Position numbers and translations under genes: made by a program. This document shows positions 1 through 51,202 of a stretch of DNA of 51,202 bases, piece by piece. The number at the start of each line of letters is the position of its first letter. Positions within the stretch are counted from its first letter, which is position 1. The notes under the pieces were generated by a model. The model had not been told where the DNA came from. It was given only the letters and a program-made list of their open reading frames with translations, and ran no database searches. Source of the stretch: an uncultured Pelagibacteraceae bacterium (GTDB lineage Bacteria > Pseudomonadota > Alphaproteobacteria > Pelagibacterales > Pelagibacteraceae); NCBI GenBank assembly GCA_902554315.1, contig CACDOF010000007.1:1-51202 (forward strand). The letters are read 5' to 3'.

Positions 1-1094
1 TTCAACAAGGTTTTGGAGGCTCTTTTGAATTAGCTACTAGAATTTCAAAACATACACCAGGAAATTTAAATAGAATTTTTTATACAATATGTGGATCAAC
101 TGCAGTTGAGACAGCAATAAAAATTTCTGTCGCTTATCATAAAGCAAGAGGTGAAGGGCAGAGATTTAGGTTTGTTGGTAGAGAAAGAGCTTACCACGGA
201 ATGAATATTGGAGCTACCTCCGTTGGTGGAATGATTAATAATGTTAAAACATTTGCAAGCGTATTAATGCCGGGCGTCGTTCATATGAGACATACTCATT
301 TGCCAGAACATAAGTTTATTTCTGGACAACCTGAAACAGGGGCAGAAATTGCTGATGACCTAGAAAGAATTTGTACAAATTTTGGATCAGAAAATATTGC
401 TGCATGTATAGTTGAGCCTATTGCTGGATCAACTGGAACTCTTGTTCCTCCGAAAGGTTATTTACAAAGGTTAAGAGAGATTTGTGATAAACATGGTATA
501 CTTTTAATTTTTGATGAAGTTATTACTGGATGGGGAAGAACTGGTTCTCCTTTTGCTTCTCAAGAATATGGAGTTACTCCAGATATAATTACAATGGCTA
601 AAGCAACAACAAATGGAGTTAGCCCATTAGGTGCCGTTGCATGTAAAGAAGAAATTTATGATGCAGTAATGGATAATGCGCCAACAGGATCAATAGAATT
701 ATTCCATGGATATACATATTCAGGTATTCCAGTTTCTGTTGCAGCAGGTTTGGCAGTTCAAGACATAATAGAAAAAGATGATATTTTTAATAGAGCTAAA
801 AACTTAGCCCCATACTTCCAAGAAGGACTTATGTCATTAAGAGACATTGATGTTGTGGATAATATTAGAGGTTACGGAATGATGGGCGGAATAGATATTA
901 AAATGGATAAAAAGCCTGGAGCTGCTGGTTTTACTTGTTTTAAACATTGTTATGAAGCTGGAATTAATTTTAAAGCCACAGGTGATTGTTTAATTATTGC
1001 ACCAATGTTTATATGTGAAAAAAAACATATAGATGAAATAATAGAAAAACTAAGGACTGGAATAACAAATTATTCTAAAAGCAAAAAAAATTAA
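1..1094 (+). CDS. tpa: Omega-amino acid (taurine-type) pyruvate aminotransferase, 5' end missing
   Basis: This is a class III PLP-dependent aminotransferase. The frame is open from base 3, so the N-terminus lies outside the window. The PLP lysine sits in the IITMAKATTNG segment, preceded by the conserved LIFDEVITGWGRTG loop with the cofactor-binding Asp. The ELFHGYTYSG segment is typical of the omega-amino-acid:pyruvate (beta-alanine/taurine) subgroup. It transfers an amino group from an omega-amino acid to pyruvate, giving alanine. The alanine dehydrogenase 9 bases downstream would regenerate pyruvate, the classic pairing for taurine:pyruvate aminotransferase (Tpa), and xsc lies in the same window. 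Substrate choice (taurine, beta-alanine or another amine) cannot be read from sequence alone. I am sure of the family and moderately sure of the taurine role. Confidence 0.8.
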   Translation, partial: QQGFGGSFELATRISKHTPGNLNRIFYTICGSTAVETAIKISVAYHKARGEGQRFRFVGRERAYHGMNIGATSVGGMINNVKTFASVLMPGVVHMRHTHLPEHKFISGQPETGAEIADDLERICTNFGSENIAACIVEPIAGSTGTLVPPKGYLQRLREICDKHGILLIFDEVITGWGRTGSPFASQEYGVTPDIITMAKATTNGVSPLGAVACKEEIYDAVMDNAPTGSIELFHGYTYSGIPVSVAAGLAVQDIIEKDDIFNRAKNLAPYFQEGLMSLRDIDVVDNIRGYGMMGGIDIKMDKKPGAAGFTCFKHCYEAGINFKATGDCLIIAPMFICEKKHIDEIIEKLRTGITNYSKSKKN

Positions 1095-1103
1095 TTAATC
1101 TTT

Positions 1104-2219
1104 ATGAAAATCGGTGTTCCTAAGGAAATTAAACCGCAAGAAAATAGAATAGGCTTAACTCCTGAAAGTGTAAAAACTCTTACTTCAAATGGTCATGAAG
1201 TATTAATTGAAAATAATGGTGGATTTGAAGCTGGTTTCGATAACAACCAGTATAAATCTGCTGGAGCAAAAATTTTAGATAAAGCAGAAGATATTTTTAA
1301 TGATGCTGAATTAATTGTAAAAGTCAAAGAACCACTTTCTAGCGAAGTAAAAATGATAAAAGAAAATCAGATAGTATTTACTTATCTTCATTTAGCTGCT
1401 GCGAAAGAACTTACTAAAGGATTAATTGACTCAAAATCAGTTTGTATTGCTTATGAGACGGTCACTGACAGTAATGGAAGATTGCCTTTATTAGCTCCAA
1501 TGAGTGCTGTTGCAGGAAGAATGTCAGTTCAAGCAGGCGCTCATTGTTTGGAAAAAAACCAAAAAGGAAGAGGCTTGTTATTAGGTGGAGCTCCAGGAGT
1601 TGAACCTGGAAATGTTGTAATTTTAGGTGGTGGAGTAGTAGGAGAAAATGCAGCAATTATTGCAACAGGCATGAAAGCTAAAGTTCATATTGTAGATAAA
1701 TCACCTCAAAGATTGAAAGAATTATCCCAACAATTCGGAGATAAAATTATTCCACAACTAAGTGATGAAATAGATTTAGAAAAATTATTAGCAGATTGTG
1801 ATTTATTAGTAGGCGGAGTTTTAATTCCAGGAGCAGAAGCTCCAAAACTTATTACAAAAAATATGTTAAAAAAAATGAAGCGTGGATCAGTTATAGTTGA
1901 TGTTGCAATTGATCAGGGAGGATGTGTTGAAACAAGCAAACCTACAACTCACGCAGAACCTACGTATATTGTTGATGACATTGTTCATTATTGTGTGGCT
2001 AATATGCCAGGTGGAGTTCCAAGAACTTCAACTATAGCATTGAATAAAGCAACTTTACCATTTTTATCAAAACTAGCAAAAGAAGGTTACAGAAAAGCTT
2101 TAATGAACGATATGAATTTTATGGCTGGACTAAATGTTCACAAAGGGCAAGTAACATATAAAGCAGTAGCAGATATTTTTGGTCACGAATATTTAGAAGC
2201 ATCAAAAGTAATAAATTAA
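1104..2219 (+). CDS. ald: Alanine dehydrogenase
   Basis: This is a 371-aa cytoplasmic NAD-dependent alanine dehydrogenase (L-alanine to pyruvate plus ammonium), of usual family length. The start MKIGVPKEIKPQENRIGLTP is the family signature. A Rossmann segment (VVILGGGVVGENAA, about residues 171-184) and the later GVPRTST region match the AlaDH/PNT family. It starts 9 bases after the aminotransferase and is surely co-transcribed with it, recycling the alanine formed in transamination. Its TAA stop overlaps the stop of the convergent thioredoxin-like gene in a shared TTAA, leaving no room for a terminator between them. Confidence 0.95.
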   Translation: MKIGVPKEIKPQENRIGLTPESVKTLTSNGHEVLIENNGGFEAGFDNNQYKSAGAKILDKAEDIFNDAELIVKVKEPLSSEVKMIKENQIVFTYLHLAAAKELTKGLIDSKSVCIAYETVTDSNGRLPLLAPMSAVAGRMSVQAGAHCLEKNQKGRGLLLGGAPGVEPGNVVILGGGVVGENAAIIATGMKAKVHIVDKSPQRLKELSQQFGDKIIPQLSDEIDLEKLLADCDLLVGGVLIPGAEAPKLITKNMLKKMKRGSVIVDVAIDQGGCVETSKPTTHAEPTYIVDDIVHYCVANMPGGVPRTSTIALNKATLPFLSKLAKEGYRKALMNDMNFMAGLNVHKGQVTYKAVADIFGHEYLEASKVIN

Positions 2220-2590
2220 ATTGCTTTATTGATAATTCTATAAATATCTTCTTTTTCTACTAATCCAATTTCTCTAGCAATTTCCTTTTTTCCTTTAAAT
2301 ACAACAATTGTAGACCAATATTTTATATTTAAACTTTTAGCAATTTCTTCATATTTAGTTTGGTCATAAAATAAAAATTCAACATTTTTAAAATCTTTTA
2401 AAGCGTCCGCAAAAACTTTTGATTGCGCTTTACAGGTACCACAATATTTGTACCAGGAATTTACAACTATAGTTTTATTCTGCTTTTGTGCATTTTTAAA
2501 TTTTTCAAATGTAAAATTAGTGGTTTTTTCAAAAGAAAAAGCTTTTAGAGGCAATAATATAACGAAAATTATTATAAATTTTTTTATCAT
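2216..2590 (-). CDS. Exported thioredoxin-like protein
   Basis: This is a 124-aa protein with an N-terminal signal peptide (about residues 1-19, MIKKFIIIFVILLPLKAFS) and a thioredoxin fold in which C50 and C53 form a CGTC active site (KYCGTC). It should act as a periplasmic thiol-disulfide or reducing protein. The usual cis-Pro before the IVVF strand is replaced: the sequence reads YWSTIVVF, with Ser where Pro is expected, which is unusual for a thioredoxin. It is convergent with ald (stops overlap) and divergent from thiV. The family is clear; the partner is unknown. It could serve cytochrome c maturation or DsbD-type reduction. Confidence 0.8.
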   Translation of the reverse strand: MIKKFIIIFVILLPLKAFSFEKTTNFTFEKFKNAQKQNKTIVVNSWYKYCGTCKAQSKVFADALKDFKNVEFLFYDQTKYEEIAKSLNIKYWSTIVVFKGKKEIAREIGLVEKEDIYRIINKAI

Positions 2591-2621
2591 TGATTTTACT
2601 TAGCAAATATTTATCTTTTTT

Positions 2622-2647
2622 CTAGGCTTCTTTTGTAAGAAGCCTAG
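2622..2647. other. Perfect 11-bp inverted repeat between divergent genes
   Basis: CTAGGCTTCTT, loop TTGT, AAGAAGCCTAG. The stem is perfect. On the plus strand the T-run lies before the stem; on the minus strand an A-run follows it. It is therefore not a normal intrinsic terminator in either direction. It lies in the 5' region of both the thioredoxin-like gene and thiV, so it may be an operator or a leader hairpin. Confidence 0.5.
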
Positions 2648-2654
2648 ATTAACT

Positions 2655-2683
2655 TTGATAAGAGAGTCTTTTCTACTTATACC
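2655..2683 (+). promoter_or_regulatory. Candidate sigma-70 promoter for thiV
   Basis: TTGATA (2655-2660), 17 bases, then TATACC (2678-2683). A second -10-like TATAAT lies at 2708-2713 without a good -35. Either would give a leader of roughly 85-115 bases before the riboswitch. Chance matches are common in DNA this AT-rich, so this is only a candidate. Confidence 0.3.
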
Positions 2684-2792
2684 TATTAATACACCTGTAA
2701 GTAGTGTTATAATTGAATAATAGGTATGTAAAATTTAAATATTTCTAATATTAAAATATTTACAAAAAATTTTTTTTTGACTATTAATATTT

Positions 2793-2851
2793 AAGGGGTG
2801 CCAAATGGCTGAGATAAACCCTTAGAACCTGTCCGGTAATTCAGAAAGGGA
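2793..2851 (+). promoter_or_regulatory. TPP riboswitch (THI element), compact variant
   Basis: Hallmarks in order: GGGGTGCC (2795-2802), CTGAGA (2809-2814, the pyrimidine-binding loop), ACCC (2818-2821, pairs with GGGT to form P2), GAACCTG (2825-2831), loop TAAT (2837-2840), AGGGA (2847-2851). P3 is minimal (CC/GG with a 4-base loop). P5 (CCGG/TCAG) carries a C-A mismatch. The consensus CGU after P5 is replaced by two A's, so the pyrophosphate-side arm departs from consensus. The final AGGGA is both the end of the aptamer and the Shine-Dalgarno, ending two bases before the ATG at 2854. Control is therefore most simply at translation start, with no separate expression platform. Confidence 0.92.
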
Positions 2852-2853
2852 AA

Positions 2854-4284
2854 ATGGAACAAATAAATATATTAAGTCAATCATCGTCAGTAATGCTTAC
2901 ACTAGTTATAAGCATCGTATTTGTTGTTATTGGTTTGGTTTATTCTAAAAAATATCTTGGTTTAGATAATTATTTAGTTGCCAGTAGATCTATCGGAACT
3001 TTTTCATTAACAACTAGTTTTATTGCTTCTGCATTAGGTGCTTGGATATTGTTTGGACCAGCGTCAGCCGCTACTTGGGGAGGAATAGGAGCGGTTATAG
3101 GATATTCAATAGGTGCTGCATTCCCTCTTTTCGCATTAATTTATCTTGGAAAAAAATTTAGAAATACTTACCCAAAAGGAAAATCATTAATTGAAGTAAT
3201 AAGGCTTAGGTTTGGCTCAGATTTTTTCAAACTAGTTTTATTTTTGTCTATTTTTTATATGACTATTTTTTTGATAGCAGAGGTAACTGCAATATCAATT
3301 TTAATTAACTATATTTCGGGAACAGATCTATGGATTACTGCATCAATAATAATTGTAAGCTCTCTTATTTATACTTTGTATGGAGGTTTGAGAGCATCTA
3401 TTTTTACAGATAATATTCAATTTATAATTTTTGGATTATTGTTAATAATAGCTTTTTGGTATTTAATCTCATTTAATTCAAATGATTTTAATTTTGAATA
3501 TATTAATATTAATAAACCAAATTTACTAAGCGCAAGTTATATACCTAATTTTACAGCTGGATTAACTTTTTTTATTGCTGTAGCAGCCACAAATCTTTTT
3601 CATCAAGGTAATTGGCAAAGAGTTTATGCAGCAAAAAATGATAAAGTGTTAAAAAATAGCCTTATTATCTCTTTTATAATTATAATTCCAATTGTCTTTA
3701 TGATGGGTTTTTCAGGCTTAATTGCAGCATCTCAGAATTCTTCAATAATTCCTGATCTTGCCTTCTTTTCTTTATTGTTAAAAGATAACGCAGTTTTTTT
3801 ATCATTAATAATTGTTACATTAGCAATTTCATTGACAGTAAGCAGCATTGACACATTAGTTAATGCCATTTCAAGTTTAATTATTGTAGACGGAAATAAA
3901 GTTATAAAATTTAATGGAAATTATTTAAAATTATCTAAACAAATAATTATTATATTATCTGTGATATCATTTTTTATTGCATCAAAAGGTTTAAGTATTT
4001 TATATTTATTTTTGCTTGCTGATCTATTCTGTTGTGCGGCTGTATTAAGTGTATTTTATAGCTTCTATTCAAAGTCATTTAATGAAAAAAATGCCATTAT
4101 TTCGACTATAATTGGTTTAGTCGGTGGAATTCTATTATTTCCAAGCCCTGATTTTTCAAAATCACTTCTTGTAGGTATAATTTTTCCAACAGATTTTTTC
4201 CCAATATTAATTTCACAATCTCTATTATTTTGTTCATTTATAATAGCAACTTTTTTGCCTATATTATCTTGGAAACTAAAATGA
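2854..4284 (+). CDS. thiV: Solute:sodium symporter, thiamin-precursor transporter ThiV
   Basis: This is a 476-aa integral membrane protein of the solute:sodium symporter (SSS) family with about 12-13 hydrophobic segments. It starts immediately behind the TPP riboswitch, whose AGGGA serves as ribosome binding site. SAR11 bacteria are known to lack synthesis of the thiamin pyrimidine (HMP), and a riboswitch-controlled SSS protein, ThiV, is the proposed importer. Position and family here fit that gene. Expected substrate is HMP or a related pyrimidine, by analogy. Expression should fall when TPP is plentiful. The next gene, rseP, lies 44 bases downstream. Confidence 0.85.
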   Translation: MEQINILSQSSSVMLTLVISIVFVVIGLVYSKKYLGLDNYLVASRSIGTFSLTTSFIASALGAWILFGPASAATWGGIGAVIGYSIGAAFPLFALIYLGKKFRNTYPKGKSLIEVIRLRFGSDFFKLVLFLSIFYMTIFLIAEVTAISILINYISGTDLWITASIIIVSSLIYTLYGGLRASIFTDNIQFIIFGLLLIIAFWYLISFNSNDFNFEYININKPNLLSASYIPNFTAGLTFFIAVAATNLFHQGNWQRVYAAKNDKVLKNSLIISFIIIIPIVFMMGFSGLIAASQNSSIIPDLAFFSLLLKDNAVFLSLIIVTLAISLTVSSIDTLVNAISSLIIVDGNKVIKFNGNYLKLSKQIIIILSVISFFIASKGLSILYLFLLADLFCCAAVLSVFYSFYSKSFNEKNAIISTIIGLVGGILLFPSPDFSKSLLVGIIFPTDFFPILISQSLLFCSFIIATFLPILSWKLK

Positions 4285-4328
4285 TTGATATTTATAAGAT
4301 ATAGATATAATCAATATATTTAATATTA

Positions 4329-5438
4329 ATGCTTAGTTTTATTCTACCATTTTTAATCTTAATACTTGTCGTTGTTTTCATTCATGAATATGGCCATTAT
4401 TATTTTGCTAAAAAATATGGTGTAGGTGTAACTGATTTTTCAATAGGTTTTGGTAAAGAATTATTTGGTTGGAATGATAAATCTGGAACTAGATGGAAGA
4501 TTTGCTGGATACCCTTAGGTGGATACGTAAAGTTTTTTGGTGATAGAAATGTTTTTTCACAAGCAGATCAAGAAGAATTATTAAAAAAATATTCTAAAAA
4601 CGATCAACATAAATTATTTGTTACTAAACCTTTATATCAAAGATCTTTAATTGTTGTGGGTGGCCCACTAGCAAATTTTATTTTAGCAATAATCATTTTT
4701 TTATTTATAAATATTTTTGTTGGCAAAGATTTTACCCCCGCTGTCATTGACGAAGTTCAAAAAGATAGCCCAGCTGAAATTGCTGGATTACAAAAGAATG
4801 ATGTTATAATTGAAATTGATAATAATAAAGTGGATAGCATTCTTGAAGTTTCTAAATTAATTATGATGTCAACTTCTGATTATATTAATTTTAAAGTTTT
4901 AAGATATGATCAAGAAATCTCAATGAAAGTTAAACCTAATATAGTTGAAGCAGAAGACAATTTAGGTAACAAAATCAACAAAAGAATGGTAGGTATTAAA
5001 ATAAGTCCATATAATAATAAAGTTAATCATGTAAAGCTAGGTCCTTCAAAAGCATTAATTGAATCATTCAAAGAAGTTTATTTTGTAACAACTTCATCTC
5101 TTAAATATTTGGGATCAATTGTCAAAGGTTCTGGAGATAGCTCACAATTAGGAGGTCCAATTAGGATAGCAAAGATTTCAGGACAAGTAGCTGAATTTGG
5201 AATTCTTCCTTTTATTAGTATGATGGCTTATATTTCAATAAGCCTTGGTTTAATTAACCTTTTTCCAATACCTTTATTAGATGGTGGGCACTTAATGTTT
5301 TATGCTTTTGAAAAAATTTTAGGTCGTCCATTAAGTCAAAAAACACAGGAAGGTTTTTTTCGAATCGGAATGTTTTTATTGTTAAGTTTAATGTTTTTTG
5401 CGACATTCAATGATCTAAAAGATTTAGGCTTATTTTAA
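4329..5438 (+). CDS. rseP: Site-2 intramembrane zinc metalloprotease RseP
   Basis: This is a 369-aa inner-membrane protease of the M50/RseP family. The first membrane helix carries HEYGH (H19, E20, H23), the zinc-binding HExxH. A PDZ domain lies near residues 130-190 (QKDSPAEIAGLQKNDVI). The C-terminal part has the second metal-site motif NLFPIPLLDGGH. It cleaves anti-sigma factors or leftover signal peptides within the membrane. Length is somewhat below the 450-aa E. coli enzyme because only one PDZ domain is evident, as in many alphaproteobacteria. Followed by a weak hairpin and then the HU gene. Confidence 0.93.
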   Translation: MLSFILPFLILILVVVFIHEYGHYYFAKKYGVGVTDFSIGFGKELFGWNDKSGTRWKICWIPLGGYVKFFGDRNVFSQADQEELLKKYSKNDQHKLFVTKPLYQRSLIVVGGPLANFILAIIIFLFINIFVGKDFTPAVIDEVQKDSPAEIAGLQKNDVIIEIDNNKVDSILEVSKLIMMSTSDYINFKVLRYDQEISMKVKPNIVEAEDNLGNKINKRMVGIKISPYNNKVNHVKLGPSKALIESFKEVYFVTTSSLKYLGSIVKGSGDSSQLGGPIRIAKISGQVAEFGILPFISMMAYISISLGLINLFPIPLLDGGHLMFYAFEKILGRPLSQKTQEGFFRIGMFLLLSLMFFATFNDLKDLGLF

Positions 5439-5483
5439 AGGATTTTTTAAACCTAAAAAACCTATATAAATCAACACTTTTTT

Positions 5484-5504
5484 ATAACCATATATTGTGG
5501 TTAT
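5484..5504 (+). terminator. Possible weak terminator after rseP
   Basis: ATAACCA, loop TATATTG, TGGTTAT form a 7-bp stem, followed by TAAATTTTTAAA. The stem is AT-rich and the T-run short, so it may not terminate efficiently. Confidence 0.35.
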
Positions 5505-5588
5505 TAAATTTTTAAACACAAAAAAAAAGCTTGAATTATCAATGATTTTGTTAAGTATGAATTTATAACCTTTAAAACCGGAGCTAAA

Positions 5589-5864
5589 ATGAACAAAAAA
5601 CAATTAATTGCAAAACTAGCTGGTTCTTTAAATCAAAGTAAAGCTGATGCTGAGCGTACTTTTGATACAATTACCAACACTATTCTGGATGCATTAAAAG
5701 GTGATGATTCAGTAAAAATTGCTGGTTTTGGTACATATAAAGTGGCAAAGAGAAAAGCAAGAATTGGTCGTAATCCAAGAACAGGAGAACAAATCCAAAT
5801 TGCTGCATCTCAAAAGGTAAAATTTTTACCCGCAAAAGCACTTAAAGAAGTTTTTAATAAGTAA
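5589..5864 (+). CDS. hup: HU family DNA-binding protein
   Basis: This is a 91-aa nucleoid protein of normal HU length. It starts MNKKQLIAKLAG. The DNA-binding arm GFGTYKVAKRKARIGRNPRTGE, followed by the VKFLPAKALKE tail, is diagnostic. It bends DNA as a homodimer. A ribosome binding site (CCGGAG) lies ahead of the ATG. It stands alone, with hairpins on both sides, so it is probably its own transcription unit. Confidence 0.96.
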   Translation: MNKKQLIAKLAGSLNQSKADAERTFDTITNTILDALKGDDSVKIAGFGTYKVAKRKARIGRNPRTGEQIQIAASQKVKFLPAKALKEVFNK

Positions 5865-5873
5865 ACTTTTTTT

Positions 5874-5911
5874 AACAGCCTTTATTAAAATAAAATTTAG
5901 TAAAGGCTGTT
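5874..5911 (+). other. Stem-loop after HU
   Basis: AACAGCCTTTA and TAAAGGCTGTT make a perfect 11-bp stem around a 16-base A/T loop, starting 9 bases after the HU stop. No T-run follows directly. It may stabilise the HU mRNA 3' end or act together with the hairpin at 5915. Confidence 0.5.
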
Positions 5912-5914
5912 AGT

Positions 5915-5939
5915 CTATGCAATAACTGCATAGCTATTT
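5915..5939 (+). terminator. Intrinsic terminator after HU
   Basis: CTATGCA, loop ATAAC, TGCATAG, then CTATTTTT. A 7-bp stem with a T-run shortly after fits a modest rho-independent terminator for the HU transcript, ahead of amtB. Confidence 0.5.
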
Positions 5940-6005
5940 TTCAGAACAATCATTAGTTTTTAATTTTTTTGAAATTATAACAAATCTTTAAATAATGGAG
6001 GTGTA

Positions 6006-7307
6006 ATGTTTAAACATTCAAAAAAATTAGTTGGTCCTTTAGTTAGTTTATTTTTCTTTCTTAATATGACCAGCGTTGGTTTCGCTGAATCGACAGTTTC
6101 AGCAGAAGTAGGTTTTATATTTAATACATTTCTTTTTTTAGTTTGTGGATTTCTAGTTATGTTTATGGCAGCAGGATTTGCGATGTTAGAGTCCGGTATG
6201 GTAACTTCAAAAAGTGTATCAGTAATATGTGCTAAAAATATAGGATTATTTTCGATAGCCGGAATAATGTTTTGGCTATTTGGATATAATTTAGCTTATG
6301 GTATTCCTGAAGGTGGATACATAGGAAAATTCATTCCTTGGTCTGATGCTAGCGCAGTTGACACTGGGTATTCAGATGGATCTGATTGGTATTTTCAAAT
6401 GGTATTCTGTGCCACAACAGTATCTATTGTATCAGGAACATTAGCAGAAAGAATTAAGTTATGGCCATTCTTTTTATTTGCAGCAATTTTATCAGGAATT
6501 ATTTATCCAATAGTAATGGGTTGGCAATGGGGAGGTGGTTGGCTAGCAGCTGCCGGATTCTCAGATTTTGCTGGTTCAACTTTAGTTCACTCAACAGGTG
6601 GTGCAGCTGCCTTAGCAGGAGCTATTCTTCTTGGTCCAAGACTTGGTAGATTTACAAAAACAGGTGACGCAGCACCAGTAAAACCTTTTGCAGCTTCGTC
6701 AATACCACTTGTTACACTTGGTATTTTTGTTTTATGGTTAGGTTGGTTTGGATTTAACGGTGGATCACAATTAGCGATGGGAACAGCGGACGATGCAATT
6801 GCAGTTTCAACAATATTTATGAATACATTTTTAGCAGGTGCTGGCGGTGTAATGGCAGCAGCTATTACTACAAGATTACATTTTGGTAAAACAGATGTTA
6901 TTCAAATGTTAAACGGTTGTATTGGTGGCTTGGTAGCTATCACAGCTGAACCTTTAATGCCTTCGCCGTTAGCAGCAATTTTAATAGGTGGTGTAGGTGG
7001 AATTATAGTTGTATACGGAACTAAATTTTTATTGTCAGTTAAAATTGATGATGTGGTAGGTGCTATTCCTGCTCACTTATTTGCAGGAATTTGGGGAACA
7101 TTAGCTGTTCCAATTACAAATCCAGATACATCATTTGGTCCACAGCTTTTAGGAGTAATATCAATAAATGCATTTGTTTTTGTTACAGCTTTTATCGTTT
7201 GGGCAATTATGAAAAATACATTTGGTATTAGATTAAGCAAAGAAGCTGAAACTAAAGGTACAGATGTTACTGAAACAGGCGTGATTGCTTACGCAATAAG
7301 AGATTAA
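6006..7307 (+). CDS. amtB: Ammonium transporter Amt
   Basis: This is a 433-aa inner-membrane ammonium channel of the Amt/MEP/Rh family. A cleavable signal peptide (to about residue 27, ending VGFAES) precedes eleven expected helices. The pore twin histidines are visible in STLVHSTGGAAALAG and in PAHLFAGIWGT. The start follows a strong ribosome binding site (TGGAGGTGTAATG). No glnK gene is attached, unlike many bacteria. It is bounded upstream by the HU terminator and downstream by a strong terminator at 7341, so it is a single-gene unit. It supplies ammonium for nitrogen nutrition. Confidence 0.96.
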   Translation: MFKHSKKLVGPLVSLFFFLNMTSVGFAESTVSAEVGFIFNTFLFLVCGFLVMFMAAGFAMLESGMVTSKSVSVICAKNIGLFSIAGIMFWLFGYNLAYGIPEGGYIGKFIPWSDASAVDTGYSDGSDWYFQMVFCATTVSIVSGTLAERIKLWPFFLFAAILSGIIYPIVMGWQWGGGWLAAAGFSDFAGSTLVHSTGGAAALAGAILLGPRLGRFTKTGDAAPVKPFAASSIPLVTLGIFVLWLGWFGFNGGSQLAMGTADDAIAVSTIFMNTFLAGAGGVMAAAITTRLHFGKTDVIQMLNGCIGGLVAITAEPLMPSPLAAILIGGVGGIIVVYGTKFLLSVKIDDVVGAIPAHLFAGIWGTLAVPITNPDTSFGPQLLGVISINAFVFVTAFIVWAIMKNTFGIRLSKEAETKGTDVTETGVIAYAIRD

Positions 7308-7340
7308 AAAATTAGCTAGAGTATCTCTCTCCAGTTAGTG

Positions 7341-7370
7341 AAAAGGCCCCTTAATTGGGGCCTTTTTTTT
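7341..7370 (+). terminator. Strong intrinsic terminator after amtB (bidirectional)
   Basis: AAAAGGCCCC, loop TTAATT, GGGGCCTTTT, then more T's (8 in all). This 10-bp GC-rich stem with a T-run is the clearest terminator in the window. The A-run on the other side lets it also serve the convergent bcp gene. Confidence 0.93.
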
Positions 7371-7392
7371 AATAATGGAATATCAGTAAAAG

Positions 7393-7842
7393 TTAATAAT
7401 TTTCAATAAATTCAAGTACGTCTTTTGCGTGTCCTATAGCTTTGACATTTCGCCACTCATTTATGATATTATTTTTTTCAATTACAAAAGTACTTCTAAT
7501 TGTTCCCATGAATTCTCTGCCCATAAATTTTTTTTTTGCCCATACCTTATAACCTTTTAGAGAGATTTTTTTCTCATCTGACAATAAATCAAATTTAAGT
7601 TTAAGTTTTTTACTCCAGTTTTTGTGACTTTCTAAACTATCTTTAGATACTCCAAAGATTGTACAATCATATTTTTTAAATTTACTGAAAAGTTTATTAA
7701 AATCATTAGTTTCTATAGTACAACCGCTTGTATTGTCTTTAGGATAGAAGTATAGAACTATAAATTTTGATTTTATTTTTTTTAATTCAACTACTTTGTC
7801 TGAAGTAGACATTAATTTGAAATTAAAAGCTTTTTTTTTCAT
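7393..7842 (-). CDS. bcp: Peroxiredoxin, Bcp/PrxQ family
   Basis: This is a 149-aa cytoplasmic thiol peroxidase that reduces H2O2 and organic peroxides with thioredoxin. The peroxidatic cysteine is C41 in the YPKDNTSGCTIETNDF motif, exact for the Bcp/PrxQ group. A family-typical second cysteine at the PrxQ +5 position is absent (CTIETND); another Cys occurs in KKYDCTIF and could resolve, or it may work as a 1-Cys enzyme. Divergent from the rhodanese gene with a gap of 43 bases holding both promoters. Confidence 0.92.
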   Translation of the reverse strand: MKKKAFNFKLMSTSDKVVELKKIKSKFIVLYFYPKDNTSGCTIETNDFNKLFSKFKKYDCTIFGVSKDSLESHKNWSKKLKLKFDLLSDEKKISLKGYKVWAKKKFMGREFMGTIRSTFVIEKNNIINEWRNVKAIGHAKDVLEFIENY

Positions 7843-7885
7843 AAATATTTATAGAATTTTATATTTATTAGTGTAATAAACTTTT

Positions 7886-8272
7886 ATGACAATAAAATCA
7901 GCTAAAACTTTAGTCGCAGATGCTCTTTCAGAGGTAAAAACCATTTCTCCATCTGAAGCATTAGAGTTATCAAACAAAAATGAGTGTAATTTAATTGATA
8001 TAAGAGACGGAATTGAGTTGCTAAATTTAGGTAAAATAGAAAATTCTTTTCATATATCACGAGGATTACTAGAATTTTCCTTGCATCCTGATAGTCCTTA
8101 CGTACAAAACAGCAATTTAGATTTAAATAAAGAAATTGTTCTTTTTTGTGCTGCTGGTGGCAGATCTGCTCTTGCCGCTAAAACCCTAAAAGAAATGGGA
8201 TATAAAAAAGTCTCTCATGTTGAAGGTGGATTTGGAGAAATGTCAAACTCAGGTTTTAAAGTAGTTAAATAA
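7886..8272 (+). CDS. Rhodanese-domain protein
   Basis: This is a 128-aa single-domain rhodanese. The active-site loop is CAAGGRS with C88 as persulfide-carrying residue (LFCAAGGRSALAAKTL). The N-terminal LIDIRD and central HISRG segments are also typical. It probably moves sulfane sulfur in the cytoplasm; no signal peptide is seen. Divergent from bcp and convergent with the ABA4-like gene, with 4 bases between stops. Specific substrate not readable. Confidence 0.9.
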   Translation: MTIKSAKTLVADALSEVKTISPSEALELSNKNECNLIDIRDGIELLNLGKIENSFHISRGLLEFSLHPDSPYVQNSNLDLNKEIVLFCAAGGRSALAAKTLKEMGYKKVSHVEGGFGEMSNSGFKVVK

Positions 8273-8276
8273 ATAT

Positions 8277-8750
8277 CTAATCAAATAAACTTATACGTTT
8301 TGCATAAAAAATTCTTAGTATCCAATAAATAAACAAACCTAAAGGTCCAACAAAATATGTTATTATAATTGGAAGAAAAACTATAAATTTAGGCATATAT
8401 AATCTTTGACTATCTCTAACTATCCAAGATCCACAAAATAAATTTATAGTTAAAAAATGTATCCAAAATATCATTAAGAAAGACTCATTTTCAAACAAAT
8501 CTCTTAAATAATATAAACCAAAATAGAGTGTAAAATTTTCTGAAAAATCATATCCTGAAAATGAAAAAAAATAAATTAAATATAAATATAGTGAACCCAG
8601 AATTAAAATCGGAAAAATTGATGTAACAAATAATCCACAAATTTTAGATTGTGGAAAAAATAAAAGAATTAACCAGAAAGGTACAATCCCTATATTGATC
8701 CACAAATAAATCATTTCTATACTAAAAAATGCTGCAATTTGTTCAATCAT
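8277..8750 (-). CDS. ABA4-like (DUF4281) membrane protein
   Basis: This is a 157-aa membrane protein with four to five helices. The pattern FLTINLFCGSWIVRDSQRLYMPKF, then FVGPLGLFIYWILR, matches the ABA4-like family, named after a plant protein needed for neoxanthin formation. The bacterial role is not established. A link to carotenoid or retinal chemistry is possible because SAR11 makes rhodopsin pigments, but nothing nearby supports it. Divergent from recX by 28 bases. Confidence 0.7.
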   Translation of the reverse strand: MIEQIAAFFSIEMIYLWINIGIVPFWLILLFFPQSKICGLFVTSIFPILILGSLYLYLIYFFSFSGYDFSENFTLYFGLYYLRDLFENESFLMIFWIHFLTINLFCGSWIVRDSQRLYMPKFIVFLPIIITYFVGPLGLFIYWILRIFYAKRISLFD

Positions 8751-8778
8751 ATTAATTTATATTATAATAATTAAAATA

Positions 8779-9342
8779 ATGATTCCTATAAAAAATAAAA
8801 AAAAACCACTAAAGCTAACGATAGAAGAGATGACTAATTTTGCATTGAATTATGTAGAGAAATTTGCCCCATCAAAACAGCAACTTAAAACATATTTACT
8901 AAAAAAATATTTAAACTCAAAAACACCAAATATAAAAAAAACTGATGTATCCGATCTGATAGATATTGTTTTAGAAGATTTAGAAAAATCAAAATTTATT
9001 AATGACAAATTTTACTCAGAATCTAAAGCAAAAAGTTTAATTCAAAGAGGAACTTCTATTAATAAGATTAGAAATTATTTATTCAGCAAAGGCGTTGGTG
9101 AAAAGTATATTAAAAATACCATAGAAAAAATTAATGAGAAAAACGATGATCAAGATTTTTTTTCAGCAATAAAAATATGTAAAAAAAAACGTATAGGTCC
9201 ATCCAGACAAGAAGACAATAGACCTTTGTTTTACAAAAAAGATATAGGAGTTTTAGCGAGATCCGGATTTGATTTTGAAGTGTCTAAAAGAGTAATGGAT
9301 TTAGATAAAGAAGAATATATAAAAATAATCAGTCTTCTTTAG
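8779..9342 (+). CDS. recX: RecX family regulatory protein
   Basis: This is a 187-aa helical protein. The C-terminal segment KKRIGPSRQEDNRPLFYKKD, followed by GVLARSGFDFEVSKRVMD, is the alphaproteobacterial RecX-type signature. The N-terminal part is the three-helix repeat pattern (FALNYVEKFAPSKQQLKTYL). RecX proteins modulate RecA filaments. No recA is adjacent. The 3' end overlaps the tail of a small minus-strand gene by 14 bases. Confidence 0.8.
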   Translation: MIPIKNKKKPLKLTIEEMTNFALNYVEKFAPSKQQLKTYLLKKYLNSKTPNIKKTDVSDLIDIVLEDLEKSKFINDKFYSESKAKSLIQRGTSINKIRNYLFSKGVGEKYIKNTIEKINEKNDDQDFFSAIKICKKKRIGPSRQEDNRPLFYKKDIGVLARSGFDFEVSKRVMDLDKEEYIKIISLL

Positions 9343-9475
9343 TTTTTTTATTTTTTTCATTTAAATAATAATGAATCTTATTTTTAATAAAATTTTTTAC
9401 TATAACAAAAACAATTAAGCCAAAAATAGATACAGAAACAATTATAATTAAAATTATTCTTAGTTGATCACTCAT
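9329..9475 (-). CDS. Small single-pass membrane protein (48 aa)
   Basis: The frame encodes 48 residues starting MSDQLRIILIIIVSV, with one membrane helix (about residues 5-25) and a Lys-rich cytoplasmic tail ending KKTKED. The ATG lies inside the end of cysQ (shared ATGAGTGA), the usual geometry of a translationally coupled gene. The sequence resembles small heme-export or assembly proteins in length only; I do not recognise it. It would be the third gene of the DUF3553-cysQ operon. Confidence 0.55.
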   Translation of the reverse strand: MSDQLRIILIIIVSVSIFGLIVFVIVKNFIKNKIHYYLNEKNKKTKED

Positions 9476-10247
9476 TTAAATTATTTTTTCTTTTTATAAT
9501 TAAACTTGGATTTTTAAAGTTTTCTTTGCCGTACAATACGTTGTTTCCTTCAAAATCCATAATAGTTCCACCTGCATTTTCTAGTATTGCATGTCCTGCA
9601 GCAATATCCCATTCGCATGCTCTTGGTTCAGCAACATAACCATCAAATTCACCAGTGGCTACTACACAAAATTTAAGTGAACTCTTCATTCTAACATATT
9701 CCGTTACTCTTAATTTGTTATGTATTTTTTCTATTTCAGGTTTTAATTTGTTTGAATATGAAACGAATTTAATATTATTAATTTCAGTTTTTTTTGAACA
9801 ATCTAATCTTTCGGCCTTTTCTCCTTTTAATTCAAATGATGAACCTTTACCAAATGTATAGAACATTCTTTTTTTTGCTGGTGCATATATCAATCCTGCA
9901 AAAGCTTTTCTGTTAATAATAAGACCAGCGTTTATAGTAAATTCTTCAAGATTATTTATATAATCATAAGTACCGTCTATAGGATCCACTAACCAAAAGT
10001 CATTTAAATTTTTATTTGATTTATTATGGGATGTTTCTTCAGATACAATGGGTATGTCAGGTGTAAGTTCTAATAATTTTTGTGTAACAATTCTATTAAC
10101 TTCTAAATCGCCATTACTAACCGGTGTATTATCTGATTTAATTTTTTTGATTAAACCTTTTTTTCTTAATTCTAATGAAATTCTGCCAGCTTCCAAAAAT
10201 GTTTTAATTAAATTTTCAACAGCTTCTTTAATCTTTAAATCATTCAT
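9468..10247 (-). CDS. cysQ: 3'(2'),5'-bisphosphate nucleotidase / inositol monophosphatase family
   Basis: This is a Mg-dependent phosphatase of the IMPase superfamily, 259 aa from the chosen ATG. Metal-site motifs are VSEETS, WLVDPIDGTYDYIN, and the C-terminal CEWDIAAGHAILENAGG. The best match is CysQ, which hydrolyses PAP from sulfate assimilation to AMP. The start at 10247 is preferred over a TTG at 10256 because it forms ATGAATGA with the end of the upstream DUF3553 gene. It forms an operon with that gene and the downstream 48-aa ORF. Substrate (PAP or inositol phosphate) is uncertain. Confidence 0.88.
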   Translation of the reverse strand: MNDLKIKEAVENLIKTFLEAGRISLELRKKGLIKKIKSDNTPVSNGDLEVNRIVTQKLLELTPDIPIVSEETSHNKSNKNLNDFWLVDPIDGTYDYINNLEEFTINAGLIINRKAFAGLIYAPAKKRMFYTFGKGSSFELKGEKAERLDCSKKTEINNIKFVSYSNKLKPEIEKIHNKLRVTEYVRMKSSLKFCVVATGEFDGYVAEPRACEWDIAAGHAILENAGGTIMDFEGNNVLYGKENFKNPSLIIKRKNNLNE

Positions 10248-10416
10248 TGTTTTCAACTTTTTCTAGCTCAACATTTTTAGCATTTATTACTCTTTTTCCT
10301 GCATTTTCAAAATTAACTGTTACTTTTTCCTTAATTATTGATTGCACTTGTCCAATACCCCAATTTTTATTAGCTGGATTAATTACCTTATCGCCTGGTT
10401 CAAAATCTAAAATCAT
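10240..10416 (-). CDS. DUF3553 family small protein
   Basis: The frame encodes 58 residues starting [20 protein letters not shown]. The pattern GDKVx[12 protein letters not shown]...[16 protein letters not shown] matches the small alphaproteobacterial DUF3553 family, which resembles the RNA polymerase-binding CarD/Tudor-like fold at the level of GD-V-P..GIG-V (inference). It overlaps the cysQ start (ATGAATGA), so it is the first gene of that operon, divergent from mnmA by 41 bases. Confidence 0.75.
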
Positions 10417-10457
10417 TTAATTTAACTTATAATAGAAATAGTTATAAATACCATAAA

Positions 10458-11576
10458 ATGAATACAGAATTAAATTCAATTGGGATTAAAAAAAAACCAT
10501 CTGATACCAAAGTGGTGGTAGCAATGTCTGGAGGTGTAGATTCATCTACAGTTGCAGGTATTATGAAAAAAGAAGGTTATAAAATCATTGGCATTACTCT
10601 CAAACTCTATGATGATGGAAAAGAAGTCGCGGCTTCAAAACAGTGTTGCTCAGGACAAGATATAATGGATGCCAAAAGAGTAGCGCACAAATTAAATATC
10701 GAACATAAAATTTTATATTATCAAGACAAGTTTAAACAAGGTGTAATTGATAATTTTATAGAAAGTTATCTTAAAGGAGAAACTCCGATACCATGTGTTC
10801 AGTGTAATCAAACAGTAAAATTTAAAGATTTATTTGAGGTATCAAAAGATCTTAATGCAGATGCACTTATTACAGGACATTATGTAAAAAGTGTCACAAC
10901 TTCAGAAACAACCAATATGTATAGAGCGGTTGATGAAAATAGAGATCAGAGTTATTTTTTGTTTAATACTTCAAGAGAACAATTAAATTATTTAAGATTT
11001 CCTTTAGGTGGAATGCTAAAAAAAGAAACAAGAGAAATTGCAAAAAAACTTGATCTAAATGTTGCTGATAAACCAGATAGTCAAGATATATGCTTTGTTC
11101 CAAATGGCAATTATTCATCTGTGATAGAAAAATTTAGACCGGACTCTTTTAAAAAAGGAAATATAAAAAATTTTGAAGGAAAAATTTTAGGTGTTCATGA
11201 TGGAATTGTAAATTTTACCATTGGTCAAAGAAGAGGAATTAAAATTGCTGATAAAGAGCCTTTATATGTAATCAAAATAGATCCGGATAAAAATGAGATA
11301 ATTGTTGGACCAAAAGATATGCTTGGAAAAAAAATTATATCTTTAAAAAATTTAAATTTGTTAACTGATAAAAAAGATTTTCAAAAAAATATTTTTGTTA
11401 AAGTAAGATCAACTGGTAAATTATTAGAAGCTAAAATAGATCTTAAAGAACAAAATTCAGCAAAAGTAAATTTGATCGTACCTGAAGATGGAATTTCTCC
11501 TGGCCAAGCATGTGTATTCTATAATAAGGACCAATTTGGCCACAAAGTTTTAGGTGGTGGATGGATTAAAGAATAA
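10458..11576 (+). CDS. mnmA: tRNA 2-thiouridine synthesis thiolase MnmA
   Basis: This is a 372-aa cytoplasmic enzyme that adds sulfur to U34 of tRNA-Lys, -Glu and -Gln. The ATP-binding PP-loop is SGGVDSS (residues 24-30). The catalytic cysteines are in [11 protein letters not shown] and [12 protein letters not shown]. The GQRRGI and C-terminal beta-barrel segments are also present. Length is normal. The [14 protein letters not shown] variant seen here is common in alphaproteobacteria. Convergent with a 27-aa basic gene 8 bases downstream. Confidence 0.96.
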
Positions 11577-11584
11577 AGTGGAAG

Positions 11585-11668
11585 TTATTTTTTCTTGTTC
11601 TTTTTTCTAGCTCTTCTCTTTTTAGAGCCCATTTTTCTACGGCCTCTATGTTTTTTTGGGTATCCCAT
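11585..11668 (-). CDS. Very small basic protein (27 aa), unidentified
   Basis: The frame encodes 27 residues beginning MGYPKKHRGRRKMGSKKR and ending KKNKKK. It has 10 Lys, 6 Arg and 1 His, so 17 of 27 residues are basic. A good ribosome binding site (AAGGAGATTATG) precedes the start, which argues for a real gene in a genome where many genes lack one. The composition resembles tiny ribosomal proteins of the bS22/AURKAIP1-COX24 or THX kind, but I cannot assign it. Convergent with mnmA, divergent from metC. Confidence 0.6.
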   Translation of the reverse strand: MGYPKKHRGRRKMGSKKRRARKKNKKK

Positions 11669-11743
11669 AATCTCCTTAATTTTACTATTTTATTGACTTA
11701 TTCGTTGGATATAGCATTGTCAATATAAGTAATCAATTTTTTT

Positions 11744-12922
11744 ATGACTAATTCAATAAAAACATATTTAAAACATACCGCTAAAGATTTTCATAATCAG
11801 TCAGTAAATCCACCAGTGGTAAGAGCTTCCACTATAATTTTTAAATCATTACAGGATATAAAAAGAACTCAAAATAAGTATTTAAAAAATCCAGTAAGTG
11901 GAAATTTTGATTATGGACGACAAGGAACATCAACAACTTATGCTTTGCAACAAATATTAAGAAAACTTGAGGAATGTTATAAAGTATATTTAACTCCAAC
12001 TGGCTTTGGTGCTGTTTTTTTAAGCGTGATGAGTGTAATTGAGCCAGAAGACGAGATACTCGTTACTGATTCAGTTTATTCTCCAACCAGACTACTAACA
12101 GAAACTTATTTAAAAAAATTTAATGTTAAAGCTTTGTTTTATAATCCAAGTGATTTTAATGATTTAAAGTCAAAAATAACAAAAAAAACTAAACTTATTT
12201 TTGTAGAAAATCCTGGAAGCAATACATTTGAATTTCAAGATTTATCAAAAATAATCAAAATAGCTAAAAAGAATAAGATTTTTACTGCTATAGATAATAC
12301 ATGGGGCACTCCTTATCTTTTAAAACCAATAAAATTAGGTTTTGATATGTCAATAGTTTCAGCTACAAAATATTATTCAGGTCACTCAGATGTTATGGGT
12401 GGAAGTTTGGCAATAAGTAAAAGAGTGTTTAAATTAGTAGAAACAACAAACAAAATATCAGGTTTAAGATTAGGTCCCGACGATGCTTATTTGATTTTAA
12501 GAGGAATAAGAACACTAGATGTTAGGCTCGACAAACATCAAGAAAATGCATTAAAGGTTGCAAATTATTTATCAAAGCAAAAAAAAGTTATTAAGGTTTT
12601 TTATCCTTATAAAAAAGGAAGTATTAATTTTAAACTTTGGAAGAAATATTATTCAGGCGCATCTGGTTTGCTAGGTTTTAAAATAAGATCTAAAAATAAA
12701 AATTCAGTATTAAAATTTGTAAATTCATTAAAATTATTTGGATATGGATTTAGTTGGGGTGGTTTTGAAAGTTTAGCGTTGTATCAATCCCATGAAGCTC
12801 TAGGAAAAAGACAATTTACTCATTTAAACAAAGATGAGCATGTTATAAGAATGCATATAGGCTTGGAAGATCCTAATGATATAATTAGTGATATAAAACA
12901 AGCTTTAAAATTTATAAAATGA
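11744..12922 (+). CDS. metC: Cystathionine beta-lyase / Cys-Met metabolism PLP enzyme
   Basis: This is a 392-aa PLP enzyme of the cystathionine beta/gamma-lyase family. The Schiff-base lysine lies in SIVSATKYYSGHSDVMGG. The cofactor Asp and neighbours appear in IFTAIDNTWGTPYLLKP, and the C-terminus has the family GFSWGGFESLA motif. The best fit is alphaproteobacterial MetC (cystathionine to homocysteine, pyruvate and ammonia). Its stop overlaps the MFS gene start (ATGA), so they are co-translated. Confidence 0.88.
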   Translation: MTNSIKTYLKHTAKDFHNQSVNPPVVRASTIIFKSLQDIKRTQNKYLKNPVSGNFDYGRQGTSTTYALQQILRKLEECYKVYLTPTGFGAVFLSVMSVIEPEDEILVTDSVYSPTRLLTETYLKKFNVKALFYNPSDFNDLKSKITKKTKLIFVENPGSNTFEFQDLSKIIKIAKKNKIFTAIDNTWGTPYLLKPIKLGFDMSIVSATKYYSGHSDVMGGSLAISKRVFKLVETTNKISGLRLGPDDAYLILRGIRTLDVRLDKHQENALKVANYLSKQKKVIKVFYPYKKGSINFKLWKKYYSGASGLLGFKIRSKNKNSVLKFVNSLKLFGYGFSWGGFESLALYQSHEALGKRQFTHLNKDEHVIRMHIGLEDPNDIISDIKQALKFIK

Positions 12923-14139
12923 GTTCAGAAAAATTTATTACTAGCAGAAAAGCTTTAATTACTCTTATAGCGGCATCAATAGTTGTAATTATTTCTTTGG
13001 GTATAAGGCAAACTTTTGGCCTTTTCTTTTTTGATTTTAATATTGATCTTGATATTTCAATTTCACATTTCGGTTTTGTTTTAGGGCTACAACTTTTATT
13101 GTGGGGTGTTTTTAGCCCTTTATTTGGAATTATTACCGATAAATATGGTGGTGCAATTGCAATTTTTATAGGTTTTGCTTTTTACTTAATGGCAATTTTA
13201 CTTTTTTATTCAGGATTAAACACTGGTCATTATTTTACATTAACCATTGGAGTATTAATCGGAGTAGGACTTGGGTCTACAGCAATAGGAATACCTGTAT
13301 CAGTAGTTGCTAAACATTTTCCTGCTTCTAATAGAACAATTGCAACTGGTATAGTAACTTGTGCAGGTTCATTTGGTTATTTTGTTTCACCACTGTTAGT
13401 AAGATATTCACTTATAGAATCAGGTTGGGAAAATACTCTAATTTATTTTAGTCTTTTTTTAGGTCTAGGATTAATCGTTGCTTTATTTGTAAGCACACCT
13501 AAAATTCCAGTTGGGGTTGATGAAAATAATAAACAAACAGCCACTGAAGCATTAAAAGAAGCATTTGGTAATAAAAGTTTTATCTATCTTACGCTTGGTT
13601 TTTTTGTTTGTGGTTGGCATATAGCTTTAGTTGCTACACACATACCAAAATATATGATGGACAAAGGTCTACCAGATTGGACTGCAGCAATGATTTTAGC
13701 ATTAATTGGCGTTTTTAATATGCTAGGAACAATTTCCAGCGGCTACTTATCAACTAGATATAGTAAAAAGAAAATTTTAAGTGCAATTTATTTATTGAGA
13801 GGTGTTTCAATAATATATTTTATATTTTTACCACCAAGCGTATTTAATTCTGTGGTATTTGGTGTAACTTTTGGATTTTTGTGGCTTTCAACAGTCCCAC
13901 CAACAAATGGAATAGTTGGTCATATTTTTGGAACAAAATATATGGGAATGTTGTATGGCATAGTTTTTGTTAGCCATCAAATTGGATCTTTCTTGGGTGC
14001 GTATCTCGGTGGAATATTTTATGAAATTCATGGTAATTTTGATTATGCTTGGTACGTTTCTATCGCATTATCAATTTTTGCAGGCGTGATACATTTACCC
14101 ATAATAGAGAAAGCAATTGAAAGAACACAACCAGCATAA
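12919..14139 (+). CDS. MFS transporter, 12 helices
   Basis: This is a 406-aa major facilitator superfamily permease. The loop 2-3 signature appears as GIITDKYGG, and the second half has GYLSTRYSKKKIL. The Gly-rich helix with TAIGIPVSVVAKHFP, and SGYLS after it, resemble the oxalate/formate-antiporter or monocarboxylate group. The start overlaps metC by 4 bases (ATGA). The substrate is unknown; the link to metC suggests a small organic acid or amino acid, weakly. Confidence 0.85.
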   Translation: MSSEKFITSRKALITLIAASIVVIISLGIRQTFGLFFFDFNIDLDISISHFGFVLGLQLLLWGVFSPLFGIITDKYGGAIAIFIGFAFYLMAILLFYSGLNTGHYFTLTIGVLIGVGLGSTAIGIPVSVVAKHFPASNRTIATGIVTCAGSFGYFVSPLLVRYSLIESGWENTLIYFSLFLGLGLIVALFVSTPKIPVGVDENNKQTATEALKEAFGNKSFIYLTLGFFVCGWHIALVATHIPKYMMDKGLPDWTAAMILALIGVFNMLGTISSGYLSTRYSKKKILSAIYLLRGVSIIYFIFLPPSVFNSVVFGVTFGFLWLSTVPPTNGIVGHIFGTKYMGMLYGIVFVSHQIGSFLGAYLGGIFYEIHGNFDYAWYVSIALSIFAGVIHLPIIEKAIERTQPA

Positions 14140-15331
14140 ATTTAAATTTAATCCATATTTAGAAAAGCTTTATCAATCTGATAAACCTTTAATCATTTAT
14201 AAGGTTGAAGATGGATATAATTTATATACAGATTTTTCAGAAAAAATCATATTAACAAAAAAAAATATAAATAATTTTTTTAATTCATTTAAAAGTAAAA
14301 AATATAGGAAAGAGACTGATCTTTTAATAGGATTTTTTGGATATGAAATTCTTTGTAGTTTATTAAATATTAAAATTAAAAACCAACATAAACTTAATTT
14401 TTATAAGGGTATTTTTTACAAACCAAAAACATTAATAAAGATAAGAAAAGATATAAAAATTATATCATCTGTTAAAAAACATAAATTCAATAATTTTTTT
14501 AATAAAACTCAGATTTTAAGCCCATTTAAAACAAACATTAATTATAAAAAATATAAAAAAATATTTGATCTATTTTCAAAAAAAATAAGACATGGAGAGA
14601 CATATCAAATTAAAATTTGCACAAAATATAAAAACAAATCAACAATTAATCCAGTGAATTTTTTTTGGAAATTAATGAAAATAAATTTATCACCCGAGTC
14701 TTTTATGATTAGAGATAAAAACTTCTCGATAGTCAGTTGTTCGCCCGAAACTCTTATTGATAAAAAAGGAAGCAAGATAATTACCAAACCAATAGCTGGA
14801 ACTCTTAAAAAAAGTAAAAATATTAATAAAATTAAAGCACTAAATTTTTTTAGAAATAATGAAAAAGAAACTAAAGAACACAACATGATCGTTGATATGG
14901 AAAGAAGCGATTTATCAAGAATATGTAAGTATGGATCAGTAAAAATATTGAAGAAAAAATATGTAGAAGAATACAAACATCTTTTTCACTACGTTACATC
15001 AATACAAGGAACTCTAAAAAAAAATACAACTCCAAAAAATATAATTAAATCTATGATGCCAGGAGGCTCAGTTATTGGATGCCCCAAAATTAGAACCTTA
15101 GAACTTTTAAATAAACAGGAAACCGAAGATAGAAATATATTCACAGGCAGTTTTGGTTACATTAAATTTAATCAAGATATGAAGTTCAATATAATTATAA
15201 GATCAATTTTAAATTATAAAAATATTTCAGAAATTTCAGCTGCATCTGGTGTTGTTTTAGATAGTTCTTCTAAAAAAGAGTTTAATGAAAATTTTATTAA
15301 AGCAAAATCTTTATTGGAGCTTTATAAATGA
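14117..15331 (+). CDS. pabB: Aminodeoxychorismate synthase component I (PabB/TrpE family), TTG start
   Basis: This is a chorismate-binding enzyme of about 404 aa. Motifs are GETYQIKICTKY, SPETLI, KPIAGT (225-229), MIVDMERSDLSRI and PGGSVIGCPKIRTLELL. Neighbouring pabA and pabC make it the p-aminobenzoate (folate) enzyme rather than anthranilate synthase. It has PIAGT where enterobacterial PabB has PIKGT with a reactive Lys; Ala is TrpE-like. No ATG is available near the 5' end: the only plausible start is TTG at 14117, 23 bases inside the MFS gene. It overlaps pabA by ATGA. Very Lys/Asn-rich, more AT-rich than its neighbours. Confidence 0.82.
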   Translation: MKEHNQHKFKFNPYLEKLYQSDKPLIIYKVEDGYNLYTDFSEKIILTKKNINNFFNSFKSKKYRKETDLLIGFFGYEILCSLLNIKIKNQHKLNFYKGIFYKPKTLIKIRKDIKIISSVKKHKFNNFFNKTQILSPFKTNINYKKYKKIFDLFSKKIRHGETYQIKICTKYKNKSTINPVNFFWKLMKINLSPESFMIRDKNFSIVSCSPETLIDKKGSKIITKPIAGTLKKSKNINKIKALNFFRNNEKETKEHNMIVDMERSDLSRICKYGSVKILKKKYVEEYKHLFHYVTSIQGTLKKNTTPKNIIKSMMPGGSVIGCPKIRTLELLNKQETEDRNIFTGSFGYIKFNQDMKFNIIIRSILNYKNISEISAASGVVLDSSSKKEFNENFIKAKSLLELYK

Positions 15332-15885
15332 TTTATATAATTGATCATCAGGACTCTTTTACTTGGAATGTTGTTCATCAATTTTCGAAATTTGATAAAG
15401 TATATTGCTCTAACTATTTTAATATTAATAAAAAAAAATTAGATCAATCTACCACAATTGTTTTATCTCCTGGTCCTGGATCGCCAAAAGATTATCCATT
15501 AACCTCAAAGATTTATAAAAAATATAAAGGTAAAAAGAAAATTGTTGGAATTTGTCTTGGATATCAGCAAATTTTATTTAATGAAAAAGGTAAAATAGTA
15601 CAACAAAAAAATATTTTTCATGGTTATCAATCAAAAGTAAAAGTAACAAATGAAAGTAAGTTATTTAAAAAAAATAGAATTTTTAAAGTTGGCCGGTATC
15701 ATTCTTTAAAATTGTATGAACCTTACAAGTCAAATAATATAAAAATAACGATGAGATGTGCTAAATCAAATATTCCGATGGCTTTCGAAAATAAACAAAA
15801 TAATGTATATGGTTTTCAGTTTCATCCAGAATCTTTTTTAACAGAAAATGGTAACTTTATTATTAAAAAAATCTTATCGTCATAA
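15328..15885 (+). CDS. pabA: Aminodeoxychorismate synthase glutamine amidotransferase
   Basis: This is a 185-aa class I glutamine amidotransferase. The catalytic triad is C76 in GICLGYQ with H166 and E168 in FQFHPESF. The N-terminal IDHQDSFTWNVVHQF and the SPGPGSP loop are of PabA/TrpG type. It releases ammonia from glutamine for PabB. It starts in the pabB stop (ATGA) and its end overlaps the next gene by 38 bases, showing a tightly packed operon. Confidence 0.88.
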   Translation: MIYIIDHQDSFTWNVVHQFSKFDKVYCSNYFNINKKKLDQSTTIVLSPGPGSPKDYPLTSKIYKKYKGKKKIVGICLGYQQILFNEKGKIVQQKNIFHGYQSKVKVTNESKLFKKNRIFKVGRYHSLKLYEPYKSNNIKITMRCAKSNIPMAFENKQNNVYGFQFHPESFLTENGNFIIKKILSS

Positions 15886-16603
15886 AGATCTTAAAGAGAT
15901 TAAATTCAATGATCTTTGGAATGGATATGGTATTTTTACTACTATGCGTGTCCTAGGTAGATCCGCAAAAATTTTATTTTATAAAAAGCATATAGATAAT
16001 TTAATTAAATCATTAAACAAATATCATATTCATAAAAGAAATTTAAAAAAAAATATTTTAAAATTAATTAGATTAAATTTAAAAAAAAATAAAAATTATG
16101 ACCATCTATTAAGAATTGCTTCGAATAACAAAATTATATCTATTTCTTTACGCAAAAGGCCGATACCAAAATCTAACTTCAAACTTAAACTAGTTAACTA
16201 TAAAAGAGTAGATGCCATATATAAAAACTTAAAATATAAAAAAATTTTAAACATGCTAAGCAAATTGGATGTTACTAAATTTGATATTGCTCTTTATAAA
16301 AGAAATAAAGTATTAGAAACTGGTACATCTAATTTGTTATTTGTTAAATATAATAAAATATTTTCACCTAATAATGACTGTTACAAGGGAACAACAATTA
16401 AATTCTTTAGCAAAAAAGTAAAAATAAAATTTGTGAATATATTTTTAAAAGATCTCAATAGTTATGATGAAATTTTGATTGTTGGATCTGGAAAGGGCAT
16501 AGTGTCAGTTTCATCAATCGAAAATAATTTATGGAAAAGAAAAAGTTTAAAATTCTTTTATAAACTTTTAAAAATTTATAAATCTGAAATAAAAAAAAAA
16601 TAA
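15848..16603 (+). CDS. pabC: Class IV aminotransferase, probable aminodeoxychorismate lyase
   Basis: This is a 251-aa fold-type IV PLP enzyme. The likely PLP lysine is in the YKNLKYKKILNMLSK segment (family pattern K-x-x-N/L), and LETGTSNLLFV is the conserved ExxxSN phosphate-binding stretch. PabC splits aminodeoxychorismate to p-aminobenzoate and pyruvate, completing the pathway begun by the two genes before it. The 38-base overlap with pabA is long. No closer in-frame ATG is available until MRVLG near residue 34, which would cut conserved sequence. Confidence 0.8.
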   Translation: MVTLLLKKSYRHKDLKEIKFNDLWNGYGIFTTMRVLGRSAKILFYKKHIDNLIKSLNKYHIHKRNLKKNILKLIRLNLKKNKNYDHLLRIASNNKIISISLRKRPIPKSNFKLKLVNYKRVDAIYKNLKYKKILNMLSKLDVTKFDIALYKRNKVLETGTSNLLFVKYNKIFSPNNDCYKGTTIKFFSKKVKIKFVNIFLKDLNSYDEILIVGSGKGIVSVSSIENNLWKRKSLKFFYKLLKIYKSEIKKK

Positions 16604-16609
16604 ATATTT

Positions 16610-17011
16610 ATGAAAGATCCAAACAATCCTTGCTTATTCTGTACAACTAAAGTTAAAGATATTATTGAAGAAAATAAATTTGCTTTTGCCACATTGGATT
16701 CTTATCCCGTTTCAAAACAGCATTGTTTGATTATACCTAAGAGACATGTGAAGGAGTATTTTGAATTAAGAGAAGAAGAAGTTATAGGATGTGATCAACT
16801 AATAAAAAAAATTAAAATCAAAGTTGAAAATAATGATAAAACCATAAAAGGATTTAATATTGGAATAAATTCTGGAAAAGAAGCTGGACAATCAATTATG
16901 CACTGTCATATTCATTTAATTCCACGAAGAGAGGGAGATGTTGAAAATCCACAAGGTGGCGTTAGAGGTGTAATACCTTCAAAACAACATTATATAAGAA
17001 AAAATAAATAA
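16610..17011 (+). CDS. HIT family (histidine triad) nucleotide hydrolase
   Basis: This is a 133-aa HIT protein. The triad is HCHIHL (H98, H100, H102), with Cys at 99. CLFC near residues 8-11 suggests a zinc site as in Hint-type proteins. It hydrolyses nucleoside phosphoramidates or dinucleotides. It starts 6 bases after pabC, the last gene of the folate run. The gap of 93 bases to aprM probably holds the promoter of the sulfur operon. Confidence 0.9.
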   Translation: MKDPNNPCLFCTTKVKDIIEENKFAFATLDSYPVSKQHCLIIPKRHVKEYFELREEEVIGCDQLIKKIKIKVENNDKTIKGFNIGINSGKEAGQSIMHCHIHLIPRREGDVENPQGGVRGVIPSKQHYIRKNK

Positions 17012-17104
17012 ATTTTCATATATTAACGATACTAAATGACCATATTACTAGGTTGATCTATTTTGTTAACTATACTAAATATTTATTCGAAAGGGAAAAA
17101 TCAA

Positions 17105-17905
17105 ATGCTATCCGTTAATCCGTTTGCTATGTTATCTGAATCTGTGTCACCAATATATATGCAGTCTTTTGTTGTATTAATGATAGTTCTGATTGTTGTT
17201 GGTACCCTTTTAGATATTATTCATAAAAAGAATGTTAAATATTTTTTCGAAAATGCAAAAAAAGCAAAATTATCTGCTAAAAAAACTTTAAGCACTGGAG
17301 AAAGAATATCTGTAATTTCTAAAACAATTGCAAGTGATATAGCTACCACTTCTGAACTCGGAGCTGGAAAAAGAAGAGTTGCTCATCTTCTCGGAATGTA
17401 TGGAACTATTTTATTTTGGGCAGGATCAGCAATAATGATTTTTTGTTATTCAAGTCCATCTTCAGAGACCCCATCTTTCTGGCCTATCATATGGCATGTT
17501 GGAGCCATTATGACAGTTATAGGAGGAGGTTGGTTTTGGTTTTTTTTAAGAGTAGATGTTTATTCTGAAGCTCAGCCTTGGTATAGAGTTATAAAAGCAG
17601 ATTTATTTGTTCTTGCTCTTGTTGCATCATCCTTAACAGGTTTAATTTGGTCTTATTTACAATCATTGAATTTAAATAATAGATGGGATGATAAAGTATT
17701 TTTAGTATTATTTATTGTATCAAACCTAGTTTTATTTGGAGGAGTATATTGGTCTAAATTTGCACATATGTTTTATAAGCCAGGTGCTGCGATACAAAAA
17801 AATTTGGCAGAAGCTGATGGCTCTAGAGACAATTTGCCACCTGAAGCAGATGCCCCAAAACAATTTGGATTAGGTATAAGTAGAGAGAATCCAAAACATT
17901 ATTAA
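17105..17905 (+). CDS. aprM: APS reductase membrane anchor AprM
   Basis: This is a membrane protein of about 266 aa with five predicted helices and no obvious heme-binding histidine pair. AprM proteins anchor the AprBA complex and link it to the quinone pool in sulfur-oxidising bacteria and SAR11. I chose ATG 17105, preceded by AAAGGGAAAAATCAA, over a TTG at 17063 that would add 14 residues without a ribosome binding site. It is followed by aprB after 28 bases. The identification leans on position next to aprBA. Confidence 0.8.
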   Translation: MLSVNPFAMLSESVSPIYMQSFVVLMIVLIVVGTLLDIIHKKNVKYFFENAKKAKLSAKKTLSTGERISVISKTIASDIATTSELGAGKRRVAHLLGMYGTILFWAGSAIMIFCYSSPSSETPSFWPIIWHVGAIMTVIGGGWFWFFLRVDVYSEAQPWYRVIKADLFVLALVASSLTGLIWSYLQSLNLNNRWDDKVFLVLFIVSNLVLFGGVYWSKFAHMFYKPGAAIQKNLAEADGSRDNLPPEADAPKQFGLGISRENPKHY

Positions 17906-17933
17906 AATGATTTTGAAAGGAATAAAATAAATT

Positions 17934-18404
17934 ATGTCAACTTTTGTTTATATGACTCGTTGTGATGGCTGTGGTCATTGTGTAGATATTTGTCCATCAG
18001 ACATTATGCATATTGATGAAACGATAAGACGTGCAAAAAATATTGAACCTAATTTTTGTTGGGAATGCTATTCATGTGTTAAAGCTTGTCCAAATCATGC
18101 AATAGATGTTCGAGGTTATGCTGACTTCGCTCCAATGGGACACAGCGTTAGAGTAAGAAGAGAAGAGGAAAAAGGAACTATATCTTGGAAAATTAAATTT
18201 AGAAATGGAACTGAAAAAGATTTTGTGTCTCCAATAACCACAAAACCTTGGGGAAAATTTATTCCAAAGTTAGCAGAAGGTGAAAAACCAAATCAAGGAG
18301 AGATAAATTCTCAAATTTTATATTCTGAACCAGAAGGTTTAAATACTAATAAAGAATTACCTAAAGTAGAAAAAAGTGCTTTTAAAAAAGGAGTTTACTA
18401 TTAA
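17934..18404 (+). CDS. aprB: Adenylylsulfate reductase beta subunit
   Basis: This is a 156-aa iron-sulfur subunit. Two 4Fe-4S motifs are seen: C10, C13, C16, C20 and C42, C45, C48, C52. The long C-terminal tail without cysteines is the segment that wraps around AprA. It carries electrons between AprA and the membrane partner. Its stop overlaps the aprA start by one base (TAATG). Confidence 0.95.
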   Translation: MSTFVYMTRCDGCGHCVDICPSDIMHIDETIRRAKNIEPNFCWECYSCVKACPNHAIDVRGYADFAPMGHSVRVRREEEKGTISWKIKFRNGTEKDFVSPITTKPWGKFIPKLAEGEKPNQGEINSQILYSEPEGLNTNKELPKVEKSAFKKGVYY

Positions 18405-20260
18405 TGGCTAGAAAAACTATATTAGAAACTTGTGATGTTTTAGTAGTTGGAGGAGGTATGGCAGGAACTGGAGCCGCCTTTGAAGCTAGACATTGGGGAA
18501 GAGATTTAAAAATAATTTGTGTTGAAAAGGCAAATATAGATAGAAGTGGAGCAGTAGCTCAAGGTCTGTATGCAATTAACTGTTACATGGGAATGCAATG
18601 GGATGAAAATCAACCAGAAGATCATGTTAGATATGCTCGTAATGATTTAATGGGTATGGTTAGAGAAGATCTTGGTTATGACATGGCTCGTCATGTTGAC
18701 TCAACTGTTCATATGTTTGATGAGTGGGGTTTGCCAATGATGAAAAATGAAAAAACAGGTCGTTATTTGAGAGAAGGTAAATGGCAAATAATGATTCATG
18801 GTGAAAGCTATAAGCCAATCGTAGCCGAAGCAGCAAAAAAATCTGCTGATAAAATATACAATAGAATTATGATCACTCATCTTCTTATGGATGAAACAAA
18901 AGAAAATAGAGTGGGTGGAGCAGTTGGTTTCAATATGAGAACAGGAGATTACTATGTATTTAAAGCAAAAACAGTAATAGTTGCTGCAGGTGGGGCCTCA
19001 CATATATTTAAACCAAGAGCTGTTGGAGAAGGAATGGGAAGAACTTGGTATGCACCTTGGAGCAACGGATCGGCTTATGCACTACCAATAGCTGTTGGAG
19101 CTAAAATGACACAAATGGAAAATAGAATTGTGCTATGTAGATTTAAAGACGGATATGGCCCAGTTGGAGCTTATTTCTTACATTTAAAAACTTACACTCA
19201 AAATGCCAATGGAGAAAACTATGAAAAGAAATGGTACGATGATACAAAAAAAATGGTTGGTGAATATATCGATCATCATCCAACGCCTACATGTTTAAGA
19301 AATCATGCTTTTATTCAAGAAACAATGGCTGGAGGAGGACCCATTCATATGGTAACAACTGAAGCATTTCAAGACCCTCATCTAGAAACTGTAGGATGGG
19401 AAAATTTCCTAGGAATGACAGTTGGACAAGCAGTTGTTTGGGCATCACAAAATATTGATCCAAAATATACCAATCCTGAACTAACTACATCAGAACCATA
19501 CGTTATGGGTTCTCATGCGACTTGTTCCGGAGCTTGGGTGAGTGGCCCAGAAGATCTTTCACCCCCAGAATATTTTTGGGGTTACAATAGAATGTTAACT
19601 GTAGAAGGTCTTTTTGGAGCTGGTGACACCGTAGGTGGAAGCGCTCACAAGTTCTCTTCTGGATCATTTACAGAAGGAAGATTGGCAGCTAAAGCAGCTG
19701 TAAAATATATTCAGGATGAAAAAGCTAAAGATATTAAAGTTAGCGAAAAACAATGCGAAGATTTTAAAGAAATTATATTTAAACCATTAGAAAATTATAC
19801 TGTTGGTAGAAACGAAATTACTGGGGGAACTGTATCACCAAGTTATATTTCTCCAATCCAAGGTCTTCAAAGACTTCAAAGAATTATGGATGAATATGTA
19901 GGTGGTATTGCAACTAACTATATGACCAATGCCAATATGCTCAAAAAGGGACTAGAGTTACTACAATGGTTACAAGAAGATTTAGAAAATGTAGGTGCAG
20001 AAGATTACCACCAGTTAATGCGAGCCTGGGAGTTAAAACATAGAGCGCTTACTTCGCAGTGTGTAACTGAGCATACAATGTTTCGTGAAGAAACTCGTTG
20101 GCCTGGTTATTATTATAGAGGAGATCATTTAAAATTAGATGATGATAATTGGCACTGCTTAACAGTGTCAAGAAGAGATCCCAAAACTGGCAAATTTACT
20201 TTGGAAAAAGTTCCTGTTTACCATATTGTTGATGAAAAAGAGGAAAAACAAGCTTCTTAA
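18404..20260 (+). CDS. aprA: Adenylylsulfate reductase alpha subunit
   Basis: This is a 618-aa FAD enzyme of the succinate dehydrogenase/fumarate reductase superfamily. The FAD dinucleotide motif is VVGGGMAGTGAAFEARHWG near the N-terminus, with AGDTVGGSAHKFSSGSF near residue 405. It interconverts APS and sulfite plus AMP. In an aerobic SAR11-like cell, without dsr genes in view, the oxidative direction (sulfite to APS) is the natural reading. The nearby xsc and suyAB produce sulfite. ATP sulfurylase is not in this window. Confidence 0.95.
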   Translation: MARKTILETCDVLVVGGGMAGTGAAFEARHWGRDLKIICVEKANIDRSGAVAQGLYAINCYMGMQWDENQPEDHVRYARNDLMGMVREDLGYDMARHVDSTVHMFDEWGLPMMKNEKTGRYLREGKWQIMIHGESYKPIVAEAAKKSADKIYNRIMITHLLMDETKENRVGGAVGFNMRTGDYYVFKAKTVIVAAGGASHIFKPRAVGEGMGRTWYAPWSNGSAYALPIAVGAKMTQMENRIVLCRFKDGYGPVGAYFLHLKTYTQNANGENYEKKWYDDTKKMVGEYIDHHPTPTCLRNHAFIQETMAGGGPIHMVTTEAFQDPHLETVGWENFLGMTVGQAVVWASQNIDPKYTNPELTTSEPYVMGSHATCSGAWVSGPEDLSPPEYFWGYNRMLTVEGLFGAGDTVGGSAHKFSSGSFTEGRLAAKAAVKYIQDEKAKDIKVSEKQCEDFKEIIFKPLENYTVGRNEITGGTVSPSYISPIQGLQRLQRIMDEYVGGIATNYMTNANMLKKGLELLQWLQEDLENVGAEDYHQLMRAWELKHRALTSQCVTEHTMFREETRWPGYYYRGDHLKLDDDNWHCLTVSRRDPKTGKFTLEKVPVYHIVDEKEEKQAS

Positions 20261-20277
20261 AACATAATATTAGTTTC

Positions 20278-20628
20278 ATGAGTATTACAGACAAGTCAGA
20301 CGAAGAAATAATAAAAATTGCTGAACCCATTTGGGCTAATTTAGTAAAATCATCAAACATAAAAGATTATGGTAGTTTTACCAAAGATTTATCATCTCAG
20401 ATGCTTTATGGAGCTAATGAAGTTGAGCTTGGAAAGCAATGGGCTAATAATGAACTAATATCAACATTGTCCGAAGGATGTAAAGCTTTAGGCTGCATCA
20501 GAAGAGGTCTTTATATAACAATATTATACAAACAGACCAGCACCAAGATACCTGGAGAGTTCTTAGGTAGACTCGTTTTAGGCGATGAAGGGGATATGGT
20601 TAAAGTTTTTGGAGCTACAATATTTTAA
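20278..20628 (+). CDS. Unidentified protein downstream of aprA (116 aa)
   Basis: This encodes 116 residues with no signal peptide or membrane helix, starting MSITDKSDEEIIKIAEPIWANL. Two cysteines occur close together in the GCKALGCIRRG segment (CxxxxC). The C-terminal half is beta-like (LVLGDEGDMVKVFGATIF). It starts 17 bases after the aprA stop, so it is very likely the fourth gene of the apr operon. I recognise no family. The position suggests an accessory or regulatory role for APS reductase, for example sensing sulfite or an adenylate; that is inference only. Confidence 0.75.
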   Translation: MSITDKSDEEIIKIAEPIWANLVKSSNIKDYGSFTKDLSSQMLYGANEVELGKQWANNELISTLSEGCKALGCIRRGLYITILYKQTSTKIPGEFLGRLVLGDEGDMVKVFGATIF

Positions 20629-20694
20629 GAAATTTTTTCTCTTTTTAATTAAAATATACTTGCAAAAAAATTAATCTGGGTGTACTTGCGTTAT

Positions 20695-20841
20695 ATGCTT
20701 AGCAATTTCAAAAAAAATTTTAGAACATATGTTAAGCAAATCCCAAATTTTCAATCAATTATTAATACAAAAACAGCCATATACTTTGGCCTAGCTGCTT
20801 ACTGGGGCATTATTCTTTTTGGAACATTTATTAATATTTAA
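20695..20841 (+). CDS. Small membrane protein (48 aa) between apr and TSUP genes
   Basis: This encodes 48 residues starting MLSNFKKNFRTYVKQIPNF, with one C-terminal hydrophobic segment (IYFGLAAYWGIILFGTFINI). In-frame TTG (20686) and GTG (20680) just upstream could extend it. It fills the gap between the 116-aa gene and the TSUP exporter on the same strand. Not recognised. Its codon use and amphipathic-then-hydrophobic layout look protein-like, but the evidence is limited. Confidence 0.45.
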   Translation: MLSNFKKNFRTYVKQIPNFQSIINTKTAIYFGLAAYWGIILFGTFINI

Positions 20842-20884
20842 TCAACTAGTTGACTTTAATAATCTAGAAGAATAGTTAGATCTT

Positions 20885-21967
20885 ATGGAATATTTTCTTC
20901 CAATAGCAGAAGTTTATGTAAATCTTCCGTTAATATTTATTCTTAGTTTAGTTGTTGGAGTTCTTTCTGGCTTATTTGGTGTAGGTGGTGGTTTTTTAAT
21001 GACACCATTTTTAATTTTTTTAGGAATTCCTCCTTCCTATGCAGTAGCAAATGAAGCAAATAATATTTTAGGAACTTCAGTATCTGGCTCAACCACTCAT
21101 TATTTAAAAGGCACATTAGATTACAAAATGGGTTTAATGATTGTGATAGGTGGCGCCATTGGGACAGTTTTAGGTATTATTACTTTCTCATATTTTAAAG
21201 ATATTGGAAAAATTAATATCGTTATTTCTTTAGCCTACATGTATATTTTGGCAATCATTGGAACAATTATGCTGGTTCAAGGGGTGAGTGAAATTGATAG
21301 AGCTCGAAGAAAAGTAATAATTAAAAAAAAACTTCATTCACATTACTGGATACATGGACTTCCATTTAGAATGAGATTTAAAAAATCTAAATTATATGAA
21401 AGTATATTTACACCAATTATTATTGGTCTTTTAGTTGGGTATCTTGCTGCAATCATGGGTATTGGGGGAGCATTTATTTTGGTTCCAGCTATGATTTATA
21501 TAATCGGCATGCCCACTAAACTAGTTCCAGGAACATCATTATTCGTTACAATTTTTGTTAGTGCAATTGTAACAATTCTTCATGCTTTTTATTATGGTTC
21601 AATAGATCTTATGCTTGTTATGATTTTAATTTTAGGTTCTATCTTAGGAGTTCAAATAGGACAGAAACTAGGTGAAAGAGTTGATAGTTCACAATTTAAA
21701 ACAATTTTAGCAATTTTATTGTTAATAGTAGGTATTGCAATTGCATATGATGCTTTTTTTGCAGAAAAAAGTATTAAAGTTATATCTGAAAAAAATGGAA
21801 CTACATCAATGAGTGTATTTGCAAAATTTATAAAAGATATTTCAATAAATGTTCCGGTTCTTTATGGAATATTCTCAATTGGCTTAGCTCTTGTTCTTGG
21901 AGTAGGTGCTGCCATAGTTAGAAAAATTTTTTCAGATTTAATAGATAAAAAAACTTCTAAAAGTTAA
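20885..21967 (+). CDS. tauE: TSUP family transporter (TauE/SafE type)
   Basis: This is a 360-aa membrane protein made of two homologous halves: [20 protein letters not shown] near the N-terminus and [20 protein letters not shown] after a hydrophilic loop. Each carries the TSUP G-x-G-G-G-F-x-x-x-P motif. TauE-type members are proposed to export sulfite or sulfonate-derived anions. Lying between aprMBA and suyAB/xsc, export of sulfite is the obvious role (inference). Its TAA stop shares TTAA with the suyB stop. Confidence 0.85.
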
Positions 21968-23130
21968 GCACTTCTATAAAGTTTTGTCATAACAAACTCT
22001 TTATGACCTAGTGCTTCAGCACAAGTTAATCTACCATTTGCAACTCTTATTGTAGATTGAATTAATTCATCCCCAGCTTGACTTAAATTCATTTCTCTAG
22101 ATAGTATTTTTGAAACATCTACATCTATATGTTCGCTCATAGTTTTTGCGGTAAGTGGGTTTGCAGTTAATTTTATTACTGGTTCGATAGGGTTTCCAAT
22201 TATATTTCCTTGTCCAGTAGGGAATAAATGAATATTAAAACCTCCAGCAGCCTGCAAAGTAACACATTCTGCGGCAGCTGAAGATGTATCCATAAAATAT
22301 AAACCAGGTCCCTTTGTTGGCTCCTCGGCTGGTTCTAAAACATCAATAAATTGGCATCCACCAATTTTTTGAAAGTTTCCAAATGCCTTCTCTTCAATAG
22401 TAGTTAATCCTCCAGCAATATTTCCAGCAGTTGGTTGACTTTCTGACAAGTCATCTGTTGCTTCTTTAAGTATAAAATCATTATAATCATTCCAAGTTTT
22501 TTTAAATTTAGCTTGAGCTTCTGGAGTTTTTCCTCTTTTTTCACAAACTGTTTCAGCGCCAGTAAGTTCTGAAGTTTCTCCAAAACATAAATGAACACCC
22601 AAAGGTTCTAATTTATCCATTAAATTACCAACTGTAGGATTAGATGCCAATCCTGAAGTAGTATCTGACTCTCCACATTTTACAGAAATCCATAAATCAC
22701 TTAGTGGACATTCTTCTCTTTGTTTTTCTGAAGCCCACATAGAAAACTCTTGAGCTTTTTTTGATACTTTAGCTATTGTATCTATATCTCCAACACCTTC
22801 GATACTAAATCCTTCAACTGGCTTTCCTGTAGTTGCTATTGCATCTACAATTCTTTTTGTCCATTTAGGTTCAATTCCAATTACGATAACAGCAGCAACG
22901 TTAGGATTTTTTCCTGTACCTATCATAGTTCTAAAATGTAATTCTAAATCAGCACCAAACTGTAATCTTCCATAAGAATGAGGAAGAGCTATTGTTCCTT
23001 TAATATTATTTGCAACAGCTTCTGCACATGCATTTGAAATATCATCTACAGGAAGAATAATTACATGATTACGTGTACCAGCTCTGCCATTTTCTCTTTT
23101 ATAACCTAAAAAACTTTTTGGAATTTCCAT
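21964..23130 (-). CDS. suyB: (2R)-sulfolactate sulfo-lyase beta subunit (UxaA family)
   Basis: This is a 388-aa protein of the UxaA/altronate dehydratase C-terminal family. [13 protein letters not shown] (9-21) and [10 protein letters not shown] (151-160) are its signatures. The pairing with a separate 95-aa SAF-domain subunit, and a neighbouring xsc, favours SuyAB, which cleaves sulfolactate into pyruvate and sulfite, over a sugar-acid dehydratase. Gap to suyA is 3 bases. The substrate is inferred from context; altronate or a related acid cannot be excluded by motif alone. Confidence 0.82.
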
Positions 23131-23133
23131 AAA

Positions 23134-23421
23134 TTACCACTTCTTTGTTTTAACGTTATGAACATGAACATGTTCGCCCTTTTTTATAGATTTCACTACT
23201 TTTCCTATATCATGACCATATTTTAAAATTGTATCGCCTTCATTTAAATCAACCATAGCAATCTTATGACCTAGAGGAATTTGATTTTTTGATTGAATTT
23301 TTACTGATTTATCATTTTCCATTATCCAGCAGTTACAATCCTGATTTGGTGTAATTTCTTCAATAACTACAACACCAACATTGTCTTTTTCATCATGAAT
23401 TATAATGTCTGTGCTTGTCAT
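23134..23421 (-). CDS. suyA: (2R)-sulfolactate sulfo-lyase alpha subunit (SAF domain)
   Basis: This is a 95-aa SAF-domain protein, the small-subunit equivalent of the UxaA N-terminus. GHKIAMVDLNEGDTILKYGHDIG (51-73) and HVHVHN are the diagnostic segments. With SuyB it forms the lyase that frees sulfite from sulfolactate. It is the first gene of the suyAB pair and is divergent from xsc across a 91-base control region, so both units may share a regulator. Confidence 0.84.
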   Translation of the reverse strand: MTSTDIIIHDEKDNVGVVVIEEITPNQDCNCWIMENDKSVKIQSKNQIPLGHKIAMVDLNEGDTILKYGHDIGKVVKSIKKGEHVHVHNVKTKKW

Positions 23422-23512
23422 AGTGACGATTTCTTTATTTGAAATTCGGTCAATCTTATATATTAATCGTGCTCTTTGACAATTAAAAAAAAGAATTTAG
23501 AAAGGTCTTAGA

Positions 23513-25294
23513 ATGACTAAAATGACAACTGAGGAAGCTTTTATAAAAGTTCTTCAAAAACATGGAATTGAACATGCTTTTGGCATTATAGGTTCCGCTT
23601 TTATGCCAATTTCAGATTTGTTTCCCGAAGCTGGAATTACTTTTTGGGATGTTGCTCACGAGACAAATGGTGGGTTAATTGCTGATGGTTACACTAGAGC
23701 TACTGGAAAAATGTCAATGGTTATTGCCCAAAATGGACCAGGAATAACTGGGTTAGTTACACCAATTAAGACTGCATATTGGAATCATACTCCTTTACTC
23801 TTAGTAACACCTCAGGCTGCAAATAAAACTATGGGGCAAGGTGGTTTTCAAGAAGTAGAACAAATGAATTTATTTAAAGATATGGTTTGTTACCAAGAAG
23901 AAGTAAGAGATCCATCTAGAATGGCAGAAGTTTTAAATAGAGTTATAGAAAAAGCATTTAGAGGTTCAGCTCCAGCACAAATTAATGTTCCAAGAGATTA
24001 TTGGACTCAAGTAATTGATATAGAAATTCCTCCAATAGTGAGATTTGAAAAACAAGGAGGCGGATCAGATGCAATTGATAAAGCAGCTAAACTTTTATCA
24101 GAAGCCAAGTTTCCAGTTATTTTATCTGGTGCCGGAGTAGTAATAGGTGGAGCTATAGAAGATTGTAAAAAACTAGCAGAAAAATTAGATGCTCCAGTGT
24201 GTAATGGTTATCAACATAATGATAGTTTTCCAGGAAGCCACCCTCTGTCTGTCGGACCATTAGGCTACAATGGTTCTAAAGCTGCAATGGAACTGATTTC
24301 GAAAGCTGATGTGGTTTTAGCTTTGGGTACAAGATTAAATCCATTCTCTACATTGCCTGGTTATGGAATAGATTATTGGCCGAAGCAAGCTACAATTATC
24401 CAAGTAGATATGAATCCAGATAGAATTGGATTAACAAAAAAAGTAACAGTTGGAATTTGCGGTGATGCAAAAATGGTATCACAACAAATTCTAGAAAAAC
24501 TTTCTACTAATGCTGGTGATAACGGTCGAGAGGAGAGAAAAAATTTAATTCATCAAACAAAATCTGCATGGTTACAAACACTTACAAGTTTAGATCACGA
24601 AGATGATGATCCAGGAACAGTTTGGAATAAAGAAGCAAGAGAAAGAGATAAAGATAGAATGTCTCCAAGACAAGCTTGGAGAGCCATCCAAGCAGGTATG
24701 CCTGAAGATGCAATAATCTCAAGCGATATTGGAAATAACTGTGCAATAGGAAATGCTTATCCAACTTTTGAAAAAGGAAGAAAATATTTAGCACCAGGAT
24801 TGTTTGGACCATGTGGTTATGGATTTCCATCAATTTTGGGAGCAAAAATTGGCTGTCCTGATACTCCAGTTATTGGATTTGCTGGTGATGGTGCATTTGG
24901 AATAAGCATGAATGAAATGAGTTCTTGCGCAAGAGAAGAGTGGCCAGCTATTACAATGGTAATTTTTAGAAATTATCAATGGGGAGCAGAAAAAAGAAAC
25001 TCAATATTGTGGTTTGATGATAATTTTGTAGGAACTGAATTAGATCCAGAATTAAGCTATGCAAATGTAGCTAATGCTTGTGGCCTAAAAGGAGTTACAG
25101 TTAGAACAATGGAAGAAACCACTAAAGCTATAAAACAATCTTGTGAAGATCAAAAACAAGGTTTAACAACATTTATTGAGGTAATTTTAAATCAAGAATT
25201 AGGGGAACCATTTAGAAGAGACGCAATGAAAAAACCTGTAAAAGTTTCTGGAATAAAAAAAAGCGATATGAGACCTCAAAAAACTTTAGTATAA
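23513..25294 (+). CDS. xsc: Sulfoacetaldehyde acetyltransferase Xsc
   Basis: This is a 593-aa TPP-dependent enzyme that converts sulfoacetaldehyde and phosphate to acetyl phosphate and sulfite. The activating Glu lies in DVAHETNGGLIADGYTRATGK. The TPP/Mg motif is GDGAFGISMNEM...N. The NYQWGAEKRNSILWFDDNF segment and GFQEVEQM are close to Xsc proteins. A ribosome binding site (GAAAGG) precedes ATG 23513. It is the central reaction of taurine breakdown and would feed sulfite to AprBA or the TSUP exporter. No pta is seen in this window. Confidence 0.95.
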   Translation: MTKMTTEEAFIKVLQKHGIEHAFGIIGSAFMPISDLFPEAGITFWDVAHETNGGLIADGYTRATGKMSMVIAQNGPGITGLVTPIKTAYWNHTPLLLVTPQAANKTMGQGGFQEVEQMNLFKDMVCYQEEVRDPSRMAEVLNRVIEKAFRGSAPAQINVPRDYWTQVIDIEIPPIVRFEKQGGGSDAIDKAAKLLSEAKFPVILSGAGVVIGGAIEDCKKLAEKLDAPVCNGYQHNDSFPGSHPLSVGPLGYNGSKAAMELISKADVVLALGTRLNPFSTLPGYGIDYWPKQATIIQVDMNPDRIGLTKKVTVGICGDAKMVSQQILEKLSTNAGDNGREERKNLIHQTKSAWLQTLTSLDHEDDDPGTVWNKEARERDKDRMSPRQAWRAIQAGMPEDAIISSDIGNNCAIGNAYPTFEKGRKYLAPGLFGPCGYGFPSILGAKIGCPDTPVIGFAGDGAFGISMNEMSSCAREEWPAITMVIFRNYQWGAEKRNSILWFDDNFVGTELDPELSYANVANACGLKGVTVRTMEETTKAIKQSCEDQKQGLTTFIEVILNQELGEPFRRDAMKKPVKVSGIKKSDMRPQKTLV

Positions 25295-25342
25295 GGTTAA
25301 TCATAGTTATTTACTAAAACTTTTTTTAATAGAGGTACTTTT

Positions 25343-26926
25343 TTGGGAGATCTTGTTTTTAACTTTGTCTTATTTGTTTTAATTTATTTAATAGGTTTTT
25401 TATCCGTCAGTGGATTTGGCAAGCTTTTTGTAAATAAAAATAATTTAAATTATAATAAAGGAAATTTTTTTGATCTTCAAATATTTGGCACAATAATTTT
25501 ACTTGTTTCTTCATATTTAATATATGTCACAATCGGTACAAACCATTTTATAAATATATTCATTTTATTTTTTGGAGTAATAATTTATTTTTTTTATAAA
25601 AAAGATCTAAATAGAGTTAAATTAATTCATTTAATTGGTTTACTAACAATCATTTTACCAATTCTTCTAATTTCAAAAACTCACGAAGATTTTAATACGT
25701 ATCATTATTTTTCAATATATGAGGTTTTTAACAACAATCTCAGAATTGGAGTTTATAACTTAAATGATAGATTTTTTCATTCATCTCACTTAATTCATAA
25801 TCAATCATTATATGTTTTTCCATATTTAAATCTTAAAATGATACATTTGCCAATTATCTATATATATGTATCAACTATAGGATATTTTTTATTTTTATGC
25901 TTTTTAAATAAGAATTCAGAAGAAGTATTATTTTCAATATTTTGTTTGTTAATTTTATTGATTAAGTTTAATAGACTAAGTGAATTTGGCTATGATTATA
26001 TAGCACAGTTTTTACTTTTAATAGCATTTCATAAAATTTATTTTTTAATTAATAATGATGATGAAGTAATAATAAGTATTATTTTTTTACTTTTAAGTGT
26101 ATTAGTCAAACCAATATCCTTACTTTTTATTCCATTATTTTTTTATGTTTTAGTTAATAAAAAATATAGTTTTTATAAATACTTAATTAAAAGTAGAGTT
26201 TTAATAATTTCATCCTTAATACTTATTTTAATATCATCAAGTTTTTTTAAAACAGGTTGTTTTTTTTATCCGATAAACTTTACATGCTTTAATAAAGAGC
26301 AAATTTCTTGGAGTGAAAAAGAAAAAATAAAAGATTATTCAAGCATGGTTAGGTTGTGGGCAAAAGCTTATTATACCCAAAAAGATAGCAAATATGAAAA
26401 AATAGAAGATGAAAGCTTATTTAGTAAAAATTTTAATTGGCTAAAATATTGGATTGAAAAACATTTTTTTTACAAATTATTTGAATTTTTAATAATTGTT
26501 ATATTGTCTTTCTTAATTTCTTATATTTATTTTACAAAACATAAATCTAATGTTGCTAATAAAATTAATAAAAAACTTATATTTTTAGGACTATCTTTAT
26601 TAAGTATATTATTTTGGTTAGTTACAGTTCCTCAATTTAGATTTGGTTTTGCAGCAATAATTATTTTTTCATTTATTTTTTTAAGAATTTTTTTAAATAA
26701 AGATATAATTTTCACAAAAAAAAAATTTTTCACATTAATTTTAATTGGTCTATTGGTTTTAAATATAAAAAGTATAATTAGAATTAACTCAGAGTTTGAA
26801 AGAAATGACTTTTATACCTTTACTAATTTCCCCTATTTTAATGAAATAAAAATAATCAATAATTACAAAAATATTGAGAGAAGCAAGTTTTTACACATTG
26901 AGATATTAAATAAAAAAATATTTTAG
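25343..26926 (+). CDS. Polytopic membrane protein, glycosyltransferase-like, TTG start
   Basis: This encodes about 527 residues with roughly eleven to twelve membrane helices. One long outer loop (about residues 120-160) includes THEDFNTYHYFSIYE and the bulk of the charged residues, and the late helix has PQFRFGFAAI. This layout resembles GT-C or LIC_10190-type membrane proteins that build cell-surface sugars, but no catalytic motif is certain. The start is TTG at 25343 behind AGAGG, and no ATG is nearby. It is one of the most AT-rich genes here and stands alone among unrelated genes, so transfer is possible. Confidence 0.65.
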   Translation: MGDLVFNFVLFVLIYLIGFLSVSGFGKLFVNKNNLNYNKGNFFDLQIFGTIILLVSSYLIYVTIGTNHFINIFILFFGVIIYFFYKKDLNRVKLIHLIGLLTIILPILLISKTHEDFNTYHYFSIYEVFNNNLRIGVYNLNDRFFHSSHLIHNQSLYVFPYLNLKMIHLPIIYIYVSTIGYFLFLCFLNKNSEEVLFSIFCLLILLIKFNRLSEFGYDYIAQFLLLIAFHKIYFLINNDDEVIISIIFLLLSVLVKPISLLFIPLFFYVLVNKKYSFYKYLIKSRVLIISSLILILISSSFFKTGCFFYPINFTCFNKEQISWSEKEKIKDYSSMVRLWAKAYYTQKDSKYEKIEDESLFSKNFNWLKYWIEKHFFYKLFEFLIIVILSFLISYIYFTKHKSNVANKINKKLIFLGLSLLSILFWLVTVPQFRFGFAAIIIFSFIFLRIFLNKDIIFTKKKFFTLILIGLLVLNIKSIIRINSEFERNDFYTFTNFPYFNEIKIINNYKNIERSKFLHIEILNKKIF

Positions 26927-26967
26927 TTTCAAAAAAAATATGTATTATAATTATACATATTTTAGCT

Positions 26968-27072
26968 ATGGAAGTTGATTTAAATAAATATTACAGATGT
27001 AAAATTGATAAGGATGTTCTTAAAGAACTATCAAAAAAATCTGATTTAAAAAGAACAAATTATTTAAATTGA
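26968..27072 (+). CDS. Short ORF (34 aa), possible gene remnant or leader peptide
   Basis: This encodes 34 residues starting MEVDLNKYYRCKIDKDVLK, then ELSKKSDLKRTNYLN. Its stop (TGA) overlaps the TTG start of the FAD oxidoreductase (TTGA), so translation coupling is possible. The residues look like the start of a larger enzyme; from memory it recalls the N-terminus of fatty acid desaturase-like proteins, which I cannot verify. It could be a truncated relic or a real small peptide. Confidence 0.4.
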   Translation: MEVDLNKYYRCKIDKDVLKELSKKSDLKRTNYLN

Positions 27073-28373
27073 AATTAATTAACGATAATGGATGTGGATG
27101 GCTTAATCAGTTACCAAAAAGACTGAATATTAAAAATTTAAACAAAGATTTGAAGACTGATTATCTGATAATTGGCGCAGGATATACAGGTTTATCAGCG
27201 GCAAGAAAACTATCAGAAATTAATAAAAATAAAAAAATTATTATTGTAGATGCTCAATTAGCTGGCGAAGGAGCTAGTAGTAGAAATTCAGGTTATCTAG
27301 TAGATACAACTTTAAATGATGGCTTCACTTCAAATAAAGATATTGAAAATTATAAAAAGAAAGTAGAAATTTACAAATTAGGAATTAATTCAGTTAAAAA
27401 ATACATCAAAGAATATCAAGTAGATTGTGATTGGAACGAATGCGGAAAATATTTTGCATCATCAAAAAAATTAGATGTGTCTAAAGCTAAATCATTCAGT
27501 GAATTATTAAATAATTTAAATTGTGAAAATAAAATAATTTTTAAAGAAGAATTGAAAGAAAAATTAGGCACATCATTTTATAATGTGGGTGTTTATACAA
27601 CTGGTGGAATTCTTCTAAATCCAGGAAAGTTAATAAGATCTATGATAGACACTTTGCCTGAAAACATTTGTCTTTATGAGAATACTCAATTATTAAATTG
27701 GAAAAAAATAAATGATAAAATAATATGTAATTTTGGAGATAGAATAATCGAAACTAAAAAAATAATTATTTGTACAAATGGTTTTTTAAGATCTTTAAAA
27801 GTAAAAAAAAACTATAGTTTCCCAATAACTTTAACTGCAAGTATGACAAGACCTTTGAATGATGATGAGTTTAATTATTTAGGTTCACCAAAAGAATGGG
27901 GAGTTTTGCCAATTAGACCTATGGGTGCAACTATTAGATTAACAAAAGATAGAAGAATTTTAATAAGAAATACTGCAGAAATAAAAAATCCAAACTTCAT
28001 GGATCAAAATGATTTATCAAAAAGAGTTAAAAAACATACAATTGGTATAAAAAAAAGATTTCCGAATTTGCCAAATGACATAATTGAACATAGCTGGTCA
28101 GGAATTGTTTGTCGTAGTGGAAACAGTTCGCAAATCTTTGAAAACATAGATGAAAATATTTATGTAGCAGGATGTTATAATGGATCAGGAATTGGAGTTG
28201 GTACATTATTTGGTGAACAAATTGCTATAATGGCATCAAACCAACAATCGCATGAAATTGAAGCTATAAGTAAAATAAAGAAACCTAATTGGCTACCGCC
28301 ACAGCCAATTTTAAATATTGGAATATATACCAGATTAGCTTATGAAAGGATTAAAGCCAGATCAGAAATATAA
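27069..28373 (+). CDS. FAD-dependent oxidoreductase (DadA / PuuB-like)
   Basis: This is a 434-aa flavoenzyme of the DAO superfamily. The N-terminal FAD motif is DYLIIGAGYTGLSAARKL, and the C-terminal segment YVAGCYNGSGIGVGTLFGEQIA closes the FAD site. The best fit is the gamma-glutamylputrescine oxidase or amine-oxidising subgroup, so it probably oxidises a secondary amine or polyamine derivative. The only usable start is TTG at 27069, overlapping the preceding short ORF. Followed directly (0 bases) by a small membrane protein. Confidence 0.82.
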   Translation: MKLINDNGCGWLNQLPKRLNIKNLNKDLKTDYLIIGAGYTGLSAARKLSEINKNKKIIIVDAQLAGEGASSRNSGYLVDTTLNDGFTSNKDIENYKKKVEIYKLGINSVKKYIKEYQVDCDWNECGKYFASSKKLDVSKAKSFSELLNNLNCENKIIFKEELKEKLGTSFYNVGVYTTGGILLNPGKLIRSMIDTLPENICLYENTQLLNWKKINDKIICNFGDRIIETKKIIICTNGFLRSLKVKKNYSFPITLTASMTRPLNDDEFNYLGSPKEWGVLPIRPMGATIRLTKDRRILIRNTAEIKNPNFMDQNDLSKRVKKHTIGIKKRFPNLPNDIIEHSWSGIVCRSGNSSQIFENIDENIYVAGCYNGSGIGVGTLFGEQIAIMASNQQSHEIEAISKIKKPNWLPPQPILNIGIYTRLAYERIKARSEI

Positions 28374-28571
28374 ATGAAAAAAAATTATAAATTTATAATA
28401 TTTATTATAATTGCAATAATAGCACTTTATTTTACCAGAATAAATTATGGCGAATATGGATTGAAAAAATCTATTTCTGCATGCGTTATCGTTCAGAAAC
28501 AAATGTCAAAAGAAATTACAGATGAAAAAGCAAAAGAAATTTGTGAAAAAGAAATAAAAAAGAATAAATGA
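28374..28571 (+). CDS. Small membrane-anchored protein (65 aa), unidentified
   Basis: This encodes 65 residues. One N-terminal helix (about residues 5-22, KFIIFIIIAIIALYFTR) is followed by a charged outer segment with two cysteines (residues 37 and 57, SACVIVQ and KEICEKE). It starts on the base after the FAD oxidoreductase stop and overlaps the next gene by ATGA. This tight packing supports it as real. Two cysteines could form a disulfide. No family recognised. Confidence 0.7.
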   Translation: MKKNYKFIIFIIIAIIALYFTRINYGEYGLKKSISACVIVQKQMSKEITDEKAKEICEKEIKKNK

Positions 28572-29116
28572 GAAAGCTAGCAAGTATAGCTTTTTTAATT
28601 TTATTTTATGCTAGCCCAACTTTTTCAGATGAAAAGATTTTAAATTCTCTTTATGAAGGCGGTAAAATTATATTTATAAGACATGCAATTGCCCCAGGAA
28701 ATGGTGACCCTACAGACTTTAAGATTAATGATTGTTCTACTCAACGAAATTTAAGTCAATCTGGAATAGACCAATCAAAATTGATAGGTTTATTTTTTAA
28801 AGAAAATAATATCAAAATTGATAAAGTTTTTTCAAGCGAATGGTGCAGATGTAAAGATACTGCAGAAATTGCATTTAAAAATTATAAAACATTTAAAGCT
28901 TTAAATTCTTTTTATGACCCAAAGTTTGTTGAAAATGAAAAAAAGCAAATTAAAGATTTAAAAAAATTTATAAAAGAATGGGATAGCGACAAAAATATTA
29001 TTTTTGTAACTCATTATGTTGTTATTTTATCTGTATTAAACATGGGTGTTTCTTCAGGTGAAATAGTTGTAGCAGACAAAGATTTAAATATTATAGGTAG
29101 TATTGAAACTTATTAA
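28568..29116 (+). CDS. Exported histidine phosphatase family protein
   Basis: This is a 182-aa protein with signal peptide (to about residue 20, YASPTFSDE). It has the RHA phosphohistidine motif in IIFIRHAIAPGNGDP, and the second catalytic histidine in FVTHYVVI. The family is the phosphoglycerate mutase-like (SixA/acid phosphatase) branch. As an exported protein it might act on periplasmic phosphate esters. It overlaps the 65-aa gene by 4 bases, so these form one unit with the FAD oxidoreductase. Confidence 0.83.
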   Translation: MRKLASIAFLILFYASPTFSDEKILNSLYEGGKIIFIRHAIAPGNGDPTDFKINDCSTQRNLSQSGIDQSKLIGLFFKENNIKIDKVFSSEWCRCKDTAEIAFKNYKTFKALNSFYDPKFVENEKKQIKDLKKFIKEWDSDKNIIFVTHYVVILSVLNMGVSSGEIVVADKDLNIIGSIETY

Positions 29117-29119
29117 AAA

Positions 29120-30268
29120 ATGAAAAAATCAAAAAGAAGTAATGTAGATCCTTTTATTGTTATGGATGTTATGGAGGCAGCAAGAAAAGCTGAGAGTTCT
29201 GGTAAAAATATAATTCATATGGAAGTTGGTCAACCAGGAACAGCCGCTCCAAAATTAGCTAAAGAATTTATATCAAAAGAAATTTCAAAAAATAATCTTG
29301 GCTATACAGTTACACTAGGCTTACCATCTTTAAGAGATAGAATATCTAAATTATATAGTGAGTGGTACAATTTAGATATAAGTCCAGATAGAATAGTTAT
29401 CACAACAGGCTCTTCTGGTGCATTTATTTTATCTTTTGCAACTCTGTTTAATGCAGGCGATAGAGTGGGCATTGCCTCACCTGGCTACCCTAGTTATAGA
29501 CAAATTTTGAAATCTCAAGATTTAATACCAGTAGATATACAAACTAAAATTGAAAATAAATTCCAACCAATTCCAGATGATATTAATACTAATAATTTAC
29601 ACGGCATATTAGTAGCCTCGCCAGCAAATCCTACTGGTTCAATGATTGATAAAAAATCATTAACTAATCTAATAAATACAGCAAAAGAAAATAATGCTAG
29701 TTTTATTAGTGATGAAATTTATCATGGAATTCAATATGAAAACAAACCTACATCTGCACTGGAAATCACAGATGATTGTTATGTAATTAATTCATTTTCT
29801 AAATATTTTTCAATGACAGGTTGGAGAGTAGGTTGGATGGTGGTGCCAGAAGATCATGTAAGGCAAGTAGAGCGACTTTCGCAAAACCTGTTTATCTGCC
29901 CACCTCATATAAGCCAACTAACGGCTTTAGCTTCAATGGATGCAAAAGAAGAATTGGAACAAAATTTAGAGGTATATAAAAAAAATAGAAAAATATTATT
30001 AGAGGAACTTCCCAAAGCTGGATTAAAAACATTTTCACCACCAGATGGTGCTTTTTATATATATGTTGATATTTCTGAATTTAGTAATGATAGTTTAAAA
30101 TTTTGTAAAGATGTTTTGGAAAAGGCTGGAGTAGCAATTACTCCTGGATTAGATTTTGATCAAAGAAGAGGTAATTCAACAATTAGATTTTCTTATGCAA
30201 GAAGCACAGAAGATATAAAAGAAGGCTCTGAAAGAATTAAAAAATTTATGAAATCTAACTTTTTATAA
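29120..30268 (+). CDS. Class I/II pyridoxal aminotransferase
   Basis: This is a 382-aa fold-type I aminotransferase. The PLP lysine is in SFSKYFSMTGWRVGWMV. The cofactor Asp lies in SFISDEIYHGI, and the substrate Arg region is NSTIRFSYARS. Family relatives act on aspartate, alanine or aromatic amino acids; the specific substrate is not clear. It begins 3 bases after the phosphatase and is the last gene of that operon. Confidence 0.88.
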   Translation: MKKSKRSNVDPFIVMDVMEAARKAESSGKNIIHMEVGQPGTAAPKLAKEFISKEISKNNLGYTVTLGLPSLRDRISKLYSEWYNLDISPDRIVITTGSSGAFILSFATLFNAGDRVGIASPGYPSYRQILKSQDLIPVDIQTKIENKFQPIPDDINTNNLHGILVASPANPTGSMIDKKSLTNLINTAKENNASFISDEIYHGIQYENKPTSALEITDDCYVINSFSKYFSMTGWRVGWMVVPEDHVRQVERLSQNLFICPPHISQLTALASMDAKEELEQNLEVYKKNRKILLEELPKAGLKTFSPPDGAFYIYVDISEFSNDSLKFCKDVLEKAGVAITPGLDFDQRRGNSTIRFSYARSTEDIKEGSERIKKFMKSNFL

Positions 30269-30340
30269 ATATTTTTAATATTTTATTAAATTAAATTATT
30301 ATATATATTTATTAAAATTTTAATAAAATGTAACAAGCAA

Positions 30341-32170
30341 ATGATTTTTAATACTATCAAATATCTTTTTTTAATTGCAATTTCATTAATTATTTCGAAT
30401 AGCCACAGCTTTGCAGATGATTCAAGTTCAAAATTTACTGAAGTTGATGCAAAAATTTGTGTAATAAATGAGAAGAATCTAAGTAAATCCAATCCAGTAG
30501 TAATAACTACTAGTGTTTGTCCTGATAGCAGGTACAAAATAACTAGATACAAAAAAGTACCTGGCGAAGTCAAACATATTTTAAAAAGAAACTTTTGCTA
30601 CAATAAAAATTCGGACAGAATATTTATAAGAAGAGAAAAATGCAAAGATAGTGAAGTTGTTTTGAAATATAAATATATTAATGAAACAGATATTTTTTAT
30701 ATCGAAGGCAAAGAAACTTTAACAGCAAAAAAAGAAATAAATCAGAAATATGAAATTATTAAAACTTATGACAAACCTATTAAAGTAAATATTTGTTTAA
30801 GTGATGCAGGTAACTTGAAGTTAGTGCTAGGTCCATGTCCTGATATCACTTATAAGATAATTAAATATAAAGATATACCGCCCGATTTCAAAAATATCGT
30901 AAAGAGAAATATTTGTTATAATAATATATCTCATAAAATAAGCACAAGACAAAAGGCGTGCAAAAAAAATGATAATGAAATTGATGTAAAATATACAAAT
31001 ATAAATAATAATGATATTTTTTATTATGAAGACAGAGAAAAACTAGTTGAGAAAAAATCTGATGGCATCTTATATAAAGATCATCACCTAACTTTTGAGA
31101 GATATGGCATAAAAGATATAAAAAAAATAAAAAAAATAACCACCAAATGTATGAATAAATTTGGCATCCATAATTTTAAAATTATAGGAAGTGGTTTTAA
31201 TGCAATATTAAAAACTGATTTTGAAAAACAGTATTTAACATGCACAAATTACGAAATACTCCAAAAAATTAAACCATCTAGCTCAAATAATTTGTCAAAA
31301 AAACTCTTAGAAGATTTTATTTTAAAAAATGAAATAACATTTGATGATGATTATGGGACAGTAAAAAGAGGAAAATTAACATATGTTTTTTATGAAAATG
31401 GATATGCGGCATTTAGAGATGGTGTCAAAATATATGCAGATGGATGGAAGTGGAATAATATAGGACAATTAAGAGTTATTATAAATGGCGAAAAAACTAC
31501 ATGGAGGTTTTCAAAAAACATTCAACCTTTTCTAGTTTCAAGTGGTCACGGTGCTTTATCAATTAAAAGGAAAGGGGACCAGACTGCAAAACCTTACTTT
31601 TTTGAATGGGAAACTAAAAAATGGGCTAATCAAAGAAGGGAAATAGAAGAAAAACGAATAGTAGAAGAAAAACGTATTTTTGAAGAAAACCGAATAGCCG
31701 AGGAAAAAAGAATAGCCGAGGAAAAAAGAATAGCCGAAGAAAACCGAATAGCCGAGGAAAAAAGAATAGCCGAACAAAAAAGAATAGCCGAAGAAAAAAG
31801 AAAAAAGGATGAAAAATTAGCTAAAGAAAAACGTATTGCTGAAGAAAAAAGAAAAAAGAAAGAAAAATTAGCTAAAGAAAAACGTATTGCTGAAGAAAAA
31901 AGAAAAGCCGAAGAAAAAAGAAAAAAGGATGAAAAATTAGCTGAAGAAAAAAGAATTGCAGAAGAAAAACATTTAAGAAAAATGCTGGCCTTATTGCCAG
32001 AATATGTAGATCCGTATGATAAATTACCTAAAATGCAATATTATCAAGAATATTTAAAAAATGTCAGCGAATTTGTTAAAAAAAATCCAGATGAATTTGA
32101 TATAATTACTGTGGCTGAATTAATTACAAAAGCAAATGAAGCTTTAACAAAAAAAATTAAATGTTGGTAA
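30341..32170 (+). CDS. Exported repeat protein with ER/K helix, unidentified; probable N-terminal part of a split protein
   Basis: This encodes 609 residues. A signal peptide (about 1-25, ending SHSFADD) is followed by two copies of a cysteine-containing domain of about 90 residues: one with FCYNKNSDRIFIRREKCKD, one with ICYNNISHKISTRQKACKK. Then comes a beta-rich domain (YGTVKRGKLTYVFYENGYAA) and a charged single-helix region of KRIAEE-type repeats (about 430-545). The tail ends KIKCW just after an A8 run at 32149-32156, where the next frame stays open into the following ORF. Periplasmic. Function unknown; the repeat helix resembles TolA-type stalks. Confidence 0.75.
   Translation: MIFNTIKYLFLIAISLIISNSHSFADDSSSKFTEVDAKICVINEKNLSKSNPVVITTSVCPDSRYKITRYKKVPGEVKHILKRNFCYNKNSDRIFIRREKCKDSEVVLKYKYINETDIFYIEGKETLTAKKEINQKYEIIKTYDKPIKVNICLSDAGNLKLVLGPCPDITYKIIKYKDIPPDFKNIVKRNICYNNISHKISTRQKACKKNDNEIDVKYTNINNNDIFYYEDREKLVEKKSDGILYKDHHLTFERYGIKDIKKIKKITTKCMNKFGIHNFKIIGSGFNAILKTDFEKQYLTCTNYEILQKIKPSSSNNLSKKLLEDFILKNEITFDDDYGTVKRGKLTYVFYENGYAAFRDGVKIYADGWKWNNIGQLRVIINGEKTTWRFSKNIQPFLVSSGHGALSIKRKGDQTAKPYFFEWETKKWANQRREIEEKRIVEEKRIFEENRIAEEKRIAEEKRIAEENRIAEEKRIAEQKRIAEEKRKKDEKLAKEKRIAEEKRKKKEKLAKEKRIAEEKRKAEEKRKKDEKLAEEKRIAEEKHLRKMLALLPEYVDPYDKLPKMQYYQEYLKNVSEFVKKNPDEFDIITVAELITKANEALTKKIKCW
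31639..31970 (+). repeat. In-gene repeats coding for KRIAEE helix
   Basis: Tandem 18-base units (GAATAGCCGAGGAAAAAA and variants) are followed by a 51-base unit beginning GAAAAATTAGCT, seen at 31811, 31862 and, after an extra 18-base unit, 31931. They code for hexamer and 17-residue repeats rich in Glu, Lys and Arg. Slippage-prone, so copy number likely varies between strains. Confidence 0.9.
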
Positions 32171-32210
32171 TGACAAATCTTCAAAAATTAATAATGATTT
32201 AAATAATGCA

Positions 32211-33170
32211 ATGAAAAATATGTTTATTTTTACAGATAAATCCAACAAATTTTTGGATTTTCAAGATCTATACTATGAATATAAATTAAATGAAGCCATT
32301 ACAAAATTAGATTATTCATTCAAGTTGTTGGAAGATAATATTTTAAAGATAGAAAAATTTTTATTAAATAATACTCCTAATAATAAATATTATTCAAAAG
32401 CAATTGAACTTGGTAAAGAATCTAAAAAATTTTTTGAAACACCAGAAAATGCAAAACAAATTGATAATATTAATAAATTAGTAAAAGAATTATTAAATCA
32501 AGATGTTAGAATGAAAAAATCAATAATTAATGCTAAATTACAGATAAAAATTTTAGAAGAGTATTTGCAAGAAAATATTATAAATAAATCTTCTGCCAAA
32601 GTTATCGATAAAATAAAAAAACTTAAATTAGAAGTCAAAAATCAAGATAATTCATTATTATACATCCAAAAAAATTTTGCAGAAAATTTTATTAATAATT
32701 TACCAGAAGAAATTAAAAAAATAGCTGCAGATGAAAGAAAAGAAAAAATTAAAAAGGATAAAGAAGAATATATAAAAAAAAAAGAAGAGAAAAAAATATT
32801 AAATAGAAATATTGACGATGTTTCCCAATCTAAAATTGGTAAAGAAATTATTAAATATCAAGATCCAACATGTGGAAACTTAACTTTATCAGATGTTCTT
32901 AAAAATAAAATTATTCATCGAAAATGGATTGATGTACAAGATTTTAATAACATGAATGCACAGCTAGCAAAAGTTACTGGAATACTTGCTGTCGATGTAT
33001 ATGATGGATCTAACCTCAAACGTAATGATGAAATATCAGTTGTTTTTATTAAAAAAATGGGAGGTTTGGGTTCTTGGGATCTTTATGGAAGACAAAGTGA
33101 TCTTGATTTTGCTGAAAATTTAGAATTTGCACTTGTTTTAGGCACTTGGGCTATGGAAACTTGCTTCTAG
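32211..33170 (+). CDS. Unidentified protein, probable C-terminal part of the preceding gene
   Basis: This encodes 319 residues from ATG 32211, largely helical and charged, ending with WDLYGRQSDLDFAENLEFAL. The same frame is open upstream from 32148, right across the A8 run in the end of the previous gene. It then reads KLNVGNDKSSKINNDLNNA before this Met, which looks like continuous protein. There is no ribosome binding site at 32211. A one-base shift at the A-run would give one protein of about 940 residues. It has no signal peptide of its own, which also fits a continuation. Independent translation cannot be excluded. Confidence 0.65.
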   Translation: MKNMFIFTDKSNKFLDFQDLYYEYKLNEAITKLDYSFKLLEDNILKIEKFLLNNTPNNKYYSKAIELGKESKKFFETPENAKQIDNINKLVKELLNQDVRMKKSIINAKLQIKILEEYLQENIINKSSAKVIDKIKKLKLEVKNQDNSLLYIQKNFAENFINNLPEEIKKIAADERKEKIKKDKEEYIKKKEEKKILNRNIDDVSQSKIGKEIIKYQDPTCGNLTLSDVLKNKIIHRKWIDVQDFNNMNAQLAKVTGILAVDVYDGSNLKRNDEISVVFIKKMGGLGSWDLYGRQSDLDFAENLEFALVLGTWAMETCF

Positions 33171-33229
33171 ATAGCTTTCATTATGAAAAATTTTAAATTA
33201 TCATATTTTTTATTAATCTTTAATAAATT

Positions 33230-34117
33230 TTATGAGTTAATATTTAAATCTTTGCTAACTATTTCTTTCTTTAATTTCATTTCTCTATAAGTGATTATTA
33301 ATACTCCAACAAATATTATAAAAGCTCCGAACCAAGTGTATAAATCTGGAATATCATTAAAGATATAATAACCAAGAATTGACGAAAATATTAAACCTAA
33401 AAACGAGTAGGGTTGTGTCATTGTTACATCAACTAATTTATATGCATGATTAATACATAGATGGAATATTGTTCCTGTAAAGGCCGCTAAAAGTAAAAAA
33501 CCTAAAGTTTTAATTGATGGAGTTTGCCAGAAAAATATTGTCAGTATTGATGTAAAAATAATCATAAAAACATATTGGTAGGCTAGTATGGTAATAGCAC
33601 TATCGTCAGCAGACATTTTTTTTGTCATTACTATTACAATTGCCCAGAAAAACGATGATCCCAAAGCCATAGAAACTCCTAAAGATATATCAATAATTCC
33701 TGGTCTAATAATAACTAGCATTCCAACGAAACCTAATATCAAAGCCAACGTTCTATAAATATATATTCTTTCTCCTAAAAACATTACTGCAAGTATTGTT
33801 ACAATAAATGGAACAATAAATTGAATGGCTGTGAATTTTTCAATTGGTATTAAAGATATTGATCCAAAACCTAATAACATTGCCGGAAGATTTAAAGATG
33901 ATCTAACAAAATGAAATTTTAAATTTTTAGTTTTGAATATAGAAAATTCTGATTTTATTATTATTGGAGAAATTATCATCAACCCAAAAACAAATCTAAA
34001 AAGTGCTGCAGTTATTACATTTACTTCAAATTGAGCCAATTTTGTTGAGGCAATCATAATATGTGCAAAAAAAACAGAAATTATTATTAAAAAAATTGCA
34101 TAATTATTTTTATTCAT
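33230..34117 (-). CDS. DMT superfamily (EamA) transporter
   Basis: This is a 295-aa membrane protein with ten helices in two EamA halves, normal length for the family. The second half carries YAYKLVDVTMTQPYSFLGLIF and ends with a charged tail (REMKLKKEIVSKDLNINS). It may export an amino acid or metabolite. It is the last gene of the minus-strand operon, 5 bases after the M24 hydrolase, so its substrate may relate to that hydrolase. Confidence 0.85.
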   Translation of the reverse strand: MNKNNYAIFLIIISVFFAHIMIASTKLAQFEVNVITAALFRFVFGLMIISPIIIKSEFSIFKTKNLKFHFVRSSLNLPAMLLGFGSISLIPIEKFTAIQFIVPFIVTILAVMFLGERIYIYRTLALILGFVGMLVIIRPGIIDISLGVSMALGSSFFWAIVIVMTKKMSADDSAITILAYQYVFMIIFTSILTIFFWQTPSIKTLGFLLLAAFTGTIFHLCINHAYKLVDVTMTQPYSFLGLIFSSILGYYIFNDIPDLYTWFGAFIIFVGVLIITYREMKLKKEIVSKDLNINS

Positions 34118-34122
34118 TTTTT

Positions 34123-35274
34123 TTATAAAACTACTAGATCAAGTTTTTGATTACCCAATCTTTCATTTCCATTTTTTGTAACAAGATATGTTTCACCCAA
34201 ATTCATTGCTAAATTATTTTCAGAATCCATCAAAATCATATGCATAAAGAAGACGTTGCCTGATTCTATGACGTAAGGATTGCCCGTGTAAAGCATTGGC
34301 CAATCCATCCAATTTGGAGAAAAAGTTGCACCCAAAGAATAACCACAAGCATTCATTCTTGCTTTACCAAAACCTAAATCATCAAAAGTTTTTGCATGGA
34401 TGTCAAAAACTTCTCCTATTTTGTTTCCAGGTTTTAGTTTACTTTCACAATTATTTAATGCCTCTAAACAAGCTTCATGCATTTTTAAATGTTTTTTTTC
34501 AGCTTTACCAATAGGTATTGTTCTAAACATTGCTGAATGATAATGTTTAAAAGTACCGGCCCATTCTATAGTTAACTGATCTTTGTCATTTAAAATTTGT
34601 TTTTCAGATTGATATCTGCATAAAAGAGCATTTTTTCCTGAGCCAATTATAAATTCATTTGCAGGATAATCACCACCGCCTTCAAATATAATTCTATTCA
34701 TTTCAGCTAAAATTTTAGACTCACTAACGCCTGCTTTTGCATATTTCCAAACTTCATCTAGAGCTCTATCAGCAAGTTTAGCTGCCTTTCTTACATAATT
34801 TATTTCTTCTAAAGATTTTACAGCTCTTAATTTTGTTATTAATTCTGATTTATCTTCATAAGAACAAAAGTTTTCTATTGATTTGTTCAATTTAAGGGTA
34901 TTTCTTCCAGTTAAACCGTAAGCCTCATATTCAATGCCTATTTTTTTTCCTTTCAAATCTAATTCATTTAAAATAATTTTTAAGTCTTCTGTTGGATTTG
35001 AACCATTTTTATCAATCCATATCCTAATATCATCTATGTTAGATGTATTTTGTGCTTGTCTTAAGTCGGGAGCTCTTGTTAGTAAGATTATGTTTCCTTT
35101 TTGATCTAAAACTAAAGTTTGAAAGAAAACATAGCCAAAAGTATCATAACCAGTAAGCCAATACATAGATTCTTGTCTAAACATTAATAAAGCATCAATA
35201 TTTTGATCCTTCATTGATCGTATGACAGTAGATTTTCTTTGTGAAAATTCTTCTTTAGAAAAATGTAAACCCAT
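34123..35274 (-). CDS. M24 family hydrolase, creatinase/ectoine hydrolase-like (metal sites lost)
   Basis: This encodes about 383 residues with a creatinase N-domain and a pita-bread C-domain. The five metal ligands of true M24 peptidases are mostly absent: the IEWAGTFKHYHSAMFRT and CGYSLGATF segments replace DxG, SDxTRT and GHGxG, and MHMI replaces the E/P ligand region. GYSLG..F.P.WMD..M is also a hallmark of ectoine hydrolase DoeA/EutD and creatinase-like, metal-independent members. It likely hydrolyses a small cyclic or amide compound. Start ATG 35274 forms TAATG with the peptidase gene upstream; a longer frame to 35316 would overlap that gene. Confidence 0.8.
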   Translation of the reverse strand: MGLHFSKEEFSQRKSTVIRSMKDQNIDALLMFRQESMYWLTGYDTFGYVFFQTLVLDQKGNIILLTRAPDLRQAQNTSNIDDIRIWIDKNGSNPTEDLKIILNELDLKGKKIGIEYEAYGLTGRNTLKLNKSIENFCSYEDKSELITKLRAVKSLEEINYVRKAAKLADRALDEVWKYAKAGVSESKILAEMNRIIFEGGGDYPANEFIIGSGKNALLCRYQSEKQILNDKDQLTIEWAGTFKHYHSAMFRTIPIGKAEKKHLKMHEACLEALNNCESKLKPGNKIGEVFDIHAKTFDDLGFGKARMNACGYSLGATFSPNWMDWPMLYTGNPYVIESGNVFFMHMILMDSENNLAMNLGETYLVTKNGNERLGNQKLDLVVL

Positions 35275-36062
35275 TATTTTAATACAGACATTGGATCTAA
35301 TCTTGTTTGAAACCAATTAATTCTAAAATCTAAATGAGGACCTGTAGATCTTCCAGTTGAACCCACTGTTCCAATTACATCACCTTGGTTAATTTGATCA
35401 CCAACTTCTACTAAAACATCCTCTAAATGAGAATAAATTGTTGAAATTCCATGTCCATGATCCATAATTATTGTTCCTCCAGTATAATACAAATCACTTT
35501 CAGCCATTGTTACGACTCCAGTTCCAGAAGATAAAATCATTGTTCCTTTGTCTGCGGCTATATCTATACCGTAATGAGGCCATCTTGGCTTACCATTTAA
35601 TATTCTTTGGCTTCCATATACACCTGTAATTATTCCTTCAACTGGCATTATAAATTTATTTTTAAAAAATACTAAATTAGAATTTATTGCTCTTGCTTCG
35701 CCAATTGCATTATTTTCTTTTTTTATTCTTTTATAAACTTCTTCAGGTGGAGTAACTTTATTTTCAGGAAGTCCATCAATCCTTTGAATTTTATATTTTC
35801 TTTTAAAAACTTTCTTTATAATTTTTTCTTTTTTACCTTTATTGATTTTAGTAATTAAAAAATCAAATTTTCTATCTCTATCTATACCAAAAACAAAAAA
35901 ACCATCTTTTGAAACTTTAATTTCTTTTTTATCTATAACAATTTTTGAGCCAGGGTTAGTTTTGCCTAGTATAAAGTGTCCTTGTACAAATTTACCTATA
36001 AATTCAACTGCATACAAATTAGAAGGAAATAAAATTGCTATAATAAGCAATATTTTTTTCAT
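35274..36062 (-). CDS. M23 family peptidase (LytM-type murein hydrolase)
   Basis: This encodes about 262 residues. Signal peptide MKKILLIIAILFPSNLYA supports ATG 36062 as start. The C-terminal M23 domain shows its zinc ligands in PHYGIDIAADKG and GPHLDFRINW, with the catalytic His in STIYSHLEDV. It cleaves peptidoglycan cross-bridges or peptide stems in the periplasm. Coupled both ways: TAATG with the SDR gene before it and TAATG with the M24 gene after it. A putative role in cell separation; no activator domain is apparent. Confidence 0.88.
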   Translation of the reverse strand: MKKILLIIAILFPSNLYAVEFIGKFVQGHFILGKTNPGSKIVIDKKEIKVSKDGFFVFGIDRDRKFDFLITKINKGKKEKIIKKVFKRKYKIQRIDGLPENKVTPPEEVYKRIKKENNAIGEARAINSNLVFFKNKFIMPVEGIITGVYGSQRILNGKPRWPHYGIDIAADKGTMILSSGTGVVTMAESDLYYTGGTIIMDHGHGISTIYSHLEDVLVEVGDQINQGDVIGTVGSTGRSTGPHLDFRINWFQTRLDPMSVLK

Positions 36063-36820
36063 TATTTTGCTGTCCAGCCACCATCTATTAAAATAGATGT
36101 TCCGGTAATCATCGCAGCTGAATCTGATGCTAAAAAACATACTGCAGTTGCAACGTCGCTTTCTTTAGCGGCTTTACCCATAGGAATGTTTCCTATAGCA
36201 AGTTTTTTAAATTTTTTATTTTTAAAAAACTTTTTTACCATTGGAGTTTCAACAAAAGTTGGTGCTACTGAGTTTACTCTTATATTTCTTGCTGCAAGCT
36301 CTACACCCATTCCTTTGGTTAAACCTTCAATGCCAAATTTGGTCATATTATATACGTTTCTACCAGGCATACCCACATGTCCAAGTTGAGATGACATATT
36401 AATTATTGATCCACCTCTTTTTTTATTTTTTAACATTTTTTTTACTACTAATTGAGCAACATTAAATGCAGCTTTCAAATTTAAATCTACAATATAGTTC
36501 ATACTTTTTTGTTGTATTTTTTCAAAGGGTTCAGGAATATTTGTTCCTGCATTATTAACCAAAACATCAATAAACTTTATTTTTTCTATTTTAAATTTTA
36601 AATCACTGTAATTCATTACATCACAATTAATTTTAATTAATTTTCCTTTAACTTTTTTTATATCTTTTTGAAGTTTATCAAGATCCGATTGAGTTCTACT
36701 TAAACCTATTACTGTTGCACCTGCTTCAGCTAATGCAATTGAGCAAGCTCTTCCAAGACCTTTTCCAGCACCAGTTACTAAGGCATATTTATTTTTTAAA
36801 TTAATTTTTTTTAAATACAT
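36062..36820 (-). CDS. Short-chain dehydrogenase/reductase
   Basis: This is a 252-aa classical SDR. Cofactor motif TGAGKGLGRA (N-terminus), NNAG (NNAGTNIPE), catalytic Ser and YxxxK in YNMTKFG, and the C-terminal GTSILIDGGW are all present. NAD(P)-linked oxidation or reduction of a secondary alcohol. Lies 1 base after TerC and overlaps the M23 gene, part of the minus-strand operon. The preceding GMC oxidoreductase may share its pathway; substrate unknown. Confidence 0.9.
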   Translation of the reverse strand: MYLKKINLKNKYALVTGAGKGLGRACSIALAEAGATVIGLSRTQSDLDKLQKDIKKVKGKLIKINCDVMNYSDLKFKIEKIKFIDVLVNNAGTNIPEPFEKIQQKSMNYIVDLNLKAAFNVAQLVVKKMLKNKKRGGSIINMSSQLGHVGMPGRNVYNMTKFGIEGLTKGMGVELAARNIRVNSVAPTFVETPMVKKFFKNKKFKKLAIGNIPMGKAAKESDVATAVCFLASDSAAMITGTSILIDGGWTAK

Positions 36821-36821
36821 T

Positions 36822-37397
36822 CTATATAAGTAGTTTTATATCAGTATAAATTAAATCTATTGCAACAACTAATATAGCGATTAATCCTAACCATGCTATC
36901 CATTTATATTTTTTTATCCAATTTGAAATTAGTGTTGCGGCTGTTGCCATTAAAATTATTGATAAAATTAAGCCAAATATTAAAAGATAGTAATGATCTC
37001 TGGCTGCGCCCGCTACACCCAAAACATTATCTAAACTCATAGTTACATCGGCAATAATTACAGTAGTTATGGCTTTAAAAAATGATGAGTTATCAACTTT
37101 TATTTTATTTTCATCATTAGTATTTTCTTTAACCACATCAACATATAATCTGTAACATATATACAAGAGCAATATTCCACCAATTAATCTCAAACCTGAA
37201 ATTTGAAGCAAGTATGCAGTAATTAATGTGAAAATTATTCTTAAAATTATAGCAGCACCTATTCCCCAAAAAATTATTTTTTTTCTTTGATCAACAGGAA
37301 ACTGTGAAGCCACCATGCCAATAATAATTGCATTATCTCCTGCTAAAACTAAATCAATAAAAATAATTTGAAAAAAAATTAAAATTTCTTCTGTCAT
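36822..37397 (-). CDS. TerC family membrane protein (YjbE-like)
   Basis: This is a 191-aa protein with six or seven helices. [16 protein letters not shown] and [15 protein letters not shown] carry the paired Asp-Asn motifs of the TerC/Alx family, proposed metal (Mn2+) exporters. It starts in the GMC stop (ATGA overlap). Its place among enzymes suggests metal homeostasis as part of a packed operon rather than pathway use. Confidence 0.9.
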
Positions 37398-39010
37398 ATT
37401 TTACTATCTTGAATTATCATATCAGAAGCTTTTTCAGCAATCATTATAGTTGGTGCATTGGTATTTCCAGAAGTAATATTAGGCATAATTGATGCATCCA
37501 CAACTCTTAAATTTTCTAATCCATATACTGATAGCTTTTCATTAACTACAGCTTCATCTCCTATGCCCATTTTACACGTACCTACTGGATGAAATATAGT
37601 TTGAGAGTGTTCACTTGCTGCTTTAACTAATTCTTCATCATCAATAATATTTATACCAGGCCTATATTCTTCAGGTTCATACTTTTTAAATGTTTCTGTT
37701 TCTAACATAATTTTTCTAACTATTTTTAAAGCTCTTGCAGCCACATCTCTATCTTCTTGAGTTGATAGGTAGTTCATTTTAATTTTAGGATTATCTCTGC
37801 TATCTTTGCTTATAATATTAATTTCTCCTCTACTTGTAGGTCTAATGTTCGCGATAGTGGGGGTTATACCTTCAAAATCATGCATTTTAGTAGCACCTAA
37901 TACATCAGTGCTAATTGGTTGAACGTGAAATTGTAGATTTGGAGTTTCTCTTGATGAGTCACTTTTTATAAAACCGCATACTTGACTAGCTCCCATAGTC
38001 ATTGGACCACTTTGATTAAAAATATATTCTAAACCAATTAAAAAATTACCTAATAAGCTATTTATTTTTTTATTAAGAGATTTTAAATTTTTAACCTTAT
38101 AGACCGGTCTAAACATTAAATGATCTTGTAAATTTTTCCCCACACCTTTTAGTTCGTGGATTACGTCTATTCCATTTTTTTTTAATTTTTCACTGTCACC
38201 AATACCTGATACTTGCAAAATATGAGGTGATCCAATTGAACCAGCTGATAAAATTACTTCTTTATTTGCATTTACTGTATTTAACTTACCATCAATAAAA
38301 TAATTTACGCCTATAGCTTTTTTTCCTTCAAAATTTATTTTCTCCACATGAGCATTAACTATTATTTTTAGATTAGATCTGTTTTTAACCGGATTTAAAT
38401 AGCCTTTTGCAGCGCTACACCTTAATTTGAATAATTTTTGACGACTAGTAGTAAATTGAAAATAACCAATACCAAAATTATCGCCTGTATTAAAATCATT
38501 AGTTCTTGGTATTCCTATTTCTTCAGCTGCATTTTGAAATTCTTCTAACATTTTCAAATTAATCTTTTTATTTGAAACTTGTATTGGACCTTTATCATTA
38601 TGAAATTCACTTTTTCCTAGTTCATTATTTTCTGATTTTAAAAAATATGGAAGAACATCTTCCCATCCCCATCCTGAATTACCTTGCTGTCTCCAATTAT
38701 CATAATCATTACTTTGGCCCCTTATCCATAGAAGCCCATTTATTGATGAACTGCCACCTAAAGTTTTTCCTCTAGGATATCTTATGGATCTATTATTCAT
38801 TGTTTCGTCTTTTTCTGTTTTAAAACACCAATCTACTTTTGGATTATGCATAGTTTTAAAATATCCTACTGGTATATGTATCCATGGATAAGTATCTTTA
38901 CTTCCAGCTTCCAATAACAAAACCTTATTTTCTTTGATAGACGACAATCTATTAGCAAGGACACAACCGGCAGATCCTGCACCAATTATTATATAATCAA
39001 AGTTTTCCAT
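37394..39010 (-). CDS. GMC family FAD oxidoreductase (choline dehydrogenase-like)
   Basis: This is a 538-aa flavoprotein. N-terminal FAD motif [22 protein letters not shown] signature 1 near [19 protein letters not shown], and the catalytic His in HPVGTCKMG with the later Asn in [19 protein letters not shown] (Asn-linked H/N pair) match the family. It oxidises a primary alcohol. Close to BetA-type choline dehydrogenases in layout, but no betB is adjacent, so the substrate is open. First gene of the minus-strand operon that ends at 33230. Confidence 0.9.
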
Positions 39011-39070
39011 GTAATTTATAAATTATTTTTTTTAATTATCTATTAACATATAGTTGTTTATAATGAAATT

Positions 39071-39991
39071 ATGAGAGATAAAATTGTATTTATTGGCGTT
39101 GGGAATATGGGCCTACCAATGGCAAAAAATTTAGTTAAAAAAGGAAAAAAAGTTAAGGTTTTTGATATCTCTCATCAAGTACTTAATAAAGCAAAAAAAG
39201 AAAATTTAGAAGTTTCTAAAAATTTTAACGATCTATTTGATAATGATGTAAATTTTGTGATTTCAATGCTTCCTGAAGGTAAAAATTCTGAAAAGGTTTA
39301 TTTAGGACAAAATGGAGTTATAAAAAAAGTTACAAAAAAATGTTTATTAATTGACTGTTCCACAATAGATATGAAAACCTCAATTAAAATTGGAAATTTT
39401 GCCAAAAAAAAAAGCATAAGCATGATTGATGCGCCAGTTAGCGGAGGTGTTATGGGTGCCACAAATGCAACACTTAATATAATGGTTGGAGGAACCAAGT
39501 CAGCATTCAATAAAGCTCTACCTATATTAAAAATAATGGGAAAAAAAATATTTCATGCTGGCAACATAGGTGCCGGAAATGGTGCAAAAATATGTAACAA
39601 CTTGGCCCTTGGCATTTCAATGATTGCAGCATCCGAGTCGTTAATGTTAGCCAAAAGATTAAAAATTGATCTTAAAAAAGTTCATGAAATTATGAAAAAT
39701 GCATCTGGAAATAGTTGGCCAATATCAGTTTATCCTCCAGTTCCAGGTCTTATTGATGGAACACCATCGAATAATAAATATAAACCAGGTTTTTCAACAG
39801 CCATGATGACTAAAGATTTAAAATTAGCAAATAAGATTTCAAAATCTATTAATGCAAAAAATCCTTTAGGGAAGAAAGCTTTGCAAATTTATGAAAAGTT
39901 TTGCAAAGAAGGCTATTCAAATTCAGATTTTTCTGCTATTTCAAAATTAATAGGTGATGATATTTGGGATTATCCAATTAAAAAAAAATAA
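39071..39991 (+). CDS. 3-hydroxyisobutyrate dehydrogenase family protein
   Basis: This is a 306-aa beta-hydroxyacid dehydrogenase. NAD motif VFIGVGNMGLPMAKNLVKKGKKV, substrate motif DAPVSGGVMGATNATLNIMVGG, and catalytic Lys in AKICNNLALG (N-x-x-K region) are all visible. It oxidises 3-hydroxyisobutyrate or a similar 3-hydroxy acid with NAD. It is divergent from the GMC gene by 60 bases and is followed by a TRAP transporter, which might bring in the substrate acid. Confidence 0.88.
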   Translation: MRDKIVFIGVGNMGLPMAKNLVKKGKKVKVFDISHQVLNKAKKENLEVSKNFNDLFDNDVNFVISMLPEGKNSEKVYLGQNGVIKKVTKKCLLIDCSTIDMKTSIKIGNFAKKKSISMIDAPVSGGVMGATNATLNIMVGGTKSAFNKALPILKIMGKKIFHAGNIGAGNGAKICNNLALGISMIAASESLMLAKRLKIDLKKVHEIMKNASGNSWPISVYPPVPGLIDGTPSNNKYKPGFSTAMMTKDLKLANKISKSINAKNPLGKKALQIYEKFCKEGYSNSDFSAISKLIGDDIWDYPIKKK

Positions 39992-40021
39992 ACAATTAAA
40001 CTTCAGGTTGAAAAAGACAAA

Positions 40022-40040
40022 TAAGTATTTTCAATACTTA
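40022..40040. promoter_or_regulatory. Inverted repeat before the TRAP operon, possible operator
   Basis: TAAGTATT, TTC, AATACTTA is a perfect 8-bp inverted repeat with a 3-base spacer, 47 bases before the dctP start. No T-run follows, so a terminator is unlikely. A regulator binding site is the simplest reading. Confidence 0.35.
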
Positions 40041-40086
40041 AAAAATTGTGTTTAACTTTAATAATAAATTAATGAAAGAGGGATAA

Positions 40087-41178
40087 ATGAAAAAAATCAT
40101 TTCAATGTTATTTGCTGTAACTATTGTGTTTGGATTAATATCAAGCGCATCAGCAAAAACACTTAAGTGTCAAACAGTTCTTAATCCTAAAGCTGATGAA
40201 GTTGTAATGTTAAAAGACTTTACAGATACTGTCACAGCGCTTACAGGAGGATCTTTGAAGTTTGAAATTATGCCAGCTGGAACAGTTGTAGGTGGTAAGG
40301 AAACTTTAGATGCTGTTGATAAAGGATTAATCGACTGTGGATTTGCTTGGACACACTATTGGTCAGGTGACCATCCTGCCGCAATGTTATTTGGTTCACC
40401 AGTTGCTGGTGGAGGTGTTGGTATAGATAATTTAGCATTTTTATCATGGTTTCAATATGGTGGTGGTGCTGAATTGTACGATAGATTATGGGATGAAATG
40501 GGAAGAGACATAAAAGGATTTATGCTTCAACCTGTTGGTCCAGAAGCTTTAGGTTGGTTTCCAAAACCAATTAAAAATATGGCTGACTTCAGAAAATATA
40601 AGTTTAGAACGCCTCCAGGAATTCCAGGCCAAACTTATAAAGATATTGGTATAGCATCTGTTGCAATGGGCGGTGGAGATATTCTTCCGGCTCTTGAAGC
40701 AGGTACAATTGATGCAGCTGAGTGGTGTTGTCCAAAACCTGACTTAGTATTTGGTTTTCAAAAAGTCTTGAAACACTATTATTTACAGGGTCTACACCAA
40801 GTTGTTGTTAATGCTGACTTTTATATTACTGGAAAAACATATGACGCTATGACTGATCATGAGAAAAAATCTTTAGAGGTAGCAGCTAATGCATCTTTAA
40901 ATAAGTCATTAAGTCGAAGAATATATGAAAACGGCCTAGCATTAAGAGAGCTTACTACAAAACATGGAGTAATCTTAGAAGATACGCCAACTGATTATTT
41001 TACAGAATATATGGCTGCTGCAAAAGCTACATTGAATAAAAATGCTGCAGAAAATGCATTTTTTAAAGAAGTTTATGATTCAATGAAAGAATTTGCAGAT
41101 ATAGCAGTACCGTTCTGGAGTGGAGCACAAATGTCAAATGCTAAACTTGGAATGGCTCACGCAGCTACTTTAAAATAA
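40087..41178 (+). CDS. dctP: TRAP transporter substrate-binding protein
   Basis: This is a 363-aa periplasmic protein with signal peptide (1-23, ends SSASA). The sequence GGGDILPALEAGTIDAAEWCCP and the RTPPGIPGQTYKDIG loop place it in the FcbT1/TakP-like branch of DctP proteins that bind organic or 2-oxo acids. A ribosome binding site (AGAGGG) precedes it. First gene of the TRAP operon; a stem-loop after its stop may allow higher expression than the permeases. Ligand unknown. Confidence 0.92.
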   Translation: MKKIISMLFAVTIVFGLISSASAKTLKCQTVLNPKADEVVMLKDFTDTVTALTGGSLKFEIMPAGTVVGGKETLDAVDKGLIDCGFAWTHYWSGDHPAAMLFGSPVAGGGVGIDNLAFLSWFQYGGGAELYDRLWDEMGRDIKGFMLQPVGPEALGWFPKPIKNMADFRKYKFRTPPGIPGQTYKDIGIASVAMGGGDILPALEAGTIDAAEWCCPKPDLVFGFQKVLKHYYLQGLHQVVVNADFYITGKTYDAMTDHEKKSLEVAANASLNKSLSRRIYENGLALRELTTKHGVILEDTPTDYFTEYMAAAKATLNKNAAENAFFKEVYDSMKEFADIAVPFWSGAQMSNAKLGMAHAATLK

Positions 41179-41191
41179 ACAATACAAAATA

Positions 41192-41217
41192 TAGAGCGGA
41201 CGACTTAGTCCGCTCTA
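41192..41217 (+). other. Stem-loop between dctP and dctQ
   Basis: TAGAGCGGAC, loop GACTTA, GTCCGCTCTA: a perfect 10-bp stem with 5-6 GC pairs, 13 bases after the dctP stop. No T-run follows. It is well placed as an mRNA stabiliser or RNase stop that keeps dctP message more abundant than the permease genes. Confidence 0.75.
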
Positions 41218-41233
41218 CCTAAAAAATTTCTTT

Positions 41234-41848
41234 ATGTCAGATGAAATCAATAAACTAGATATTTCTGATGAAATGATTGCCGAGAGAAGAGGTAATCAAA
41301 ATAAAATGCCAGATGATATGCCAAAAACAATGGCAAATATCATTTTAAAAATTGACAAATTTAGTAAAATTATAGGTAATATAGTTTGTTGGATAACCGT
41401 CCCTTTAATTTTAGCAATGACCTATGAAGTTTTTGCTAGAAAATTATTTTTAGCACCAACTTATTGGGCATATGATATGAGTCGTTTTTTATATGGCGCT
41501 CTTTTTATGTTAGGGGCAGGCTACGCTTTATCAAAAGGAGTTCATATAAGAGCAGATTTTTTATACCGAAATTTTAAAACAAAAACTCAAGGTATTATAG
41601 ATTTTTGGCTTTACATTTTATTCTATTTTCCTGGCATGATTGTTTTTTGTTATATGACAATCGGATTTGTTGAAGAGTCAATACGTAGAGGAGATAAAGG
41701 CATGGACACTGCTTGGATGCCTTTTTTATGGCCAATCAAGACATGTTTACTTGTTGGTATTATTTTTCTTTTAATACAAGGTATCTCTGAATTATTAAAA
41801 AGTTATTGGGCCGCAACAAAAGGCAAATGGCCAGGGGAGAGCAAATGA
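41234..41848 (+). CDS. dctQ: TRAP transporter small permease
   Basis: This is a 204-aa DctQ with four membrane helices after a charged N-terminus of about 40 residues. The pattern AYDMSRFLYGALFMLGAGYALSKGVHIR is characteristic of the family. It forms the membrane complex with DctM. It overlaps dctM by ATGA. The C-terminus WAATKGKWPGESK is hydrophilic. Confidence 0.92.
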   Translation: MSDEINKLDISDEMIAERRGNQNKMPDDMPKTMANIILKIDKFSKIIGNIVCWITVPLILAMTYEVFARKLFLAPTYWAYDMSRFLYGALFMLGAGYALSKGVHIRADFLYRNFKTKTQGIIDFWLYILFYFPGMIVFCYMTIGFVEESIRRGDKGMDTAWMPFLWPIKTCLLVGIIFLLIQGISELLKSYWAATKGKWPGESK

Positions 41849-43179
41849 TTTCACATTTAATAAGTCCAGAAATTCTTGGATTTATTCTTGTAGGAGTAAT
41901 GTTGTTTGCAATTTTTGTAGGTTTTCCAATTTCATTTACTTTAATTTTTCTTGGATTTGTTTTTGGCTATTTAGGATTTGGAAAATTAGTTTTTTACTTG
42001 ATGACGCTACAATTTTCCATGGTGATGACAGAGCAGACGCTAGCCGCAGTTCCACTATTTGTTTTTATGGGTATCATGATGGAGCAGGCAGGTTTAATGG
42101 AGAGACTATTTTCATCTTTTCAATTGATGTTAGCTAAAGTTAGAGGCTCATTATATTATGCTGTCTTATTTGTTTCAGTTATATTTGCAGCAGCGACAGG
42201 AATTGTTGGTGCTTCTGTAACAATTCTAGGAATTATGGCTGCAAAATCCATGAAGCGTTCAAAATATAATGTAAGATTAGCAGCAGGCACAATTACAGCA
42301 GGTGGAACATTAGGTATCTTAATACCACCAAGTATTATGTTAGTTGTAATGGGCCCAATAATGGAAATACCTGTTATTGATTTATTTGCTGCTGCAATAT
42401 TACCTGGTATTTTATTAGCTTCACTTTATGCAGCTTATACAACTATTCGATGTTGGATGGACCCAAGCTTAGGACCAGTTCTTCCTGAAGAGTTGAGAGC
42501 GACAAGCATGAAAGAAGTTTGGAAAGAATTTTTCTTGGGATTAGTGCCACCTGCTGCATTAGTTTTTGCAGCTTTAGGAAGTATTCTATTTGGTTTTGCT
42601 ACTCCTACAGAAGCAGCAGGTTGTGGAGCAATGGGAGCTCTTCTTCTTTCTTTAGCGTATAAAAAATTAAGTTTAAAAAAACTACAAGAAGCACTTGTTA
42701 AAACTTTAGAGATAACAGCTCTTATTATGGTGTTAGTTGCGGCTTCTAATTTCTTTGGTGCTGTTTTTGCTAGATTAGGAACCCCCACAATGCTTACTGA
42801 ATTTTTATTAGGCCTGGAAATGAGCAAATACCTAATTTTAGCGATGGTTATGTTGATGATCTTTTTATTAGGTTGGCCTTTAGAGTGGGTTCCAATTGTT
42901 ATGATTATTGTTCCTATAATTTTACCTTTAATCGAGGCTCTAGGTTTCAACTTAACCTGGTTTGCTATTCTTGTTGCTGTAAATCTTCAAACCGCCTGGC
43001 TATCTCCACCAGTTGCACTTTCAGCATATTTTTTAAAAGGTGTTGTTCCCGAATGGGATTTAAAAGATATTTATCTTGGTATGATGCAATTTATGGTACT
43101 CCAGGTAATTGGCCTTATAATAATAATAATATTTCCAAAAATAGTCTTGTGGCTACCTTCAGTCTTATATGGACAGTAA
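41845..43179 (+). CDS. dctM: TRAP transporter large permease
   Basis: This encodes about 444 residues from ATG 41845, which has a ribosome binding site (CCAGGGGAGAGCAA) and overlaps the dctQ stop (ATGA). An upstream frame to 41806 is rejected. Twelve helices. Family motifs include LGILIPPSIMLV, FGFATPTEAAGCGA, and APTMLTEF-like TPTMLTEFL. Provides the Na+-driven transport path. Confidence 0.93.
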   Translation: MISHLISPEILGFILVGVMLFAIFVGFPISFTLIFLGFVFGYLGFGKLVFYLMTLQFSMVMTEQTLAAVPLFVFMGIMMEQAGLMERLFSSFQLMLAKVRGSLYYAVLFVSVIFAAATGIVGASVTILGIMAAKSMKRSKYNVRLAAGTITAGGTLGILIPPSIMLVVMGPIMEIPVIDLFAAAILPGILLASLYAAYTTIRCWMDPSLGPVLPEELRATSMKEVWKEFFLGLVPPAALVFAALGSILFGFATPTEAAGCGAMGALLLSLAYKKLSLKKLQEALVKTLEITALIMVLVAASNFFGAVFARLGTPTMLTEFLLGLEMSKYLILAMVMLMIFLLGWPLEWVPIVMIIVPIILPLIEALGFNLTWFAILVAVNLQTAWLSPPVALSAYFLKGVVPEWDLKDIYLGMMQFMVLQVIGLIIIIIFPKIVLWLPSVLYGQ

Positions 43180-43205
43180 ATCATATATGATTAATATGAC
43201 ATTAA

Positions 43206-44660
43206 GTGAGTCATAATATAGATTTAAGGAATTTTGAATTAGCAACAGTAAACCCTAGCAATAAATCATGGGATGCTAGTGATCTTTTTTGTTTTTGGGC
43301 CAACACAATTCAAACTGTAATCGGTTTTTCTCTTATTGCATCTTTATATTTAATCTATGATTTAAATTCAGGAATTGTGCTTTTAGGATCGTTGTTGGCA
43401 TCTTTGATGATCTATATTCTAGTAAACTTAATTGGAAACCCGTCACAAAAGCATGGGATCCCTCTTCCCGTATTACTTAGAATGTCTATGGGTTTATCGG
43501 GAGCAAAATATGTAGGTTTTATAAGGGCAGTTGTAGGAATATTTATGTTTGGTATCCAAACATTTTTTATATCTAAGTCAATTGCTTACCTTATTAGAAT
43601 TTTTATTTATTATAATTTTGATAAACAAGTTTTAGAAAATGAACTTTTTTTATCATTTTTTTTACAATTAAATATTATTGATTGGTTCAGTTTAATTTTT
43701 TCTTTGTATATTCAATATTTAATTTTTTCAAATGGCCAAAGGTTAAATAAAAAATTTCTAAATTTTTCAGCAATATTTGTTTATGTAGGTTTAATAATAT
43801 TTTTAATTATTTTAATTTCAGAAAATTACAATGAAGTTTTTCAATCTTTAAAGTTGAATACAAACTCAATCGATATGCTTTCTAAAAAAAATATTATGCC
43901 ATTAATTATAGTTACAGGAACTATTTTTTCTTATTTTTCAATCGTAATAATTAGTTTTGGTGATTTTTCTCGTTATGTAAAATCTTCAGATGCTCTTAAA
44001 TTTGGGAATTTAAGTTTACTTTTAAATATGGTTATATTTTCTTTGTTATCTACTACTATAGTTATAGGAGTAGATATAATTTTAAATCAGAAACTTGTAG
44101 GGGTTGAGCAAATTATTACAAAACCAATGGATATAATTGGTAAAATAGATAATACTTTTTTAACAGTCATTGTTTTGATATTTGTCTTGTTTTCTTCTTT
44201 ATCAACTAATTTAATAAGTAATTATATACCTACTCAAAATGCCTTAATTAATTTAATACCCAGCAAATTAGATTTAAAAAGTTTTGGAATGTTTATTTTT
44301 TTATTAGGTTTAATCGTAGCAGGTTTGTGGCCTTCTATCTTGAGTTTAGTGGGAACAGTATTATTCATTAATTCTTTAAGTGCTTTTTTTGGACCTATTT
44401 TTGGTATCGTAATTGCAGATTATTATTTTATAAAAAAGGAAAAAATAGACCATAAAGATTTGTTTTTTGACAGAGAAAATAATATTTATTTTTACTCACA
44501 TGGATGGAACTATAAGTCTTTATATTCTTTGATAATTGGTTTTATTTTTTCATTCTCAATTTTGTGGAATTATAGTTTTCAAGATATAAAAACATTTTCG
44601 TGGATATTTGGTTCTTTAGTTTCATTTTTAATATATTATCTTCTTAATAATAAAAAATAA
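43206..44660 (+). CDS. NCS1 family permease (cytosine/purine/allantoin type), GTG start
   Basis: This is a 484-aa permease with 12 helices. The early SWDASDLFCFWANTIQTVIGFSLI, PSQKHGIPLPVLLRMSMG and late FFGPIFGIVIADYYFIKK segments match the nucleobase:cation symporter-1 family. Likely imports a nucleobase, hydantoin or related heterocycle. Start GTG at 43206; the in-window ATGs nearby are out of frame. It follows dctM by 26 bases on the same strand and precedes an alcohol dehydrogenase by 2 bases. Confidence 0.85.
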   Translation: MSHNIDLRNFELATVNPSNKSWDASDLFCFWANTIQTVIGFSLIASLYLIYDLNSGIVLLGSLLASLMIYILVNLIGNPSQKHGIPLPVLLRMSMGLSGAKYVGFIRAVVGIFMFGIQTFFISKSIAYLIRIFIYYNFDKQVLENELFLSFFLQLNIIDWFSLIFSLYIQYLIFSNGQRLNKKFLNFSAIFVYVGLIIFLIILISENYNEVFQSLKLNTNSIDMLSKKNIMPLIIVTGTIFSYFSIVIISFGDFSRYVKSSDALKFGNLSLLLNMVIFSLLSTTIVIGVDIILNQKLVGVEQIITKPMDIIGKIDNTFLTVIVLIFVLFSSLSTNLISNYIPTQNALINLIPSKLDLKSFGMFIFLLGLIVAGLWPSILSLVGTVLFINSLSAFFGPIFGIVIADYYFIKKEKIDHKDLFFDRENNIYFYSHGWNYKSLYSLIIGFIFSFSILWNYSFQDIKTFSWIFGSLVSFLIYYLLNNKK

Positions 44661-44662
44661 TT

Positions 44663-45667
44663 ATGAAAGCGCTAGTTTATACTGATACTCAACAATTAAC
44701 ATACAGAGAAGAAAAGGATCCAATTAAAACCCACGGTGAAAGTATTTTAAAAGTTCATGCTTCAGGTATCTGTGGATCAGATATGCATGCGTATCATGGA
44801 AAAGATGAAAGAAGAGTTCCACCTCTAATATTAGGCCATGAAGTAAGTGGAAAAATTTTAGATGGTAAATTTCAAAATAAAAATGCAGTTCTTAATCCAC
44901 TTATAACTTGTGGAAAATGTGAATATTGCAAAAGTGGAAGCGAGCATCTTTGTCAGAATAGAGTTTTATTAGGAATGAACATTCCGTACGAGAGACAAGG
45001 TGCTTTTGCTGAATTAATTAAAGTCCCAGAAACTAATATTTATGAAATTCCTGAAAAATTGGACATCAAAGAAGCAGCAGTTGCTGAACCAACGGCTGTT
45101 TCACTTCATGCAGTTTTAATGGGTGAAAATTCATTAAAAAAACCAATCTCAGAATGCAGGACTTTAGTCCAAGGAGCTGGTGCTATTGGATTGCTGTGCT
45201 CATTAATACTTAATAAAATTAAGGGAAATAATGATATAGTCATGTCTGACCCAAACAAATTAAGATTGAAAGAGTGCTCAAAATATTTTGATGCAAAATT
45301 TGTCGATCCAAGTCATAAAGAAATTAAAAGCGACAGTTTTGATATAGTTTTTGATACTGTTGGCTTAGAGGTTTCAAGACAACAAGCAATCTCTGTTGTC
45401 AAACCCGGTGGAATTATAATACACATTGGATTAACGCAGCCCGCAGGTCAATTTAATTTCAGAAAAGCTACATTACAAGAGGTAACATTTATAGGAACAT
45501 ATTGTTATACAAACAAAGATTTTGAAAATACAATTAAAATTTTAGCCAATAAAAAAATTGGAAAATTAAACTGGATTGAGTATAGAGAATTAAAAAAAGG
45601 AGCTAAGGCTTTCAAAGAGATTCATGATGGCACGTGCTCATCACCAAAAATTGTATTGCTCCCATAA
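44663..45667 (+). CDS. Zinc-dependent alcohol dehydrogenase
   Basis: This is a 334-aa MDR-family enzyme. Catalytic-zinc motif GICGSDMHAYHGKDE and GHEVSG; structural zinc cysteines in CGKCEYCKSGSEHLC. NAD-binding turn VQGAGAIGLLCSLI. The closest groups are sorbitol/threonine dehydrogenase-like. It oxidises a polyol or amino alcohol. It begins 2 bases after the NCS1 gene, so co-regulated with it, and its substrate may enter through that permease or the TRAP system (inference). Confidence 0.87.
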   Translation: MKALVYTDTQQLTYREEKDPIKTHGESILKVHASGICGSDMHAYHGKDERRVPPLILGHEVSGKILDGKFQNKNAVLNPLITCGKCEYCKSGSEHLCQNRVLLGMNIPYERQGAFAELIKVPETNIYEIPEKLDIKEAAVAEPTAVSLHAVLMGENSLKKPISECRTLVQGAGAIGLLCSLILNKIKGNNDIVMSDPNKLRLKECSKYFDAKFVDPSHKEIKSDSFDIVFDTVGLEVSRQQAISVVKPGGIIIHIGLTQPAGQFNFRKATLQEVTFIGTYCYTNKDFENTIKILANKKIGKLNWIEYRELKKGAKAFKEIHDGTCSSPKIVLLP

Positions 45668-45707
45668 AAAATATTGTAATAAGGCAATTCTAAATTATAT
45701 ATATTTA

Positions 45708-46361
45708 ATGTTCTTAAAAATTACAAAAATCCTTATCCTATTTATTATTACAATTTCTACAGCCAAAGCTAATAATTTATTAATATTTAATTTTACCAAA
45801 GAAGAATTAGATTCTTTAAAAATTAGAAAAGTAAGAGGAGCTGATTCCAAAACAATTTATAATGTTGGAAATAATGATAATGGTAATTATTTAAAAGCAG
45901 AAGCAAATAATGCCGCTTCAGGTGTTGGAAAAGAAGTAAAAATTGACCTAAACAAAACACCTTTTATTAACATAACTTGGAAAATAGAAAAAGATCTTAA
46001 AGGCATTAAAGAAGATACTAAAAAAGGCCATGATTTTTCTGCGAGAGTATTTGTCATAAAAAAAACTGGCGCAACACCTTTATCTAATAGAGCTGTAAAT
46101 TATGTTTTTTCAAGCAATAAAAATGTTGGTGAAAACTGGCCTAGTCCTTATACAAAAAAATCAATGGACAATGTTCTTTCAACTACAAAAGAGAATTTTA
46201 ATGAATGGGTTACCGTGAAAGCTAATGTTAAAGAGGATTTTAAAAAATTTCATGATCTTGATGTTGACAAATTAAGTGGAGTAGCAATTATGACAGATAC
46301 TGATAATTCTAAAAAGAATGCGATAGCTTATTATCAAAATATATATTTTTCCTCAAACTGA
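45708..46361 (+). CDS. Exported DUF3047 family protein
   Basis: This encodes about 217 residues from ATG 45708. A signal peptide (MFLKITKILILFIITISTAKA) supports this start; a longer frame from 45624 inside the dehydrogenase gene is rejected. The core INITWKIEKDL, then DFSARVFVI and later VSGVAIMTDTDNS-like SGVAIMTDTDN match DUF3047. Periplasmic. Role unknown. It follows the dehydrogenase by 40 bases. Confidence 0.75.
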   Translation: MFLKITKILILFIITISTAKANNLLIFNFTKEELDSLKIRKVRGADSKTIYNVGNNDNGNYLKAEANNAASGVGKEVKIDLNKTPFINITWKIEKDLKGIKEDTKKGHDFSARVFVIKKTGATPLSNRAVNYVFSSNKNVGENWPSPYTKKSMDNVLSTTKENFNEWVTVKANVKEDFKKFHDLDVDKLSGVAIMTDTDNSKKNAIAYYQNIYFSSN

Positions 46362-46362
46362 T

Positions 46363-46503
46363 TTAGAATTTTAAGTATTTTGTTAAAACATAACTTACAA
46401 CTGATAAAATAATTGCAGCCAAAACATCCTCAATAGGTTTTGCCGAAGGATAGCCAAAATTCCATAAAATTACGCCAATTAACCAAATTATATAAATCTT
46501 CAT
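46363..46503 (-). CDS. Small membrane protein (46 aa), unidentified
   Basis: This encodes 46 residues, starting MKIYIIWLIGVILWNFGYPS. Two hydrophobic stretches (about 3-16 and 26-41) are separated by a short PSAKPIED turn, so it is likely a hairpin in the inner membrane. It lies on the minus strand between DUF3047 and ybgC, convergent with the first and divergent from the second. Its regular amphipathic layout supports it; no family recognised. Confidence 0.6.
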   Translation of the reverse strand: MKIYIIWLIGVILWNFGYPSAKPIEDVLAAIILSVVSYVLTKYLKF

Positions 46504-46556
46504 AAATTTTAAATCATTAGTATTAAAAAAAATAATACTTTTGGTATTATTATTTA

Positions 46557-46955
46557 ATGAAAAAAGAATTCAAGCATGAAATAAAAGTATATTACGAAGA
46601 TACTGACATGGGTGGTGTGGTTTATTATGCAAACTATTTAAAGTTTTTAGAACGCGCAAGAACAGAAGCTATAAATGCTTTAGGCTTCTCAAATACAAAT
46701 TTAATTAAAGAATATGGAATTTTTATAATTGTTAAATCTTGTAAAATAAATTTTGTCAAACCTGCAAGATTAGAAGATAAATTGATAATATATTCAAAAA
46801 TAAGCTCTGTTAAAAAAGTTTCTTTTGAGATGAATCAAATTATTAAGTTAAAAAAAAAAATTTTAGTTGAAGCAGAAATACTCTTAGCAACTGTAAATAA
46901 AAATGGAAAACTAATAAGAATTCCTAAAGTTTTTACAAAAAAATTAATTAAATAA
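46557..46955 (+). CDS. ybgC: YbgC-type acyl-CoA thioesterase
   Basis: This is a 132-aa hotdog-fold thioesterase. The catalytic YYEDTDMGGVVYYANYLKFLERART motif has the Asp of the 4HBT/YbgC group. It hydrolyses acyl-CoA and is often found with tol-pal genes, though none follow here. The stop overlaps the end of the UDG gene by 8 bases. Confidence 0.93.
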   Translation: MKKEFKHEIKVYYEDTDMGGVVYYANYLKFLERARTEAINALGFSNTNLIKEYGIFIIVKSCKINFVKPARLEDKLIIYSKISSVKKVSFEMNQIIKLKKKILVEAEILLATVNKNGKLIRIPKVFTKKLIK

Positions 46956-47622
46956 TTTTTTCAATCTTTTTAAATAAATTTGTCATTTTGTTAATATTAA
47001 TTCTTCCCGTATTAACATTTCTTGGGCTAGGATGGTATGATCCTATCAGTAAAATATTATTTGGTAATTGATAAAATTTACTATGACCAAATTTTATTTT
47101 TTTATTAAAATTATAGTTAGTTTTGTAAAAATCAACACAAGCATCAAAAGCAATTTTTCCTAATGCGACGATAATTTTAAGATTTTTTAAAAGTTCAATT
47201 TCTTTTTTAAAAAAATCAAAACAATTATTAAGCTCTTTTTTTGTAGGTTTGTCTCCTGGCGGAACACATTTTAATGCAGTTGTTATAAATGCATTTTCAA
47301 GTTTTAAACCATCATTTAAATCAATTGAATAAGATTGGTTTGATATTTTTGCTTTATAAAGACATTTATATAGAAATTCTGAAGATTTATCTCCTGTAAA
47401 GACTCTGCCGGTTCTATTACCACCATGAGCCGCTGGCGCAAGGCCAACAAATAATATTTCAGCTTTTGAGTCACCAAAACCATTTATTGGTTTGCCCCAA
47501 TAGTTTTCGTTTATGTACTGTTTCCTTTTCTCAACTGCTATTTTTTTTCTGAATTTTACTAATCTAGGGCAATCTTTACATTTAATAATTCTATTATTTA
47601 AACTCTGAAAATTATTTATCAT
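46948..47622 (-). CDS. Family 5 uracil-DNA glycosylase (UDGb)
   Basis: This is a 224-aa DNA repair enzyme. Motif GLAPAAHGGNRTGRVFTGD is the UDGb signature (family 5), and HPSPRN is motif 3. Cys15, Cys18 and later Cys residues (TTALKCVPPG, NNCFDFF) are the 4Fe-4S ligands. It removes uracil and other deaminated bases. Downstream of a 57-aa membrane ORF by 9 bases on the same strand. Confidence 0.93.
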   Translation of the reverse strand: MINNFQSLNNRIIKCKDCPRLVKFRKKIAVEKRKQYINENYWGKPINGFGDSKAEILFVGLAPAAHGGNRTGRVFTGDKSSEFLYKCLYKAKISNQSYSIDLNDGLKLENAFITTALKCVPPGDKPTKKELNNCFDFFKKEIELLKNLKIIVALGKIAFDACVDFYKTNYNFNKKIKFGHSKFYQLPNNILLIGSYHPSPRNVNTGRININKMTNLFKKIEKII

Positions 47623-47631
47623 AGAAAAAAA

Positions 47632-47805
47632 TTAATTATTTTTTTCTCTATCTGAATAAAAATAAGCTATTAAAAAAATAGCTGTCCAACCAAGAGCTAT
47701 CAGACCTTTTTTTACACTTGTCTCAGCTCCCCAAATATCTAAAAAAAAGGCTCCTATAATTATTCCAACAATGTAGATTATGATTACAATATTACTTTGT
47801 TTCAT
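47632..47805 (-). CDS. Small membrane protein (57 aa), unidentified
   Basis: This encodes 57 residues starting MKQSNIVIIIYIVGIIIG, with two hydrophobic segments (about 6-22 and 35-50) around an acidic turn (DIWGAETSVKKG). The start lies inside the end of the DUF1289 gene (14-base overlap), and the next gene (UDG) starts 9 bases after its stop. This is an operon-like packing. No known family. Similar in size and layout to the 46-aa ORF at 46363. Confidence 0.65.
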   Translation of the reverse strand: MKQSNIVIIIYIVGIIIGAFFLDIWGAETSVKKGLIALGWTAIFLIAYFYSDREKNN

Positions 47806-48049
47806 TGATTAACTTCTTTTTAAATAAAGATATTCCTTTTTTATTTTTATGATCATAAGACTCTATAAAACTTTCTAGTTGCCATCCATTCATTCTTTTT
47901 TTTAATTTTTCAATATTTTCTTTTTTCCATTCTTCTGTTGTTTTTGGATTTTTCCAGATTTTTTTTTCTTCTTCATTTCTAGCACATCCGTAACAGTATC
48001 CTGTTATGGGATCAGTTTTACATATACTTATACAAGGCGAAACAATCAT
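47792..48049 (-). CDS. DUF1289 family protein
   Basis: This is an 85-aa protein with the Cys-rich N-terminus SPCISICKTDPITGYCYGCARN, the CxxxC...CxxC pattern typical of DUF1289, likely a metal or Fe-S site. A helical tail follows. First gene of a minus-strand run with the 57-aa ORF and UDG, suggesting a shared repair or redox role (inference). Confidence 0.85.
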   Translation of the reverse strand: MIVSPCISICKTDPITGYCYGCARNEEEKKIWKNPKTTEEWKKENIEKLKKRMNGWQLESFIESYDHKNKKGISLFKKKLINETK

Positions 48050-48131
48050 TTTTTTTATATATTTTTATACTTTTACACTATTATTCGGATTGGACAAACT
48101 TGTTCAATAATATATAAAGCAGCAATAATTT

Positions 48132-48216
48132 GGGCGAGTGGCGGAATTGGTAGACGCGTTGGTCTTAGGAACCAATAGTGAAAGCTGTGAAGGTTCGAGT
48201 CCTTTCTCGCCTACCA
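48132..48216 (+). tRNA. tRNA-Leu, anticodon UAG
   Basis: An 85-base tRNA with a class II variable arm. Acceptor GGGCGAG pairs with CTCGCCT, followed by discriminator A and genomically encoded CCA. Anticodon stem TTGGT/ACCAA with loop CTTAGGA gives anticodon TAG at 48166-48168. The T loop has GGTTCGAGTCC. It reads CUN codons. It ends 10 bases before the trigger factor start, so the tRNA is probably cut from a transcript that also codes for tig. Confidence 0.95.
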
Positions 48217-48226
48217 TTATTTTATT

Positions 48227-49714
48227 ATGAAAGTAACTGTAGAAAATAAAAAAGGTTTAGAAAAAGATTTAAAAGTTTTTATCGACAAAAAAACAATATC
48301 GACTCAACTTGATGAAAAATATGAAGAAATTCGTAAAGATGTTGTCATTAAAGGGTTTAGACCAGGAAAAGTACCAACACAAATTTTAAAGAGACAATTT
48401 GGTAAGGCTGTTTATGGCGAGGTAATAGATAAATTATTAAAAGAAACCACAACAAAAGTTCTTGAAGAGAAGAAAATTAAACCAGCAGGACAGCCAAAAA
48501 TAGATTTAAAATCATTTGGAGAAGGTAAAGACTTAGAATACATCATTTCAGTCACAGAACTACCAAGCATCAAATTAGATGCGCTGGGAGATATAAAAGT
48601 GGATGAATATACTGTCAAGATAGATCCAAAAGAAGCAGATAAAAGAATACAAGAAATTGCAAAAAGTCAAAAAAATTTTAAAGAAGAAAATGAAAACTAT
48701 ATTTCAAAAAAAAATGATCTTGTTGTTTTTGACTACAAAGCTACAGTTGATGGTAAAGAATTTAAGGGAAATGAAGGAAAAAATACACAGCTGGAACTTG
48801 GAAAAGATTTATTTATCAAAGGTTTTGACAAACAATTAGAGGGAGTAAAAAAGAATGATACCAAAATTGTAGAAGTAAATTTGCCGGAAAACTTTCCTGA
48901 AAAAGATCTTGTAAATAAAAAAGCAGCATTTGAATGCAATATTACATCAGTTAAAAAACCTGAAGAAGCAATTATCAATGATGATTTTGCAAAAAATATG
49001 GGTGCTAAAGATTTAAATAATTTGAAAGAACTTATATCCAAGCAAATTGATGAAGAGTATAAAAATTCTTTATCCATGATAGCAAAGAAAAAAATCCTTG
49101 ATCAAATAGAAAAAAATAGAATAGACGATTTACCTGCAAATTTAGTTGAGCAAGAGACAAAAATTTTATCTCAAGGCATGAAAGAAGAGGATTTTAAAAA
49201 AAATAAAAAGTCTTTAGAAGAACAAGCAAAAAAAAGAATTAAAACTGGCCTTATATTAAATGCTTTTGGCGAAAAAAATAACATAAAAGTTTCTCAAGAT
49301 GAATTAAACGTAGAAATACAGAAACAGTTCAGAATGATGCCTGGTCAAGAAAAAATCGTAAAAGATTATTATGAAAAAAATCCTACGGCTTTAGATAGCT
49401 TGCGTGGTCAAATTTACGAAGAAAAAATTTTAGAAGAAATTAAAAAAGGTTCAAAAATAAATAAAAAAAGTATTACAAAAACTGAAGCAGAAAAAATTAT
49501 AAAAGAAGAAAATGAAAAAAATCTTAAAGAACAAAAAAATTTAATGAAACATCATCATGACCATGATCACAACCACGATGACGATCAACATAAATCAGAT
49601 GGTAAATCAGAAAAAAAAGCAAAACCCAAAAAAGCAACCATATCTTCAAAATCAAAAAAAGCTAAAACAACAACAAAGAAAACAAAAAATAAAAAAAAAG
49701 TTAGCAAAAAGTAA
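48227..49714 (+). CDS. tig: Trigger factor, with His/Lys-rich tail
   Basis: This is a 495-aa ribosome-bound chaperone. N-terminal ribosome-docking loop [21 protein letters not shown]-like PPIase domain (about residues 150-240, [15 protein letters not shown]), then the long helical C-domain. The end adds a tail of about 55 residues beyond the usual family end: [12 protein letters not shown] first, then a Lys-rich run to the stop. The tail could bind metal ions or ribosomal RNA. The gene begins right after tRNA-Leu, and clpP/clpX follow, the usual tig-clpP-clpX order. Confidence 0.95.
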
Positions 49715-49746
49715 TCACAAGTTGTATAAGTAGATCGAATCAATTT

Positions 49747-50358
49747 ATGACTAATAAAATTCCCGAACATCTTAATAATCTCATTCCTATGGTTGTTGAA
49801 CAATCAAGTAGGGGAGAAAGAGCTTATGATATTTATTCTAGATTGTTAAAGGAAAGAATTGTATTTGTTGTGGGACCTATTAATGACACGATAGCATCTC
49901 TAGTTACGGCACAACTTTTGTTTTTAGAGTCAGAAGATCCAAAAAAAGAAATATCTTTATATATAAATAGTCCAGGAGGTTTAGTTACCGCTGGCCTAGG
50001 AATCTATGACACAATGCAATATGTTAAACCTGAAGTAACAACTTTATGCATAGGACAAGCTGCAAGTATGGGTTCATTCTTGTTAGCAGCTGGAGCGAAA
50101 GGTAAAAGATTTTCTCTACCCAATTCTAGAATTATGGTTCACCAACCATCAGCAGGTTTTCAAGGCCAGGCCACAGATATTGAAATTCATGCAAATGAAG
50201 TTTTATCTTTAAAAAAAAGATTGAATGAAATTTATTCAAAACATACCGAAAAATCAGTTGATGAAATAAAATCAGCTTTAGAAAGAGACAACTTCATGAC
50301 TCCAGAAAATGCAAAAGATTTTGGATTGATAGACAAAGTAGTAGATAAAAGAGATTAA
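49747..50358 (+). CDS. clpP: ATP-dependent Clp protease proteolytic subunit
   Basis: This is a 203-aa serine protease. The catalytic Ser is in GQAASMGS (S107) and His in HQPSAGFQG (H132), with Asp D181 in RDNFM at the spacing of E. coli ClpP. Forms a barrel of two heptamers that works with ClpX/ClpA. It has no long propeptide. It starts 32 bases after tig. Confidence 0.97.
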
Positions 50359-50446
50359 ATAACTACATGTAGTTTTTCCACAACCTATGCTTGATTAAGA
50401 TGAGTCTTCTGTAATAAAGTATTAAAATTGATTCGGTATAAAAATT

Positions 50447-51202
50447 ATGAGTAATAATAAAAATATTCTTTACTGTTCTTTCTGTGGAAAGAGTCAACAT
50501 GAAGTTAGAAAATTAATAGCTGGTCCTACAGTTTTTATTTGTGATGAATGTGTTGAGCTTTGTATGGATATTATTAAAGAAGAAAGTAAAGACACTTTTG
50601 TTAAACACCAGGACGGCTTACCTTTGCCAAAAGAAATTTGTAAAGTATTAGATGATTATGTAATTGGACAAAATCATGCCAAAAAAGTTTTATCAGTTGC
50701 AGTTCACAATCATTATAAAAGATTAAATTATGAAAATAAAACGAGTAAAAATGTTGAGCTTTCAAAATCAAATATATTATTAGTTGGTCCAACTGGATGT
50801 GGAAAAACTCTTTTGGCTCAAACTTTGGCAAGAATTTTAGATGTTCCTTTTACAATGGCTGATGCAACTACATTAACAGAAGCAGGTTATGTAGGTGAAG
50901 ATGTTGAAAATATTATTTTGAAATTATTACAAGCAGCAGATTATAATGTTGAAAAAGCTCAAAGAGGAATTGTGTATATAGACGAAGTAGACAAAATTAG
51001 TAGAAAATCTGAAAACCCATCAATAACAAGAGATGTCTCGGGTGAAGGTGTGCAGCAAGCATTACTTAAAATAATGGAAGGCACTATAGCTAGCGTGCCT
51101 CCTCAAGGTGGCAGAAAACACCCACAGCAAGAATTTTTACAAGTTGACACTACGAACATCCTTTTTATTTGTGGTGGAGCCTTTGCAGGCTTAGATAAAA
51201 TT
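50447..51202 (+). CDS. clpX: ATP-dependent Clp protease ATP-binding subunit ClpX, 3' end outside window
   Basis: The first 252 residues are present, with no stop before the window edge. N-terminal zinc-binding domain has C10, C13, C32, C35 (CSFCGK ... CDECVELC). Walker A is [11 protein letters not shown] and Walker [10 protein letters not shown]. It recognises and unfolds substrates for ClpP. It lies 88 bases after clpP, with no clear terminator between. Confidence 0.97.

Follow-up and report, generated by a model that had tools for sequence, protein, structure and literature searches.

Loss of the pyrophosphate pocket in the TPP-type leader RNA of thiV across a SAR11 lineage

In a lineage of SAR11 bacteria, the leader RNA of thiV, a putative HMP importer gene, lacks the pocket assigned to the pyrophosphate of TPP and keeps the motif that binds the pyrimidine. 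We describe this leader in a window of 51,202 nucleotides, by which we mean the whole stretch of DNA that was analysed, from an uncultured Pelagibacteraceae bacterium (contig CACDOF010000007.1). When comparing the window to other genomes, we find that the loss of the pocket is real and lineage-wide and no quirk of the window. The reading that we favour, at a confidence slightly short of even, is that the remodelled thi-box RNA buries the ribosome site of thiV upon binding a pyrimidine ligand and leaves the pyrophosphate unread. Since the CG assigned to the beta-phosphate of TPP is gone, the ligand would most likely be HMP or its phosphates.

An Rfam scan of positions 2600–3000 (4227 models, E up to 1) returned TPP only (RF00059). 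The match covers 2784–2868 with 48.5 bits (E 1.2e-8 in 401 bases); it is the single thi-box match in the window's own genome (65% complete) and lies directly 5′ of thiV. An earlier reading of this DNA made from the sequence only had placed a TPP-type RNA upstream of a ThiV-like symporter reading frame (2854–4284), and this location is confirmed. The Rfam model that it proposed as a check does match, but the score stays under the curated gathering score of 54.3 bits. By folding energy alone, the leader does not stand out (z −0.77; 46 of 200 shuffles are equally stable). Further upstream, a terminator-like hairpin of 12 pairs (2621–2648; one found compared to a shuffle mean of 0.1) lies between the thiV leader and a divergent gene on the minus strand (2216–2590) that is thioredoxin-like by eye.

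Low scores are common among the relatives of the window. With searches whose strict filters lose weak matches, TPP matches were found in 106/151 genomes of the genus (0/151 above the gathering score), 167/197 of the family (16 above the cut-off), 126/147 of the order (10 above) and 131/190 of the class (124 above). Three genus genomes that are 94–99% complete (G218, G311 and G336) gave no TPP match; their leader may be lost or fall below the filter. Glycine riboswitches of the same genomes scored above the Rfam cut-off in all 48 matches, which came from 19 of 21 genomes; the two genomes without any belong to f2, another family of the same order. We thus conclude that the low TPP score is specific to the thiV-type RNA. 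Genome streamlining as the sole cause was ruled out on the same grounds.

We read 252 leader entries, of which 226 are distinct when flanks are included. The window is represented twice, the second time by its copy L001, and the two count as a single distinct leader; L255–L280 lie outside the 226. The text pattern used for collecting demanded most of the pyrimidine core. It was failed by three of 255 entries: L186, which by eye is canonical, and two truncated by contig ends, namely L015 (broken off within the leader, with a remnant that shows a V1 arm) and L039 (which starts after the leader). According to their arm, the 226 distinct leaders are V1 (122, the window's type), V2 (28), V3 (7), V4 (8) or canonical (61), where canonical denotes every leader other than V1–V4, mostly of the form ACCU-GAU-P5-CGN-AGG. 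The pocketless leaders are those of types V1–V3 (157 distinct leaders), and all of them come from SAR11 (Pelagibacteraceae).

In 141 of the 252 entries, the V1 arm reads exactly AACCTGTCCGGTAATTCAGAAAGGG, and three V1 entries differ by one base; stem P3 with its loop and the flanking sequences are variable. With the window and L001 excluded, the identical 25-nt arm recurs in 139 of 250 other entries and is thus not a product of chance. It is present in 63/172 entries from the RNA search or its match list and in 76/78 from the search with ThiV proteins, two collections that overlap, so that some genomes are counted twice. The sequence-only reading had asked for an alignment to other SAR11 thiV leaders and would have given up a changed specificity if the window alone deviated. 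The altered arm turned out to be common to the 76 of 78 leaders found by protein search, and most of the genus leaders that were read carry it as well.

Pairing was assessed in an alignment (A1) of 112 of the 113 distinct V1–V3 aptamers, from which L219 was omitted. The parts of the window's leader and the gene that follows are listed here.

2795–2798, plus strand: P2 5′ strand, GGGG; invariant in 112/112 aligned leaders, with three pairs to 2819–2821 kept in 100% of the cells
2800–2802, plus strand: P3 5′ strand, GCC; covaries with 2807–2809 (second pair UA 64, CG 45, UG 2, other 1)
2807–2809, plus strand: P3 3′ strand, GGC; covaries with 2800–2802
2809–2814, plus strand: CTGAGA, the pyrimidine-binding J3/2 motif; in 165/165 V1–V4 leaders
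2819–2821, plus strand: P2 3′ strand, CCC; pairing with the P2 5′ strand kept
2828–2830, plus strand: P4 5′ strand, CCU; from alignment and pairing counts
2831, plus strand: G, sole remnant of J4/5 (usually GAU in canonical leaders); opposite A in 83/84 distinct V1 aptamers
2832–2835, plus strand: P5 5′ strand, UCCG; first pair UA 84, AU 26, GU 2 and never unpaired, second pair CG 106, UA 6
2836–2841, plus strand: L5 loop, GUAAUU; UAAU kept in 165/165 V1–V4 leaders
2842–2845, plus strand: P5 3′ strand, CAGA, with A2843 mismatched to C2834; third pair UA 13, unpaired 99/112
2846, plus strand: A, sole remnant of J5/4 (canonical leaders have CGN here, to which contact with the pyrophosphate is assigned)
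2847–2849, plus strand: P4 3′ strand, AGG; from alignment and pairing counts
2845–2851, plus strand: Shine-Dalgarno AAAGGGA, overlapping the P4 3′ strand and ending two bases before the ATG at 2854
2854–4284, plus strand: thiV, sodium:solute symporter (SSF, PF00474, 75.2 bits) and putative HMP importer of the HQGN subfamily (HQGN at residues 250–253)

Since covariation supports the pairing, the register of P5 is fixed as U2832–A2845, C2833–G2844, C2834 opposite A2843 and G2835–C2842. Outward from the loop, P5 reads GC, a C×A mismatch, CG and UA in V1; GC, C×A or UA, CG and AU or GU in V2; and GC, UA, UA and AU in V3. These changes track genera and thus amount to few events, with pairing preserved at each. 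MAFFT shifts the V3 rows by one in P4, so that P4 cells are misjudged there (five counted as unpaired). With the covariation register, P4 and P5 are separated by G2831 opposite A2846, compared to GAU opposite CGU in canonical leaders; G faces A in V1, and G or A in V2. Several details of the sequence-only reading are borne out, namely the intact CTGAGA pocket at 2809–2814, the P5 mismatch (C2834 opposite A2843) and the Shine-Dalgarno within the aptamer, where AAAGGGA (2845–2851) overlaps the P4 3′ strand. It had described J4/5 as one base short on the 5′ side; this side is indeed shortened, but the change is larger and turns a 3×3 loop into a 1×1 loop. Its 'AA' in place of CGU holds if P5 is given three pairs, whereas the covariation register leaves a single base on each side.

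The loss is sharply confined. The CGN that precedes the P4 3′ strand (AGG) is found in 0/157 V1–V3 leaders compared to 61/61 canonical and 8/8 V4 leaders. As the 30 class loci that were read first were the best-scoring ones, which is a bias towards canonical arms, a check set of 20 class loci was taken from the lower end of the match list (all still above the cut-off); these weaker alphaproteobacterial leaders kept the CG in 20/20 cases. The 5′ side of J4/5 is shortened in three of these 20 (by eye) and also in V4. Judged by these comparisons, shortening of the 5′ side is ordinary and the loss of the 3′ CG is the specific change. In the available part of a study of E. coli and Arabidopsis structures (PMC6414600), the direct contacts to the beta-phosphate are made by C67 and the next base, G68, on the P4/P5 side; by our own mapping, these would be the CG that V1–V3 leaders have lost. 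The accessible text of PMC9544697 names two motifs, GCG for binding of the pyrophosphate and CUGAGA for binding of the pyrimidine.

The pyrimidine side is retained throughout. GGGGTG, CTGAGA and the loop sequence UAAU occur in 165/165 V1–V4 leaders, and the pyrimidine core is intact in 157/157 pocketless leaders and in 78/78 complete leaders found by protein search; the collecting pattern demanded most of this core, but only three entries failed it and none of these was both pocketless and complete. Furthermore, P1 was undetectable in V1, where the mean paired flank was 2.89 compared to 2.78 ± 0.10 with flanks permuted among loci, and in V2 (3.25 compared to 3.42 ± 0.25). It is present in canonical leaders (4.52 compared to 3.02 ± 0.14) and in V4 (4.25 compared to 3.59 ± 0.24); the V3 leaders are too similar to each other for this test. 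Among the features of RF00059, the window's type thus has P2/P3 with CUGAGA and a P4/P5 arm with a UNR loop L5, but it falls short of the gathering score, lacks the GCG internal loop and shows no detectable P1 closing stem. Because tests failed to find these hallmarks of the TPP class, we do not file the RNA as an ordinary TPP riboswitch but as a derived variant, whose ligand may differ from TPP.

A wider spread of the altered arm was not supported. A non-exhaustive search with a pattern suited to V1 and V2 arms alone had hits in 4/385 genomes of the class, three from genus g1 and one (G414) without GGGG upstream, and in 3/398 genomes of the phylum, which are the window's genome and two that we judged from the matched letters alone to be chance. 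The 25-mer had no matches in viral contigs, and carriage by phages was rejected.

How might such an RNA act? It would have descended from a TPP riboswitch, losing P1 and the pyrophosphate half and keeping the pyrimidine half and L5. In V1, the weak P4–P5 arm with its conserved C–A mismatch would open in the absence of ligand, and the ribosome would bind AAAGGGA. Binding of a pyrimidine-bearing ligand at CTGAGA would close the arm, with AGG pairing to CCU, and translation of thiV would be switched off. If HMP or one of its phosphates is the ligand, the importer would be downregulated by the substrate that it takes up. The OFF logic is carried over from the riboswitch class, and we infer both that the ligand closes P4 in V1 and that the mismatch holds the arm open without it.

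The geometry of the ribosome site agrees with direct translation attenuation as defined by Barrick and Breaker 2007 (PMC2258182), in whose accessible text TPP riboswitches are already described with the Shine-Dalgarno within the aptamer: the thiV leader shares the ribosome site in the aptamer core and a start within 15 nt. In V1–V4 leaders, the first ATG, GTG or TTG starts 1–7 nt after AGGG, most often 4. The V1 arm is predicted at −3.9 kcal/mol, compared to −6.2, −8.2 and −12.4 in three canonical arms. The predicted values are −6.3 for V2 arms, −11.0 for a natural V2 variant in which U–A replaces C–A, −6.9 for V3 and −7.5 for V4. The predicted openness of the Shine-Dalgarno has medians of 0.465 (V1), 0.401 (V4), 0.269 (canonical), 0.244 (V2) and 0.192 (V3). 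In these predictions, a weak, open arm is a trait of V1 only and the arms of V2 and V3 resemble canonical ones, so that the idea of a mismatch that holds the arm open fails to cover all pocketless leaders. A competing CUG/CAG hairpin, whose formation would release the Shine-Dalgarno, was rejected, as it reaches −0.8 compared to −3.9 kcal/mol for P4–P5 in V1 and −2.3 compared to −6.3 in V2.

Next to the leaders, the transporters fall into two subfamilies. In a tree of 79 ThiV proteins (a quick method, with several long branches), the proteins after canonical and V4 leaders are separated from those after V1, V2 and V3 by one change, with an SH-aLRT of 100 at the split. All 149 readable ThiV proteins after V1–V3 carry F-HQGN-W (two V1 rows were unreadable), and all 15 after V4 and canonical leaders carry F-DQG[VI]-W. 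GPxEA occurs in 14/14 readable ThiV proteins after V4 or canonical leaders and in none after V1–V3. The contrast is thus between acidic motifs (GPxEA, F-DQG) and neutral or histidine motifs (GPx[STA]A, F-HQGN). Since each leader sits beside its gene and the subfamilies are divided by one split only, the link between leader type and ThiV subfamily is a correlation by descent. By analogy with related symporters, the F-HQGN/F-DQG and GPx residues would face the substrate. Thiamin is a cation and HMP is neutral, which makes it an attractive guess that the acidic form of the site takes thiamin and the neutral form HMP; a urea symporter, DUR3, also has an Asp aligned there. That a pyrimidine-only HMP riboswitch class arose from the TPP riboswitch by deletion of the pyrophosphate site and P1 and co-evolved with a ThiV site moving from a thiamin-like substrate to HMP is a proposal that we make tentatively, as possible but short of likely. 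At four loci of otherwise V1 or V2 genera (L082, L083 and L088 in g1; L135 in g4), a V4 leader precedes a ThiV of the DQG type, as though leader and gene had been exchanged together.

A ThiV relative follows all 57 V1 leaders from RNA-search loci; the other 65 (122 in total) entered through the search with ThiV proteins and are uninformative on this point. The corresponding counts are 23/28 for V2, 7/7 for V3, 6/8 for V4 and 9/50 for canonical leaders with an ORF read. The remaining five V2 leaders (L136, L137, L140, L195 and L196, part of g2) precede proteins that share their first residues; the one after L136 is NMT1/THI5-like (PF09084; nearest solved chain 4nmy). This protein starts straight in the binding domain with no signal peptide evident by eye; binding of a pyrimidine precursor or synthesis of HMP-P would be possible functions. 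Two V4 leaders of g12 precede a TorF-family porin (matched by TIGR02001 after L122, putative after L130), a possible outer-membrane route for thiamin compounds. Canonical L113 precedes a short-chain dehydrogenase (above the cut-off of PRK08642, 3-oxoacyl-ACP reductase) and no obvious thiamin gene; the protein after L119 has a nearly identical start.

No thiC was found in the 22 genomes searched for it (20 of the window's family, two of f2). ThiE matches occur in 25/25 family genomes (16 above the curated cut-off) and in 0/2 of f2. Thiamin pyrophosphokinase shows the reverse distribution (2/2 in f2, 0/25 in the family), so that f2 can pyrophosphorylate imported thiamin, whereas a source of pyrimidine seems to be required by the window's family. 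Family f2 keeps the canonical pocket, and its one downstream protein that was scanned (L147) is ThiB-like (above the cut-off of TIGR01254, below that of TIGR01276). ThiL scored above the cut-off in 10/10 g1 genomes and 0/12 others, where only weaker, paralogue-like matches were seen; thiL does not track the pocket and was rejected as a driver. Ten genomes (from g2, g4, g5, g7, g9 and g12) have ThiE matches, with neither ThiL above the cut-off nor thiamin pyrophosphokinase found. A gap at the step from TMP to TPP is noted for subclade IIIa in the part of PMC10030771 available to us. The genera g7 and g9 lack thiC and ThiL and have a canonical pocket before a ThiV-like symporter; dependence on HMP thus does not force the loss of the pocket.

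The shift of ligand that the sequence-only reading had suggested fits the data in part: loss of the CG with a kept pyrimidine core, across the lineage and together with one ThiV subfamily, is in line with an altered reading, with HMP as a putative ligand. Its other suggestion, a tolerated variant, agrees with 5′ shortening elsewhere, and a 3′ CG loss confined to V1–V3 speaks against it. This suggestion belongs to a serious rival, which we consider possible though on balance doubtful: the RNA may still sense TPP, with a rebuilt P4–P5 in which the mismatch and the nearby backbone hold the Mg-bound pyrophosphate, as a tolerated or compensated variant. Descent from a TPP riboswitch, an L5 and a pyrimidine core that are conserved throughout, and the tolerance of 5′ J4/5 shortening elsewhere (3/20, by eye) argue for it, and the authors of PMC11452348, in the text accessible to us, assume TPP. 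Two points count against HMP sensing, the first of them also in favour of a TPP sensor. With ThiL encoded in V1 genomes (10/10), feedback by TPP would be sensible. Phosphate-free ligands align and dock the arms of E. coli thiM poorly, according to the available part of PMC4775224, and the full conservation of L5 suggests that arm docking persists, perhaps with some phosphate contact. Against a TPP sensor stands the absence of the beta-phosphate CG from all 157 pocketless leaders, compared to its presence in 89/89 others (61 canonical, 8 V4 and 20 weaker alphaproteobacterial).

Two further explanations seem improbable to us. The RNA might sense no ligand, its conserved arm being an element of translation initiation or a protein site and the rest a relic. 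A constitutively expressed uptake system was inferred in PMC11452348, predicted diatom TPP aptamers were unresponsive in PMC9544697 (both as far as the accessible texts go), and the folding energy is weak (z −0.77). A relic is hard to reconcile with GGGGTG and CTGAGA kept in 165/165 V1–V4 leaders and with a P3 that varies with its pairing kept while the flanks diverge. About as improbable is thiamin monophosphate or free thiamin as the ligand, the pocket having shrunk since the product of ThiE, and not TPP, is the signal. This would suit the ThiE matches in 25/25 family genomes and the ten family genomes outside g1 without ThiL above the cut-off, in which TMP may be the last product of a known enzyme, thiamin pyrophosphokinase being found in 0/25 family genomes. 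It conflicts with the presence of ThiL in all 10 V1 genomes searched (all g1) and with g7 and g9, which lack ThiL and yet keep the canonical pocket.

The element as such has been described before. Our match in HTCC1062 (G176:C1:786499-786587) coincides with the published intergenic region 786467–786574 before SAR11_0811, the thiV gene discussed in PMC11452348. In the available part of Meyer 2009 (PMC2704228), this same element, which has a V1 arm (L228), is called a TPP riboswitch with a note on the tendency to short RNAs, and we saw no mention there of a missing pocket. Compared to the E. coli thiM-type riboswitch (RF00059), the thiV leader shares P2, P3, the CTGAGA core, P4, P5, the UAAU loop and a thiamin-related target, but it has no detectable P1, a pocket reduced from 3×3 to 1×1, no beta-phosphate CG and a score below the gathering score. 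The HMP-PP riboswitch (thiS motif; PMC6478431, accessible text) would share a pyrimidine-precursor ligand if our reading is right, but it is embedded in a terminator and has a different architecture. We found no TPP aptamers without the pyrophosphate site in the accessible text of PMC2258182, unlike the thiV leader. In the literature searched, partly accessible as it was, no statement on the missing pyrophosphate site of the SAR11 thiV leader was found, which is not the same as absence from print.

If the loss of the pocket means HMP sensing, the thiV leader would provide a natural HMP switch of compact size and a clear example of a vitamin riboswitch that changed its ligand by deletion. If TPP is still bound, the textbook contacts to pyrophosphate would be dispensable. 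If the co-evolution of leader and ThiV holds true, an RNA and a transporter would have switched together in SAR11, which are among the most abundant bacteria of the ocean.
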